Shown: one piece after another, positions 1 through 50,507 of the stretch
How positions within the stretch are numbered: the stretch's first letter is position 1
How the letters are laid out: every line of letters begins with the position of its first letter
Assembly: GCA_902631405.1 (NCBI GenBank)
Contig: CACOYI010000008.1
Location: 1 to 50,507, forward strand
Length of the DNA stretch: 50,507 bases
Reading direction: 5' to 3'
Origin: K189A clade bacterium
GTDB taxonomy: Bacteria; Pseudomonadota; Gammaproteobacteria; Pseudomonadales; Azotimanducaceae
The notes under the pieces: generated by a model
Database searches by the model: none
Told to the model about the DNA's origin: nothing
The model's input: the letters and a program-made list of their open reading frames with translations, nothing else
Program-made: the position numbers and the translations under genes

Positions 1-6
1 TAACTT

Positions 7-216
7 CTACTTCCCTCGTTTTAGCTTTTTAATGCCCGCGTTGAACAATTTTGCCATGAAAAACAGATACGCCAGGAACGTCAATGCGGAAAAAAATCTA
101 TTCTCAAGCTTTGGTAAAAAGTAGCTCAACACCAAAAAACCTAATACAAGAAGGATGACCGAACCAAAAAATATGCAAATATCTTTGAGAAGTCCGGAAA
201 GAGAGTTGTCTTTCAT
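7..216 (-). CDS. Small two-helix membrane protein, unknown
   Basis: This 69-residue protein has two hydrophobic stretches, about residues 12-34 and 41-60, and a lysine-rich C-terminal tail (KKLKRGK) that should lie in the cytoplasm. It starts with ATG and runs divergently from the YaiI-like gene, 33 nt away. I recognise no family. The transmembrane pattern with a basic tail favours a real small inner-membrane protein, but the ribosome-binding site is weak. Its downstream neighbour lies outside the window, so context gives no function. Confidence 0.5.
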   Translation of the reverse strand: MKDNSLSGLLKDICIFFGSVILLVLGFLVLSYFLPKLENRFFSALTFLAYLFFMAKLFNAGIKKLKRGK

Positions 217-249
217 GATTCTTTATTCGCTCATGACCGAGTCTGTGCA

Positions 250-705
250 GTGACCGTATGGGTGGATGCTGACGCCTGCCCGAGAGCGATCCGGGACATC
301 ATCGTGCGTGCTGCCCAGCGACGAGAAATCGAGACCATTTTTGTCGCAAATCACTATATCCCTTTACAAAAGTCCAGATACGTCTCATCAATGTCAGTAC
401 CGCAAGGTTTTGATAAAGCGGACAAGCTTATTGAGGAGAGGTCGGTAAAAAATGACCTAGTCATTACCGCAGATGTCCCGCTAGCAGCAGCCGTGATTGA
501 AAACGACGCGGTTGCTATTAATCCTAGGGGTAAAGAATACGATAAAGAGAACATTAAAGGGCTTCTCGCTAACAGGGATCTATCAGAGGAGCTTCGGTCA
601 CAGGGAAACATCAGTTCGGGTCCACCAGCAATTAATCAAACCAACATAAGGGACTTTTCGAACTCCCTGGACCGATATATCACCAAGTTCAAATCTGGTA
701 GCTAA
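250..705 (+). CDS. YaiI/YqxD family protein (UPF0178)
   Basis: The 151-residue protein begins with the family signature VWVDADACP (residues 3-11). It continues with DLVITADVPLA near residue 70 and NPRGKEYD near residue 92, as in the YaiI/YqxD family. The fold is related to PIN/NYN-type nucleases, with conserved aspartates at residues 6 and 8, but the biochemical role of the family is not established. Length is normal. The start is GTG, immediately before the conserved motif. It is convergent with the thioesterase gene, and the two ends overlap by 4 nt. Confidence 0.88.
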   Translation: MTVWVDADACPRAIRDIIVRAAQRREIETIFVANHYIPLQKSRYVSSMSVPQGFDKADKLIEERSVKNDLVITADVPLAAAVIENDAVAINPRGKEYDKENIKGLLANRDLSEELRSQGNISSGPPAINQTNIRDFSNSLDRYITKFKSGS

Positions 706-1124
706 CCACTTCTTACAGAGTAGAGAACGCGGCCAATCGCACAAAGCACCTCTTCACTAGTCGTGACCCGCACCTCTATAGTGCAGAGTTGCCTTCCTCT
801 TTTGACCACTGTCGCTGAAGCGTCCACCCAATCTCCGTGAGCTTGTCGTAAGTAAGTCACATTTAAATCTGCTGTTCCAGCGGGAGTGGTACCGTCAGGA
901 ATACCCGCGAATACCGCGACAATAGATGACATATCTATCATCGTGGCAATAACACCACCATTGACGCTACCCCCTATTCCTGTGGGCGTGTCGCTTCCTA
1001 CGGTAAGCCTCAACCTCCCAAAACCATCCCGATACTCTGCAACCTTGAGGCCGAGATATTTGTGAAACGGGTTACTATCGAAATTCTCAAGAAAAGCCGA
1101 GAAATCTGCCGGTTCTTTGATCAT
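702..1124 (-). CDS. PaaI-like hotdog-fold acyl-CoA thioesterase
   Basis: The 140-residue protein has the single hotdog-domain layout of PaaI/YdiI-type thioesterases: HKYLGLKV near residue 22, the helix region VNGGVIATMIDMSS, and a C-terminal strand set. Such enzymes hydrolyse acyl- or aryl-CoA thioesters. In many relatives the residue before GG is histidine; here it is asparagine, while the helix aspartate (MID) is kept. A GGAGG lies about 12 nt before the ATG. The nearby acyl-CoA dehydrogenases suggest acyl-CoA turnover, but the substrate cannot be read from the sequence. Confidence 0.8.
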   Translation of the reverse strand: MIKEPADFSAFLENFDSNPFHKYLGLKVAEYRDGFGRLRLTVGSDTPTGIGGSVNGGVIATMIDMSSIVAVFAGIPDGTTPAGTADLNVTYLRQAHGDWVDASATVVKRGRQLCTIEVRVTTSEEVLCAIGRVLYSVRSG

Positions 1125-1192
1125 CTACTTTATCTACCTCCCTCTGATTTATTCGACTAAGCACCAATCTCTAGATGGCATTCAGCCTCCAT

Positions 1193-1213
1193 GAGCGCTA
1201 CACTTTGGCGCTC
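1193..1213 (+). other. Inverted repeat in the tRNA-Cys leader
   Basis: GAGCGC (1193-1198) and GCGCTC (1208-1213) form a perfect 6-bp stem around a 9-nt loop, ending 4 nt before the tRNA. No T-tract follows, so it is not a terminator. It may be a processing or leader structure; this is inference from symmetry alone. Confidence 0.35.
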
Positions 1214-1217
1214 TCTT

Positions 1218-1291
1218 GGCTGAGTGGCAGAGTGGTCATGCAGCGGACTGCAACTCCGTTTACGCCGGTTCGATTCCGACCTCAGCCTCCA
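1218..1291 (+). tRNA. tRNA-Cys (anticodon GCA)
   Basis: The 74-nt sequence folds as a cloverleaf. The acceptor stem is GGCTGAG/CTCAGCC. The anticodon arm is GCGGA-CTGCAAC-TCCGT with GCA at 1250-1252. The T loop is TTCGATT, the discriminator is T and CCA is encoded at 1289-1291. The 13-22 position is a mismatch (G-A), as in E. coli tRNA-Cys (A-A). The T stem GCCGG/CCGAC has one C-A mismatch at its second pair. In E. coli cysT also lies beside pgsA, but there it is co-directional, whereas here the two genes converge with 6 nt between them. Confidence 0.95.
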
Positions 1292-1297
1292 TTCCTA

Positions 1298-1855
1298 TTA
1301 CTTCAGGCCAGACCGTAGATCCGGCCAAGCAGCTCGTAGATAGATTGTCATCGACCAAAGTGTCATGGTTGCTGCAATATAGAGCAGAGCATAGCTTACG
1401 CCGAGGATCCAAGACTCAGATTGCGGCGGGATAGCTAGCAGCAAAGCAATTGCTATCATTTGAATCGTTGTCTTGACCTTGCCAATATAGCTCACCGCAA
1501 CCGTCATAGATCTATTCATCTCTGCCATCCACTCGCGCAGCGCGCTGATGACGATCTCTCTGCCGACGATAACTAAGCCTGGGATCGTTAGCCAGACCGA
1601 CGCATGTTGAGCGATCAGTATAACGAGCGCGGAAACCACGATCAGCTTGTCTGCAACTGGGTCGAGAAAGGCTCCAAAAGGGGTTGATTCGTTCAGCTTT
1701 CTCGCCAAGTAACCATCCAACCAATCTGTGAGCGCCACCAATCCGAAAATAATCGCTGACGCTAAATACGTCCAAGATCCAGGCAACAGGTATATACCTA
1801 CAAACAGAGGGATTAAAGAAACTCTGCATACCGTGATGATATTCGGAAGGTTCAC
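1298..1855 (-). CDS. pgsA: CDP-diacylglycerol-glycerol-3-phosphate 3-phosphatidyltransferase
   Basis: PgsA makes phosphatidylglycerophosphate, the committed step toward phosphatidylglycerol and cardiolipin, in the inner membrane. The 185-residue protein carries the CDP-alcohol phosphotransferase signature DWLDGYLARKL, then FGAFLDPVADK (about residues 43-70), with all metal- and CDP-binding aspartates, and several hydrophobic helices. The length matches the family. The start is GTG with a GGGG-type ribosome-binding site. It lies 30 nt after uvrC in the same direction, reproducing the common uvrC-pgsA pair. Confidence 0.95.
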   Translation of the reverse strand: MNLPNIITVCRVSLIPLFVGIYLLPGSWTYLASAIIFGLVALTDWLDGYLARKLNESTPFGAFLDPVADKLIVVSALVILIAQHASVWLTIPGLVIVGREIVISALREWMAEMNRSMTVAVSYIGKVKTTIQMIAIALLLAIPPQSESWILGVSYALLYIAATMTLWSMTIYLRAAWPDLRSGLK

Positions 1856-1885
1856 CGCTCACCCCTTCGATTACAATTAATCTTA

Positions 1886-3691
1886 TCAATTAACTCTATT
1901 GTACACCTCTTGCGCTAACTTCTTGCTTATCCCTGGAACCTTTAATAACTCTTCTTGGCTTGCACCCTTGATCCCTTTGGCGCTTCCAAAATGCAGCAGC
2001 AACTCTTTACGTTTCTTACTGCCTATCCCCGGAATATCCTCCAGATCAGAGCGATTCCTAACTCTACCTCGCCTTTGTCGATGACCGGTTATCGCAAAAC
2101 GATGGGCCTCATCCCGAAGCTGTTGCAATAAATGTGAAGCCAATGAACCACCTTTTATGGATATTTCTTGACCTTCCATGAAATAACGTTCGTGGCCCGC
2201 CTTACGCGCAGGGCCCTTGGATATACCCATAATCTTGACCGAATTAACTCCCAGCTCCTCTAGAACTGAGTGGGCCACCGACAATTGGCCTTTACCTCCA
2301 TCAATTAATAGCAAATCGGGGTGAGACTCCTCACCATCTCTTATTCTCTGATAGCGGCGGGTGAGCGCCTGGCGCAGCGCGCCATAATCATCTCCAGCTT
2401 GTTCTCCACTTATATTAAAGCGTCGATAATAGGAGTTAGCAGCCTGCCCGGCTTCAAAGACAACACAAGATGCAACGGTTGCTTCTCCACTACTATGACT
2501 GATATCAAAACATTCGATCCGCATTGGCGGAGCGTCAAGTCGGAGAATTTCTTGGAGATCCAATAACTTGGCTCTCTGATGAGCCTTTTTCTGAAGATGG
2601 GAAGCCAGGTTCAGTTCCGCGTTTTCGACCGCCATTGCAAGCCACCTCGCCCGTTCAGCCCTAACTTTGCTCAGGATCGATAATTTCCTGGAGTATCTTT
2701 CTTCTATAGCCGATATTAAAGGGCCTGTATCCTCACTGACGTGAGAGACTACGATCTTCTCCGGACAATCTACCTCGTCTTGAGCTAGGAAATATTGGCT
2801 AAGAAACTCGAGCATCAGTTGATCTGATCCTAAAGACAACTGATTTTCCAACTGAAAGCTTTTCTGGCCCAGCACACGACCAGCTCTAACGAAAAGGCCT
2901 TGGACCACAACTTTTCCCTCCTGCTCGGCCAAAGCAAAGACGTCAACATCTCCAGAACTCCGATGAACATACTGTTGTTCCTGGACTCTCTGCAATTGAG
3001 ACAGCCTGTCACGCCACTGTGCTGCAAGCTCAAACTCTAGATTTGCCGAAGCTTTTTCCATGTTCTTTTGAAAGGCTTTAAGAACTTTTGAACTCTTTCC
3101 ATTCAAAAACATAGTTGCTAGCTCTACGGCCTCGCCATATTGATCAGGATCCATTTCCTTAGAACATGGTCCTAGACACCTACCAATTTGATGCTGTAAA
3201 CACGGTCTGCTCCTGTTGTTAAAGAAACTGTCTTTGCAGTCCCGCAACTGAAACAATTTTTGAAGAGAGTGAATGCTCTCTCGCACAGACGAGGCAGATG
3301 GGTAAGGTCCAAAGTACTTGCCCAACTTGTTTTTCTTACCTCGGTGAAACAGAAGCTGGGGGAATTTTTTGTGATCCGAGATGTAAATGTAGGGATAGGA
3401 CTTGTCGTCCCTCAGAATGATATTGTAGGGCGGTCGCAACTTTTTGATCAGACTCTGCTCGAGCAGCAGTGCCTCAGTCTCGCTTTTAGTTACATTAACC
3501 TCAATACGGGATATTTTTGCGACTAGCGCCATAGTCTTCGCTTGGAGACCGCTAGCTCTAAAATAGCTCCTTACACGATTTCTCAGGTTTTTAGCTTTTC
3601 CGACATAGAGAATGGCATCAGACGAATCAAACATCTGATAAACACCGGGCTTCGTTGTGAGCGTTGCCAAAAAACTCTCCGCGTCAAACAT
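1886..3691 (-). CDS. uvrC: Excinuclease ABC subunit C
   Basis: UvrC makes both incisions in UvrABC nucleotide excision repair. Visible parts are the GIY-YIG nuclease domain (GVYQMF and ILYVGKAKNLRNRV, about residues 15-42), a UVR motif near residue 200, the RNase-H-like C-terminal nuclease (ECFDISHSSGE, LLIDGGKGQL) and terminal helix-hairpin-helix motifs (IPGIGSKKR, VPGISKK). The length of 601 residues is normal. I chose the ATG at 3691 over a GTG one codon earlier: it forms a TGATG junction with the upstream glycosylase gene, implying translational coupling of two repair genes. Confidence 0.97.
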   Translation of the reverse strand: MFDAESFLATLTTKPGVYQMFDSSDAILYVGKAKNLRNRVRSYFRASGLQAKTMALVAKISRIEVNVTKSETEALLLEQSLIKKLRPPYNIILRDDKSYPYIYISDHKKFPQLLFHRGKKNKLGKYFGPYPSASSVRESIHSLQKLFQLRDCKDSFFNNRSRPCLQHQIGRCLGPCSKEMDPDQYGEAVELATMFLNGKSSKVLKAFQKNMEKASANLEFELAAQWRDRLSQLQRVQEQQYVHRSSGDVDVFALAEQEGKVVVQGLFVRAGRVLGQKSFQLENQLSLGSDQLMLEFLSQYFLAQDEVDCPEKIVVSHVSEDTGPLISAIEERYSRKLSILSKVRAERARWLAMAVENAELNLASHLQKKAHQRAKLLDLQEILRLDAPPMRIECFDISHSSGEATVASCVVFEAGQAANSYYRRFNISGEQAGDDYGALRQALTRRYQRIRDGEESHPDLLLIDGGKGQLSVAHSVLEELGVNSVKIMGISKGPARKAGHERYFMEGQEISIKGGSLASHLLQQLRDEAHRFAITGHRQRRGRVRNRSDLEDIPGIGSKKRKELLLHFGSAKGIKGASQEELLKVPGISKKLAQEVYNRVN

Positions 3692-4386
3692 CACTTATAA
3701 CTTCCCCGCGCATTTCCGGCTATCGATTGGTCTCTGTATCCACTAATCGCAACAAAGTTATCTACCCGCTCCAACAAACTATCGAACATTTGGCTGTTAA
3801 GTCTTCCCGTATTCACATTCAAGCGGCTTGGATGATAGCTACCGAAAACCTTTAGATCTTTATTAACGTCAAGAACAACTCCATGGCCAAACCTAATTCT
3901 TTCCCTACGACTCGTTATACCTGCAACTGCTTTGAATGCGATACCCCCAAGACACAGTATCGCCTTATTTCCAGCTCCATTCTGGCGAAACGCAACTATT
4001 TCTTCTTCCAAAAATTTTGAGCATCGTTTTTCTTCAACGGTCATTGGCTTGTTCGATGGTGGAAGGCATTTCACAGCGTTGGTTATCATGACTTTTTGGA
4101 GCATTGCTTCATCAGATTTGGGGCTCGTAGACCATCCAAACTTAAATAGGGAAGCGAAGAGGAACTCTCCAGAGGAATCACCAACAAAGGCCCGGCCGGT
4201 TCGGCTGGCGCCATGTAAGCCTGGGGCCAATCCGACTATAAGTATCTTTGATTTTTCGTCGCCCCAAATCGGAACAGGGGCAGCAAAGTAGTTTGGGTGG
4301 ATACGCCTGATTGCTTTATGGTGTTCCACCAAGCGGTTGCAAAGACGGCAATTCGCTAAACGAACCTTGTAATGACCTTGATCCAC
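3691..4386 (-). CDS. Uracil-DNA glycosylase superfamily, type-5-like (UdgB)
   Basis: The 231-residue protein has CxxC at residues 13-16 and two later cysteines (KCLPP, RCSKF) in the pattern of Fe-S-cluster glycosylases. The active-site motif GLAPGLHGASRTGRAFVGD is characteristic of family 5 rather than family 4 (GEAPG), and the motif SYHPS follows near residue 180. Such enzymes remove uracil, and in some members hypoxanthine, from double-stranded DNA. The start is GTG with a weak ribosome-binding site. The stop overlaps the uvrC start by 1 nt, linking base and nucleotide excision repair in one transcript. Confidence 0.85.
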   Translation of the reverse strand: MDQGHYKVRLANCRLCNRLVEHHKAIRRIHPNYFAAPVPIWGDEKSKILIVGLAPGLHGASRTGRAFVGDSSGEFLFASLFKFGWSTSPKSDEAMLQKVMITNAVKCLPPSNKPMTVEEKRCSKFLEEEIVAFRQNGAGNKAILCLGGIAFKAVAGITSRRERIRFGHGVVLDVNKDLKVFGSYHPSRLNVNTGRLNSQMFDSLLERVDNFVAISGYRDQSIAGNARGSYK

Positions 4387-4403
4387 CGCCTGAAGTTATA
4401 CCT

Positions 4404-5588
4404 CTACCCAGTAAAAGCCTGGATTCCTGTTTGCGCACGCCCAAGGATCAGTGCGTGAATATCATGCGTTCCCTCATAAGTGTTAACCGTTTCCAGATTC
4501 ATCACGTGTCTCATGACGTGATATTCATCTGAGATGCCATTGCCACCATGCATATCACGTGCGGCTCTCGCTATGTCCAAAGCCTTTCCGCAATTATTTC
4601 TCTTCATCAACGATATATTCTCTATTGGCAACGTCCCATCATCGAACATTCTTCCCATGCGAAGACAGCCCTGGAGGCCAAGCGTTATTTCCGTCTGCAT
4701 ATCAGCCAATTTTTTCTGAACTAATTGATTCGACGCTAAAGGTCTGCCGAATTGATTTCTATCCAACGTGTAGGTTCTTGCCGCGTGCCAACACGCCTCA
4801 GCCGCGCCCATGGATCCCCAAGCGATTCCATACCGGGCTCGGTTTAAACACCCAAAAGGACCAGCAAGCCCCTTCACGTTCGGAAGCAGGTTCTCCTTTG
4901 GAACAAACACATCCTCCAATACAATCTGTCCTGTAACTGATGCTCGTAAACTTAATTTTCCTTCAATTTTTGGAGTCGAAAAGCCCTCGAAATCCCTCTC
5001 GACTATAAAGCCCCGAATTTCGTTATCGAGCTTTGCCCATACAACAGCCAAGTCCGAAATCGGCGAGTTCGTAATCCACATTTTTGCCCCATTCATCAAA
5101 AAACCGCCATCGACCCTCTTTGCATTGGTAATCATGCTACTGGGATCTGACCCGTGATCAGGTTCTGTTAAGCCAAAACAGCCTACCCACTCTCCCGTAG
5201 CCAATTTCGGCAAATACCTCTCTCTTTGCGACTCGTCACCATAGGCGTGTATCGGGTGCATGACCAGAGAGGACTGAACACTCATGGCGGAACGATAACC
5301 TGAGTCGACTCGCTCTACCTCTCTCGCCATGATTCCATAGGAAACATAATTAGAATTGGCGCAGCCGTATTTCTCCGGAAGGGTAGCCCCCAGCATCCCC
5401 AACGAACCAAACTCGTTCATAATTTCTCGATCAAATACCTCTTCGCGGAACGCTTTCTGGACTCTTGGCAACAATTTATCCAGTGCATAGTTTCTCGCAC
5501 TCTCAAGAACCAGCTTTTCCTCTTCGGAAAACTGTTCTCTGAGTTGAAATGGGTCCTCCCAAGAAAAGGGTGCTTTATCGTTGCTCAT
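4404..5588 (-). CDS. gcdH: Glutaryl-CoA dehydrogenase
   Basis: This FAD enzyme oxidises and decarboxylates glutaryl-CoA to crotonyl-CoA in lysine, tryptophan and aromatic catabolism. The 394 residues show the acyl-CoA dehydrogenase fold with [12 protein letters not shown] and WITNSP. GCDH-specific sequence follows: LRASVTGQI, the arginine-containing [11 protein letters not shown], and the C-terminal [15 protein letters not shown], whose glutamate (about 372) is the catalytic base. It ends 17 nt before the glycosylase gene and is divergent from a second acyl-CoA dehydrogenase, suggesting a small acyl-CoA oxidation locus. Confidence 0.92.
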
Positions 5589-5732
5589 AGTCGTCCACTC
5601 TTATTTCTGCTCGAAGAGGCTAAAACACCCAGTCATTATCCGCAATGAGCGTTTCCTAGTCATTTCCTAAATCCTCCGTTTTTATTTCATTTAACTTACA
5701 ATTAAAGCCCTTTGTTAATCAGGACCATCTGA

Positions 5733-6914
5733 ATGTCTGATATTCCATCGCAAGAGGCGACCTCGGTTGATGAAACAACGATGACGAACCTAATAGATGT
5801 TGTTAGAAAATATGTGAACGAGCGACTCATTCCTCTTGAGCCCAAAGTAAGCGAGGAAGACAAAATACCTGAAGAAGTTGTGCAAGAAATGCGAGACTTA
5901 GGATTGTTTGGTCTAACGATTCCCCAAGAATATGGTGGAATTGGTTTGAATACCGAACAAGAGTGTCGGGTCGTAATGGAGTTAGGTCGGACTTCGCCTG
6001 CCTTCAGATCTATTTTCGGTACTAATAATGGTATCGGGTCTCAAGGAATCGTCATGGATGGTACAAACGAACAAAAATCGTACTATCTGCCTAAACTAGC
6101 TAGCGGAGAGATTATAGGCTCATTCGCTTTGACTGAACCGGAAGCAGGTTCAGATGCTGGCTCACTTCAGACAAAAGCGACCCTGGAGGGGGACGCGTAT
6201 ATCATAAGTGGTACTAAACGCTACATCACTAATGCTCCAAATGCCCAATTATTTACCGTCTTCGCTAGAACAGATCCGAGTACTAACAATTCAAGAGGCG
6301 TGAGCGCATTTTTAGTCGACTCGAAGCTTCCTGGCATCTCACTTGGTCAGCCATATAGAAAAATGGGCCAACAAGGCGCGCATGTCTGCGACGTGGTTTT
6401 CGAAAACTGCAGAGTGCCAGCAGCTCAAATGCTTGGTGGGCCAGAAAAAATAAATCAAGGCTTCAAGAGCGCTATGAAAACGTTGGATCGAGGTCGAATT
6501 CACATTAGTGCACTGTCTGTTGGCTGTGCCAATCGTTTGATCGATCTTTGTCTAAGCTACGCTGTGGAGCGCAAGCAATTTGGGCAGCAAATCGCTGAAT
6601 TCCAGCTGCTACAGGGGATGATTGCCGACAGCAAAACGGAATCGTATGCAGCGGAATGCATGGTACTCGATACTGCGAAAAGGAGAGACGGGGGCGAGAA
6701 TGTCAACACGCTGGCTTCGTGCTGCAAACTATTTGCCACAGAGATGGTAGGAAGAGTAGCTGACAGAGCGGTACAGATACACGGCGGAGCCGGCTATATC
6801 GAAGAATACGCCGTTGCAAGATTCTATAGGGACGTCCGTCTGTTTCGACTCTATGAAGGCACCAGTCAGGTTCAGCAAGGCATTATCGCGAAAAACTTGT
6901 TAAAAGAATATTAA
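5733..6914 (+). CDS. Acyl-CoA dehydrogenase family protein
   Basis: The 393-residue flavoprotein has GSFALTEPEAGSDAG (about residue 130), a YITNAP segment, the arginine/glutamine FAD-binding helix (RKQFGQQIAEFQLLQG) and QIHGGAGYIEEY. The C-terminal catalytic glutamate lies in LYEGTSQVQQ (about residue 375). Members oxidise acyl-CoA to enoyl-CoA and pass electrons to ETF; chain length or branching cannot be told from the sequence. An AGGA lies 8 nt before the ATG. It is divergent from gcdH over a 144-nt region and convergent with pyrF. Confidence 0.9.
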   Translation: MSDIPSQEATSVDETTMTNLIDVVRKYVNERLIPLEPKVSEEDKIPEEVVQEMRDLGLFGLTIPQEYGGIGLNTEQECRVVMELGRTSPAFRSIFGTNNGIGSQGIVMDGTNEQKSYYLPKLASGEIIGSFALTEPEAGSDAGSLQTKATLEGDAYIISGTKRYITNAPNAQLFTVFARTDPSTNNSRGVSAFLVDSKLPGISLGQPYRKMGQQGAHVCDVVFENCRVPAAQMLGGPEKINQGFKSAMKTLDRGRIHISALSVGCANRLIDLCLSYAVERKQFGQQIAEFQLLQGMIADSKTESYAAECMVLDTAKRRDGGENVNTLASCCKLFATEMVGRVADRAVQIHGGAGYIEEYAVARFYRDVRLFRLYEGTSQVQQGIIAKNLLKEY

Positions 6915-6939
6915 CAAGCATTTTAAAATAATGGCCTAA

Positions 6940-7755
6940 CTACCTATTTTTATTGATTTTATTGCGAAGCTCTTCTGCAGCAAGAGAGGCAGCTTCGGGG
7001 AAATCAGACCCTCTGCTCGCATATATTATCTCTCTCGAGCTAGAAATGAGTAACCCAGTTTTTTGACTGTCTAGACCGTTATGAAGAACGGCATTTAGAT
7101 CACCGCCCTGTGCACCAATCCCAGGAACTAACAATGGCATATCTTGCACAATTGCCCTGACAAGTCCGAGGTCTTCCGGATAGGTCGCCCCGGTAACTAA
7201 TGCTATCTGTCCATCAACATTTCTCTCTTTCGCTTTTCTAGCTATTTTCAAGAATACTTTTTCACCTTGACTCTCCGCATCCTGTATCCAAATAGCTGAT
7301 GGGTTGCTAGTCCGGCAGAGTAAAATGACCCCTTTGTCGGCATACTCTAGGAAAGGATCTACACTATCAAAACCTAGATACGGATTAACGGTCACCGCAT
7401 CGGCCGCGTACCTCTTGAACGCTTCTGCAGCATACAAGTCGGCAGTGCTGCCTATATCTCCACGTTTAGCATCCAGCACAACTGGAATATCTGGATAAGA
7501 AAGCTTGATAAATTCAATTAATCTTTCCAATTCAGATTCTCGACCCTCTGCAGCGAAGTGGGCAAACTGCGGCTTGAAGGCACACACGTATTCAGCGCAC
7601 GCCTCTACGACCGCCTTTCCGAATTGAAAAAAGCTGTCTTTTTCATCGGATATAATGGTGGGTAGTTTACTGCTGATCGGATCTATACCTACGCAAACTA
7701 AACTTTCGGCTTTTTTCCATCTTGCGGATAAGCGCTGGTAGAAGCTTGATTTCAT
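6940..7755 (-). CDS. pyrF: Orotidine 5'-phosphate decarboxylase, subfamily 2
   Basis: PyrF converts OMP to UMP, the last step of de novo pyrimidine synthesis. The 271-residue length, the N-terminal LVCVGIDP, the catalytic VVLDAKRGDIGSTADLYA and VNPYLGFDSVDPFL match the longer subfamily 2 (mycobacterial/myxobacterial type) rather than the roughly 245-residue form of E. coli. The active-site lysine/aspartate set is intact. It starts 4 nt after the ribE stop and is probably co-transcribed with it. Confidence 0.93.
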   Translation of the reverse strand: MKSSFYQRLSARWKKAESLVCVGIDPISSKLPTIISDEKDSFFQFGKAVVEACAEYVCAFKPQFAHFAAEGRESELERLIEFIKLSYPDIPVVLDAKRGDIGSTADLYAAEAFKRYAADAVTVNPYLGFDSVDPFLEYADKGVILLCRTSNPSAIWIQDAESQGEKVFLKIARKAKERNVDGQIALVTGATYPEDLGLVRAIVQDMPLLVPGIGAQGGDLNAVLHNGLDSQKTGLLISSSREIIYASRGSDFPEAASLAAEELRNKINKNR

Positions 7756-7759
7756 TCAA

Positions 7760-8380
7760 CTACCGATTGGCGTATCTTTCTGCCATCACCCGCTCAACCG
7801 TTTCGACAATCGCCTGGGTCTGACTATCTATCTCCAAATTGACGAACTGTCCTTTCGATATTAAGCCCAACGTCGTCCTCGCGATTGTTTCAGGGATCAA
7901 ACTAACTGAGAATTTGTGGTGCTTGGGCTCTACGCCAGAAACCGTGATGCTCGCTCCATCCAGAGCAACATAACCCTTGTGAAGTATATACTTCGACCAT
8001 TCTTCGGCTACCGAAAAAGTTAACACCCTCTCGTTTCCCGAGTTAATTTGCTCTTCGAGTTTTGCAACCGAGGAAATATGACCGGAAACCATATGTCCTC
8101 CAACCTCGTCTCCAATCCTAAAGGAACGTTCGACATTTACCTTGGAGCCCTTTTTGAGATACTTCAGGTTAGTTGTTTCTATTGTTTCTTTTATGATGTC
8201 AAACGAGGCGTTTTTGGAGGAGGTTGCGACCACAGTCAAACAAGTACCATTAATTGCCACAGACGCTCCAAGAGAAAGGCCCTCCCCCAGTTCAGCTAGA
8301 TTCAGCCGCAATCGACTAATGTCATCCATATGTTCTATCTCACTGACCTCAATGAGACCCTGAACTATCCCTGTAAACAT
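7760..8380 (-). CDS. ribE: Riboflavin synthase, alpha subunit
   Basis: Riboflavin synthase dismutates two 6,7-dimethyl-8-ribityllumazine molecules to riboflavin. The 206-residue protein starts with the classical MFTGIVQGLIEV and shows the two internally repeated lumazine-binding barrels: GASVAINGTCLTV and GGHMVSGH in the first half, VALDGASITVSGV in the second. The ATG follows a GGGAGG ribosome-binding site by 4 nt. It lies directly behind the terminator of the TonB operon, and a promoter-like sequence overlaps that terminator. pyrF follows 4 nt downstream. Confidence 0.95.
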   Translation of the reverse strand: MFTGIVQGLIEVSEIEHMDDISRLRLNLAELGEGLSLGASVAINGTCLTVVATSSKNASFDIIKETIETTNLKYLKKGSKVNVERSFRIGDEVGGHMVSGHISSVAKLEEQINSGNERVLTFSVAEEWSKYILHKGYVALDGASITVSGVEPKHHKFSVSLIPETIARTTLGLISKGQFVNLEIDSQTQAIVETVERVMAERYANR

Positions 8381-8391
8381 TCGACCCTCCC

Positions 8392-8418
8392 AAAAAAAAG
8401 CCGGTCAGAAGACCGGCT
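8392..8418 (-). terminator. Rho-independent terminator of the TonB operon
   Basis: Read on the minus strand, AGCCGGTC (8418-8411) pairs perfectly with GACCGGCT (8406-8399) across a 4-nt loop and runs into eight T residues (8399-8392). It sits 33 nt after the TPR gene stop and ends 2 nt before the ribE ribosome-binding site. Stem, loop and T-tract are all textbook. Confidence 0.92.
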
Positions 8419-8419
8419 A

Positions 8420-8448
8420 ATCCTAGTAGTTTCAAACCGACTAAACAA
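8420..8448 (-). promoter_or_regulatory. Candidate sigma-70 promoter for ribE-pyrF
   Basis: TTGTTT (8448-8443), a 17-nt spacer and TAGGAT (8425-8420) resemble a sigma-70 promoter. Initiation about 7 nt downstream would fall inside the first arm of the terminator hairpin, so the new transcript could not form that hairpin. The -35 matches moderately and the -10 partly; this is inference. Confidence 0.45.
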
Positions 8449-8451
8449 TTA

Positions 8452-9846
8452 TTACCTTCCTGAGGCCCCTTCAGCTGCTGCCAGTTGTTCTTGGCGCTTA
8501 CTTTCCCGGTCGATGTATGAGATCCACTGACCACACGTTCGCTGGTTGGCCTTATCTTCCTCTCTCCTCGCTATATTTCTACAAGAAACGAACGAGGTTC
8601 TAGCACTACGAAGCTTGTTCTGGTTGAAATGACACATACCCTTGACGACATGAACACTTTGCGGCTTTCTTAGACCGCCCTTGTCAAGAGCATTGGTAGC
8701 CGCCAGAACACATTTATCATACTGGTCGTCTTCAAGATAAAGATACGATAAACGCTCAAATATTTTCCCGTCTTCCGCCACTTTGGCTGCTTCTTCGAAA
8801 ACAGGAATCGCTTCATCCACCTCTTGCGCTAATTGCCACGCTTGACCAAGAGCGTTCAAATCTCGCTCATCTCTCTCCAATGCCTCGCGCTTGAAACCCT
8901 CGACAAGAACCTTTGCAGCTCTATATGGAACCTCTTCTTGCATCAACAGGCCAGCCAGATTGGTATAATCTGTCCGTTTGGAGAACATAACGACATCGTC
9001 ATCCTCCCCTCTGCTTAGTTCAGATGTATAAGCCGCCTCTAACGCATATAGTTGTTTTTTCTCGAAACCTTCTTGGCCGTAAACTCCCGCCAGTCTTATC
9101 CAATGTTCTCTTTTTGGAAACTGGTCAACCAGTATCTCCATTACGCGAAGAACATTTGTCCAGTCTTCTTTCTCGAAATAGAGGAAAGCCAAAAGGCCCC
9201 AGTTCTGTTCGGTTATCCTTCCATTTGTCTCTTCAGCTATCTTTATACCCAGCTCCATTTGTTCTATAGCCTTGTCATACTCCTTCATTTGGTAGTAGAC
9301 CATTGCCATGAAAAACCGAGGCTGCGCGGTGGGGTTAGCCGCTTTCGTGATCCATATCTCCATGTAGTAGAGGGCGTCCTCGTACTTCTCCTGGACATAA
9401 CTCAGCTGAGACACGGTATAAAGTGTAGTCACCTCTAATCCCTCTGGAATCTTTTCTCCTTGGGCAACCACAATCTTGTACTGCTCAATCGCGTTCGTGT
9501 AATCCTCTTCCAAATAGTATAGGTACCCCAGCATATTTCTCAGGTTTGCCAACTCGTTTTCGTTGTAACGCCGAGTTCTTCCAAGCGCGTCAGTAATTAC
9601 TTTCTTAGCTTCGGTATAGTCTCTTTGACCATCTGGCTTCTCTTGCTCCAGATTGATCAATTCTTGCCCTTGTCCCAGTTTTTTAAAAACCTGCTCGCTT
9701 ATCGCTGGCACTCTACGCGTCTTCTTCTTTTTTTCTGCTTGCTGAGCATTCGCTGAATTGCTTTCAATGAGGGAACCGGGTAGCACGGACAACAGAAAAG
9801 CCGAGGAAATACCGAGAACAAAAGTACTAATGAGTTTTTTGTACAT
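8452..9846 (-). CDS. Secreted TPR-repeat protein of the TonB2-type cluster
   Basis: From the ATG at 9846 the protein has 464 residues. A GGAGG sits 8 nt before this ATG, and a signal peptide follows at once (KKLISTFVLGISSAFLLSVL), ending near SANAQQ. An upstream ATG at 9873 would overlap tonB and place nine polar residues before the signal. The rest is helical tetratricopeptide-like repeats (LGYLYYLEEDYTNAIEQYK, MVYYQMKEYDKAIEQM, YLEDDQYDKCVLAA). It is the last gene of the operon and probably a periplasmic helper of the TonB complex; its molecular role is not established. Confidence 0.85.
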   Translation of the reverse strand: MYKKLISTFVLGISSAFLLSVLPGSLIESNSANAQQAEKKKKTRRVPAISEQVFKKLGQGQELINLEQEKPDGQRDYTEAKKVITDALGRTRRYNENELANLRNMLGYLYYLEEDYTNAIEQYKIVVAQGEKIPEGLEVTTLYTVSQLSYVQEKYEDALYYMEIWITKAANPTAQPRFFMAMVYYQMKEYDKAIEQMELGIKIAEETNGRITEQNWGLLAFLYFEKEDWTNVLRVMEILVDQFPKREHWIRLAGVYGQEGFEKKQLYALEAAYTSELSRGEDDDVVMFSKRTDYTNLAGLLMQEEVPYRAAKVLVEGFKREALERDERDLNALGQAWQLAQEVDEAIPVFEEAAKVAEDGKIFERLSYLYLEDDQYDKCVLAATNALDKGGLRKPQSVHVVKGMCHFNQNKLRSARTSFVSCRNIARREEDKANQRTCGQWISYIDRESKRQEQLAAAEGASGR

Positions 9847-9865
9847 TAATTTTACCTCCGAAGAT

Positions 9866-10477
9866 CTACCCATCGGCCATTTCGAATGTGATACGCGTCT
9901 TTACGCCCGGCACATCAACCGGCTCGCCATTAATAACCTTCGGTTTATATTTATATTTGAGAGCAGCGTTTATCGCAGCACGATTAAATATTCCTGGCGG
10001 TTTGGCATCTATCACTACAGGATCCCGGACAGCGCCTGTCTTTGTAACCCAGTATTCGACAATCACATAGCCCTCAATGCCTCGCGTCTGTGCTCTGCGA
10101 GGATACTGCGGATTTACCTTAACGATGGGTAAGTACTCACCATCCGTACTATATCCTCCGCCATCGACATTCAAATTGAGATTTGCATCAACTGCAGACA
10201 TATCGACCCCGGTCGAAACGTCCGCTGACTCGAATTCAGGTTTGGGCATATCGGGCGGAGGCTCATCTGGTGGCGGTGGTGGCTTGGGCTTTCTTTGCTT
10301 AGTCTGAAGATCTTGATCTTCCTCTAACCTGACGAAGTCAAGCAACCTACCTTGTGCACCCTCGTCCAACCTCGCCTCATCTGTGGAGATCACAGCCTGC
10401 ATGATGTAGAAAAGGATAAGCGTAACAAAAGCGCCCAGGCCAAGTGCTATCCCATATCTTTGAAGAGTTTCTGACAC
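9866..10477 (-). CDS. tonB: TonB-family energy transducer (TonB2 type)
   Basis: The 203-residue protein has one N-terminal transmembrane helix (GIALGLGAFVTLILFYIMQ), a short proline-rich stretch (KPKPPPPPDEPPPDMPKP, about residues 63-80) and the C-terminal TonB fold (YPRRAQTRGIEGYVIVEYWV, then FNRAAINAALKYKYKP). It transmits proton-motive force from ExbB/ExbD to outer-membrane receptors. The short proline region resembles TonB2 proteins. GTG start with AGGTGG in front. It begins 8 nt after exbD. Confidence 0.93.
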   Translation of the reverse strand: MSETLQRYGIALGLGAFVTLILFYIMQAVISTDEARLDEGAQGRLLDFVRLEEDQDLQTKQRKPKPPPPPDEPPPDMPKPEFESADVSTGVDMSAVDANLNLNVDGGGYSTDGEYLPIVKVNPQYPRRAQTRGIEGYVIVEYWVTKTGAVRDPVVIDAKPPGIFNRAAINAALKYKYKPKVINGEPVDVPGVKTRITFEMADG

Positions 10478-10485
10478 TAGTCCAC

Positions 10486-10902
10486 CTACTTTTCTGTTGA
10501 GATCGCGACTTCGCGCATGCCGGCGGCTCTCGCGGCATTCAAAACCGCAAGGACTTTCTCATGCTGGGACTTCTTATCTGCTTGAACAACCAATCCGCCT
10601 TTGGGATTCTCTGCGTGCAGCCGTTCTATGTGTGCTCTCAGGGCAGATGCGTCAACCCTCTTTTTATCGATCCATATTTCTCCGGATGGGCCCACCGCAA
10701 CTAAAATTGCCACTGTCGGCTTTTGGATCGCTGTTAACGCGTCTGGCCTTAACACTTCTATACCAGCCTGTTTAATAAAGGTCGCGGTCACAATGAAGAA
10801 GATTAGCATAATGAATACCACATCGAGCATTGGAGTGAGTGAATCATTTATGTTGACGTCTGACGTCTCTCCCTGCCCCATTCCAAAACTTCTTCTTGCC
10901 AT
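10486..10902 (-). CDS. exbD: ExbD-type biopolymer transport protein
   Basis: The 138-residue protein has the ExbD/TolR layout: a short cytoplasmic N-terminus, one transmembrane helix starting at SLTPMLDVVFIMLIFFIV with the proton-carrying aspartate (MLD), and a periplasmic domain ending VLNAARAAGMREVAISTEK. It forms the proton channel with ExbB. It sits between the ExbB-like and TonB genes with gaps of 13 and 8 nt. Confidence 0.93.
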   Translation of the reverse strand: MARRSFGMGQGETSDVNINDSLTPMLDVVFIMLIFFIVTATFIKQAGIEVLRPDALTAIQKPTVAILVAVGPSGEIWIDKKRVDASALRAHIERLHAENPKGGLVVQADKKSQHEKVLAVLNAARAAGMREVAISTEK

Positions 10903-10915
10903 GAAATCTTCCTAT

Positions 10916-11431
10916 TTAGTGATCCAAAAGGAGACTATCTTCGAACCGCCTTGATTCTGTGTCTATTTTTCTTGTTAGGTAAGTCGTTCCTACCATGCCC
11001 GACAACGACGCAATCATTCCAGACATAGTTGGAATGGTCGCTGCAGAAACACCCGCAGCCATCGATCGAGCATTTCCGCCCTGAACAGCCATCGCCTGAA
11101 AGACTTCTATCATACCAGTTACAGTTCCCAGCAGCCCAAACAGGGGGCACATAGCAACGCAAGTCGCGATGATAGGCATCGAGCCTGTAATTTGTGATTT
11201 ACCTTGTGACACCATACTTGTACGAACTTGATGCGCTGTCCAAGAGTTCCGTTCAGCCCTGCTCTCCCAGCGTGTTGTCGCAGTTAACAAGAAGGTTCCG
11301 TGCTCTTTATAAAAGTACCAAATTCGTTCAAAGATCAAGGTCCACATCAGGCACGTTAATAGCGCGATGAATGGGAGGACAGGTCCTCCCATATCCATGT
11401 ATTTCGCCAGATCTAAGTAGATCTCACCCAT
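10916..11431 (-). CDS. ExbB2-type MotA/TolQ/ExbB proton channel protein
   Basis: The 171-residue protein has a first membrane helix near the N-terminus (GGPVLPFIALLTCLMWTLIF) and the conserved channel region IATCVAMCPLFGLLGTVTGMIEVFQAM followed by SAATIPTMSGMIAS. It is the short ExbB form found in TonB2 systems, where it works beside a long ExbB-like protein (TtpC). It follows the long paralogue by 17 nt and precedes exbD by 13 nt. Confidence 0.9.
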   Translation of the reverse strand: MGEIYLDLAKYMDMGGPVLPFIALLTCLMWTLIFERIWYFYKEHGTFLLTATTRWESRAERNSWTAHQVRTSMVSQGKSQITGSMPIIATCVAMCPLFGLLGTVTGMIEVFQAMAVQGGNARSMAAGVSAATIPTMSGMIASLSGMVGTTYLTRKIDTESRRFEDSLLLDH

Positions 11432-11448
11432 GAAGCCTAACTCCTACT

Positions 11449-12924
11449 CTAACCTAGCGGTTGCCCTGCTTTCTCTGCATGTTCGGCTATTAAGCCAGCG
11501 CTTTGCTCCTCAATCTTATGGAGGATGCCTCTAGCCATCTGCTGAACCACCGAATGGAGCAAGGTTGTAGGTATCGCTACGCATATACCCAATACTGTTG
11601 TCATCAAAGCGGTCGATATACCTCCAGCCATAGTTTTCGGATCACCTGTTCCGAACAACGTTATCGCTTGGAAAGTCTCGATCATTCCGATCACGGTACC
11701 CAATAGACCGGCAAGCGGCGCTACGACAGATATGACTTGAATAAAACTGATGTATTTATTGATATCCGGCGTTTCACTGAGTATCGCCTCACCCATTTTC
11801 AACTCGAGCGTTTCAAGATCCACTTCCTTATTTTCTTCGTAGACACTGAGAACTCGGCCCAATGGGTTATCTCTGGTTGGGGCGCCAGGATTAGCCATTT
11901 GAGCATTAACTTTCCTGCCTATTACATATTGAAGGTCGTACAACCGGTAGATGGCTATTGCTAGCGCGATAATACCCACGATGATGATAATTGCACCAAT
12001 AACTCCACCTTGACCGTCTGAGAATGGCAGGAAGTAGCCCGAATCCAGAAGCCCACCCATGACAGTTCCCACTCTCTCGCCAAAACTCGGTGCCTGTATC
12101 AAGAGTGATAGCAAAGACCCTCTTGTTGGATCTACGTAAAACTCCGTTACTTCACCGGGTGAGGCGCCCAACAAATCTTCGGCTGTTCCGGTGAAACGAC
12201 CGTCTGGTTGACTAGGCAACTCAGCAATAGTTTGGGTGTCAACATTCCATTGTAGGTATTCATCGTCCCCTAGCAATGCAAAGGAACCGACCCTAACAAT
12301 ATCCGTTGTTACTTTCTCGCCGCTCAGTTTGGTTATTGTTCCCTGATACTTGGAAACCTTCCCTGACTCGATTATCTCCCTTTGCAGATGTTCCCAGAGC
12401 TCCTCCATCTCATCGATACTTGCGAGCTGAGTTGAGGTGCCCATTTTCTTAGCGAGTTCGCTCAAGAACTCGCCTCTATTCGGGTACTGGCTAGAGATAA
12501 CAGAACCTTCGAAAAGCCCTCGGGTGTCACCCGCGACCTGCTGGAGTACACCGAATAACTCTCTCAAGCTTCCCAACCGCTTATCAAGCTGTTCGGTCAT
12601 ATCACCGATACGAATCTCGTTCTCCTCAAAGGTGGTCTCAAGCCGATCCGATCGCCTTTCTTCCCGAGCTTTCTCAGCTTGGGCATCCTTCAACATCTTT
12701 GCTTGGTTAGCTTTGTCCTGTGCGAAACGACGCTCTCTGGCTGCATGCTCCTTTGATTCAACCACACGGCGGTCTTCAATATTTTTAAGAAGCTCATCTA
12801 GTGTACTAGGTTGAACAATCTCGACAATTGCCTCGCTTTCTGCTTCTTCAGCCAGAGCCGTTGCGGATAGAGCCGCCACCAATAGAAAGGTGAGGTTCTT
12901 TTTCATTGCTAGGATATATTTCAT
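11449..12924 (-). CDS. TtpC-like long MotA/TolQ/ExbB protein
   Basis: The 491-residue protein has a signal peptide (NLTFLLVAALSATALA), a long charged coiled-coil periplasmic part (about residues 30-290) and a C-terminal ExbB domain: helices IIIIVGIIALAIAIYRLYDL, ISFIQVISVVAPLAGLLGTV, and STALMTTVLGICVAIPTT. This architecture matches TtpC, which in Vibrio and Shewanella TonB2 systems is needed with ExbB2-ExbD2-TonB2. GGAGG stands 7 nt before the ATG, and the ATG overlaps the DUF3450 stop (ATGA), indicating translational coupling. Confidence 0.9.
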   Translation of the reverse strand: MKYILAMKKNLTFLLVAALSATALAEEAESEAIVEIVQPSTLDELLKNIEDRRVVESKEHAARERRFAQDKANQAKMLKDAQAEKAREERRSDRLETTFEENEIRIGDMTEQLDKRLGSLRELFGVLQQVAGDTRGLFEGSVISSQYPNRGEFLSELAKKMGTSTQLASIDEMEELWEHLQREIIESGKVSKYQGTITKLSGEKVTTDIVRVGSFALLGDDEYLQWNVDTQTIAELPSQPDGRFTGTAEDLLGASPGEVTEFYVDPTRGSLLSLLIQAPSFGERVGTVMGGLLDSGYFLPFSDGQGGVIGAIIIIVGIIALAIAIYRLYDLQYVIGRKVNAQMANPGAPTRDNPLGRVLSVYEENKEVDLETLELKMGEAILSETPDINKYISFIQVISVVAPLAGLLGTVIGMIETFQAITLFGTGDPKTMAGGISTALMTTVLGICVAIPTTLLHSVVQQMARGILHKIEEQSAGLIAEHAEKAGQPLG

Positions 12925-13697
12925 TGCGCTACCTCCGGGCCCATAATCGGCAGGGCTAACATGTCTATAGTCGCTTGCTGACGGGCCATGCGTATACCTT
13001 GACGAATAGAGCTCTCATAACTCGAATCGATCTCTTCATACCTTTCTGAGCCCACATTCCACATACCCGTCGACTCTCCATCCTGGGTCTGATAAACGAG
13101 AGCAATACGGCCCACCTTTAGCATATCTACAATTCTTTCTGTTCCATCGATCTCTATGGTGTCGCCATAGGTTTCCATCGTACGGCCATACTCGTTCTCT
13201 ATTTGATAAGCCCTAAGGATTTGAGAGAATTTCTCAGATACAGCTACATCTGCTCTGTCCATAATCTCTCTTAAACGTTCCACGCGATCTCGCCTCTCAG
13301 TCATCAAGAAGGGGATATCCAGCCCTATAAACTGGTCCAAGTAATCAATCATTCGCTCCATTAAAGGAGAGACTTGTCGCTCGATGACCGTTACTTCGTC
13401 TATCGATTGAGCTAGCTGCATCATTTCTTTTTCCTGACTAGAAATTTGTCGTTCGAGCTGCCTGTTATAAACACGAAGACCCTCGATCTCCTTCAATACA
13501 ATCTTGTAGTCAGACAGGAGTTGATTTGTTTCTTCATTCAGTCTGTCGATTTTTGCCTGCGACTTTTTAGCATTTGTGTTCATGCTCTCTGCGACCTGAA
13601 ATACATCAGACAAAGAGGCTGCAAACAACGATCCGCTGAATGAGCACAGCGCTGCACTGAGCACTAAGCTAAAAAGAGCTCTTTTACTTTTATCCAT
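12921..13697 (-). CDS. DUF3450 family periplasmic protein of the TonB2 cluster
   Basis: From the ATG at 13697, preceded by AGGAA 5 nt upstream, the protein has 258 residues: a signal peptide (LFSLVLSAALCSFSGSLFA), a long coiled coil (about residues 25-90) and a globular part with FLMTERRDRVERLREIM, as in DUF3450. Members sit at the head of TtpC-ExbB-ExbD-TonB-TPR operons; the biochemical role is unknown. An upstream in-frame start at 13769 would add 24 residues ahead of the signal peptide and is less likely. Confidence 0.87.
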   Translation of the reverse strand: MDKSKRALFSLVLSAALCSFSGSLFAASLSDVFQVAESMNTNAKKSQAKIDRLNEETNQLLSDYKIVLKEIEGLRVYNRQLERQISSQEKEMMQLAQSIDEVTVIERQVSPLMERMIDYLDQFIGLDIPFLMTERRDRVERLREIMDRADVAVSEKFSQILRAYQIENEYGRTMETYGDTIEIDGTERIVDMLKVGRIALVYQTQDGESTGMWNVGSERYEEIDSSYESSIRQGIRMARQQATIDMLALPIMGPEVAQ

Positions 13698-13911
13698 ACT
13701 TATTCCTAAAGGAAGACCAACCATTGGCGCTGACGCGTTAGTTAAGGAACTGTTCCTTATCAAAGACACTTAGACACCCCCCATTTATCGCCTACTCCAC
13801 AGGTCGACCGACTATCTAGACACTGGCAACCCGCGACCGCGATCGTCTGCCCGAGAAAGGCAATTCGGAGTTCTTCCCTTCAGAACCCCACGACCTCCGT
13901 TAACGGGCAAA

Positions 13912-13939
13912 AAAGTAACAAAGACTTGATATATGTCAA
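13912..13939 (-). promoter_or_regulatory. Promoter of the TonB2-type operon
   Basis: On the minus strand TTGACA (13939-13934), a 16-nt spacer and TACTTT (13917-13912) form a good sigma-70 promoter, leaving a leader of about 200 nt before the DUF3450 start. The rest of the 300-nt gap 13698-13997 shows no ORF or RNA that I can recognise. Confidence 0.55.
13926..13939. promoter_or_regulatory. FNR/Anr-like box overlapping the -35
   Basis: TTGATATATGTCAA is a near-palindrome (TTGAT-N4-GTCAA, one change from the FNR consensus TTGAT-N4-ATCAA). It overlaps the -35 of the TonB operon promoter, a position that would favour repression. No Fur-box-like sequence is apparent in this gap. Confidence 0.4.
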
Positions 13940-13997
13940 TAGTGCAAAAGTTGGAAATATGTGCTTCGCAAGGCTTCCGCGTCCGCAAGAACTTATT

Positions 13998-14303
13998 TTA
14001 GCGCCTCATCCCTCCACCGGCAGACACGGAGCTCGACATAATATCGTCTAATTGCTGCTGAGTTTTCATCCTTAAATTTTCCCAGCCTGCTGCTGAAAGA
14101 CAGACTCTCCGCTTCATATGGGTGCCAGTAACTTTGATTTTCTTGCAAATCATTTTTTTTTCAGGAGTGCTTGTTGCTGCCGATGTTTTTGAGTTGAGCA
14201 CAGCTTTCTTTTTTCCTTCAGCCAAACGCTCATCCGCCCAAGAAATTTGCGTAACTAGGAAAGCGATTAAGGCGGGCACTATAAACTTGCAGATATTTGC
14301 CAT
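13998..14303 (-). CDS. Small secreted protein with a Cys pair, unknown
   Basis: The 101-residue protein has an N-terminal signal peptide (FIVPALIAFLVTQISWA) and a lysine-rich segment. Its mature core reads MICKKIKVTGTHMKRRVCL with cysteines at 53 and 68, which could form a disulfide in the periplasm, followed by GWENL and a glutamine-rich helix. The core pattern C-(x)14-C around TGT/S with a basic run resembles small uncharacterised exported proteins of marine Gammaproteobacteria; no function is known to me. AGAGGAG precedes the ATG. It lies upstream of the TonB operon in the same direction. Confidence 0.72.
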   Translation of the reverse strand: MANICKFIVPALIAFLVTQISWADERLAEGKKKAVLNSKTSAATSTPEKKMICKKIKVTGTHMKRRVCLSAAGWENLRMKTQQQLDDIMSSSVSAGGGMRR

Positions 14304-14430
14304 CGAAAACTCCTCTCACTTTTTATACTTTATCACTATCCTCGCCACTGCAGATTATTAATCGATTTCAATATCGTCCGTCAGACTGGTGTAAAATCTC
14401 AGCACGAGGGCATCTAAGAGGATAATGTAA

Positions 14431-15093
14431 ATGGAACAAGCACCAAATGTGAAGCTTGATGCGATATTGTGGGATTTCGGCGGAGTGTTCACTACGAGTC
14501 CTTTTGAGAACTTTAATCTGCTCGAAGAACGTTGTGGGGCACCAAGAGACTTCATTCGAACTCTCAATTCTGTTAATCCGACAACGAACGCGTGGGCTCA
14601 ATTCGAGTCGAATCAGGTAAGTCTTGAGGAATTTGACGAGCTTTTCGCGAAAGAGAGCAAATTAGCTGGACATGAGATCAGGGGTAAGGACGTTATTAGT
14701 ATGTTGAGCGGCGATCTCCGCCCAAAAATGATTGAACTCCTTAAGCTGTGCAAAGAACAATATAAAGTCGCATGCATCACAAATAATGTGAAAGCTGGTC
14801 GGGGCCCAGGCATGAGCAGCGACGATGACAAGGCGAGCAAAGTGTCGAAGGTCATGGAGTTGTTTGATGATGTCATAGAGTCCAGTGTAGAAGGCATCAG
14901 AAAGCCTAATCCCGAAATCTACAAACTCGCTTGCCGAAGGATCTCGGTCGAGCCTGAAAAATGCCTTTTTATAGACGACTTGGGGATAAACTTGAAACCC
15001 GCCAAGGAGCTGGGGATGAAAACGATTAAAGTCTTATCCGAGGCGCAGGCGTTAAAAGATATCTGCCTGATAACCAACATAAATCTGCAATAG
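14431..15093 (+). CDS. HAD-superfamily hydrolase (epoxide-hydrolase-N-like phosphatase subtype)
   Basis: The 220-residue protein has HAD motif I as ILWDFGGVFTTSP (nucleophile aspartate near residue 13), motif II ACITNN, motif III around GIRKPNPEIY and motif IV LFIDDLGINLKPA. The FGGV form and the length match the subgroup containing the phosphatase domains of soluble epoxide hydrolase and ACAD10. Substrate is unknown. A GAGG lies 9 nt before the ATG. It is convergent with the ribokinase-like gene, so context adds little. Confidence 0.82.
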   Translation: MEQAPNVKLDAILWDFGGVFTTSPFENFNLLEERCGAPRDFIRTLNSVNPTTNAWAQFESNQVSLEEFDELFAKESKLAGHEIRGKDVISMLSGDLRPKMIELLKLCKEQYKVACITNNVKAGRGPGMSSDDDKASKVSKVMELFDDVIESSVEGIRKPNPEIYKLACRRISVEPEKCLFIDDLGINLKPAKELGMKTIKVLSEAQALKDICLITNINLQ

Positions 15094-15113
15094 ACAGCAA
15101 CCGCCTCACCAAA

Positions 15114-16034
15114 TTAGAGATCTAATGTCTTCAATTCCTGCTCGCCTGCAAGGGTCTCTACCGCATCAAGGCTCGGGATCGAATCCACGGCACCAGCTTT
15201 GGTAGTCGCTAGTGCTCCTGCCGCACTCGCTAGTGTTATCGATTCATGAAGGTCTCTCCCGGCTACGAGCGTTGCCATCAAGTAGCCGATAAAAGAATCC
15301 CCAGCTGCTGTCTCGTCCGTTGCATCTATATTAAATGATCCCATTCCTTTGCGCGCAGAGTCCTTTGCCCGGTAGAGCCAAACTCCCTCTTCTCCGAGAG
15401 TCAGCACAATATCTACCTCGGGATAAGCTTTTATCAACGAGTCAAAGGCAAGCTTAGGCGAGGGCTTAGATGAAAGTGCCATCGCCTCTAATTCATTAAC
15501 AATGATGAGAGCCACCTTCGATAAAGGATAGTCAAACATCCTCTCGTCTGCCGGCGCTATATTAATAGCCACCTTTTTTCCTTCTTGAGCGGCAAGCTCT
15601 ATAGCCTCAGCGATACCATTTGTCTCGTTCTGCAATAACAGCCAGTCCGTGTCCTCTAACCTCAAAATAGCATCTTGTATGACTTCACTGTCTATTTGCC
15701 TGTTAGCACCTGCAGATATGACAATGGAATTTCTTCCATCCTCATCGACTTGAATAACGGCGTGACCAGAGGGAGCACCACCCACTTTAACGAATCTAGA
15801 GGAAATTCCAGCTTTTCCCAGCTCAGCAATTAGCTCGTCGCCATCTAAACCAACACAACCAACATGCTCAACCGACGCACCTGCTTTTGCTGCCGCTATC
15901 GATTGGTTCAAGCCTTTTCCACCAGAGAAAGTAGCCCAACTTGCACTGGTAACCGTCTCTCCTTGAGCTGCAATATTAGGAACCTTATAAACGCGGTCAA
16001 TACACAGTGAACCGATATTGATGAGTTTACCCAT
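15114..16034 (-). CDS. PfkB/ribokinase-family sugar kinase
   Basis: The 306-residue protein carries both PfkB signatures: FSGGKGLNQSIAAAKAGA (about residues 36-53) near the N-terminus and DATDETAAGDSFIGYL (about residues 241-256), which holds the catalytic aspartate in AAGDSF. Overall it resembles ribokinases, which phosphorylate ribose or nucleosides. It follows the 2Fe-2S subunit gene by 11 nt, so it is likely co-transcribed with the hydroxylase subunits; this could hint at nucleoside or purine use, but that is inference. Confidence 0.85.
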   Translation of the reverse strand: MGKLINIGSLCIDRVYKVPNIAAQGETVTSASWATFSGGKGLNQSIAAAKAGASVEHVGCVGLDGDELIAELGKAGISSRFVKVGGAPSGHAVIQVDEDGRNSIVISAGANRQIDSEVIQDAILRLEDTDWLLLQNETNGIAEAIELAAQEGKKVAINIAPADERMFDYPLSKVALIIVNELEAMALSSKPSPKLAFDSLIKAYPEVDIVLTLGEEGVWLYRAKDSARKGMGSFNIDATDETAAGDSFIGYLMATLVAGRDLHESITLASAAGALATTKAGAVDSIPSLDAVETLAGEQELKTLDL

Positions 16035-16045
16035 GGCGAAGTCTA

Positions 16046-16525
16046 TTAAGCCGGACTCGCAAGCTCTTTTGCCGCATCTTGCACCGCTCGAACGATCTTG
16101 TCATAACCGGTACACCTGCAGAGATTCCCGGCTAACCAATACCTTATCGTCTCCTCGTCAGGATCGGGATTTTTCTCCAACAGGGCTTTCGAGGCAACGA
16201 TAAAACCAGGAGTGCAGATTCCGCACTGCAAAGCCGCATGTTCGAGAAATTTGCTCTGAAGAACATGCAACCCATCCTTGCCTGATATGCCCTCAATTGT
16301 CTCGATCTCGGAATCTTCAGCCTCCGCAGCCAACATCAAACAGGAACATACCAGTCTCCCATCAACCTGGATGGAACATGCCCCGCAATCTCCAGTACCA
16401 CACCCCTCTTTAGTACCGGTCATTCCCAATGTGTCCCTCAAAACACTCAACATCGTCTCGTGCGGCTCGCACAAATATTCAACCGGGTCACCATTTATAC
16501 TGGTTTCAACATGAAGTTTTGGCAT
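16046..16525 (-). CDS. 2Fe-2S subunit of a molybdenum hydroxylase (CoxS/XdhC-like)
   Basis: The 159-residue protein has the plant-ferredoxin-type cluster motif GCGTGDCGACSI (Cys 42, 47, 50 and a fourth at 62) and the helical second-cluster motifs QCGICTPGF and NLCRCTGYDKIV. It is the electron-transfer subunit of xanthine/CO-dehydrogenase-type enzymes. It begins directly after the FAD-subunit stop. The catalytic molybdopterin subunit normally encoded alongside is not here. Confidence 0.92.
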   Translation of the reverse strand: MPKLHVETSINGDPVEYLCEPHETMLSVLRDTLGMTGTKEGCGTGDCGACSIQVDGRLVCSCLMLAAEAEDSEIETIEGISGKDGLHVLQSKFLEHAALQCGICTPGFIVASKALLEKNPDPDEETIRYWLAGNLCRCTGYDKIVRAVQDAAKELASPA

Positions 16526-17404
16526 CTATGCGGCCTCCCTTACTCTCGACTCTGCAATCTTGATCGCTCTCTTGATCAAGACACCCACCACCTTTTTGCG
16601 GTAGGCAGCTGTGCCGCGTTTATCAGAAATAGGCGACGCTGCTTCTCGACAGGCGGCTACAGCGTTCTCGATCGTCTCGTCCGAAATTTCATGTCCAACT
16701 AGAGCCTCCCCAGCGCGCTCTACAAGTCTCGCTGTTGGAGCAACGGCACCGATCGCAATCCTGGCCTCAACGCATTTATTGTCTTCAAAAGCGATGGCTA
16801 CCCCTGCGCCAGCGACCGCTATATCCATCTCCGTTCTTGGAATAAATCTCAAGTACGCATCTTTTTTCGTACTCGACGGCGTGGGCACAGACACGCCGAG
16901 TAAAAATTCCCCTGGCTCCAGTGCGTTTTGCCCTACCCCCACCACGAAGTCCTCCACCTGAAGCTGACGACCACCGTCTTTGTTCGCAATATCACAAACT
17001 GCCCCAGCTGCTATTAGGGCGGGAATACTGTCCCCTGCGGGCGACGCATTACATAGATTTCCACATATAGTTGCTCTTCCCTGAACTTGGGTTGAACCAA
17101 TCAAATCTGCCGCCTCCAGCAATCCTGGCAAGAGCGTCTTCAAATTTTGATATTCCTGCATTTGAGCGCTTGGTATCGCAGCCCCTATGTATATCTCTCT
17201 ATCGTTTATCTCTAACCGATTGGTCTCTTTTATCTTCTTAAGATTCACGAGCACATCGGGCTTATTCAAACCTGAATGCATTTGAACCAATACATCCGTG
17301 CCACCAGCCAATAATTTCGCCAGCTGACTCTCATTTGCCGCTTCTAGCAGTAGTGAGATAACTTCATCGACTGAATTCGGTGCATAGTACCCTTGCAACC
17401 CCAT
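16526..17404 (-). CDS. FAD-binding subunit of a molybdenum hydroxylase (CoxM-like)
   Basis: From the ATG at 17404, with GGAG 5 nt upstream, the protein has 292 residues and begins at the family's usual GYYAPNSVDEVISLL. The first FAD motif is AKLLAGGTDVLVQM, the second TICGNLCNASPAGDS, and a CO-dehydrogenase C-terminal domain follows (GTAAYRKKVVGVLIKRA). Upstream in-frame starts to 17512 would add 36 residues without family precedent. The gene is divergent from the prolidase gene. Confidence 0.9.
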   Translation of the reverse strand: MGLQGYYAPNSVDEVISLLLEAANESQLAKLLAGGTDVLVQMHSGLNKPDVLVNLKKIKETNRLEINDREIYIGAAIPSAQMQEYQNLKTLLPGLLEAADLIGSTQVQGRATICGNLCNASPAGDSIPALIAAGAVCDIANKDGGRQLQVEDFVVGVGQNALEPGEFLLGVSVPTPSSTKKDAYLRFIPRTEMDIAVAGAGVAIAFEDNKCVEARIAIGAVAPTARLVERAGEALVGHEISDETIENAVAACREAASPISDKRGTAAYRKKVVGVLIKRAIKIAESRVREAA

Positions 17405-17522
17405 AAAAACTCCAATACCGACATAATTCGTAGCATTAAGTCTCCCAAGTAATGAGACAAAAGTCATCAAAGTCCCTTGTTGATAGACAACTGCTGTGGT
17501 GTTATTCCGCACTCGTTAACTA

Positions 17523-18950
17523 ATGTCGATACTTCTATCTATGACACCCCCAGAAGATAACCTGGAAAGATTTAAAACAGTTTGGCCAGGAGCCGAGCCG
17601 GATACAGGCTCAGATTTGAAAACTCATCTCGATCAATTGGGTGATCGGTGGTCAAATTCACTTGCGACATCAGGACGTGATATTGCTATCGTCTCCGCTG
17701 GAAAAGCGAGACTGGATTTTCAGGACGATCAAGGACCTACCTTCCAGCCAAATCCTAATTTCTTACAATGGATTGAACCTCGTTTTGCTTCAGAAAGTAG
17801 TCTTCTGCTGCTTTCTCAGGAAAAGCAACCAAAACTTCTTTTTTATCAACCAGAGGATTATTGGCATGCGACGCCGCCTCCACCCGACCACCTTGCTGGT
17901 GAGGTCGATATCGAGATCTTCAAAACTACTGAAGATCTTGACAAGCGTTGCTTCGAACTAGTCACAGGGCAGCGAGCCGCATACATTGGTGACGAGGAAG
18001 CGATTCCGGATATCAATTTAGTATTCGCGTCCAACCCTACTGAACTCGTAAATCAAATTCTCTACACGAGAGCGGTTAAAACAACTTATGAGCTATCTCT
18101 CATTCGAAAGGCATCGGTAATCGGAGCTAGAGGACATCTCGCGGCAAAAGAGGGCTTCGAGCAGAATTTGTCTGAGTTTGAAATCCATATTAAGTTTCTA
18201 GAAGCAACAGGACTTAACGAGCATGCTCTACCGTATGGGAACATCGTCGCCCAAAACGATCATGCCTCACTACTCCACTACCAACATCAAGAACGCCACG
18301 TTCCGGAGCCAATCCTATCTCTCCTGATCGATGCTGGCGGATCCTATAAAGGTTATGCGAGTGATATTACACGAACGTACTGCGCCAGGACTGAACACGA
18401 AGCCCTCGAGACAGGAGTCTTTAAATCGCTGATATTAGCAATTACCAACTTGAAGGACATACTCATTGCGGAAGCTTGCAATGGAACATCCTTTGTTGAC
18501 TTGCAGAGATTAATGCACCAAACCCTCGCGAAAATCCTGAAAGAACACCGCTTGATTAATATTTCTCCTGATGAGGCATTTGAAAGTGGTTTGACAGAGT
18601 TGTTTTGCCCGCATGGCCTCGGCCACATACTCGGCCTGCAAGTTCATGACGTCGGGGGACAGCAGATTTCTGCCGACGGGACACTGAGCCCACCTCCCAC
18701 AAATTATCCGAGCTTGAGATTAACCCGACCGCTTTGCCAAGACATGGTGCTAACCATCGAACCAGGGCTTTACTTTATCCCCTCATTACTGAGAACTCTT
18801 CAGAACTCTACAAGTCTTGACTGGAAATTGATCGAAAGACTCGTTCCATTTGGCGGGATCAGGGTCGAGGACAATATTCGGGTCAATGATACTGGTAACG
18901 AAAATTTAACGCTCAACGCATTTCAAATTCTGGAGCGCCAAAATCAGTAA
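17523..18950 (+). CDS. pepQ: Xaa-Pro dipeptidase (prolidase)
   Basis: Prolidase splits Xaa-Pro dipeptides. The 475-residue protein has an N-terminal creatinase-like domain and a pita-bread metallopeptidase domain with all five metal ligands in order: Asp and Asp in LIDAGGSYKGYASDITRTY, His in PHGLGHILG, Glu in TIEPGLYF and Glu in GGIRVEDNIRV. The sequence resembles PepQ more than PepP. No clear ribosome-binding site precedes the ATG at 17523; a second ATG lies at 17541. The DPP-IV-like gene follows 49 nt downstream, suggesting shared proline-peptide use. Confidence 0.88.
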   Translation: MSILLSMTPPEDNLERFKTVWPGAEPDTGSDLKTHLDQLGDRWSNSLATSGRDIAIVSAGKARLDFQDDQGPTFQPNPNFLQWIEPRFASESSLLLLSQEKQPKLLFYQPEDYWHATPPPPDHLAGEVDIEIFKTTEDLDKRCFELVTGQRAAYIGDEEAIPDINLVFASNPTELVNQILYTRAVKTTYELSLIRKASVIGARGHLAAKEGFEQNLSEFEIHIKFLEATGLNEHALPYGNIVAQNDHASLLHYQHQERHVPEPILSLLIDAGGSYKGYASDITRTYCARTEHEALETGVFKSLILAITNLKDILIAEACNGTSFVDLQRLMHQTLAKILKEHRLINISPDEAFESGLTELFCPHGLGHILGLQVHDVGGQQISADGTLSPPPTNYPSLRLTRPLCQDMVLTIEPGLYFIPSLLRTLQNSTSLDWKLIERLVPFGGIRVEDNIRVNDTGNENLTLNAFQILERQNQ

Positions 18951-18999
18951 CCTAGAACCGCAGGACATTTTCTCCACAACTCCCTTAAGGGAAACCCCA

Positions 19000-21135
19000 A
19001 TGTCCAAATTTGCTTGGTCGGAGAGCACCGATTACTTGGGTTATTTAAAGGGCAACAACACGCAACACAACTCTTTGTGTTTCCATGTCTGGGCGTTTAA
19101 AACAAATCAGCATATCCAAATATATCCTCGCCCAGACGAGCCTCAGGGAAACAGCTCTGGCAATGAGATTGATCACCTCACGGATGCCGAGAAGGCTGAT
19201 CGAGAGAGACAAAGAAACTTCACGACAGGAGTCAGAGACTTCTTCTGGTTCCAGGGAAGGCACAAAGTTCTCCTGCTGCAAGATGGGAACGCTCTCACTG
19301 TAGAGATTTCCGAAAACTCAGAAAGGGTCGAGATTCTATACGATGCCAAAACTCGAAAAAGCAGAGCTAGCGGGTTTCAATTGAGTCCTAGGAATCGGTA
19401 TTTGAGTTATGTAAGAGATAACGACCTCTATGTTCGAGATATCTCGAATCCTCAATCGACTGATGGGGAAATACAAATAACTTCGGATGGCGATGCGGTT
19501 GTATCTAATGGCCTGGCCGATTTCATTGCTGCTGAAGAGATGCACCGACATGTCGGACATTGGTGGTCCAAAGACGATAAAAAAATCTATTTTACAAAAG
19601 TTAATACAAGCAAGGTTCAGGTTAGTACAAGAACCGAGATTAACGCCGATCAAACTAGAAGCTTAGAGCAACGCTATCCCTATGCAGGTGAGGACAATGC
19701 CGACTCAAAACTTTTCGAATATGACTTGGATTCGAGCGTTACTCGGGAGCTTTGGAGAAATAAAATAGATGGAAATGATTACTATCTCTCTCGTGTTCAC
19801 GTAACAAAGTCGAATCTTTATATTCAGACGCAGGATCGTTTGCAGCGTAACTTGTTACTTAAGAAATTGTCTGCTAATCGTGGTGAGTGGCTAGAACTGC
19901 ACCGTGAATCGTCAATGACATGGACCAATCTATCAGACGATTTCGTAGAATTAGACAACCTGACTCTGGCGATTACGGACGAAAACAACGATCTGCGTAA
20001 AGTTTCGCTGGTCAATAACACCAAGCTTTATTGCCAAGAATTAGACCAGCCCACCTTCGTCAATAAGATCGTCTCGGCAGATAACAAATTCATATACGTG
20101 GAGGGTTGGGACGCCACGCCGGTAGAGAATCATTTGTTTCGTATTCCCCTCAATGGCGAGCCGAAAACTCAGCTTACAAAACAACCGGGGTGGCACCAGA
20201 CAACATTCTCGAGAGATTCAGCTTTTTACGTGGATCAATTCACCAGCACACAAGTCCCAATGATGACAATCGTCTGCAACATTGCCGGTAGTGATGGGAA
20301 AGAACCAAAAATCATCTATCAAGAGAATATAAATGACCTCCACCCTTACAAACCTTTCATAGGCTCTCATGCCGATGCAGAGATTGGATTTGTACAAAGC
20401 CACGACGAAACAAAGATTTACTACAAATTAACTAAACCCACTAAAACTGCAACTAAAACCCCAATTATCGTTTACGTTTATGGTGGACCAGGAGTGCAAA
20501 AGGTTAAAAACGAGTGGTCATCGATGGTCGTTCAACTATTTGCTCAAAATGGCTTTGGAGTGCTCGAGCTCGACAATCGAGGCTCATCCAACCGAGGAAG
20601 AAGCTTTGAACAACCCATCTATAAGTCGTTGGGCGGGGTCGAGATAGAAGATCAGCTCTTGGGTTTGGATATGCTAAAAGAAATTGATTGGGCCGACTCT
20701 GAAAATGTTGGAATTTTCGGGCACAGCTATGGCGGCTACATGACCCTTATGGGCCTTTGTCAAAGCACAAGATTTTGCGCAGGAGTAGCTGTCGCGCCGG
20801 TAAGCGATTGGAGACTTTATGATACACACTATACCGAGAGGTATATGGGATTGCCGATCGACAACGAAGAGGGATATGCGAAAAGTAATGTGATCAATCA
20901 GATTCACACTTTAAAGAGCCCGCTGCTTCTAATGCATGGCATGGCAGACGACAATGTCTTGTTCACACATAGTACTCTTCTCATGTCGGCACTCCAAAAG
21001 AACGGGAAGGATTTTGATCTGATGACTTATCCTGGCGCGAAACATTCAATGCAGGAGGAACATGTCTCCATCCACCGTTTCAGAAAAATCCTCGGTTTCT
21101 TTAATTTTCACTTGAAAAGACCAGCAGACCTGTAA
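19000..21135 (+). CDS. Dipeptidyl peptidase IV-like serine peptidase (S9)
   Basis: The 711-residue protein has an N-terminal beta-propeller and a C-terminal alpha/beta hydrolase domain. The motif FIAAEEMHRHVGHWWS carries the double glutamate that binds the substrate N-terminus in DPP-IV-type enzymes. The catalytic triad is Ser in FGHSYGGYM (about residue 577), Asp in GMADDNV and His in AKHSM. No signal peptide is visible, so it is probably cytoplasmic. With the prolidase just upstream it would release Xaa-Pro dipeptides and then split them. Confidence 0.88.
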   Translation: MSKFAWSESTDYLGYLKGNNTQHNSLCFHVWAFKTNQHIQIYPRPDEPQGNSSGNEIDHLTDAEKADRERQRNFTTGVRDFFWFQGRHKVLLLQDGNALTVEISENSERVEILYDAKTRKSRASGFQLSPRNRYLSYVRDNDLYVRDISNPQSTDGEIQITSDGDAVVSNGLADFIAAEEMHRHVGHWWSKDDKKIYFTKVNTSKVQVSTRTEINADQTRSLEQRYPYAGEDNADSKLFEYDLDSSVTRELWRNKIDGNDYYLSRVHVTKSNLYIQTQDRLQRNLLLKKLSANRGEWLELHRESSMTWTNLSDDFVELDNLTLAITDENNDLRKVSLVNNTKLYCQELDQPTFVNKIVSADNKFIYVEGWDATPVENHLFRIPLNGEPKTQLTKQPGWHQTTFSRDSAFYVDQFTSTQVPMMTIVCNIAGSDGKEPKIIYQENINDLHPYKPFIGSHADAEIGFVQSHDETKIYYKLTKPTKTATKTPIIVYVYGGPGVQKVKNEWSSMVVQLFAQNGFGVLELDNRGSSNRGRSFEQPIYKSLGGVEIEDQLLGLDMLKEIDWADSENVGIFGHSYGGYMTLMGLCQSTRFCAGVAVAPVSDWRLYDTHYTERYMGLPIDNEEGYAKSNVINQIHTLKSPLLLMHGMADDNVLFTHSTLLMSALQKNGKDFDLMTYPGAKHSMQEEHVSIHRFRKILGFFNFHLKRPADL

Positions 21136-21900
21136 TCAGTGTTGCTCACCCTTCTCTCCAGGCTTAAATAAGTCGGAGAAATTACGAGAAGTCACGGCAC
21201 ACAGTTCTTCAAAGTCCATTTTCAAGTGACTTGCTAGAAACTTTGCTGTCTCTAACAAAAAAGAAGGTTCATTGGTCTTTCCTCTGAAGGGAACCGGTGA
21301 TAACCAAGGGGCATCGGTCTCGATCAACAATCTATCTCGAGGGACTATCGACGCCACTTCTCGAACATTCTCTGCGTTGGGAAAAGTAACTATCCCTGAG
21401 AAAGATATGCTGAAACCTCTCGAAAGTGCATACTCTGCTAGGCGCGTAGATTCAGTGAAGCAGTGCAACACACCCCGAGATCCAGGGAAATTCTTAAGCA
21501 CTGCGATCGTATCGTCCTCAGCTTCTCGAGTATGAATAATGACAGGTTTCGAGAGGTCAATCGCAAGAGCCATTTGATATTCAAATGATTGAAGTTGATT
21601 GTGCCTGACATCCTCAAGGCGTTTAAACTTGTAATCTAGACCCATTTCTCCAATCGCTATTGCCTGAACGCAGTCTTCGGAATCCCGGAGCCAGCTCAAA
21701 TCTTCCCCAGCCGATTCAGGATGACAGCCTAAGCTCGCATACACATTCTCATGTCGCTTCGATAACTCTATTACATCTTTGGCCGTTTCTTCATTTACGC
21801 AAACACAAAGCATCGAAGTAATACCGGATCTTGTGGCTTTCAGGATCGAGTCGTCTGGATCTTCGAGATAGTTCAAATGACAGTGTGAATCAACTAACAC
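21136..21900 (-). CDS. tatD: TatD-family metal-dependent hydrolase
   Basis: The 254-residue TIM-barrel protein starts LVDSHCHLNYL (metal-binding HxH), continues with SLGCHPESA, AIGEMGLDYKF, VIIHTREAEDD and GVLHCFT, and ends its active site at LIETDAPWLSP. This is the TatD DNase/hydrolase family at normal length. GTG start; the first 11 nt overlap holB. It is the last gene of the fab-mltG-tmk-holB operon and abuts the convergent DPP-IV-like gene. Confidence 0.93.
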   Translation of the reverse strand: MLVDSHCHLNYLEDPDDSILKATRSGITSMLCVCVNEETAKDVIELSKRHENVYASLGCHPESAGEDLSWLRDSEDCVQAIAIGEMGLDYKFKRLEDVRHNQLQSFEYQMALAIDLSKPVIIHTREAEDDTIAVLKNFPGSRGVLHCFTESTRLAEYALSRGFSISFSGIVTFPNAENVREVASIVPRDRLLIETDAPWLSPVPFRGKTNEPSFLLETAKFLASHLKMDFEELCAVTSRNFSDLFKPGEKGEQH

Positions 21901-22765
21901 CTTTGGACTTCCATTCTTTAGCTTTGTCTCTTTGCAAGAGCCTCTGTAACCAGAGACCCACCAGACGCTCGATGCCCAGCTTTATATTCGTTGAGTTGGA
22001 ATGAACTAACTCCATGCGAAATCGATTAAGAAGCTCAATAAATTCAAGATCCGCGATGTTCGGATTATCAGTTTGCTGCACAAGGATCCTTCTCGCCCAC
22101 GCCTCTATAATCGTTGCAGTATCGGACTGGATTAAATCATCGATTAATTTCGATGGATCTCCAATCGATGATAGCTCAGTGACCCATTTATCCAGATCAA
22201 AACCACTAAGCACAACATAACACTGAGGCGATCTGATCTCGGCGAGCTTATCGTCATCTAGGGAAACTCCGTGTTCTTCTTGAAGCCAATCCGCTAAATA
22301 ACCTTTGTTTGTTTTTACGGTCAGGCTCTGACAACGACTCCTGATCGTGGGTATCAGGGAAGATAAATTTATGGTGTCTAGAAGTAAGTGGGTGTTGTCT
22401 GGAGATTCTTCCAAGACCTTAAGCAGAGCATTTGAAGAGTTCGCATTCATGAGATAGGCGCCTTCGATCGCAACAACTTTCTTTACGGACTTTTGTGAGG
22501 TTTTATACACAAAATCTCCGATTTCTCTAATTTGATCTATCTTGATCACATTCTTTTCTGGCTTAACCCAGAACACATCGGGATGAGCTAACTCATTGGC
22601 TGCCTGAGAAGAGTCTAAAGAAATTATTTTTTTCACCATCTCAGACAATAAGTCTTGGGCAAACCAGCCTCTAGGCGAGCAGACTGCGAGTGCAGGCGGC
22701 AAATTATCCTGCGCCGACATCACCCGCGTTTTCTCTAGTAGTTCAGAGTGCCACGGATAAATCAT
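21890..22765 (-). CDS. holB: DNA polymerase III delta' subunit
   Basis: HolB is a clamp-loader subunit. The 291-residue protein shows the AAA+ lid and sensor features: VVAIEGAYLMNANSSNALLKVLEESP (about residues 100-125) with the SSNALLK element, followed by THLLLDTINLSSLIPTIRSRCQSL containing the SRC motif. The P-loop is degenerate (CSPRGWFAQD) and no zinc-module cysteines are seen. It is shorter than E. coli HolB (334). The ATG overlaps the tmk stop (ATGA). Context (tmk before, tatD after) confirms the call. Confidence 0.9.
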   Translation of the reverse strand: MIYPWHSELLEKTRVMSAQDNLPPALAVCSPRGWFAQDLLSEMVKKIISLDSSQAANELAHPDVFWVKPEKNVIKIDQIREIGDFVYKTSQKSVKKVVAIEGAYLMNANSSNALLKVLEESPDNTHLLLDTINLSSLIPTIRSRCQSLTVKTNKGYLADWLQEEHGVSLDDDKLAEIRSPQCYVVLSGFDLDKWVTELSSIGDPSKLIDDLIQSDTATIIEAWARRILVQQTDNPNIADLEFIELLNRFRMELVHSNSTNIKLGIERLVGLWLQRLLQRDKAKEWKSKGVS

Positions 22766-23412
22766 CTATCAGCGATCGCGGAATCGTTATTTAGAGAAAA
22801 TATAAATTCGGACATATGGCGCCTGATTTCGGAGCCTACATACTCTAAGTTTTTGCTTGCATCGATTAATTTAATTCGTTCCAATTTCTCCGCCAAGTCA
22901 AGATAGCCCGCTCTCACTCGTTGATAAAACTCTAAATTCTCTTTTTCGATACGATCTAACTCACGGTCGGATATCCTGCCACGACTGACATCAGGCTCGA
23001 CATCAAGAAGAAGTGTTAAATCAGGATTAAACCCTTCTTGAACCAACCGACGAAGCGTATCAACTTTTTCAATTGCTATTGAGCGACCAAAAGCCTGGTA
23101 GGCATAGGAGGCATCTGTGAATCGGTCGCTTACGACCCATAAACCTTGATCCAGCTCAGGAAGAATTTTTCGCGTAAGGTGTTGATTCCTGGCCGCGAAC
23201 ATAAGTAACAGCTCGGTCAACCCGTCCATGATCTCAGTTGTTTCTGACAATAGGAGCTCTCTGATCCTTTCAGCTATTTCAGTTCCACCTGGCTCCCGAG
23301 TCACTGTAAAACGAATCCGTTTCTCTTCTAGGAATTCACAAATAACGTCCAAATTAGTTGACTTCCCAACCCCCTCGGAACCCTCCAAAGTAATCAACCT
23401 GCCTCGACTCAT
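22762..23412 (-). CDS. tmk: Thymidylate kinase
   Basis: Tmk phosphorylates dTMP to dTDP. The 216-residue protein has the P-loop LEGSEGVGKSTN (residues 9-20), the substrate motif TREPGGTEIAERIRELLL, and VVSDRFTDASYAYQAFGR with the DR and base-contact residues. The length is standard. Its ATG overlaps the mltG stop and its own stop overlaps holB (both ATGA), giving a coupled mltG-tmk-holB set. Confidence 0.96.
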   Translation of the reverse strand: MSRGRLITLEGSEGVGKSTNLDVICEFLEEKRIRFTVTREPGGTEIAERIRELLLSETTEIMDGLTELLLMFAARNQHLTRKILPELDQGLWVVSDRFTDASYAYQAFGRSIAIEKVDTLRRLVQEGFNPDLTLLLDVEPDVSRGRISDRELDRIEKENLEFYQRVRAGYLDLAEKLERIKLIDASKNLEYVGSEIRRHMSEFIFSLNNDSAIADR

Positions 23413-24473
23413 AAGGACCTCTTCCGCGCTGATTTTCTCAAAATTTGATATTTCCTTACAGCATCGTTGTGTTCAGCTAAATTTTTTGAAAACTGACTAC
23501 TTCCATCACCGCGAGCAACAAAGTAAAGATAATCACCCTCGGCTGGACGGGAAGCAGCCAGTATGGAGCGACGAGAGGGAATCGCGATTGGCGTGGGGGG
23601 CAACCCCCTAGTCGTATAAGTGTTATAAGGTGACTTTATGGCTAAATCTCGTTTCCGTATGTTTCCGTCAAAAGAATCCCCCATCGCATAGATAACAGTC
23701 GGATCGGATTGCAGTTTCATATTTATCGAAAGCCTCTTGTTAAAGACTTGACTAATCTTTGTTGCATCCTCAGCGAGACCAGTCTCTTTCTCGATAATTG
23801 AGGCAAGGATGAGTAGCTCTTCTTCGGATTTCAACGGGAGTTTATCCGCCCTATTGCCCCATATCGAACGTAATTCCTCTGACATTTTCCTGTGAGTAAG
23901 GTTAAGAAAGGAGGTAATACTGGTGCCTTTTTCAACGAAATATGTGTCAGGAAAAAAGATCCCCTCTAAAAAAGGCGTCTCGATTCCTATCAAGTCTTTT
24001 AAAGCATCGATATTGTCCATATTGCCAAGACGGGGCAAATCATTTCGAAACATGACCGACGATTGCAGCTCGCTCAATAACATGCTCACCGTTATGCCTT
24101 CTTTTACCCTTACTCTGTGAGTCGTTGTTTTTCCAGCGCTTATCAACGAAAGAATTGACAAAACTGAAGACCCGGGAGGTATCAAATATTCCCCGGCCTT
24201 AATCTTTTTGTCCAAACCCGTTATGCGAGCATAGACTCTGAACAGTTCGTCCCCTGATAAAAAATCACCTGCAACAAGCTTTCTACCGATTACGGCCAAA
24301 CTTTCCCCGCGCTGAATATCAAGAACAAAAGCATCTTTAGCGTCAGTAGATTTTTTCACCGCGTGATCGACGATTAGACTGCCGGTAAGAAGGGCAAAGA
24401 GGCCAAAGAACAAAAACGCAAAGAGGTATTCTTTACTTTTCTGGGAAAATTTAGGCCCGTCTAGTTTACGCAA
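23409..24473 (-). CDS. mltG: Endolytic murein transglycosylase MltG
   Basis: MltG cleaves nascent glycan strands at the inner membrane. The 354-residue protein has a single N-terminal transmembrane helix (YLFAFLFFGLFALLTGSLIV), a LysM-like part and the YceG domain, with the catalytic glutamate in ILASIIEKETG, then NPYNTY-type sequence (SPYNTYTTRGLPPTPIA). The start is TTG, 10 nt after fabF, with AAGAG ahead. The pabC gene that commonly separates fabF and mltG is missing. Confidence 0.93.
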   Translation of the reverse strand: MRKLDGPKFSQKSKEYLFAFLFFGLFALLTGSLIVDHAVKKSTDAKDAFVLDIQRGESLAVIGRKLVAGDFLSGDELFRVYARITGLDKKIKAGEYLIPPGSSVLSILSLISAGKTTTHRVRVKEGITVSMLLSELQSSVMFRNDLPRLGNMDNIDALKDLIGIETPFLEGIFFPDTYFVEKGTSITSFLNLTHRKMSEELRSIWGNRADKLPLKSEEELLILASIIEKETGLAEDATKISQVFNKRLSINMKLQSDPTVIYAMGDSFDGNIRKRDLAIKSPYNTYTTRGLPPTPIAIPSRRSILAASRPAEGDYLYFVARGDGSSQFSKNLAEHNDAVRKYQILRKSARKRSL

Positions 24474-24483
24474 AGGGGCTCTT

Positions 24484-25719
24484 TCAAAGACTCGTGAATA
24501 TCAGAGTTCCGTTCGTGCCCCCAAAGCCAAATGAATTGCTTGCCGCGGAGGTAAATTTGTGGTCTCTGGCCTCATTTGGAACATAATCCAAATCGCATTC
24601 CTCGTCGGGCTCATCCAAGTTGATCGTAGGCGGCAGAACCTGTTGGTTTAGCGCCATAATCGTCATGATCGCCTCGACAGAACCCGCTGCGCCAAGGAGA
24701 TGGCCTATCATTGATTTCGTTGAGCTGATCCGAAGATCCGTATCCGCACCGAAAACCTGCTTGACACCCTTAGTCTCAGCAATATCCCCTAACGGGGTAG
24801 ATGTCCCATGGGCATTCAAGTAGCCGATTTCATCAGGATTTAATTGAGCATCGTTTAAGGCATTTTTCATGGCTGCCGCCCCACCCTCTCCTGACTCTGC
24901 TGGTCCGGTTATATGAAACGCGTCCGCACTCATTCCGAAACCCGTTAGTTCCGCATAAACCTTCGCGCCTCTCTTTTTCGCCCTATCTAGTTCTTCTAGC
25001 ACAAGAACTCCAGCGCCCTCTCCAAGGACAAATCCGTCCCTGTTCCTATCCCACGGGCGGCTCGCTCTAGCCGGATCATCATTTCTCGTGGATAACGCTT
25101 TCATCGAACTAAATCCAGCAACTGTTATTGGGGAGGTTGCCGCCTCTGCACCCCCAACTATCATAACGTCCGCATCGCCATTTTGGATCATGCGTGCACC
25201 AAACCCGATGTTATGAGTACCGGTAGTACATGCCGTTACTACGGCGAAATTCGGACCGGTGAACCCATATTCTATTGAGATGGCACCGGAAATCATATTA
25301 ATGACAACACCGGGTATGAAAAATGGGGAGACCCTGCGCGGACCACTGTTAACTAGAACTGAGTGCGTTTCTTCAATGGTTCCAATACCACCGATTCCCG
25401 AACCCACCGCAACGCCTACTCTTTCTCGGTCCTCTATTTGCTCACTAAGACCCGCATCTTCAATGGCCTGCTTGGCAGCTGAAATTCCCAACTGGATAAA
25501 TGGGTCTATCCTTCGCGCCTCTTTAGCACTCATGTATTTGCTGGCATCGAAATTGGATACCTGCCCGCAAATCTTTACTGCAAAATCCTCTGTCTCAAAT
25601 GCTTCATTTAGTTTGACCCCCGACTCCCCTGAAAGACTAGCCTTCCAAGATTCTTGAACATCGTTACCAATTGGACTGATCATGCCCATTCCAGTCACAA
25701 CAACTCTTTTTCTATCCAT
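24484..25719 (-). CDS. fabF: 3-oxoacyl-ACP synthase II
   Basis: FabF elongates acyl-ACP with malonyl-ACP. The 411-residue protein has the complete Cys-His-His triad: TACTTGTHNIG (Cys about residue 163), NAHGTSTPLGD and STKSMIGHLLGAAG. The C-terminus ASNSFGFGGTNGTLIF is typical. It follows acpP after 202 nt that contain a hairpin with a T-run. ATG start. Confidence 0.96.
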   Translation of the reverse strand: MDRKRVVVTGMGMISPIGNDVQESWKASLSGESGVKLNEAFETEDFAVKICGQVSNFDASKYMSAKEARRIDPFIQLGISAAKQAIEDAGLSEQIEDRERVGVAVGSGIGGIGTIEETHSVLVNSGPRRVSPFFIPGVVINMISGAISIEYGFTGPNFAVVTACTTGTHNIGFGARMIQNGDADVMIVGGAEAATSPITVAGFSSMKALSTRNDDPARASRPWDRNRDGFVLGEGAGVLVLEELDRAKKRGAKVYAELTGFGMSADAFHITGPAESGEGGAAAMKNALNDAQLNPDEIGYLNAHGTSTPLGDIAETKGVKQVFGADTDLRISSTKSMIGHLLGAAGSVEAIMTIMALNQQVLPPTINLDEPDEECDLDYVPNEARDHKFTSAASNSFGFGGTNGTLIFTSL

Positions 25720-25748
25720 TACCTTTGTCCAGCGAGGCTCAGTTAGTT

Positions 25749-25771
25749 AAAAAAGATAGCGGAAGCTATCT
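25749..25771 (-). terminator. Hairpin with T-tract between acpP and fabF
   Basis: On the minus strand AGATAGC pairs with GCTATCT across TTCC and is followed by six T residues. It lies 30 nt before the fabF start and 151 nt after the acpP stop. It probably acts as a partial terminator that lets acpP mRNA exceed fabF mRNA. The rest of the 202-nt gap shows no convincing gene. Confidence 0.7.
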
Positions 25772-25921
25772 GACGATTTAGGAATATTGGGAAGGTCTCC
25801 GAAACAGCAACGCTTTTCTGGAAAGGAATGCTCATGAGCAACAAATATTATCACCGCGCTCTAGTTACGGGGTTTTCTCAAAAGACAAGCGATAAGCATT
25901 CAGAGCGAGGCTCTGTAATTT

Positions 25922-26155
25922 CTACTGATTCGCTGAGATGTAGTCTATCGCTTCCTTAACCGTCGTTATCTTTTCAGCCTCTTCGTCAGCTATCTCTGTT
26001 TCGAACTCCTCTTCGAGAGCCATAACCAACTCAACAGTATCTAGGGAATCGGCCCCCAAATCTTCTACGAAAGACGCTTCAGCGGTAACTTCCTCTTCCT
26101 TGACACCCAATTGTTCACAGATGAGCTTCTTTACTCTTTCTTCAACGCTACTCAT
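25922..26155 (-). CDS. acpP: Acyl carrier protein
   Basis: The 77-residue acidic protein ([18 protein letters not shown]...) carries the 4'-phosphopantetheine attachment serine in [21 protein letters not shown]. The open frame extends 23 codons further upstream, but the ATG at 26155 has a GGGGGA 8 nt before it and matches the family start. It lies between fabG and fabF as in other Gammaproteobacteria. Confidence 0.98.
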
Positions 26156-26258
26156 TTTGTCAGTCCCCCAAAAGTCCTTATGGCAGAGCCGGCCAATTCT
26201 ATTTACAAAACAATTCCAATACAAGGACGACTAAAAGCCGCTCTGAGAGACAAAAGAG

Positions 26259-26993
26259 TCAGATAAAAGATAGCCCGCCATTAACCGAAATAGTTTGCCC
26301 AGTGATATAAGAGGCGTCTTCACCCGCCAAAAAACTGACACAACCCGCCACTTCATCAGGATTACCTACCCTGCCTAGAGGTATTCGACGATTTATTTCG
26401 TCTTGTTGCGCCTCTGACAAACTGTTTGTCATATCACTTATCACGAAGCCCGGAGCAACCGTGTTGACTGTTATATTCCGACTAGCAAGCTCTGCCGCGA
26501 GAGATCGGGTCAAGCCCTCTAATGCTGCCTTACTAGCCGAATAATTTGACTGGCCAGAGTTCCCCATACGCCCAACTACAGAGCCAATATTAATTATTCT
26601 ACCCCAACGAGCCCGAGTCATGCCTCTGACCAGACCTTTGGTCAACCGAAAAACACCGTTCAGATTAGTCTCCAAAACGTCCCCCCACTCTTCATCTGAC
26701 ATCCGCAGGATAAGATTATCCCTCGTTATCCCTGCGTTGTTCACCAGAACAGCAGGAGAGATGTTTTTTTCTTTCAACGTTAAAAAAAGATTCTCCATCG
26801 ACTCGCGAGATCGAACATCTAAGACGACCCCCAAACCTTTCTCTAATTTTTTTTCGATTCGTTGCGCACCCTCGTTGGAAGTCGCGGTGCCGACAACAAA
26901 GAAACCCTCTCTAACCAAACGAAGCGCTATCGCTTCGCCTATTCCTCTACTGGCTCCGCTGACAAGAGCAACTTTAACACTAGTATCTATCAA
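26259..26993 (-). CDS. fabG: 3-oxoacyl-ACP reductase
   Basis: FabG reduces 3-oxoacyl-ACP with NADPH. The 244-residue SDR has the nucleotide motif SGASRGIGEAIA, NNAGITRDN, catalytic Ser in NIGSVVGRMG and YSASKAA, and the C-terminal ASYITGQTISVNGG. The start is TTG, since no ATG precedes the first beta strand. It begins 6 nt after the fabD stop. Confidence 0.96.
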   Translation of the reverse strand: MIDTSVKVALVSGASRGIGEAIALRLVREGFFVVGTATSNEGAQRIEKKLEKGLGVVLDVRSRESMENLFLTLKEKNISPAVLVNNAGITRDNLILRMSDEEWGDVLETNLNGVFRLTKGLVRGMTRARWGRIINIGSVVGRMGNSGQSNYSASKAALEGLTRSLAAELASRNITVNTVAPGFVISDMTNSLSEAQQDEINRRIPLGRVGNPDEVAGCVSFLAGEDASYITGQTISVNGGLSFI

Positions 26994-26999
26994 GCCCGA

Positions 27000-27917
27000 T
27001 CAGCCATTACCACTCAAAACGTCCAGGACAGCCAGCGTTGGTATCTGCGGGGTGTTCTTTTTCGCGAGCCCCTTGAGAACATTGCCGGGCCCACATTCGA
27101 TGAATTCCGTAACGCCGTGTTCGGCGAGAAAAGCCATTGAACCACTCCATTGAACAGGGCTGAACAATTGGTCAACTAACTTCCTTTTTATTCTTTCTGG
27201 ATCTTCCTCCAGTTGGGTATCCACATTGTGTACGACGGGAATAGTCGGTTTTGAAAAAGTTATCCCGTCCAAAATCTTACTGAATTCTGTTGCCGCCGAC
27301 TCCATTAGAGGCGAATGAAACGGCCCACTTACTTCTAATGGTAGAGCTCTCTTCGCCCCAATCTGTTTCAGTCTAGATATTGCCTCTCCTACCGCCAATC
27401 GATCGCCAGAGATGACGATTTGGTCGGGTGCATTTATATTTGCTGGCCTAACCACTCCTTCAACATCGGCACAACAACTTTCGACTGTATCAAGCTCTAA
27501 TCCTATGATAGCAGCCATCCCGCCTTTCCCTTGAGGGCATGCGGATTCCATCAACAAACCTCTACTCCTTACCAAAGAGACTGCTGCCTCGTAATCGAGG
27601 ACATCTGCGGCTACAAGAGCGCTGTACTCGCCCAGACTGTGTCCGGCGGCGAATGCTACCCCACCTTCATCATTCCTCATTTCCTCCCGCAAGAGTTCCC
27701 ACAAGGCCACGCTAGCCGCGAGCAGAATAGGCTGCGTATTTTCTGTTTTATTGAGTTTTTCCTTCGGTCCCTCTTGAACCAAATTCCAAAGATCCAGACC
27801 AACGATTTCTGACGCTTCTGAAAATCGCTCTCCTACGGAGAATGCTCTGTTTGCAATATCAGACAGCATCCCTATGGACTGAGAACCTTGTCCAGGGAAC
27901 AGGATTGCTCTTTTCAC
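27000..27917 (-). CDS. fabD: Malonyl-CoA:ACP transacylase
   Basis: FabD moves malonyl groups from CoA to ACP. The 305-residue protein has LFPGQGSQ at the N-terminus, the active-site serine in AAGHSLGEYSAL (about residue 95), the arginine in LVRSRGLLM and the histidine in SGPFHSPLM. GTG start. It lies 66 nt after rpmF; plsX and fabH, usually found in this gap, are absent. Confidence 0.96.
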   Translation of the reverse strand: MKRAILFPGQGSQSIGMLSDIANRAFSVGERFSEASEIVGLDLWNLVQEGPKEKLNKTENTQPILLAASVALWELLREEMRNDEGGVAFAAGHSLGEYSALVAADVLDYEAAVSLVRSRGLLMESACPQGKGGMAAIIGLELDTVESCCADVEGVVRPANINAPDQIVISGDRLAVGEAISRLKQIGAKRALPLEVSGPFHSPLMESAATEFSKILDGITFSKPTIPVVHNVDTQLEEDPERIKRKLVDQLFSPVQWSGSMAFLAEHGVTEFIECGPGNVLKGLAKKNTPQIPTLAVLDVLSGNG

Positions 27918-27983
27918 GAATTCTCCATCTGTTCTATTAGGGATTATCCCTTTCTGATGAGGGGATACGCTTATTTGTGGAAA

Positions 27984-28160
27984 CTAGCTTTTGTCTGACA
28001 AGACTTCCTTACCACGATAAAAGCCATCCGCGCTGACATGATGCCTTCTGTGTGTTTCGCCTGTGGTAGGCTCTATCGACAATGCTGTTTCTTTAAGCGA
28101 ATCGTGTGAACGCCTTTTACCCCTCCGTGCACGCGTTACTTTACTTTTTTGAACTGCCAT
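27984..28160 (-). CDS. rpmF: 50S ribosomal protein L32
   Basis: The 58-residue basic protein reads [20 protein letters not shown] at its start and [18 protein letters not shown] near its end, the classic L32. It has no zinc-binding cysteines. AAGGAG lies 6 nt before the ATG, inside the last codons of yceD, indicating coupled expression. The yceD-rpmF pair is conserved in bacteria. Confidence 0.97.
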
Positions 28161-28163
28161 TTC

Positions 28164-28718
28164 TTACTCCTTCGACGCTTCAATTTTATCTCTTAATCCT
28201 GCAAATGGAAATTGTCTTTCTTTGAGCTCCGCTTCTCCTTGCGGGGAATTTTCTCTCAAATCACAGCGGTGACCTAACAGTTCTAGCTGCTCAATACTTT
28301 GTGGAAGACTCAATAACAACTCATCTTCGACAATCTCGACCATATCCGGTTCATTTTTAGAAACAACAACCAACCCTTTTCGATGATGATCTCCCATCTT
28401 TGTGGCTTCCACGGCATCTTCCTCACTAAACACTAATATCGAGCTGATCTCTGAAACGAGATCCAACATTATTGGTTGGTTACATCGAAAACAAATCATG
28501 CGAGCTTTTGTAGTGGCTGTTCCATCGACATTTAACTTTCTTTGGTCATCGAAATAGAAAGCGAGGGTCACTGTAACTCCCGTAATCAACTCAGCAGACT
28601 CAGGGAATTTGCGGAAGGCGCTAGCAGATAAAGTCTGCTCGACTTTTGATTCTCGCTTGGCCAAAGAAATATAATTTAGAGAACTCAACGCAAAAACTCG
28701 ATACGAAAAGGTTCGCAA
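28164..28718 (-). CDS. yceD: YceD/DUF177 family protein
   Basis: The protein (up to 184 residues) has the DUF177 features: a CFRCNQPI cysteine pair near residue 76 and VEIVEDELLLSLPQ near residue 131. YceD homologues act in 23S rRNA accumulation, and the gene is nearly always upstream of rpmF. No ATG fits; the candidate starts are TTG at 28718 and TTG at 28688, and the second better matches the family N-terminus. It is divergent from maf over fewer than 80 nt. Confidence 0.85.
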   Translation of the reverse strand: MRTFSYRVFALSSLNYISLAKRESKVEQTLSASAFRKFPESAELITGVTVTLAFYFDDQRKLNVDGTATTKARMICFRCNQPIMLDLVSEISSILVFSEEDAVEATKMGDHHRKGLVVVSKNEPDMVEIVEDELLLSLPQSIEQLELLGHRCDLRENSPQGEAELKERQFPFAGLRDKIEASKE

Positions 28719-28765
28719 TCATAGAAAGCGACCGATTGAGTGTAAAGGGAGAAACTTCAATACAG

Positions 28766-29371
28766 ATGAATGAGAGAATAATTTTGGCTTCTAGCTCCGA
28801 GTACAAAGCTGCCGCCTTGCGCAAATTAAAAATAGATTTCGAACAAATAGATCCAAATATAAATGAAGCTCTTCGTGCCGATGAACACCCGCGAGACGCC
28901 AGCCAGCGTCTTGCGCTATCGAAAGCCAGAACTGTGGCTGAAAACAACCCCGGTGCCATAATCATTGGGGCAGATCAGATCGGCGTTTGTAAGCAGAATA
29001 TTCTCACCAAGACGGGGGATAAAGAACGGGCCTTCGCTCAAATCCTCTCGATGAACGGCGAGCTATGCCATTTCTTCACGGCAATAGCAGTGGCAAAAAG
29101 CAATGGTGCCTCGGGCGTTCATACTGAGCTAATGTGCGATACGACAAAGGTTCAGCTCCGCCAACTCAATGATCAGGAAATACAAACCTATGTTGAACTC
29201 GATAATCCAATCTACTGCGCGGGCTCGTTTAAGGCGGAATCATTGGGAATTGCACTTTTTGAGAGGATCGAGACTTCTGACCCAAGCGCGCTGATTGGAC
29301 TTCCCCTCATCGGCGTCACTACACTTCTCAAAACCTTCAACGTTCGCCTGCTAGGGGACGCCCTCACCTAA
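28766..29371 (+). CDS. Maf-family nucleotide pyrophosphatase, YceF type
   Basis: From the ATG at 28766 the 201-residue protein starts at the family motif MNERIILASSSEYKAAALRK. It has IIIGADQIG (the YceF-type GADQ rather than the SDQ of YhdE) and CAGSFKAESLGIALFERI. YceF enzymes hydrolyse 7-methyl-GTP and related non-canonical nucleotides. The frame opens 40 codons upstream at 28646, but that part overlaps yceD and has no family similarity. Its 3' end overlaps rluC by 8 nt on the opposite strand. Confidence 0.9.
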   Translation: MNERIILASSSEYKAAALRKLKIDFEQIDPNINEALRADEHPRDASQRLALSKARTVAENNPGAIIIGADQIGVCKQNILTKTGDKERAFAQILSMNGELCHFFTAIAVAKSNGASGVHTELMCDTTKVQLRQLNDQEIQTYVELDNPIYCAGSFKAESLGIALFERIETSDPSALIGLPLIGVTTLLKTFNVRLLGDALT

Positions 29372-30326
29372 TATTTGACCATATATCTCGCATTTCTTGT
29401 GGCAACGGTGCGACAACATCTAAATCTCGATCGCCAAAACGGATCTTCAGTCTGCTCGAATGCAAACAGAGCCTAGTCTGCTCAAACTTTGGTAGCAGAG
29501 CGTATTTGGTATCTCCCATCACTGGGTGACCTGAAACCTGCGCATGAACTCTTATCTGATGAGTTCGCCCCGTCACCAAACTTGCTCGAAGGTGAGTCGC
29601 CTTTTCTTTTTTCGCCTCGACCTCAAAATCCGTTATCGAGGGTTTACCATCTGCATCAACCTTTACCCTCCGCTCGCCACTGTGTGTTAAGTATCGCAAT
29701 AACGGTAAAGTAACCCTTCTTTTTTTCCTCGACCAGTCTCCGTACACATAAAGGTCATATATCTTCTTCACCTTGCGTTCTCGAAACGCATTCTGTATCT
29801 CTAAAAGAGCGGCTCTTCGCTTGCACATGATTAAGCAACCGGACGTGTCACGGTCGATTCTGTGCGCTAGTTCTAACTTTGATATGCCAGAAATCTCTCT
29901 CAGGGCCTCGATCACTCCAAAATTGACCGAACTTCCTCCATGGACAGCTAAACCTGCGGGCTTGTCAATAACGATCAAATCTCTATCGTCAAGTAAGACA
30001 GAGCTCTCCAAAAGATGAGCGAGCTCGTCAGAAATCTTTATGGGAAGCTTTTCCTTCAATCTGATTGGAGGAACACGCACCATATCCCCAAGTGTCAAAC
30101 GATAACTAGGAGATACTCTGCCTCCATTCACTCTTACTTCCCCTGACCGTAGAATTCTGTAGACAAGCCCTCTTGGAGCCCTACCAGTAATCCTCAGAAG
30201 AAAGTTGTCTATCCTCTGTCCTTCTAATGCTTTATCTGTTATCTCAATGTGTCTGACACTCACTTTCCTTTCCAAAAAGTTTGGTGAATTTGTAATTTGA
30301 AAGCAGGGACTCTTGCCTGCTATCAT
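29364..30326 (-). CDS. rluC: 23S rRNA pseudouridine synthase RluC
   Basis: RluC modifies uridines 955, 2504 and 2580 (E. coli numbering) in 23S rRNA. The 320-residue protein has an S4 domain (QRIDNFLLRI, ILRSGEVRVNGGRV) and the RluA-family catalytic motif LAHRIDRDTSGCLIM, with the aspartate after HRI. The later motif GRTHQIRVHAQ is intact. The first 24 residues look unconserved; a GTG about 70 nt in, before VRHIEI, is a possible alternative start. It is divergent from rne as in E. coli. Confidence 0.93.
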   Translation of the reverse strand: MIAGKSPCFQITNSPNFLERKVSVRHIEITDKALEGQRIDNFLLRITGRAPRGLVYRILRSGEVRVNGGRVSPSYRLTLGDMVRVPPIRLKEKLPIKISDELAHLLESSVLLDDRDLIVIDKPAGLAVHGGSSVNFGVIEALREISGISKLELAHRIDRDTSGCLIMCKRRAALLEIQNAFRERKVKKIYDLYVYGDWSRKKRRVTLPLLRYLTHSGERRVKVDADGKPSITDFEVEAKKEKATHLRASLVTGRTHQIRVHAQVSGHPVMGDTKYALLPKFEQTRLCLHSSRLKIRFGDRDLDVVAPLPQEMRDIWSNIR

Positions 30327-30779
30327 ATACCGTCCTCAGTTGCAGACTAAAGATCAGCTGAGTGGTATTAAGATTTTCATCGTTTTGGAAAAACCAGATC
30401 AACAAGTGAACTGGCTATCTTAGGGAATCAAAGAAAACCAAAACGACATTGTTATCACATTAAGAAGACGAAATTACTAGAAAAAAAGACTTCAGGTTTT
30501 GAGAAGTATCAAAAACAGTTTAGCGCGTATCCCGCAAAGGATTATGCAGCAGCGGTCGTGAACTTGCTCGATCGCGCTGAATCAGAATGGGGCTCCATGG
30601 ATAGGGGTTGTCTCATAGGACAAAAAGACGTCTCGCTCGAGCAGGACCACCGGATGATTTTGCTTAGAAACGACACATTTTTTGTCCGCTAACACCGCAC
30701 TACTTGATAAGTTTTATTCCTTAGTTTTTTCGTCACGTTTGATTCGGCATCTCAGTTTGATGCAAAAGGAGTATAAGAC
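30327..30779 (+). other. Long rne leader / rluC-rne divergent region
   Basis: This 453-nt region separates rluC from rne. In E. coli rne has a 361-nt structured leader used for autoregulation, and a similar role is likely here. A hairpin GCATC/GATGC (30747-30763) stands 3 nt before the AGGAG of rne. A 44-codon open frame with a GTG start (30558-30692) has no ribosome-binding site and is doubtful. No other gene is visible. Confidence 0.5.
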
Positions 30780-33176
30780 GTGAAAAGAATGCTAATTAGT
30801 GGTCGACAGCCTGAAGAAGTAAGGATAGCGCTCGTCGACGGTCAGAAATTATATGATCTCGATATTGAAAACAAATCGAGAGAACAGAAGAAAGCTAGTA
30901 TCTTCAAGGCCAAAATAACTAGAATCGAGCCCAGCTTAGAAGCCGCGTTTGTCGATTTTGGAGCAGAGAAACATGGATTCCTGCCACTAAAGGAGATCGC
31001 GGAAGATGTTCTACGCGATGAAAAAGGGTTGGAATTGAATGAGTTGCAAGAAGGCCAAGAGATTCTCGTTCAAGTCGACAAAGAGGAGCGTGGCACAAAA
31101 GGCGCGGCACTCACTACTTTCATAAGCTTGGCAGGAAGATACATAGTTCTAATGCCAAACAACCCCTCTGCCGGCGGCATTTCAAAGAGAATCGAAGGAG
31201 AAGAGCGAGACGAGTTGAGAGACGAGCTACGTCAGCTAGATATCCCGGAAGAAATGGGAGTTATCGTCAGAACGGCTGGCGTTGGGCGAAAAGCTGATGA
31301 GTTATCTTGGGACCTAAATTATCTGTTGACTCTTTGGGCATCGATAAAATCGGCAAAGGAAACTCAAAGTAGCCCTTGCTTAATATATCAAGAGAACAGT
31401 GCTGTACTGAGAACTATACGAGATAACTTGAGAGCGGATATCAGTGAAGTACTCATCGAGGGTGACGAAGCTTTCGATGAAGCACACACGTTCATAGACC
31501 AGGTAATGCCGTCCTATAAGGACAAAATCAAAAAGTACGAAGATGGCGTGCCACTATTCAGTAGATATCAAATCGAAAGCCAAATTGAGACTGCGTTCCA
31601 GCATAAAGTGGATCTGCCTTCAGGCGGTAGCATTGTCATTGACCCAACCGAAGCACTGGTCTCGATAGATATAAATTCATCCAGAGCGACGAAAGGGTCA
31701 GATATAGAGGAAACTGCGCTTAATACTAACCTTGAGGCGGCTGAAGAGATTGCCCGACAATTAAAAATTAGAGATATCGGTGGACTAATTGTTATCGACT
31801 TTATAGACATGGTGAGCCCCAAAAACCAACGAAGCGTCGAAAAGCGAATGATTGACGCGGTCGAGACTGATCGCGCAAAGATACAAATCGGCAGAATCTC
31901 ACGCTTCGGCCTAATGGAAATGAGTAGACAACGGCTCCGTCCTTCACTTGAGGAAATATCGACAGGTTTATGCCCTCGGTGTAATGGCCAGGGTAGAATA
32001 AGGGATACAAGGTCCCTCGCTCTTGCAATCTTAAGGATAGTCGAAGAAGAGGCCTTGAAGGATCATAGCGCTCTAGTAAGGGTTCAAGTACCTTTGGCGG
32101 TTGGTGCCTTCCTCCTAAATGAGAAAAGAGCCGACCTCGCTGCAATAGAATCTAGAACGAAAACGCATATCGTAATAATCCCGAATTCCAATCTCGACAC
32201 TCCGAATTACACAGTTGAGCGCCTAAGAGCTGACCACATAGAGGGAGAGGGAGAGATAGCAAGTTACACGCTCTCTGATCTAGCGAATAGCATCACCGAG
32301 GTAGAGGAGCTCGGTACTGACACGGCGACCAAGAAACAGCCAGAAGCCATAGTCAAACCGGCTCTACCTAGTGCCCGAGAGCAGAAAGTCAAAAACCAAA
32401 AGGGAACCAGCGGCGGACTGTTCAAGAAGATTATTACAGGATTATTCTCCGACAAAGGAGCTCCAGAGAAAACAAAATCGAAACGAAGGAAACCAAGACC
32501 AGCAAAAAGCAATACTGGTCACGGGAGAAGCGGCTCTCCCTCTAAAGAAAGAGAAAACCCTAGGTCTACTCGAACGCGCTCAAACGAGCGACAAGCGAAA
32601 GTAGACAAGAAGGAGAACTCACGTTCGGATAATCAGCGAGGAAGCGGACAAGGCACATCAAAGAATCCAGACAAAAGCTTTAAAAAGGTAAGTGAAGAGG
32701 AGAGACGACCTAAAGAGTCGGAGCTTGCTAATAGTAAACGCATGCCCAAAAGAGATCGAGAGGACGTTGGAGCGGTGAACAACGGTCGCAAGACAGTGAA
32801 AACCGAAAGGTTTGACAACCCATCTCCTGAGAAAGAGGAGGTAGTTAAAACTTCCACGCTTGAGAGGGATAGTGGTATCGAGAGTCCTTCTCAAAAAGAG
32901 AACGCCAGCCCCGCAAACGCATCAGTATCCAAATCGACGGCCGAAATAAAGCCCGTTGAAGATGAAAAGCCTGAGATACCGAAAAGTCCTGAAACTAAGA
33001 ATATAGGCGCCAGCGAAACTAGAGAACATACGGTCGCGAGCAGGGGCACGGAAAAAAACCTAGAAGAAAAACAGAAACCGCTTGCAAAGGATAGCGATAG
33101 TCCCAGACGTGCGTCTAACGATCCTAGAGAGGTGAAAAAAATGCAGAGACAAAAAGAGTTGGGTATCAGCGACTAA
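30780..33176 (+). CDS. rne: Ribonuclease E
   Basis: RNase E is the main mRNA- and rRNA-processing endonuclease and degradosome scaffold. The 798-residue protein starts with the canonical KRMLI (GTG, AGGAG 8 nt before), has the S1 domain (about residues 35-125), the catalytic DNase-I-like part ([21 protein letters not shown]) and the zinc link CPRCNGQG (about residue 399). The C-terminal half is disordered and charged. [13 protein letters not shown] (about residues 546-558) looks like the amphipathic membrane-anchoring segment, and an arginine-lysine-rich RNA-binding stretch follows. Confidence 0.97.
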
Positions 33177-33198
33177 CGCCCTTTGGCAGTGATAGCTA

Positions 33199-34194
33199 TT
33201 AACCAAAAAATTTGGGTTCGTAGTTCAAGTGGATCCTAAACTTTTCAAGAACTATTGAACGAACTCTTTCTGCGAAAGCGCTCACCTCCGAGGACGAAAT
33301 GGCAGATTTGTTGATTAAGACCAGGGGCTGCTTTGGCCAACAATAGACATGCTGATCTGCTAGATCCTTGCACCCCGCTCTGTCTATAAGCTCTGCGGCT
33401 GAGATTTTGTAACCACTGTCCTGAGAAAAAACCGTTATACCAATCCCGCTTAATCTTTCCGCATCCGCTTCATCTATGAGTGGATTTTTAAAAAAGCTTC
33501 CAACATTTGGATAAGACTTTGGGTCTGGCAACTTAGCGGCCCTAATTTCAGCGATTTTTGAGGCCACTATTTCGGGGGTTATGCTTGATTCAGGCCGGCC
33601 ACTAAGAGCACTACTTACATCAGGGTATGAAATATTTAGTTTCGGAATCTTGCCCAAACGCAATCCGACGCCTGCCACCGTTAGTTCAGAATCGCGCTGA
33701 AATATACTGCTCCGATATCCAAAAAGACACTCGTCGCGTGATAGCGTGCGCTCTTTCCCATCAGCGTCCCAGACTAGGACGTATTCAATAAAGTCAGCCA
33801 CTTCAGCTCCATAAGCGCCAATGTTTTGAATTGGGGCAGCTCCAACAGAGCCCGGAATCTTCACCAAGTTTTCCAAACCGTACCAACCCTTTTCCAAGGC
33901 AAAGAAAACAAAATCGTTCCAATTTTCTCCCGCACTCACTTCTACTAAAACTGTGTCATCGCCATCCTCTAACTGACTGATCCCGGTTCGGATCATTTTC
34001 ACAACTAATCCCTGCACACTTCTTCTCGGAATAATATTGGAGCCTTCCCCGACCACCTTTAATCCAACGCGATGCTTTTTTCTAAATGAGAGAACTTCTA
34101 GGTAATCATCGTGCGAAGAAATTCCCGCGCCATATTCAGCCACGCTGTTGAGCTGAAATGTATTGTCTATCGGGAGATTTTTTCGAATCAGCAA
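33199..34194 (-). CDS. murB: UDP-N-acetylenolpyruvoylglucosamine reductase
   Basis: MurB reduces UDP-GlcNAc-enolpyruvate to UDP-MurNAc. The 331-residue flavoprotein has KVVGEGSNII, PGSVGAAPIQNIGAYGAE, the proton-donor serine in YPNVGSFFKNP, and the type-I C-terminus (AELIDRAGCKDL). The start is TTG: no ATG exists before the conserved N-terminus. Its first 7 nt overlap the AlkB-like gene, implying coupled translation. Confidence 0.94.
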   Translation of the reverse strand: MLIRKNLPIDNTFQLNSVAEYGAGISSHDDYLEVLSFRKKHRVGLKVVGEGSNIIPRRSVQGLVVKMIRTGISQLEDGDDTVLVEVSAGENWNDFVFFALEKGWYGLENLVKIPGSVGAAPIQNIGAYGAEVADFIEYVLVWDADGKERTLSRDECLFGYRSSIFQRDSELTVAGVGLRLGKIPKLNISYPDVSSALSGRPESSITPEIVASKIAEIRAAKLPDPKSYPNVGSFFKNPLIDEADAERLSGIGITVFSQDSGYKISAAELIDRAGCKDLADQHVYCWPKQPLVLINKSAISSSEVSAFAERVRSIVLEKFRIHLNYEPKFFG

Positions 34195-34727
34195 GGCGAA
34201 ATTGCGCGGAATGTGAGATTAACTCGAGCCCCAAGATCGGCCTTCGTTTTCGGTAAGCAGTGCCTCATCGACCCATCGAAACACAAAAGAGAACCATGCT
34301 CGAGCTTTACGACAACCCTCTCATCAGCACTAGAGTCATCAAGAAGGAATCTTCTCTCCGCCCCGAGACTCAGCGATGCAATCTTTGTACTCCAACCTCG
34401 TTCATTGTCTCTATGCCACCCCATATATTGCTGACCATCCTCATAACGATTCACTAATACGAAATTGAATTTCGCCTCCGTGATTTTTTGAATTTTTCCT
34501 TTTAGGTTATCCAACCAATTCGGCCATCCATCGCAAACATGATCAATCCCCGTATAGCGATAGTTGAGCCCTACATCCCCGAACCAACATAGTGATCTTG
34601 GGGCAAGCACCTTCTTGCCGAAAATTCTAAATTCTTCAGTTTCCCAAGCCACTTTAGACGAATCGGAGAGATGAAGAAGAAGCCTCTTGGCCTCCTCACT
34701 CCCAAGAAAATTTTTGTAGTAGCGCAA
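34188..34727 (-). CDS. AlkB-like Fe(II)/2-oxoglutarate dioxygenase
   Basis: The 179-residue protein has the dioxygenase triad HxD in YMGWHRDNE, a distal His in MRHCLPK, and the 2-oxoglutarate arginine in RVNLTFRAI. The lead-in FNFVLVNRYEDG and SLSLGAERRFLL are close to ALKBH2/3-type demethylases, which repair 1-methyladenine and 3-methylcytosine. The only start before the conserved N-terminus is TTG, with an in-frame stop four codons upstream and no clear ribosome-binding site. It overlaps murB by 7 nt. Confidence 0.85.
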   Translation of the reverse strand: MRYYKNFLGSEEAKRLLLHLSDSSKVAWETEEFRIFGKKVLAPRSLCWFGDVGLNYRYTGIDHVCDGWPNWLDNLKGKIQKITEAKFNFVLVNRYEDGQQYMGWHRDNERGWSTKIASLSLGAERRFLLDDSSADERVVVKLEHGSLLCFDGSMRHCLPKTKADLGARVNLTFRAISPC

Positions 34728-34792
34728 CCTGAAAGCTTAAAATTATTCAATTATATGTATACTAAAAACTTTATTAAGCGAGGGGAAGTTAG

Positions 34793-35560
34793 GTGAACAT
34801 CGAAGGCAAAATTGCGGTGATAACAGGCGGAGCATCCGGTCTGGGTAGAGCCACCGCAGAAATGGTGATTGCAAAAGGAGGGAAGGTCGCGGTCTTAGAT
34901 TTGAACGAGGAACTTGCCCAAGCAACCGCCGCTGAACTCGGCGAAGCTAAAGCCTATCAAGTCAACGTAACAGATGATGCATCCGTGACGAAGGCAATTG
35001 AGGCGGTGAAGTCCGATTTTGGAGCCATTCATATCAATGTTAATTGTGCTGGCATTGGTGCAGCATCCAGAACCGTTGGCAAAGATGGCGCCCTCGATAT
35101 CAACAAATTTAATTTCATTGTCCAAGTCAATCTAATTGGGACGTTCTCGGTCTTAAGTAAATGCGCTGCGATAATGCAGGTAAACGATCCTGAGGGGGAA
35201 GCGCTCGAGAGGGGTGTTGTAATCAATACGGCATCGGTAGCCGCATTTGATGGTCAAATAGGTCAAGCCGCTTACTCAGCAAGCAAGGCCGGTGTATCTG
35301 GCATGACATTACCCATTGCGAGAGACCTGTCCCGACAGGGCGTTAGGGTGTGTACGATCGCCCCCGGGATTTTCGATACACCCATGATGGCTGGTGCCCC
35401 TGACCAGGTCCGAGATCCACTCATAGACATGGTTCAATATCCAAAAAGGCTCGGTCTACCACCAGAGTTCGCATTACTGAGTCAACAAATCGTGGAGAAT
35501 CCCTATTTGAATGGAGAGACTATTCGCCTGGACGGCGGCATTAGGATGGCTCCCAAGTAA
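34793..35560 (+). CDS. HSD10-like short-chain dehydrogenase (3-hydroxyacyl-CoA type)
   Basis: The 255-residue SDR has VITGGASGLGRATAE (NAD binding), DLNEE after the second strand, NCAGIG, and YSASKAGVSGM with the catalytic Tyr and Lys. The sequence around FDTPMMAGAPDQVRD and GETIRLDGGIRM resembles 3-hydroxyacyl-CoA dehydrogenase type 2 (HSD17B10), which oxidises short or branched 3-hydroxyacyl-CoAs. GTG start with AGGGG about 8 nt before. It runs opposite to its neighbours inside the murB-kdsB region. Confidence 0.85.
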   Translation: MNIEGKIAVITGGASGLGRATAEMVIAKGGKVAVLDLNEELAQATAAELGEAKAYQVNVTDDASVTKAIEAVKSDFGAIHINVNCAGIGAASRTVGKDGALDINKFNFIVQVNLIGTFSVLSKCAAIMQVNDPEGEALERGVVINTASVAAFDGQIGQAAYSASKAGVSGMTLPIARDLSRQGVRVCTIAPGIFDTPMMAGAPDQVRDPLIDMVQYPKRLGLPPEFALLSQQIVENPYLNGETIRLDGGIRMAPK

Positions 35561-35565
35561 AGCGC

Positions 35566-36321
35566 TCAATTACTGGGCCAAATTGCCCTCACTCTTTCGA
35601 GCTCCTCTGGCGTGTCAACGCCCCCGGGGCTCGGAGACAACGCTCTTCGCACTAATATTTCCCCACCATTTTGCAGCCAGCGTAATTGCTCTAGCTTCTC
35701 TTCAATCTCATAAACCCCAGGCGTTAGGTTCACAAACTGCTTTAGGGTAGAAACGCTGAAGCCATATATGCCGATATGTCTACTTGCAAATTCGTACATA
35801 GACGACTCGCGAGGTAACGAATCACGAGGGTAAGGTATTGGTGCCCTGGAGAAATAAAGCGCGTATCCGTTTCGCGAGGTTACAACCTTAACCACGTCTG
35901 GATTGAAGAATTCATCCTTGTCGGCGATGGGTTCGCAAAGAGTAACAATTTGATTTTTAGTATTTTCTTTCAGCATTTCGATAATTTGATCTATGTTGGC
36001 TGTAGGGATCAATGGCTCATCCCCCTGAACATTCACAACTAGGTCCTCCTCCCCCCAGTTTTTGAGCGCGGCCACCTCCAATACACGGTCTGTCCCCGAC
36101 GTATGATCAACTGATGTCATGACTGCGGTATGACCGTAATCTTTAACCGCCTCAAAGACCTCCCTATGATCTACCGCCACCACGACTTCTTCCGCGCAGG
36201 ACTCAAGGCACCGGTCTGCCACCCTTACTACCATGGGCTTCCCCATAATATCGGCAAGCGGCTTTCCAGGCAGTCTACTTGAGGCGTATCGCGCTGGTAC
36301 AACAACGTAGCAACTAGGCAA
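35566..36321 (-). CDS. kdsB: CMP-KDO synthetase
   Basis: KdsB activates KDO as CMP-KDO for lipopolysaccharide. The 251-residue protein has VVPARYASSRLPGKPLADI, SVDHTSGTDR and VVNVQGDEPLI, with PEELERVRAIW at the end. The start is TTG and overlaps the 3' end of the msbA-lpxK frame by 8 nt, so translation is coupled to lipid A functions. The ycaR (Trm112-like) gene often found between lpxK and kdsB is absent. Confidence 0.95.
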   Translation of the reverse strand: MPSCYVVVPARYASSRLPGKPLADIMGKPMVVRVADRCLESCAEEVVVAVDHREVFEAVKDYGHTAVMTSVDHTSGTDRVLEVAALKNWGEEDLVVNVQGDEPLIPTANIDQIIEMLKENTKNQIVTLCEPIADKDEFFNPDVVKVVTSRNGYALYFSRAPIPYPRDSLPRESSMYEFASRHIGIYGFSVSTLKQFVNLTPGVYEIEEKLEQLRWLQNGGEILVRRALSPSPGGVDTPEELERVRAIWPSN

Positions 36322-39193
36322 GGGTTTTATTCTGTTTATTTATTTTTGGAGATATATTTCGTTCTAACAGGATCTTCTCAATGGGATTCCCATTTTTCGA
36401 AATAATCATCGCCTCAATCTCCAGGTACCAAAAATTAGCTAGATCTATATTCAGATCTCGCATTTTGACCATATCTTTTTCGGTGACCACGACTGGCTTT
36501 TGATTCGCAAAAAGCAGGTCCTCCTCTAAAAACGAATAGTGATCTGGAAAAGATAAGAGATTTGTCTCTAAGCCGATTGCATGAAGGGTGCGCTGAAAAC
36601 TTAATGGATTACCTATTCCACAAACCGCGTTTACTACGGGATGCTTATCCACAAACTCTGATGGCGCTAGTTCTCTCGAATCGGACATATTGACGAACCG
36701 CAAGGGCTGTTTCTCCAGTAGAAATTCGTTCTGATCAAGACCCGACAAGCGATCGCTACTCAAAACCAAATCAACCGAATCGAGCCTACCTATGGGCTCT
36801 CTAAGTGGCCCAGCAGGCAACAATCTTCCGTTTCCAAAGCCTCTCAAACCATCAATCACGACAACCTCAAGGTCTCGCGGTAATGACAAATTTTGCAACC
36901 CATCGTCGGCTACAACAATATCGCAACCGGACTGAAATAAAATATCGATACCTCGGACTCTTTCAGCACTAATTGCGACAGGACATCCAGATCGCCTTTT
37001 TAATAGCAAAGCTTCGTCGCCATAATCTCGAGCGTCCCCACGACTTGGTACAAGACACCCCTGCCTGCTCAAGCGTGACCTATAACCTCGCGACAGAATA
37101 CCAGGCGTAAAGCCAATAGCTAAGAGATCTTTAGCTATAGCAAGAACTGAGGGTGTTTTTCCCGCGCCACCAACAGTTAAGTTGCCAACCACCAAAACAG
37201 GTATCCCTATCTTCTTCGAAACCGAATCGCGACTCTCAAACGCTTTACGCCGATAATCCACAATCTTGCCATACAGCCAAGAAAGTGGGGCAAGCAACTT
37301 TATCCAAGATCGTTCTTCATACCATGCGTTTACAATTAATGAGGAGTATCGGTTGTAATACCCCCGTATGGTTTTAGTGGCTGGCGCAGTAGAATCCTGA
37401 AAAGGCACTTTGTCATATGTTTGCTCTGATGGCCAAAACCCAGGCTTTTCTGTGTTGACGTCTTGTTCTCGAAATTGGGCAGCATGCAGCTCGGCATATC
37501 TTCCTGACTGTTCTAAAAGATCTTTATGGACTCCAGATTCGACTATTTTTCCTCCCTCCAACACAACAATTTGATCAGCAGCCTCGATAGTCGACAACCT
37601 ATGCGCTATAACCAAGGTTGTTCGGCCCACCATAACTTCATCTAACGCCTGCTGAACCATCTGTTCTGATTCGCTGTCTAGCGCCGAGGTGGCCTCGTCT
37701 AATATCAGTATCGGCGCGTCTTTTAGAATTGCTCGAGCGATTCCGATCCTCTGTTTTTGCCCCCCCGATAGTAGAATGCCATCATCACCTATAACCGTAT
37801 CTAATCCCTCGGGCAAATCTTTCACAAATCCAGCCGCATTCGCTCTTCGCAGCGCTTCCCAAATATCTTCCTCTGAGACACTATGCAGATCACCGTAAGC
37901 TAAATTTTCTCTCAAGGTGCTGTTGAAGAGCGTAATTTCTTGCGAAACCAAGCCAATCTGCTTCCTAAGGGCAACTAAATCATAATTCCTAACGTCTTTT
38001 CCGTTTAGGTATATACCCCCACCGGATACGTCATAAAAGCGCGGGATCAAACTCGCGATAGTCGTTTTACCGCCACCAGAACTGCCCACCAATGCAACTC
38101 TGCTTCCAGCCGTCAAGCTCAAATTAAAATCCGACACAACATAAGGGGCATCAGGTGAGTATCTAAATTGCACCTTCTTGAATTGTACGACTGCTGCTTC
38201 GTCTTCGAAATATGCTCGCCCGGCATCTATCTCTATATCGGAATCGAGCTGAGAGAAAACGTCCTCAGCAGCAGCAATGCCTCGCTGAAGCTTTGCGTTA
38301 ATTTCAGATAATTTCCTAATGGGTTTCCCTAACATTCCCGCCCAGCTCAGGAACATAACCGCTTCGCCACCACTCAAACCGCCGCCGATACTGGGTTGGT
38401 ACAACAATAGAATCAGACCTGACAACGCGACTGCGATAATTGTTTCATTCAGCTGAGCGCTGAAAACTCTGGTGACAGTCATTTTCAAATTCTGTTGGCG
38501 ATTTACTCTGCTTGCACTAAGAAAACGTTTCGTCTCCGCATCCTGACCGCCAAAAGTTCTCACCAGCTTGTAGCCTGACACCACCTCTGAGGCGACTTGA
38601 GTAACATCGCCCATCGATCTTTGAATTCGCCGACTTATCTTTCTAAAGCGGCTACTCGAAAACATAACGATCAATCCAAGCAATGGGGCCGACGCAATGA
38701 AGAGCAGAGTTAGCTTCCAATTTAGGAAGAGCATGAAACCAATTAACACCAGAACCTTTACCCCATCTTGAATAATGGCCCGCAAAACGTCTGTTCCTGT
38801 GTCACGCAATTGAGTAACAGTGAATGTGATTCTCGAAACAATGTGTCCCTGAGAATTTGCATCGAAATAAGAACTAGGTAGCTTTAACAATTGATCAAAG
38901 AGCTGCGCTCTGAGGTTATAGACCATGTTGAACGAGATACGCGACATCAGAGTCTCCCCCAGGATCGTACCTACCGCTCTCACCAAGGCAGCCACACACA
39001 TCATTATCGGAATGGCGGCTCCAATCGTCAGACTAGGCTCGTCCCACTCATCGATTAATTCGCCAAATAGCTTGACGAAATAGCCTTCAGCCCCCGCTGC
39101 CATAAGGAAACCAATTATGGAAAAGACAAACAGCCACCAATAGGGCGTGATGTACCGCAATAACCTCCTGTAGGTTTTCAGATCACCACCCAT
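36314..39193 (-). CDS. Fused lipid A flippase MsbA and lipid A 4'-kinase LpxK
   Basis: One 959-codon frame encodes two normally separate proteins. Residues 1 to about 572 are MsbA: a six-helix ABC exporter domain, Walker A VGSSGGGKTT, signature LSGGQKQRIG, Walker B ILILDEATSALDS and VIAHRLST. After a polar linker (about 573-615) without Met comes LpxK: membrane-anchor region LLAPLSWLYG (about 633), P-loop NLTVGGAGKTPS (about 668), catalytic Asp in VVADDGLQ, His in FPDHY and VVTEKDMVK. Both halves look complete. The product would phosphorylate lipid A precursor and flip finished lipid A across the inner membrane. It follows exbD by 17 nt. Confidence 0.92.
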   Translation of the reverse strand: MGGDLKTYRRLLRYITPYWWLFVFSIIGFLMAAGAEGYFVKLFGELIDEWDEPSLTIGAAIPIMMCVAALVRAVGTILGETLMSRISFNMVYNLRAQLFDQLLKLPSSYFDANSQGHIVSRITFTVTQLRDTGTDVLRAIIQDGVKVLVLIGFMLFLNWKLTLLFIASAPLLGLIVMFSSSRFRKISRRIQRSMGDVTQVASEVVSGYKLVRTFGGQDAETKRFLSASRVNRQQNLKMTVTRVFSAQLNETIIAVALSGLILLLYQPSIGGGLSGGEAVMFLSWAGMLGKPIRKLSEINAKLQRGIAAAEDVFSQLDSDIEIDAGRAYFEDEAAVVQFKKVQFRYSPDAPYVVSDFNLSLTAGSRVALVGSSGGGKTTIASLIPRFYDVSGGGIYLNGKDVRNYDLVALRKQIGLVSQEITLFNSTLRENLAYGDLHSVSEEDIWEALRRANAAGFVKDLPEGLDTVIGDDGILLSGGQKQRIGIARAILKDAPILILDEATSALDSESEQMVQQALDEVMVGRTTLVIAHRLSTIEAADQIVVLEGGKIVESGVHKDLLEQSGRYAELHAAQFREQDVNTEKPGFWPSEQTYDKVPFQDSTAPATKTIRGYYNRYSSLIVNAWYEERSWIKLLAPLSWLYGKIVDYRRKAFESRDSVSKKIGIPVLVVGNLTVGGAGKTPSVLAIAKDLLAIGFTPGILSRGYRSRLSRQGCLVPSRGDARDYGDEALLLKRRSGCPVAISAERVRGIDILFQSGCDIVVADDGLQNLSLPRDLEVVVIDGLRGFGNGRLLPAGPLREPIGRLDSVDLVLSSDRLSGLDQNEFLLEKQPLRFVNMSDSRELAPSEFVDKHPVVNAVCGIGNPLSFQRTLHAIGLETNLLSFPDHYSFLEEDLLFANQKPVVVTEKDMVKMRDLNIDLANFWYLEIEAMIISKNGNPIEKILLERNISPKINKQNKTLA

Positions 39194-39210
39194 TCGATTC
39201 CTCTCCCGAG

Positions 39211-39639
39211 TTAATCCTCTATGGCCACAATGCTGATGGTCTTTATCCCACTTTCTCTACAAATATCCATCACAGAAACGATTGATTGATAGTCAACTTG
39301 TTTATCCCCAAATATAGAAACTGTCGTCTCGGGGTTATCAATGATGAATCTGGAGAGCTTTTCTCGCAGGCGCGAAGAATTTATCGGCTCTTTTTCACCT
39401 ATGCCTTCGCCCACAGAAAACTTTCCATATCTATCGACATACACCTCAATTGAAGTCTCGGACACTGACATTCCGGCCACCGCTCCCGTCTCGGGAAGCT
39501 CTATATCAAAGCGGGGCTCCTTGATAAAAGTGCTGCTTATCAAGAAAAAAATTATCAATAAAAACAGGACATCCAGTAAGGGAGTAAGCTCCAAAGACGA
39601 GGAGGTTCTCTGTTTTCGACGCTCAGCGAGAAGGCTCAT
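39211..39639 (-). CDS. ExbD/TolR-type transport protein (LPS locus)
   Basis: The 142-residue protein has one transmembrane helix with the proton-binding aspartate in LTPLLDVLFLLIIFFLI and a periplasmic domain ending DICRESGIKTISIV. It is distinct from the TonB-cluster ExbD. An exbB-exbD pair directly before lpxK is a conserved arrangement in pseudomonads and relatives; its role there is not settled. It begins 8 nt after the ExbB-like gene. Confidence 0.9.
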   Translation of the reverse strand: MSLLAERRKQRTSSSLELTPLLDVLFLLIIFFLISSTFIKEPRFDIELPETGAVAGMSVSETSIEVYVDRYGKFSVGEGIGEKEPINSSRLREKLSRFIIDNPETTVSIFGDKQVDYQSIVSVMDICRESGIKTISIVAIED

Positions 39640-39647
39640 GGGACCAA

Positions 39648-40241
39648 TTACGACGCTTTGTGTCGTGGATCAAGAATCTTTCGACTCGTTGCGTCCAGAT
39701 AGATCAAAAGAGAATCTACCCGCCTATAGAATAAACGATGCGCCATCAATGCAGGAATCGCAACTATCAATCCGAAAGCAGTCGTAATTAATGCGGTCGA
39801 GATGCCGGATGATAATACTGAGGGATCAGCGGCTCTAAAGGTCAGCGCATCGAAAACGTCAATCATACCAACAATTGTCCCTAAAATTCCTAGCAAAGGT
39901 GCAATTAAACCAATCACGCCGAGTAACGTAAGGTTTTTTTCCATTTCATTGGCCGCAGACAGCAAGAACAGATCATTTGTCTCCTTTCCGTTCTCCGTCT
40001 CCAGCTCCTTCTGTCGTAATAATAAAAAACCTAGAACTGAGTTCAGGGACCTTGCCAACTGAGGATCCACCGCTTTGTTCTGATCGCCCAAATCGCTTAC
40101 ATTCAATGAAGCAAGCCTTGGCGGCGCTATCACTCGGAGGCTGAGTGACCAGCATCTCTCGACAATAATCCCAGATGTTAAAACACTGCACGCCAAGATA
40201 GGCCACATTAACCATCCTCCGGAAAGAAAAAGATTAAGCAT
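39648..40241 (-). CDS. MotA/TolQ/ExbB-type proton channel protein (LPS locus)
   Basis: The 197-residue protein has a first helix at residues 8-28 (GGWLMWPILACSVLTSGII) and the channel region GVIGLIAPLLGILGTIVGMIDVFDA followed by STALITTAFGLIVAIPALM. No receptor-type TonB gene is nearby. It is likely the proton-channel partner of the adjacent ExbD-like protein and precedes msbA-lpxK in one operon. A weak GGAGGA lies ahead of the ATG. It begins 6 nt after the PLP-enzyme stop. Confidence 0.9.
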   Translation of the reverse strand: MLNLFLSGGWLMWPILACSVLTSGIIVERCWSLSLRVIAPPRLASLNVSDLGDQNKAVDPQLARSLNSVLGFLLLRQKELETENGKETNDLFLLSAANEMEKNLTLLGVIGLIAPLLGILGTIVGMIDVFDALTFRAADPSVLSSGISTALITTAFGLIVAIPALMAHRLFYRRVDSLLIYLDATSRKILDPRHKAS

Positions 40242-40247
40242 GTCGGT

Positions 40248-41420
40248 CTACCAAGAGCAACCCCTTCCAACAATGGGCCAGCAGCTGTGGATCAAGTTAT
40301 CCTCTTCTAGAATCCAGTAGAAATCATGCAAATTGACGGTTGGGTCGCAGTGAGGTGTCACAAACCGCACCACATCACCAACTTTGATAGAGGCGTCTGA
40401 ATCCCCTAAAACGAGCACCCCGTGTTCATCTCCGGCAAAATGAAACTCCAGGCCCTCTATCTCATCACAAACGGGGTTAACCGAGTCAGATGCAAAGGCT
40501 TTATAACCGCCATCCACCGTTATCATGCCCTTCTTGGGTTGGCTTATCGCGGTACACGCGACTGTAAGACTAGGCGTAAATTCTGTGAACCTGCTTTCAG
40601 TTTGAGTTGGAATTGATCGATATTCTTCATCCATAAAGATATAACTGCCCACTTGAAGATCAGTCAGTCGCTCGACGTGAATATCAATATCGTAAGAACC
40701 CGTTCCCCCGCCCGTAACAATTTCGCATCTAAACCCAGATCTTTCTAGCGTCAGAAACTTATCCTCCAGCGTTTGCCAAGCTTTTAGGGACTTTTCTTTA
40801 CGTTTTGCGTAATTGTCGAGATGCATCAAGTGGCCAGCGTAATGCTGGATACCTTTGAACTTAATCCGATCGGTTTTTTGTATTTTCTCAAGCAAGCTCA
40901 TAAGTTCTTCATCGGATCTTAAACCAGTACGAGCCATCGATATATCCAGGTCTACCAAAACCCCAATACACTTATCGGTATCCAAACACTCCGAAAGCCC
41001 ATCCAAACCAATCATGGAATCTACGACTATGTTGATGTCATGATCTGAGCCTATCGGAAGAACCTTGTTCAGGATCTCTAACTTCGACTTCGATACAATC
41101 GGCGAGGTAATAAGTATTTCATTAAGGCCGCTATTGATCAGTGCTACAGCCTCGCTAAGCTTGGCGGCACAAACGCCCACAGCTCCGGCCTCCATTTGTA
41201 ATTTCGCGATTACCGGACATTTATGCGTTTTACTATGTGGCCTAAACCCCTTGCCTTCGGCTGCCAGAAAATCTCGCATGGATTCTATATTTCTTTGAAG
41301 AATCGATCGTTCTATAACCAATGCGGGCGTAGGGAGTTCCGAGACTGCAACAGGAGCAGTCAACTGTATGGGCTCGCTCTGCTTATCCAATAGACGCGAG
41401 AAAGCGAAATCGGTGCTCAA
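40248..41420 (-). CDS. D-threonine aldolase/D-serine dehydratase-like PLP enzyme
   Basis: The 390-residue protein has the alanine-racemase-like N-terminal barrel with LPTPALVIE and the PLP lysine in RPHSKTHKCP. It also has GIQHYAGHLMH, GGTGSYDID and a C-terminal metal-binding HCDPTVNLHD. These place it in the family of metal-activated D-threonine aldolases and eukaryotic-type D-serine dehydratases. The substrate cannot be fixed. TTG start with GAAGAGAT just ahead. It sits between galU and exbB in the same direction with gaps of 10 and 6 nt. Confidence 0.85.
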   Translation of the reverse strand: MSTDFAFSRLLDKQSEPIQLTAPVAVSELPTPALVIERSILQRNIESMRDFLAAEGKGFRPHSKTHKCPVIAKLQMEAGAVGVCAAKLSEAVALINSGLNEILITSPIVSKSKLEILNKVLPIGSDHDINIVVDSMIGLDGLSECLDTDKCIGVLVDLDISMARTGLRSDEELMSLLEKIQKTDRIKFKGIQHYAGHLMHLDNYAKRKEKSLKAWQTLEDKFLTLERSGFRCEIVTGGGTGSYDIDIHVERLTDLQVGSYIFMDEEYRSIPTQTESRFTEFTPSLTVACTAISQPKKGMITVDGGYKAFASDSVNPVCDEIEGLEFHFAGDEHGVLVLGDSDASIKVGDVVRFVTPHCDPTVNLHDFYWILEEDNLIHSCWPIVGRGCSW

Positions 41421-41430
41421 TGATCTCTTC

Positions 41431-42261
41431 TCAACTGGAAGCGAAACAGTAATTCGTTGCTTTCACAAACCCCTCTACCGACCCACAATCAAAACGTTGG
41501 CCTTTAAATCGATATCCCAGAACCCTCCCCTCGCTTGCTTGCTGCATCAATGCGTCCGTTATTTGAATCTCACCATTCCTTCCGGGCTCAAGATATTCCA
41601 GTATGTCGAAAATGTCTGGGGTCAGGACGTACCTTCCTATTATCCCTAGCCTCGAGGGCGCCTCGGCCAAAGGGGGTTTTTCTATCATTGTGTCTAGTCT
41701 TATGATCCCATCCTCAATCTCTTCACCAGAGACGATTCCGAACTTTGAGACCTCAGAGTCCGCAACCTCCTCCACAGCTACGACACTGCATTGGAATTTT
41801 TCGTAAACTTGCATCATCTGAGTCATGACGCCATCACCTGTTTGACCAAAACATAGATCGTCTGCGAGTACTACGCCAAATACTTCTTCACCGATAATTT
41901 TCTTTCCGGTCAAAATAGCATGTCCAAGGCCTAGCATTTGTAACTGTCTTGTATACGAAAAAGTGCAGCTATTTATGAGCGATCTTATGCCGGAAAGAAA
42001 CTCCTCCTTTTTGGTACCGCCGATGGATGCTTCTAGTTCGAAGCTTATATCAAAGTGATCCTCAATTGCCCGCTTGGTTCTGCCGGTAACAAAGCAAATA
42101 TCCGTTAAACCCGCCGCAGCTGCCTCTTCAACGCCATATTGAATCAAAGGCTTGTTCAATATAGGTAACATTTCCTTTGGCATTGCCTTGGTCGCAGGAA
42201 GGAAACGAGTCCCGTAACCCGCTACTGGGAATAAGCATTTTGTTTTCATAAGGCTGATCAT
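41431..42261 (-). CDS. galU: UTP-glucose-1-phosphate uridylyltransferase
   Basis: GalU makes UDP-glucose for LPS core and other glycans. The 276-residue protein has LFPVAGYGTRFLPATKAMPK, the nucleotidyltransferase signature, with VVLADDLCFG and MIEKPPLAEAPS typical of GalU. ATGs at 42261 and 42249 are both possible; neither has a strong ribosome-binding site. An 8-bp hairpin ends 1 nt before the first ATG and may affect initiation. Confidence 0.93.
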   Translation of the reverse strand: MISLMKTKCLFPVAGYGTRFLPATKAMPKEMLPILNKPLIQYGVEEAAAAGLTDICFVTGRTKRAIEDHFDISFELEASIGGTKKEEFLSGIRSLINSCTFSYTRQLQMLGLGHAILTGKKIIGEEVFGVVLADDLCFGQTGDGVMTQMMQVYEKFQCSVVAVEEVADSEVSKFGIVSGEEIEDGIIRLDTMIEKPPLAEAPSRLGIIGRYVLTPDIFDILEYLEPGRNGEIQITDALMQQASEGRVLGYRFKGQRFDCGSVEGFVKATNYCFASS

Positions 42262-42262
42262 A

Positions 42263-42287
42263 TCTCGGTTTTTCTTTTTAACCGAGA
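42263..42287 (-). promoter_or_regulatory. Hairpin abutting the galU start
   Basis: On the minus strand TCTCGGTT (42287-42280) pairs with AACCGAGA (42270-42263) across a 9-nt A-rich loop; one base later comes ATG. No T-tract follows, so it is not a simple terminator. It may limit galU translation or mark the end of the upstream small-gene mRNA. Confidence 0.45.
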
Positions 42288-42337
42288 CCTGTTATCAAAT
42301 GTGAATAAAGCTTTTTAGAGAGCAATTAGCGACGGGA

Positions 42338-42574
42338 TCAGCCTACTTCGCTCAATCCTTCCTTCAGATGGGATATGACCATTTTTTTTAGTTGCTCTTT
42401 TGTGAACTTACTGCTCCGCATAGCTGACCTGCTGCCCAACACCTTTGCAACCGACTTCGCTTCACTGAAGTGAGAGCGTTTTACTCTATTCTCACGACTC
42501 GGTCTCGAAACTTCAGGCTCTGTGGGCTGAAAAAATGCTAGTTGTTCAGGGGGAGATGATGATAAATCCGTCAT
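42338..42574 (-). CDS. SOS-type 78-residue protein, unknown
   Basis: The protein is hydrophilic and basic, with no membrane segment or signal. The N-terminal PPEQLAFFQPTEPE contains QLAFF (residues 11-15), which resembles the sliding-clamp-binding motif QL(S/D)LF. The middle is rich in Arg, Lys and Ser; the C-terminus KEQLKKMVISHLKEGL should be an amphipathic helix. I do not recognise a family; it is not SulA. I chose the ATG at 42574 (GGAAAA ahead) over a TTG at 42595. A promoter with a LexA box lies 35-65 nt upstream, so DNA-damage induction is likely. Confidence 0.65.
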   Translation of the reverse strand: MTDLSSSPPEQLAFFQPTEPEVSRPSRENRVKRSHFSEAKSVAKVLGSRSAMRSSKFTKEQLKKMVISHLKEGLSEVG

Positions 42575-42608
42575 TAATTTTTCCAGGAAGGACAATACTG
42601 CTGGTGGT

Positions 42609-42639
42609 ATTATATACTGTATATATATACATATTTCAA
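42609..42639 (-). promoter_or_regulatory. Sigma-70 promoter of the SOS-type small gene
   Basis: On the minus strand TTGAAA (42639-42634) is followed at 17 nt by TATATA (42616-42611), with TATAAT at 42614-42609 overlapping it (19-nt spacing). Both elements are strong. It lies just after the clpB stop and faces the 78-residue gene. Confidence 0.75.
42615..42634. promoter_or_regulatory. LexA (SOS) box
   Basis: CTGTATATATATACAT (42617-42632) lies inside a 17-of-20 match to the gammaproteobacterial LexA consensus (TACTGT, an AT core, then ACAGTA). One half-site is perfect; the other has ACAT instead of ACAG. It fills the spacer between -35 and -10 of the small-gene promoter, the classic repressor position. 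Confidence 0.8.
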
Positions 42640-42648
42640 CACAAATAA

Positions 42649-45210
42649 CTATTTTTTGGTATTCAGCGCAATTCGGCCGTCGGTATACTCAGCATGAATA
42701 GTTTCTCCCGGCAAAAACTCTCCCGCCAGGATGGCCGTTGATAATGAATCTTCAAGCATCCGCTGAATACATCTTTTTAGCGGGCGGGCACCGTAAACTT
42801 CATCATAACCATTCTCCACCAGTCCTTCGAGAGCCTCGTCAGAGACTTTCAGCAATAGGTCTTGCTCTGAAAGCCTGGCGTTCAAGAGTTCGACTTGTAA
42901 CTTCGCGATTCCCCGAGTGTCGTCCCTGCTCAAAGGTTGAAATACCACCATCTCATCTATTCGGTTTACGAATTCCGGTCTAAAATGCTGCGCAACAATT
43001 CCTTTCACCGCGTTTTCCGTCGATCCGGCATCTTGACCCGCCATCGATTGAATTGCCTTAGAACCTAGGTTCGAAGTCATCACAATTATACAATTACTGA
43101 AGTCTACCGTGCGTCCATGGCCGTCCGTCAAACGTCCGTCATCGAAAACCTGCAATAAAAGGTTGAACACGTCAGCATGAGCCTTTTCAATCTCGTCTAA
43201 AAGTATTAGGGAGTAAGGTCTTCTCCTAACTGCTTCAGTGAGATATCCCCCAGATTCATAACCCACGTAACCCGGAGGCGCGCCAACCAATCGGGATACA
43301 GAATGTTTCTCCATAAATTCCGACATATCGATTCGAACCATTGCCTCATGGCTATCGTAAAGCGTCTCTGATATCGCCTTAGCGAGCTCAGTCTTACCTA
43401 CTCCGGTAGGTCCAAGAAACAGAAAAGTTCCATTAGGTTTGTTTACCTCAGCAAGACCTGACCGGGATCTCCTTACCGCTCTGCTTACAGCCCGAACGGC
43501 TTCAGCCTGACCGATAACCTTTTTCGCTAACAAATCCTCAAGGCCAAGCAGCTTTTCCCTCTCCCCCGAAAATAATTTTGCAACCGGAATCCCTGTCCAA
43601 TTGGCAACAACTTCGCCTATTTCTTCATCCGTGACCTTATCTCGTATCAAGCCTGTTGAATTCTCATGCGAGACGGTTGAGCTAATATGCTTTTCAAGGG
43701 CGGGAATCGTTCCGTACTGAAGCTCCGACATTTTCGCAAGGTCTCCAGCTCTCTTTGCAGCGGAGAATTCTTGCCTGGCGGACTCCAATTCCTCTTTAGA
43801 ATCCTGGGCTGATTTCATTGCGCTTCTTTCAGAGTGTAACTTCTCTTCCTGTTCGGTATATTCCTGTTCTAGCGTGGAGATCGAAGCCCGTAAGCTTGTC
43901 AACCTTTCCTGACTTGCCGCGTCTTCTTCTTTCTTGAGAGCCTCCGCTTCCATGCGTTGCTGCATCAGCTTACGCTCTAATTTATCCATGGCTTCAGGCT
44001 TAGAGTCCATTTCTAGCCGAATTCGACTCGCGGCTTCATCCACCAGGTCGATCGCTTTATCGGGTAAACGCCTATCCGATATATATCGATGAGAGAGCGT
44101 TACAGCAGAGATGATCGCGGGGTCAGTAATATCCACTCCGTGGTGGATTTCGTACCGCTCTTTCAGGCCTCGCAAAATGGCGATAGAGCTATCTATATCG
44201 GGCTCGTCGACTAGTACTTTTTGAAAACGTCTTTCCAACGCAGCGTCTTTCTCGATGTTGTCTCGATACTCGTCAAGAGTCGTCGCGCCAACACAGTGTA
44301 ATTCTCCTCTCGCCAACGCCGGCTTGAGCATGTTGCTTGCGTCCATCGCCCCCTCAGCGGCGCCAGCTCCTACAACTGTGTGTAGTTCATCGATAAATAG
44401 AATGATACTGCCCTCCTCCTTCGCGAGCTCACTCAATACCGCCTTCAATCTCTCTTCAAACTCCCCTCTGAATTTAGCCCCCGCAATAAGCGCTCCCATA
44501 TCCAGAGAGAGAACCCTCTTTCCTCTTAAAGTCTCGGGCACTTCGTTATTGACTATCCTTTGCGCCAAACCTTCGACAATTGCCGTTTTACCTACACCAG
44601 GTTCACCAATCAGCACTGGGTTATTCTTGGTCCTACGTTGCAGCACCTGAAGAGTTCGACGGATCTCATCATCCCGACCGATGACAGGATCCAGCTTCCC
44701 GTCTAGTGCTCTTTGGGTCAGGTCTACCGCGTATTTTTTCAACGCTTCTCTTTTATCCTCTGCATTCTTCTCATTCACAACACCATCCTCTCTCAACTGA
44801 TCAATTTCTTGCCTGAACTTTCGCGGCGATAGCCCCAATTGCTCGATACAAAGTGCCAGACATGGATTTTCCAACAATGCTAGCGAAACCCAATCTTCTG
44901 AAACGTAACCATCACCGGCGCACGCGGCATGTTTTGACGCCTGCGATAGACATGATAAGAGAGATGCGGACGGTCGTAATTCTGTCACCCTTGAGCCTAG
45001 CGTGGGCAACTTAGCTATGAGAGCCTTCGCCTTCTGATCAAACTCAGCGCGGTTTTCGGCCAGGAATCTGGTCAAAAGCGCATCCTCATTCTCCAAAATC
45101 CCAATAATCAAATGCTCAGGTCCAATCTCCGCATGTCGGTTTTGTATTGCTAATTCATGTGCGGAAGAAAATGCTTTCTCCACCCTATCTGTATATTTGT
45201 TTGGATTCAT
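42649..45210 (-). CDS. clpB: Disaggregase ClpB
   Basis: ClpB dissolves protein aggregates with DnaK. The 853-residue protein has the Clp N-domain, the first AAA+ module (Walker [24 protein letters not shown]), the long M-domain coiled coil (about residues 410-525) and the second module ([24 protein letters not shown]), ending [13 protein letters not shown]. All motifs are intact. It stands alone behind a sigma-32-like promoter; its ribosome-binding site is weak. Confidence 0.97.
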
Positions 45211-45239
45211 TATCTGTAGTCTTCTTACGTCTTTTTATT

Positions 45240-45267
45240 TTTTGGAGTTCAAACGAGCTTTTTCAAG
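45240..45267 (-). promoter_or_regulatory. Sigma-32 heat-shock promoter of clpB
   Basis: CTTGAAA (45267-45261) matches the sigma-32 -35 consensus exactly, and CTCCAAAA (45247-45240) is a partial match to CCCCATNT with a 13-nt spacer. Transcription would start about 25 nt ahead of the clpB ATG. Confidence 0.65.
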
Positions 45268-45325
45268 TGCTAATTTCACCCACATATGACAGAAGATTAA
45301 TATCGTAGAGGTTTTGTGCAGGCGG

Positions 45326-45844
45326 ATGATTAGAGAGGAACAGTTCGAACCTAGAGGTGAGCTTGAGCCCATAGGCAGAATAACGCTTAAGCCCAATCAG
45401 TCGTTAAGCTGGAGGGCTCTCAGAATCTTCTTGATTTGCTTTGCCCTCTTATCGGGATCGATCGCTATTGCCTTCCTATTTTTAGGATATTGGATAATTC
45501 TACCTCTTGCCGGCGCTGAGTTTTTAATCGTATCGCTATGCCTCTGGTTGTGCTTAAAACGTTCCGCTATCCAGGAGGTAATCACATTCAGTAAATCGCG
45601 GATAAAGATTGAAAAAGGATCAGACGTGCCATCCGAGAGCTATCACTGGGAGAGATTTTATACAAAGCTTCTCGTTGAGAGTTCGCCCTCTTCTCTGCAC
45701 CGGAATAGAATCTGGATATCTCACAAAAATTCAAAAGTCGAGATAGGATCATTCCTCACCGCCACGGAGCAAGAGAGACTGGTAAGGTCTTTTGGCGATT
45801 TAATAACGCGATCCGACAATTACCCATCAGCAGCCCAGGGATGA
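45326..45844 (+). CDS. DUF2244 membrane protein
   Basis: From the ATG at 45326 the protein has 172 residues with two adjacent transmembrane helices (IFLICFALLSGSIAIAFLFL and LPLAGAEFLIVSLCLWLCL) and a C-terminal cytoplasmic part (ITFSKSRIKIEKG, HWERFYTKL, IGSFLTATEQERLV). This is the DUF2244 layout, with LKPNQSLSWRALRIF before the first helix. Its role is unknown; in proteobacteria it is often near respiratory genes. A TTG four codons upstream is a possible alternative start. It is divergent from clpB. Confidence 0.8.
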   Translation: MIREEQFEPRGELEPIGRITLKPNQSLSWRALRIFLICFALLSGSIAIAFLFLGYWIILPLAGAEFLIVSLCLWLCLKRSAIQEVITFSKSRIKIEKGSDVPSESYHWERFYTKLLVESSPSSLHRNRIWISHKNSKVEIGSFLTATEQERLVRSFGDLITRSDNYPSAAQG

Positions 45845-45896
45845 GAATAAACTCCTCTAAAAAACGAGTACAGCATCTACTAATCCGGAAATATCC

Positions 45897-46424
45897 ATGA
45901 TGCATGGCTTGAAAAATCGGGTGCAAAAGATGATCCCGGACAAAGAGTCCATACGCAGGAATAAGGGGTTACGACCGATTAGGCATATGCTTGGTCGAGC
46001 CAATCTTTGGAGTGTTAACAGAAAGAACGTCTCGCTAGCTGTGTCAATTGGACTCTTTGCTGCTTTTATCCCTGTACCTTCGCAAATGCTTCTGGCCGCC
46101 ATATTTGCAGTCTGGATGAAAGCGAATCTTCCAATCAGTGTTGCGACAGTTTGGATAAGCAACCCACTAACCATGGGCCCTATGTTCTACTTTTGCTACA
46201 AACTAGGCGCCTGGCTCCTCGACCTTCAGTTAGCCGCGGGCGAGGTTGAGTGGAGCATAAGCTGGCTAAGCGACAACGCCGGAAAGATCGGCTACCCATT
46301 CTTACTAGGCTGTCTCGTCTGCTCCTGGGTTTCGGCCATTTCAGGTTTCGTTATTGTACGAGTGTTCTGGAATGTTATGGTTATTAGCAAGTGGAAAGCT
46401 AGGCAACTTCGGAATCGAGGTTAG
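45897..46424 (+). CDS. DUF2062 membrane protein
   Basis: The 175-residue protein has the DUF2062 pattern: a basic N-terminus (NKGLRPIRHMLGRANLW), VSLAVSIGLFAAFIPVP, ATVWISNPLTMGPMFYFCYKLGAWLL and a last helix VSAISGFVIVRVFW. These are integral membrane proteins of unknown function, sometimes found with lipid or glycan genes. It lies 52 nt after the DUF2244 gene and ends with a 4-nt convergent overlap with lolE. Confidence 0.85.
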   Translation: MMHGLKNRVQKMIPDKESIRRNKGLRPIRHMLGRANLWSVNRKNVSLAVSIGLFAAFIPVPSQMLLAAIFAVWMKANLPISVATVWISNPLTMGPMFYFCYKLGAWLLDLQLAAGEVEWSISWLSDNAGKIGYPFLLGCLVCSWVSAISGFVIVRVFWNVMVISKWKARQLRNRG

Positions 46425-47650
46425 GATAGGTTGTCAACCACATTTAACTGAGTCGCCTTGCTCGCCGGCAAATATGCCGCCCACACAGATAAAGTCATTG
46501 CACCTAAACCGATCAGGAATAATTGATACTTTTCTATTTTTATAGGCACAACTAAAAAATAAGAACCCTCCAGAAGATGATAACCGGTAAGCTTCGATGC
46601 TAAAGCAATCAGCTCATTCGCATTATTTGTCAGAACTATGCCGAGGACGGCTCCAAAAATAGCGCTCAGCAGCCCCACGAAAAGACCCTGAAGCAAGAAA
46701 ATATTTCGGATGAATTGCCGATCAGCACCAAATGTCATAAGAACCGCGATGTCGCGCCTCTTATCACTTACTTTCATCACTTGACCGGACACAATACTGA
46801 AACTCGCTAAAACTAAAATTAAAAAAAGCAGAGTAGCCATGATGCTCTTCTCCATCTTGACCGCCCTAAACAATTCTCCATAATCCCCGGTCCAGTCTTG
46901 AAAATATTGCTTCGGCAACAAGTCTGCAGCGATGAAGTTCTGTTCGATTCTAGTCCTGACACTTTCAATCTTTGACGGGTCTTTCAATTGCGCGGCCACA
47001 CCTTTTTCGCCAAGAGAGGACCAGTCTTCCATCGATCGACTTTCAATATTCATTAGCACGAGTGATGAATCCGCTTCTGACCCCAGCTCAAAAACACCGG
47101 CCAGAAAGACACGTTGCGATTTAACCGCCAATCTTTCGCCGTCCCTTGAGAGAAATAAGAGTTCAAATGGGTCTCCCAAATCTAAGCCGAGTGCAAAAGC
47201 TAACGGAACACCGAGAAAGGAAGCGCTTTCCATGTGGCGAAGACGTTCAAGCGCATCCGAACCGACACTACCCCTGAAAAGACGGTTGGTCATTAAGGTG
47301 TCGGGGGACATCGCAATCAGTTTAAGCGGTAGCGGACTCTCAGGATGATGAACGAGCGCGAATCCCTCGAAATATTCCGTGGTGCTCATCACCGCTGAGT
47401 CTGCGGCCAAAAGATCTTTTACCTCGGGATTGCGATCAGCATTCTCAAGCTTGACGTGAGGTACAACCCCCAACAACCTCTCTTCTAATTCTTGCTGGAA
47501 TCCATTCATGACGCTCAGTACTAAGACCATCGTCGCTATGCCGAGAGACATTCCCGTAACAGATATCCAGATGATGAATCTTGACATTTTAGTGCCGCCC
47601 TGAGACATCAAACGCTGTGCCGTAAGGTAGGTAAAAACCGCGCGCTTCAT
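46421..47650 (-). CDS. lolE: Lipoprotein-releasing ABC transporter permease LolE
   Basis: LolE is one of two permeases that extract lipoproteins from the inner membrane. The 409-residue protein has one N-terminal and three C-terminal transmembrane helices around a periplasmic domain (ATMVLVLSVMNGFQQELEERLLGVVPHV, MKVSDKRRDIAVLMTFGAD). It is paralogous to the gene at 48338. Its ATG overlaps the lolD stop (ATGA). Assignment as LolE rather than LolC rests on gene order. Confidence 0.85.
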   Translation of the reverse strand: MKRAVFTYLTAQRLMSQGGTKMSRFIIWISVTGMSLGIATMVLVLSVMNGFQQELEERLLGVVPHVKLENADRNPEVKDLLAADSAVMSTTEYFEGFALVHHPESPLPLKLIAMSPDTLMTNRLFRGSVGSDALERLRHMESASFLGVPLAFALGLDLGDPFELLFLSRDGERLAVKSQRVFLAGVFELGSEADSSLVLMNIESRSMEDWSSLGEKGVAAQLKDPSKIESVRTRIEQNFIAADLLPKQYFQDWTGDYGELFRAVKMEKSIMATLLFLILVLASFSIVSGQVMKVSDKRRDIAVLMTFGADRQFIRNIFLLQGLFVGLLSAIFGAVLGIVLTNNANELIALASKLTGYHLLEGSYFLVVPIKIEKYQLFLIGLGAMTLSVWAAYLPASKATQLNVVDNLS

Positions 47651-48345
47651 CCAACCTCTGATGCTTCGGACAACAACCCTAAGGACAGCTCTAAAACCCT
47701 ATCAAATCCTGAGAGTAAACTGTGGTCATGAGTAACCATTAATATTGAGCTACCTGAATTAAGCGTGAGCTCTAGCAACAATTCGATCGCGCTCCCTGCG
47801 TTTTCCTCATCGAGATTGCCAGTTGGCTCGTCAGCTAGAACCAGGTCGGGCTTGGAGATGACTGCCCGCGCCAGAGCAACTCGCTGTCTTTCACCACCCG
47901 ATAGCTGTGAAGGCTTGTGATTTGCTCGATCCGCAAGACCTAAGCGCTCCAACAATTCCTTGCCCAACTTGTCAGCCTCTTTCTTTCCTGAGCCTGATAG
48001 ACGCAGTGGCATGCAGATATTTTCCAATGCATCGAATTCTGGGAGCAGATGATGTTGCTGATATATGAATCCCATGTGTTTCATCCTAATCGCAGCTCGG
48101 GCGTCTGGACTAAGACCTGAAAGTTGCAGACCTCCAACTTTAATCGCCCCTGAATCAAGATCATCTAGACCTGCAAGCAAATGAAGCAGTGTGCTTTTGC
48201 CAGAACCAGAACGCCCCACAATTGCGACCCTGTCTCCGGGCATCAGATCAAATGAGGCACCGTTTAAAATATCGATACTATCCGTCCCTTGTCGATAACT
48301 TTTGAAGATCGACTGGGCAGATAGAATTGGCACTGGATTATTCAT
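47647..48345 (-). CDS. lolD: Lipoprotein-releasing ATPase LolD
   Basis: LolD energises lipoprotein release to LolA. The 232-residue ABC ATPase has Walker [20 protein letters not shown], the Lol-specific Q-loop context [21 protein letters not shown], signature [14 protein letters not shown] and Walker [13 protein letters not shown]. It overlaps lolC by 8 nt and lolE by 4 nt, so all three are coupled. Confidence 0.95.
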
Positions 48346-49573
48346 AAGCCAGCACCTCAGCCGGAGGAGATTGACCAGCCCGCCAAGCCGGAAAAATCAC
48401 GGCGAAGAATGACAGCAATATGGTCAACAAAAAAATAAGGGCGACGTCCGTTAGAAAAAAACTTAGAGGCAAGTAATCGATAAAATATTGAGACATGGGG
48501 TTGAACCCTATGAGTTGCTCGATAATTGGAAGCAGCGATACCAGACCTACGCCAAAAAGCCCTCCCAATAAAACTCCTAAAAAAGCCCCAAAAATGGCAA
48601 GGGCTAATCCCAGAAGCACAAAGGCATAAACGATCTTCCTCGACCTTGCTCCGTTTGTTCGCAGAATCGCTATTGAGGCGGCCTGGCCTTGCACAAGCAT
48701 AGTCATACTTGAGAAAAGATTAAAACACCCAACCCCGATTAGTATCGAAAATAGAAGAAATAGCGTCGCCTTTTGGACAGCGATCGCTTGGTATAGGTTA
48801 CCCAAATAGCTCTTCCAGGATAGCGCTCTGCTTGCATTCGGGATCAAAAGACCATCTAAAAAGCTGCGGGCATCCTCCGTCAAGAAGGGATCTTTTAGGC
48901 GACCATGCAGCCCATTTACGCGAGAATCCGGAAAACGAAGCATTTTTTGAGCAGAGGATAAAGAGATAAATACCGTCGTTGCGTCGAGCGAGGAGCCAGT
49001 TGCAAAGGTATCCACAATTTCGAACTGCTTTTGAAGATAGTTCTGCTCAAAAAGACTAATGCGGAATCGTGGCACTATCAGTGTTACAAAATCCCCGACC
49101 GAAAGGGCCATCTTTTCTGCAACGCTGCTGCCCACCACCACGCCGAATTTCACTCTATCGAGGTCGAGCAAAGTAATTTCGCCAAGATAGTTACCGATAC
49201 TACTAACATTCTCATATTCGGCTGGATCGAAGCCAATAAAATTTATGGGCCGAAGTTCATCCTTAGACGCAATCACTGCCGCACCCTCAGCGACAGGCGC
49301 AAGACCAGAAAGGCCATACATCCCCATCGCAGAGACACTCTCTCTGATATTTTTTATCGGAAATCCAGTTTCTGAGGACAAACTAACCTGCGGTACGACC
49401 TTTAATAATCTCTCCTCTAATTCTTCCTCAAACCCGTTAACAATGGATAAGACCAAGAAAAGAACACCTGTGCTAAGTGCAAGAGAAAGAAAAGCTAACT
49501 TATTGACGGTGCCTGTAAAGCCCGCTCCGTCGCGTAAGAGTCGAAAAGAAAACTCTGTGAAAAAACTATTCAC
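48338..49573 (-). CDS. lolC: Lipoprotein-releasing ABC transporter permease LolC
   Basis: The 411-residue permease has the LolC/LolE fold: an N-terminal helix (AFLSLALSTGVLFLVLSIVNGFEEELEERLLKVVP), a long periplasmic domain and three C-terminal helices (LLFSILIGVGCFNLFSS, then the AILRTNGARSRKIVYAF coupling region). It is first in the lolCDE order. GTG start. It is called LolC by position; sequence alone does not separate it cleanly from LolE. Confidence 0.85.
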   Translation of the reverse strand: MNSFFTEFSFRLLRDGAGFTGTVNKLAFLSLALSTGVLFLVLSIVNGFEEELEERLLKVVPQVSLSSETGFPIKNIRESVSAMGMYGLSGLAPVAEGAAVIASKDELRPINFIGFDPAEYENVSSIGNYLGEITLLDLDRVKFGVVVGSSVAEKMALSVGDFVTLIVPRFRISLFEQNYLQKQFEIVDTFATGSSLDATTVFISLSSAQKMLRFPDSRVNGLHGRLKDPFLTEDARSFLDGLLIPNASRALSWKSYLGNLYQAIAVQKATLFLLFSILIGVGCFNLFSSMTMLVQGQAASIAILRTNGARSRKIVYAFVLLGLALAIFGAFLGVLLGGLFGVGLVSLLPIIEQLIGFNPMSQYFIDYLPLSFFLTDVALIFLLTILLSFFAVIFPAWRAGQSPPAEVLAYE

Positions 49574-49644
49574 ACCGAACCCAAGTTGAGGTCACGAGAT
49601 CCAAGGCCATCGCCATAATGTCTCGAACTTCGATAGCTCTTGAT

Positions 49645-49839
49645 CTACAAGCGTCTTTGGGATTCGGTGTCGCATATAGCTGCGTCACCGCCACAAATCT
49701 CACACTCCATCTCCATTCCCAGCGCCTTCATACCGCCACAACTACCCGCAATCGGCTTGCGACCGAGCAACACGCCGACCGCCATGAGAGCAACAAGGAC
49801 AGAGACGAGAATAAACGCCAAAAAGAAAGTACTTAGCAT
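49645..49839 (-). CDS. nqrM: Na+-NQR maturation factor NqrM (DUF539)
   Basis: The 64-residue protein has one N-terminal transmembrane helix (FFLAFILVSVLVALMAVGVLL) and the conserved cysteines GSCGGM and CEICGG, as in NqrM, which supports metal-centre assembly in NqrD/E of the sodium-pumping NADH:quinone reductase. Its ATG shares one base with the apbE stop (TAATG). This implies that the nqr genes lie just beyond the right edge. Confidence 0.9.
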   Translation of the reverse strand: MLSTFFLAFILVSVLVALMAVGVLLGRKPIAGSCGGMKALGMEMECEICGGDAAICDTESQRRL

Positions 49840-50507
49840 TAATCTGGATCCATCAAAAACAAACTAGTCATGGTAGAAGTATAGCGCTCTATAACCTCCC
49901 CTGTGCTCTTTTTTCTGATCAAAAAAACAGGAATATCATTCTCTTCCGCGAAAGCTATCGACTCTTCTTCACCCATCACCATGAAAGCAGTCGCAAGAGC
50001 ATCTGCACGCATGGTCGATTTGTCGGCAACAGTTACAGAGATCACTCCATTCTGCACCGGTTCCCCGGTTCGCGGATCGATTATATGGGAGACTTTTTTA
50101 CCCCCAGATAATCTAAAATTTCGATAGTCACCCGAGGTCGCAATACCCATATCTTGCAGTAAAAGAACTGAAACAAGACCTTGTCCCATGACCAAACTCG
50201 GTTTTTCTATGCCTATTCGCCAAGACTTCCCTTTTAGGTTTGAACCTCCCGCCTTTATCTCACCGCCAATATCTACCAAGTAGCGAGAGCATCCACTCGC
50301 TTCAATCAGAAGAGCCAGTTCATCTACCGCCTGACCTTTGGCTATTCCCGACATATCTAAATAGAGATCCGCCCTTTCCTTGACTAGTCGAAGCGGTTCC
50401 CCTTCGGTATTGATTATTTCTATCTTCTCAAGACCGGTCCGAATTTGGGCTTGCGCCATTTGCTGTGGCGACGGGTCAGCTGCAAAAGACGATGGTCCGA
50501 ACCCCCA
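49839..50507 (-). CDS. apbE: FAD:protein FMN transferase ApbE (partial)
   Basis: ApbE attaches FMN covalently to NqrB and NqrC. The visible 222 residues carry DMSGIAKGQAVDELA, YLVDIGGEIKA, ATSGDYRNF, SHIIDPRTGEPV, and ADALATAFMVMG, with the metal-binding aspartate near the end. The frame stays open through WGFGP to the window edge; the family is about 340 residues, so the N-terminus with its lipoprotein or signal peptide lies outside. nqrM follows directly. Confidence 0.93.
   Translation of the reverse strand, partial: WGFGPSSFAADPSPQQMAQAQIRTGLEKIEIINTEGEPLRLVKERADLYLDMSGIAKGQAVDELALLIEASGCSRYLVDIGGEIKAGGSNLKGKSWRIGIEKPSLVMGQGLVSVLLLQDMGIATSGDYRNFRLSGGKKVSHIIDPRTGEPVQNGVISVTVADKSTMRADALATAFMVMGEEESIAFAEENDIPVFLIRKKSTGEVIERYTSTMTSLFLMDPD

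Follow-up and report, generated by a model that had tools for sequence, protein, structure and literature searches.

The window, by which we mean the whole 50,507-nucleotide stretch of DNA that was analysed, carries MsbA and LpxK in one reading frame, which opens with ATG, runs for 959 codons with no internal stop, and encodes a complete MsbA, a linker and a complete LpxK in that order (Table 1). The sequence-only reading had put the two genes in a single frame of this length, and this is confirmed by the open reading frame itself, by Pfam, which places ABC_membrane at 21–288, ABC_tran at 354–503 and LpxK at 632–933 of the fused protein, and by the NCBIfam equivalogs. The nearest relative that we found, the separate genome G022, is 91% identical to the window in DNA and has the same frame without indels, with 896 of the 959 residues of the fused protein identical. 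The window genome is a draft (73% complete, 82 contigs) in which, at that completeness, the fused gene is the only LpxK match. For MsbA, the fused gene is the sole match over the curated cut-off in all 13 genomes tested, which points to a single MsbA in each of them.

The surroundings share with the E. coli K-12 msbA–lpxK operon the order msbA, lpxK and, further downstream, kdsB; that E. coli msbA and lpxK form part of one operon is stated in passages of PMC4412817 and PMC10328246. They differ in that E. coli has two proteins, whose genes overlap by 4 nt, and carries ycaQ and ycaR ahead of kdsB; here the cytidylyltransferase gene overlaps the fused gene by 8 nt.

Table 1. Position of the fused gene, its parts and its neighbours in the window.
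Feature	Coordinates	Strand	Basis or remark
msbA::lpxK fused gene	36314..39193	minus	959 codons + stop; same frame in G022
MsbA half, residues 1–577, ABC exporter (membrane + ATPase domains)	37463..39193	minus	TIGR02203
Linker, residues 578–622, 45 aa, no Met	37328..37462	minus	ORF translation
LpxK half, residues 623–959, putative N-terminal membrane helix segment AWYEERSWIKLLAPLSWLYGKIVDYRR	36317..37327	minus	TIGR00682; 4EHX alignment
Cytidylyltransferase gene, kdsB (CMP-Kdo synthetase) by context	35566..36321	minus	PF02348
ExbD/TolR family gene, directly upstream of fused gene	39211..39639	minus	PF02472
ExbB/TolQ family gene, upstream of fused gene	39648..40241	minus	PF01618

The two halves and the linker

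The MsbA half is a full-length match to the equivalog TIGR02203, at 645.6 bits against a cut-off of 602; a second MsbA equivalog, NF008381, stays below its cut-off in the window (541.1 against 867). As in known MsbA, the Walker A, signature, Walker B and H-loop residues are kept: K382, S/T383, Q424, LSGG, D505, E506 and H537 (E. coli numbering), which we take to be the ABC catalytic residues, are all found at their equivalent positions. Six of the seven residues aligned with R78, R148, R188, R238, K243, R296 and K299, presumably the positive residues of the E. coli lipid A cavity, are positively charged, the exception being R148, where the window is one of 21 fused rows, out of 33, with Gln. 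What sets the protein apart from known MsbA is a C-terminal extension of 382 residues with the kinase.

The LpxK half scores 206.5 bits for the equivalog TIGR00682 (cut-off 91.95) and 294.5 bits for PF02606 (cut-off 27). In common with the A. aeolicus LpxK structures (4EHX, 4LKV), it has the P-loop K/T, D99–E100, the Walker B DD and H261 (A. aeolicus numbers), all of them kept in the window and in 33/33 fused rows, in a residue survey that covered 33 of the 38 full fused rows. It departs from them at the 1-phosphate contact H143 (H152 in E. coli), where the window and G022 have Asn and 31 of the 33 fused rows have His. The earlier statement that all catalytic motifs are intact thus holds for catalysis, both catalytic sets being kept, but one LpxK substrate contact is changed; because a passage of PMC6286764 describes this residue as a substrate contact and not the catalytic base, the assignment to LpxK stands despite the Asn. 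The same source has the N-terminal amphipathic helix of LpxK anchor the enzyme to the membrane and calls it necessary for activity. The corresponding segment, with its basic patch, appears to be retained in the fusion and aligns with E. coli LpxK and the A. aeolicus structures. As the sequence-only reading noted, the LpxK N-terminus is here tethered to the ABC domain, unlike that of the A. aeolicus enzyme.

Comparison with G022 places both halves under constraint and the linker less so: dN and dS are 0.019 and 0.362 for the MsbA half, 0.041 and 0.316 for the LpxK half, and 0.138 and 0.308 for the linker, which has no indels. The linker had been described as lacking Met, as indeed it does, and as about 43 residues long, a figure that the translation replaces with 45. 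In the fused rows linkers span 31–54 residues with a median of 41.5 (measurable in 32 of 73 rows), on a motif yardstick that reads 50 for the window.

In the window, the region that reaches from 25 codons ahead of the N-terminal Trp of LpxK to 2 codons past it has no in-frame ATG, GTG or TTG; a GTG codon occurs in the first part of the linker, beyond this scanned region. Start codons were surveyed in 52 of the 73 fused rows and 53 of the 66 split rows, the remainder being without the anchor motif; at least four named rows duplicate a G genome. An internal ATG with an SD-like site was found in none of the 52 fused rows and in 9 of the 53 split rows. Near the LpxK start, 14 of the 52 fused rows have an in-frame ATG, 41 any start codon and 3 a start codon together with an SD-like site, and, given these start codons, some free LpxK may be made beside the fusion in some of them. 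Split lpxK genes of g8 lack ATG at the start in 7 of 9 cases, the corresponding figure outside the family being 6 of 37, in a comparison of related rows that leaves out L068, L075, L163 and the anchor-less rows, and they seem to have had to adopt weak starts.

Spread and origins of the fusion

The fusion spans several groups of marine bacteria, most of them uncultured, as a search of related genomes, recommended by the sequence-only reading, has borne out. In the window's family, an LpxK frame of at least 750 aa occurs in 152 of 183 LpxK-bearing genomes (7 of these frames contain LpxK only in part), and MsbA lies in the same frame at all 54 long-frame family loci examined. The order holding SAR86, named from the tree, has LpxK frames of 913–966 aa in 110 of 116 LpxK-bearing genomes, and the same fusion is found in three further gammaproteobacterial families. 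Within the window's family it is, by sequence, widely inherited. A domain architecture joining two core envelope proteins seems to be the rule in the order of SAR86, which the abstract of PMC11582366 ranks with the most abundant groups of bacteria in surface waters of the global ocean. The window's family includes a K189A-clade genome.

A long open frame is by itself no proof of fusion, because several long LpxK frames outside the family are due to chance. G305 (968 aa), G840 (950), G735 (814), G785 (770), G797 (746) and G713 (692) were rejected as fusions of this kind, since MsbA lies in another frame, is stopped before the LpxK frame, or was not found. LpxK frames of 603 aa (G813) and 566 aa (G786) are also among the matches listed.

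The trees suggest about five origins of the fusion in Gammaproteobacteria, followed by about three separations within the window's family. In a short-search tree the fusions of SAR86, f89, f106 and f125 fall apart from that family, among split relatives, and a single origin for all fusions is unsupported. Split msbA and lpxK are found in 15 family genomes from three genera, which shows that the family can do without the fusion. The sequence-only reading had named, as the case that would speak against the fusion, relatives in which the genes are separate and a start codon stands at the equivalent position; they do exist, in these three genera, but they are nested within fused lineages, and for this reason we read them as later separations. 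Monophyly of the family has support of only 89/67 in the careful tree, and separation, as opposed to an ancestral state, is less sure for g66 than for g8 because the place of g66 beside g5 is weak (84/50). Since fused, never-fused and re-separated relatives exist, they amount to a natural experiment on joining the enzymes of LPS assembly to the flippase.

Possible function and competing explanations

The fusion is most simply explained by two adjoining genes of an operon having lost the stop between them. We consider it fairly probable that this is a true fusion of such origin, with LpxK tethered, the ratio fixed at 1:1 and the two activities placed together. The msbA stop would have been lost about five times, and in the window's family the fusion would have been reversed some three times. 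Translation as one chain, the layout of the dimer and the benefit are what we infer: the product would be a single protein, estimated from its length at ~106 kDa, in which a flexible cytoplasmic tether holds LpxK to an MsbA subunit. MsbA functions as a homodimer, so each flippase would bear two kinase domains, their N-terminal helices resting on the inner leaflet next to it. Once LpxK had placed the 4'-phosphate, Kdo2-lipid A would be completed by WaaA and LpxL-type enzymes, which are separate proteins, and then flipped by MsbA. If the fusion is translated whole, the MsbA:LpxK ratio is forced to 1:1; a published E. coli model (PMC4412817) puts the estimate at about 2.1 LpxK per MsbA. Tethering and fixed stoichiometry are the function that we favour from sequence, and the likeliest gain would be a constant ratio and a shared assembly site rather than the passing on of the LpxK product.

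The fusion may instead be neutral, the stop having been lost and the result tolerated since the termini are free, with no gain beyond the co-expression of an operon. Many split relatives, like E. coli, have the two genes side by side or overlapping, the linker varies in length and sequence, and there have been some three separations, all of which would suit this account; about five origins and retention in most genomes of the family (152/183) and of the SAR86 order (110/116) argue against it, and we regard it as possible but unlikely. In E. coli, WaaA and the LpxL family act between LpxK and MsbA, and of the 13 genomes tested for these intermediate steps, 12 have the gene for WaaA and 12 have LpxL-family genes; WaaA is absent only from the window genome, itself 73% complete, and the LpxL family only from G636. 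Substrate channelling from LpxK to MsbA, as the sequence-only reading had it, is therefore unsupported, and we regard it as improbable, whether LpxK is thought to pass its product to the flippase or to gate MsbA by its activity. In its favour, both proteins work at one leaflet and would share one chain. The LpxK product is lipid IVA, and what MsbA of E. coli flips is a later product, Kdo2-lipid A (PMC4412817); E. coli can nonetheless export lipid IVA to the outer membrane without losing viability, according to a review (PMC6286764).

More improbable still is a pre-protein, in which a single chain would later be cleaved within the linker, or additional synthesis of LpxK from an internal start. 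The loosely constrained linker would fit this, as would the start codons that 41 of 52 fused rows have close to the N-terminus of LpxK (3 with an SD-like site), but the window has no start in the 25 codons ahead of the LpxK Trp, ATG with an SD-like site is confined to split rows (0/52 against 9/53), and the split g8 genes were seemingly forced onto weak starts (7/9 without ATG against 6/37). An assembly or sequencing error, which the draft state of the window genome might suggest, has practically no chance of being the explanation: it is refuted by the long frame in 151 other family genomes, among them G022 and the one-contig genomes G104, G105, G223–G225, G240 and G241.

Beyond the true fusion that we prefer, it is conceivable, and in our judgement rather doubtful, that in SAR86 and the window's family a complex for lipid A assembly is built on the flippase as its scaffold, with LpxK permanently docked, WaaA and LpxL acting there, and the state of the kinase feeding back on flipping. 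If so, one machine would control both the way into the last inner-leaflet stage and the way out of it, and the repeated origin and loss would reflect selection for or against coupling.

Our literature search found no account of an MsbA–LpxK fusion among the papers listed, and one may exist elsewhere; in a passage of PMC3711429 the cluster named is “Tetraacyldisaccharide kinase /acyltransferase”, and MsbA is not mentioned. The LpxC–FabZ fusion of Bacteroidetes and others, as described in PMC3087551, is similar in joining neighbouring genes of a lipid A region in several groups, and different in its enzymes and steps and in having no transporter. For annotation, a fused gene could be labelled MsbA or LpxK alone, and the other function may then seem to be missing.

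A single reading frame for MsbA and LpxK

The msbA::lpxK gene is a real, family-wide gene fusion. As proposed from the sequence alone, MsbA (lipid A flippase) and LpxK (lipid A 4'-kinase) share one 959-codon frame, which is open; the protein passes both curated equivalogs, TIGR02203 for MsbA (645.6 bits vs a cut-off of 602) and TIGR00682 for LpxK (206.5 bits vs 91.95), and lies below the cut-off of a second MsbA model, NF008381 (541.1 vs 867). Sequencing or assembly error as the source of the long frame is rejected, because G022, another genome and the closest relative found (DNA 91% identical), carries a frame of the same length, in which 896 of 959 residues are identical and no indel occurs. 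Between the two genomes, Nei–Gojobori estimates are dN 0.019 and dS 0.362 for the MsbA half, 0.138 and 0.308 for the linker, and 0.041 and 0.316 for the LpxK half, indicating strong constraint on both halves and weaker constraint on the linker.

Features of the fused gene and its neighbours
Feature	Position	Remark
msbA::lpxK	36314-39193, minus strand	ATG to stop, 959 codons, no internal stops
ABC_membrane domain	residues 21-288	Pfam
ABC_tran domain	residues 354-503	Pfam
Linker	residues 578-622	
LpxK domain	residues 632-933	Pfam
ExbB-family and ExbD-family genes	upstream	same strand
Cytidylyltransferase gene	downstream	8-nt overlap with the fused gene

By context, the cytidylyltransferase gene is kdsB; together with the ExbB/ExbD-family genes it shows that the fusion unites two neighbours within a cluster of envelope genes. 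The msbA and lpxK genes of E. coli K-12 are separate and overlap by 4 nt. No description of an MsbA-LpxK fusion was found in the literature searched; it unites two known enzymes in a new architecture and does not amount to a system of a new kind.

Distribution of the fusion

The fusion recurs in related genomes. In the window's own family, LpxK is present in 183 of the 206 genomes searched, and its frame is at least 750 aa long in 152, seven of these containing only a partial LpxK (G020, G026, G035, G124, G135, G201, G227); MsbA is in LpxK's frame at all 54 loci with such frames among the 75 family loci examined. Of the remaining 31 genomes, 15 have split genes (nine in genus g8, five in g66, one in g61), two have a stop or ambiguous bases within MsbA (G131, G118), and in one (G101, genus g59) most of MsbA is gone. 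In the other 13 the LpxK frame, judged from coordinates, breaks off at a contig end, with MsbA still in frame at three loci (L012, L041, L095) and an additional stop within LpxK in G100. The G101 locus (L073) consists of an ExbD-like gene, a frame opening, by eye, like the MsbA N-terminus and running straight into LpxK, and a KdsB-like gene; the shortening may be either an internal loss or an assembly collapse.

Elsewhere in the same order, LpxK occurs in 34 of 36 genomes (one from each of 36 other families), with no frame above 476 aa among the 34. The class-wide sample (LpxK in 137/141 genomes) yielded, among the matches listed and besides the window, four frames above 900 aa with MsbA in frame (G636, G655, G619, G605). 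The best 80 named loci matched by family LpxK comprise 12 fused, 35 split and 33 without a same-strand upstream MsbA seen; all seven SAR86-titled loci are fused. In the 65-row tree described below, G605 falls among the SAR86 loci, and we therefore call its order the SAR86 order. LpxK was found there in 116 of 141 genomes, with frames of 913-966 aa in 110 (the MsbA half checked only in G605 and the seven named loci) and short, partial or broken in the other six. One SAR86-order locus (G934:C1:459263-460107) has LpxK in pieces with internal stops, in a genome of about three contigs. Outside the class, no fusion was confirmed among the matches listed for 150 genomes sampled across the phylum, a result that does not count two LpxK frames of 603 and 566 aa.

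NCBI taxonomy places the K189A clade within the OMG group, alongside marine gamma proteobacterium HTCC2089. Nine family genomes lack both LpxK and LpxC (G049 and G157-G160 in g11, G052 and G106 in g14, G138 in g64, G156 in g68), eight of them at least 90% complete, and may represent lipid A-less lineages within a Gram-negative marine family. Genus g30 (family f9, same order) is possibly another LpxK loss: among the matches listed, five of its six genomes have none (G068, G315, G341, G364, G385; four 97-100% complete, the fifth 88%), and the sixth, G255, has one.

Linker, start sites and history

An in-frame ATG lies near the LpxK start in 14/52 fused rows of the comparison and 39/53 split rows; with a Shine–Dalgarno-like site these fall to 0/52 and 9/53, and any start codon with such a site is found in 3/52 and 15/53. 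The window has no start codon within the 25 codons preceding the LpxK Trp. Linkers, measured from an MsbA-tail motif in 32 of 73 fused rows, span 31-54 residues (median 41.5; 50 for the window by this yardstick), by our estimate enough, on length alone, to span the distance from the ABC domain to an LpxK placed at the membrane.

Relatives with two separate genes and a start codon, regarded in the sequence-only reading as evidence against a fusion, do exist (the 15 family genomes), but in a careful tree of 51 rows split g8, g66 and g61 nest within fused lineages. Fused relatives surround g8, itself a 100/100 clade; support is only 84/50 for g66 standing beside g5 and only 89/67 for monophyly of the family. 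A 65-row tree of MsbA and LpxK from a short search requires seven state changes; rooted outside the family, it reads as one fusion each in the family, SAR86 and families f89, f106 and f125, and two separations within the family. The fusion apparently evolved repeatedly. The split g8 genes look newly separated, 7/9 having no ATG near the LpxK start vs 6/37 split genes outside the family, a comparison that is only a hint because the rows are related. All five split g66 genes have this ATG. In five split g8 loci without ATG (L061, L063-L066), a TTG immediately preceding the first Trp is, of all ATG, GTG and TTG codons, either the sole candidate for the start or the closest one.

Active sites and putative role

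The expectation that all catalytic motifs are intact stands for the catalytic residues of both halves: the LpxK P-loop, D, E, DD and H positions and MsbA K382, D505, E506 and H537 are kept in 33/33 fused rows (33 of 38 being usable). It does not extend to a substrate contact: LpxK DDGLQH is DDGLQN (~36900-36915) in just 2/33 fused rows, those of the window and the relative closest to it (L084), putting Asn at the 1-phosphate contact (A. aeolicus H143), where, according to PMC6286764, an Ala mutant raises KM 7-fold.

In all 13 genomes tested, no MsbA other than the fused protein exceeds the curated cut-off, and the window genome (73% complete) has no further LpxK match. A direct hand-off of the LpxK product to MsbA, the channelling suggested earlier, does not fit well, since in E. 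coli the WaaA and LpxL-family steps fall between the two enzymes, and WaaA and LpxL-family genes each occur in 12/13 genomes, the window genome being the one that lacks WaaA and G636 the one that lacks the LpxL family. On the other side, lipid IVA can be transported in E. coli and the cells live, according to PMC6286764. Tethering and stoichiometry are the likely, though putative, role of the fusion. If translated whole, the fusion would surely change both ratio and place, holding the kinase at the flippase. The proposed fixed 1:1 MsbA:LpxK stoichiometry would apply under that same proviso; PMC4412817 gives an E. coli estimate of about 2.1 LpxK per MsbA.
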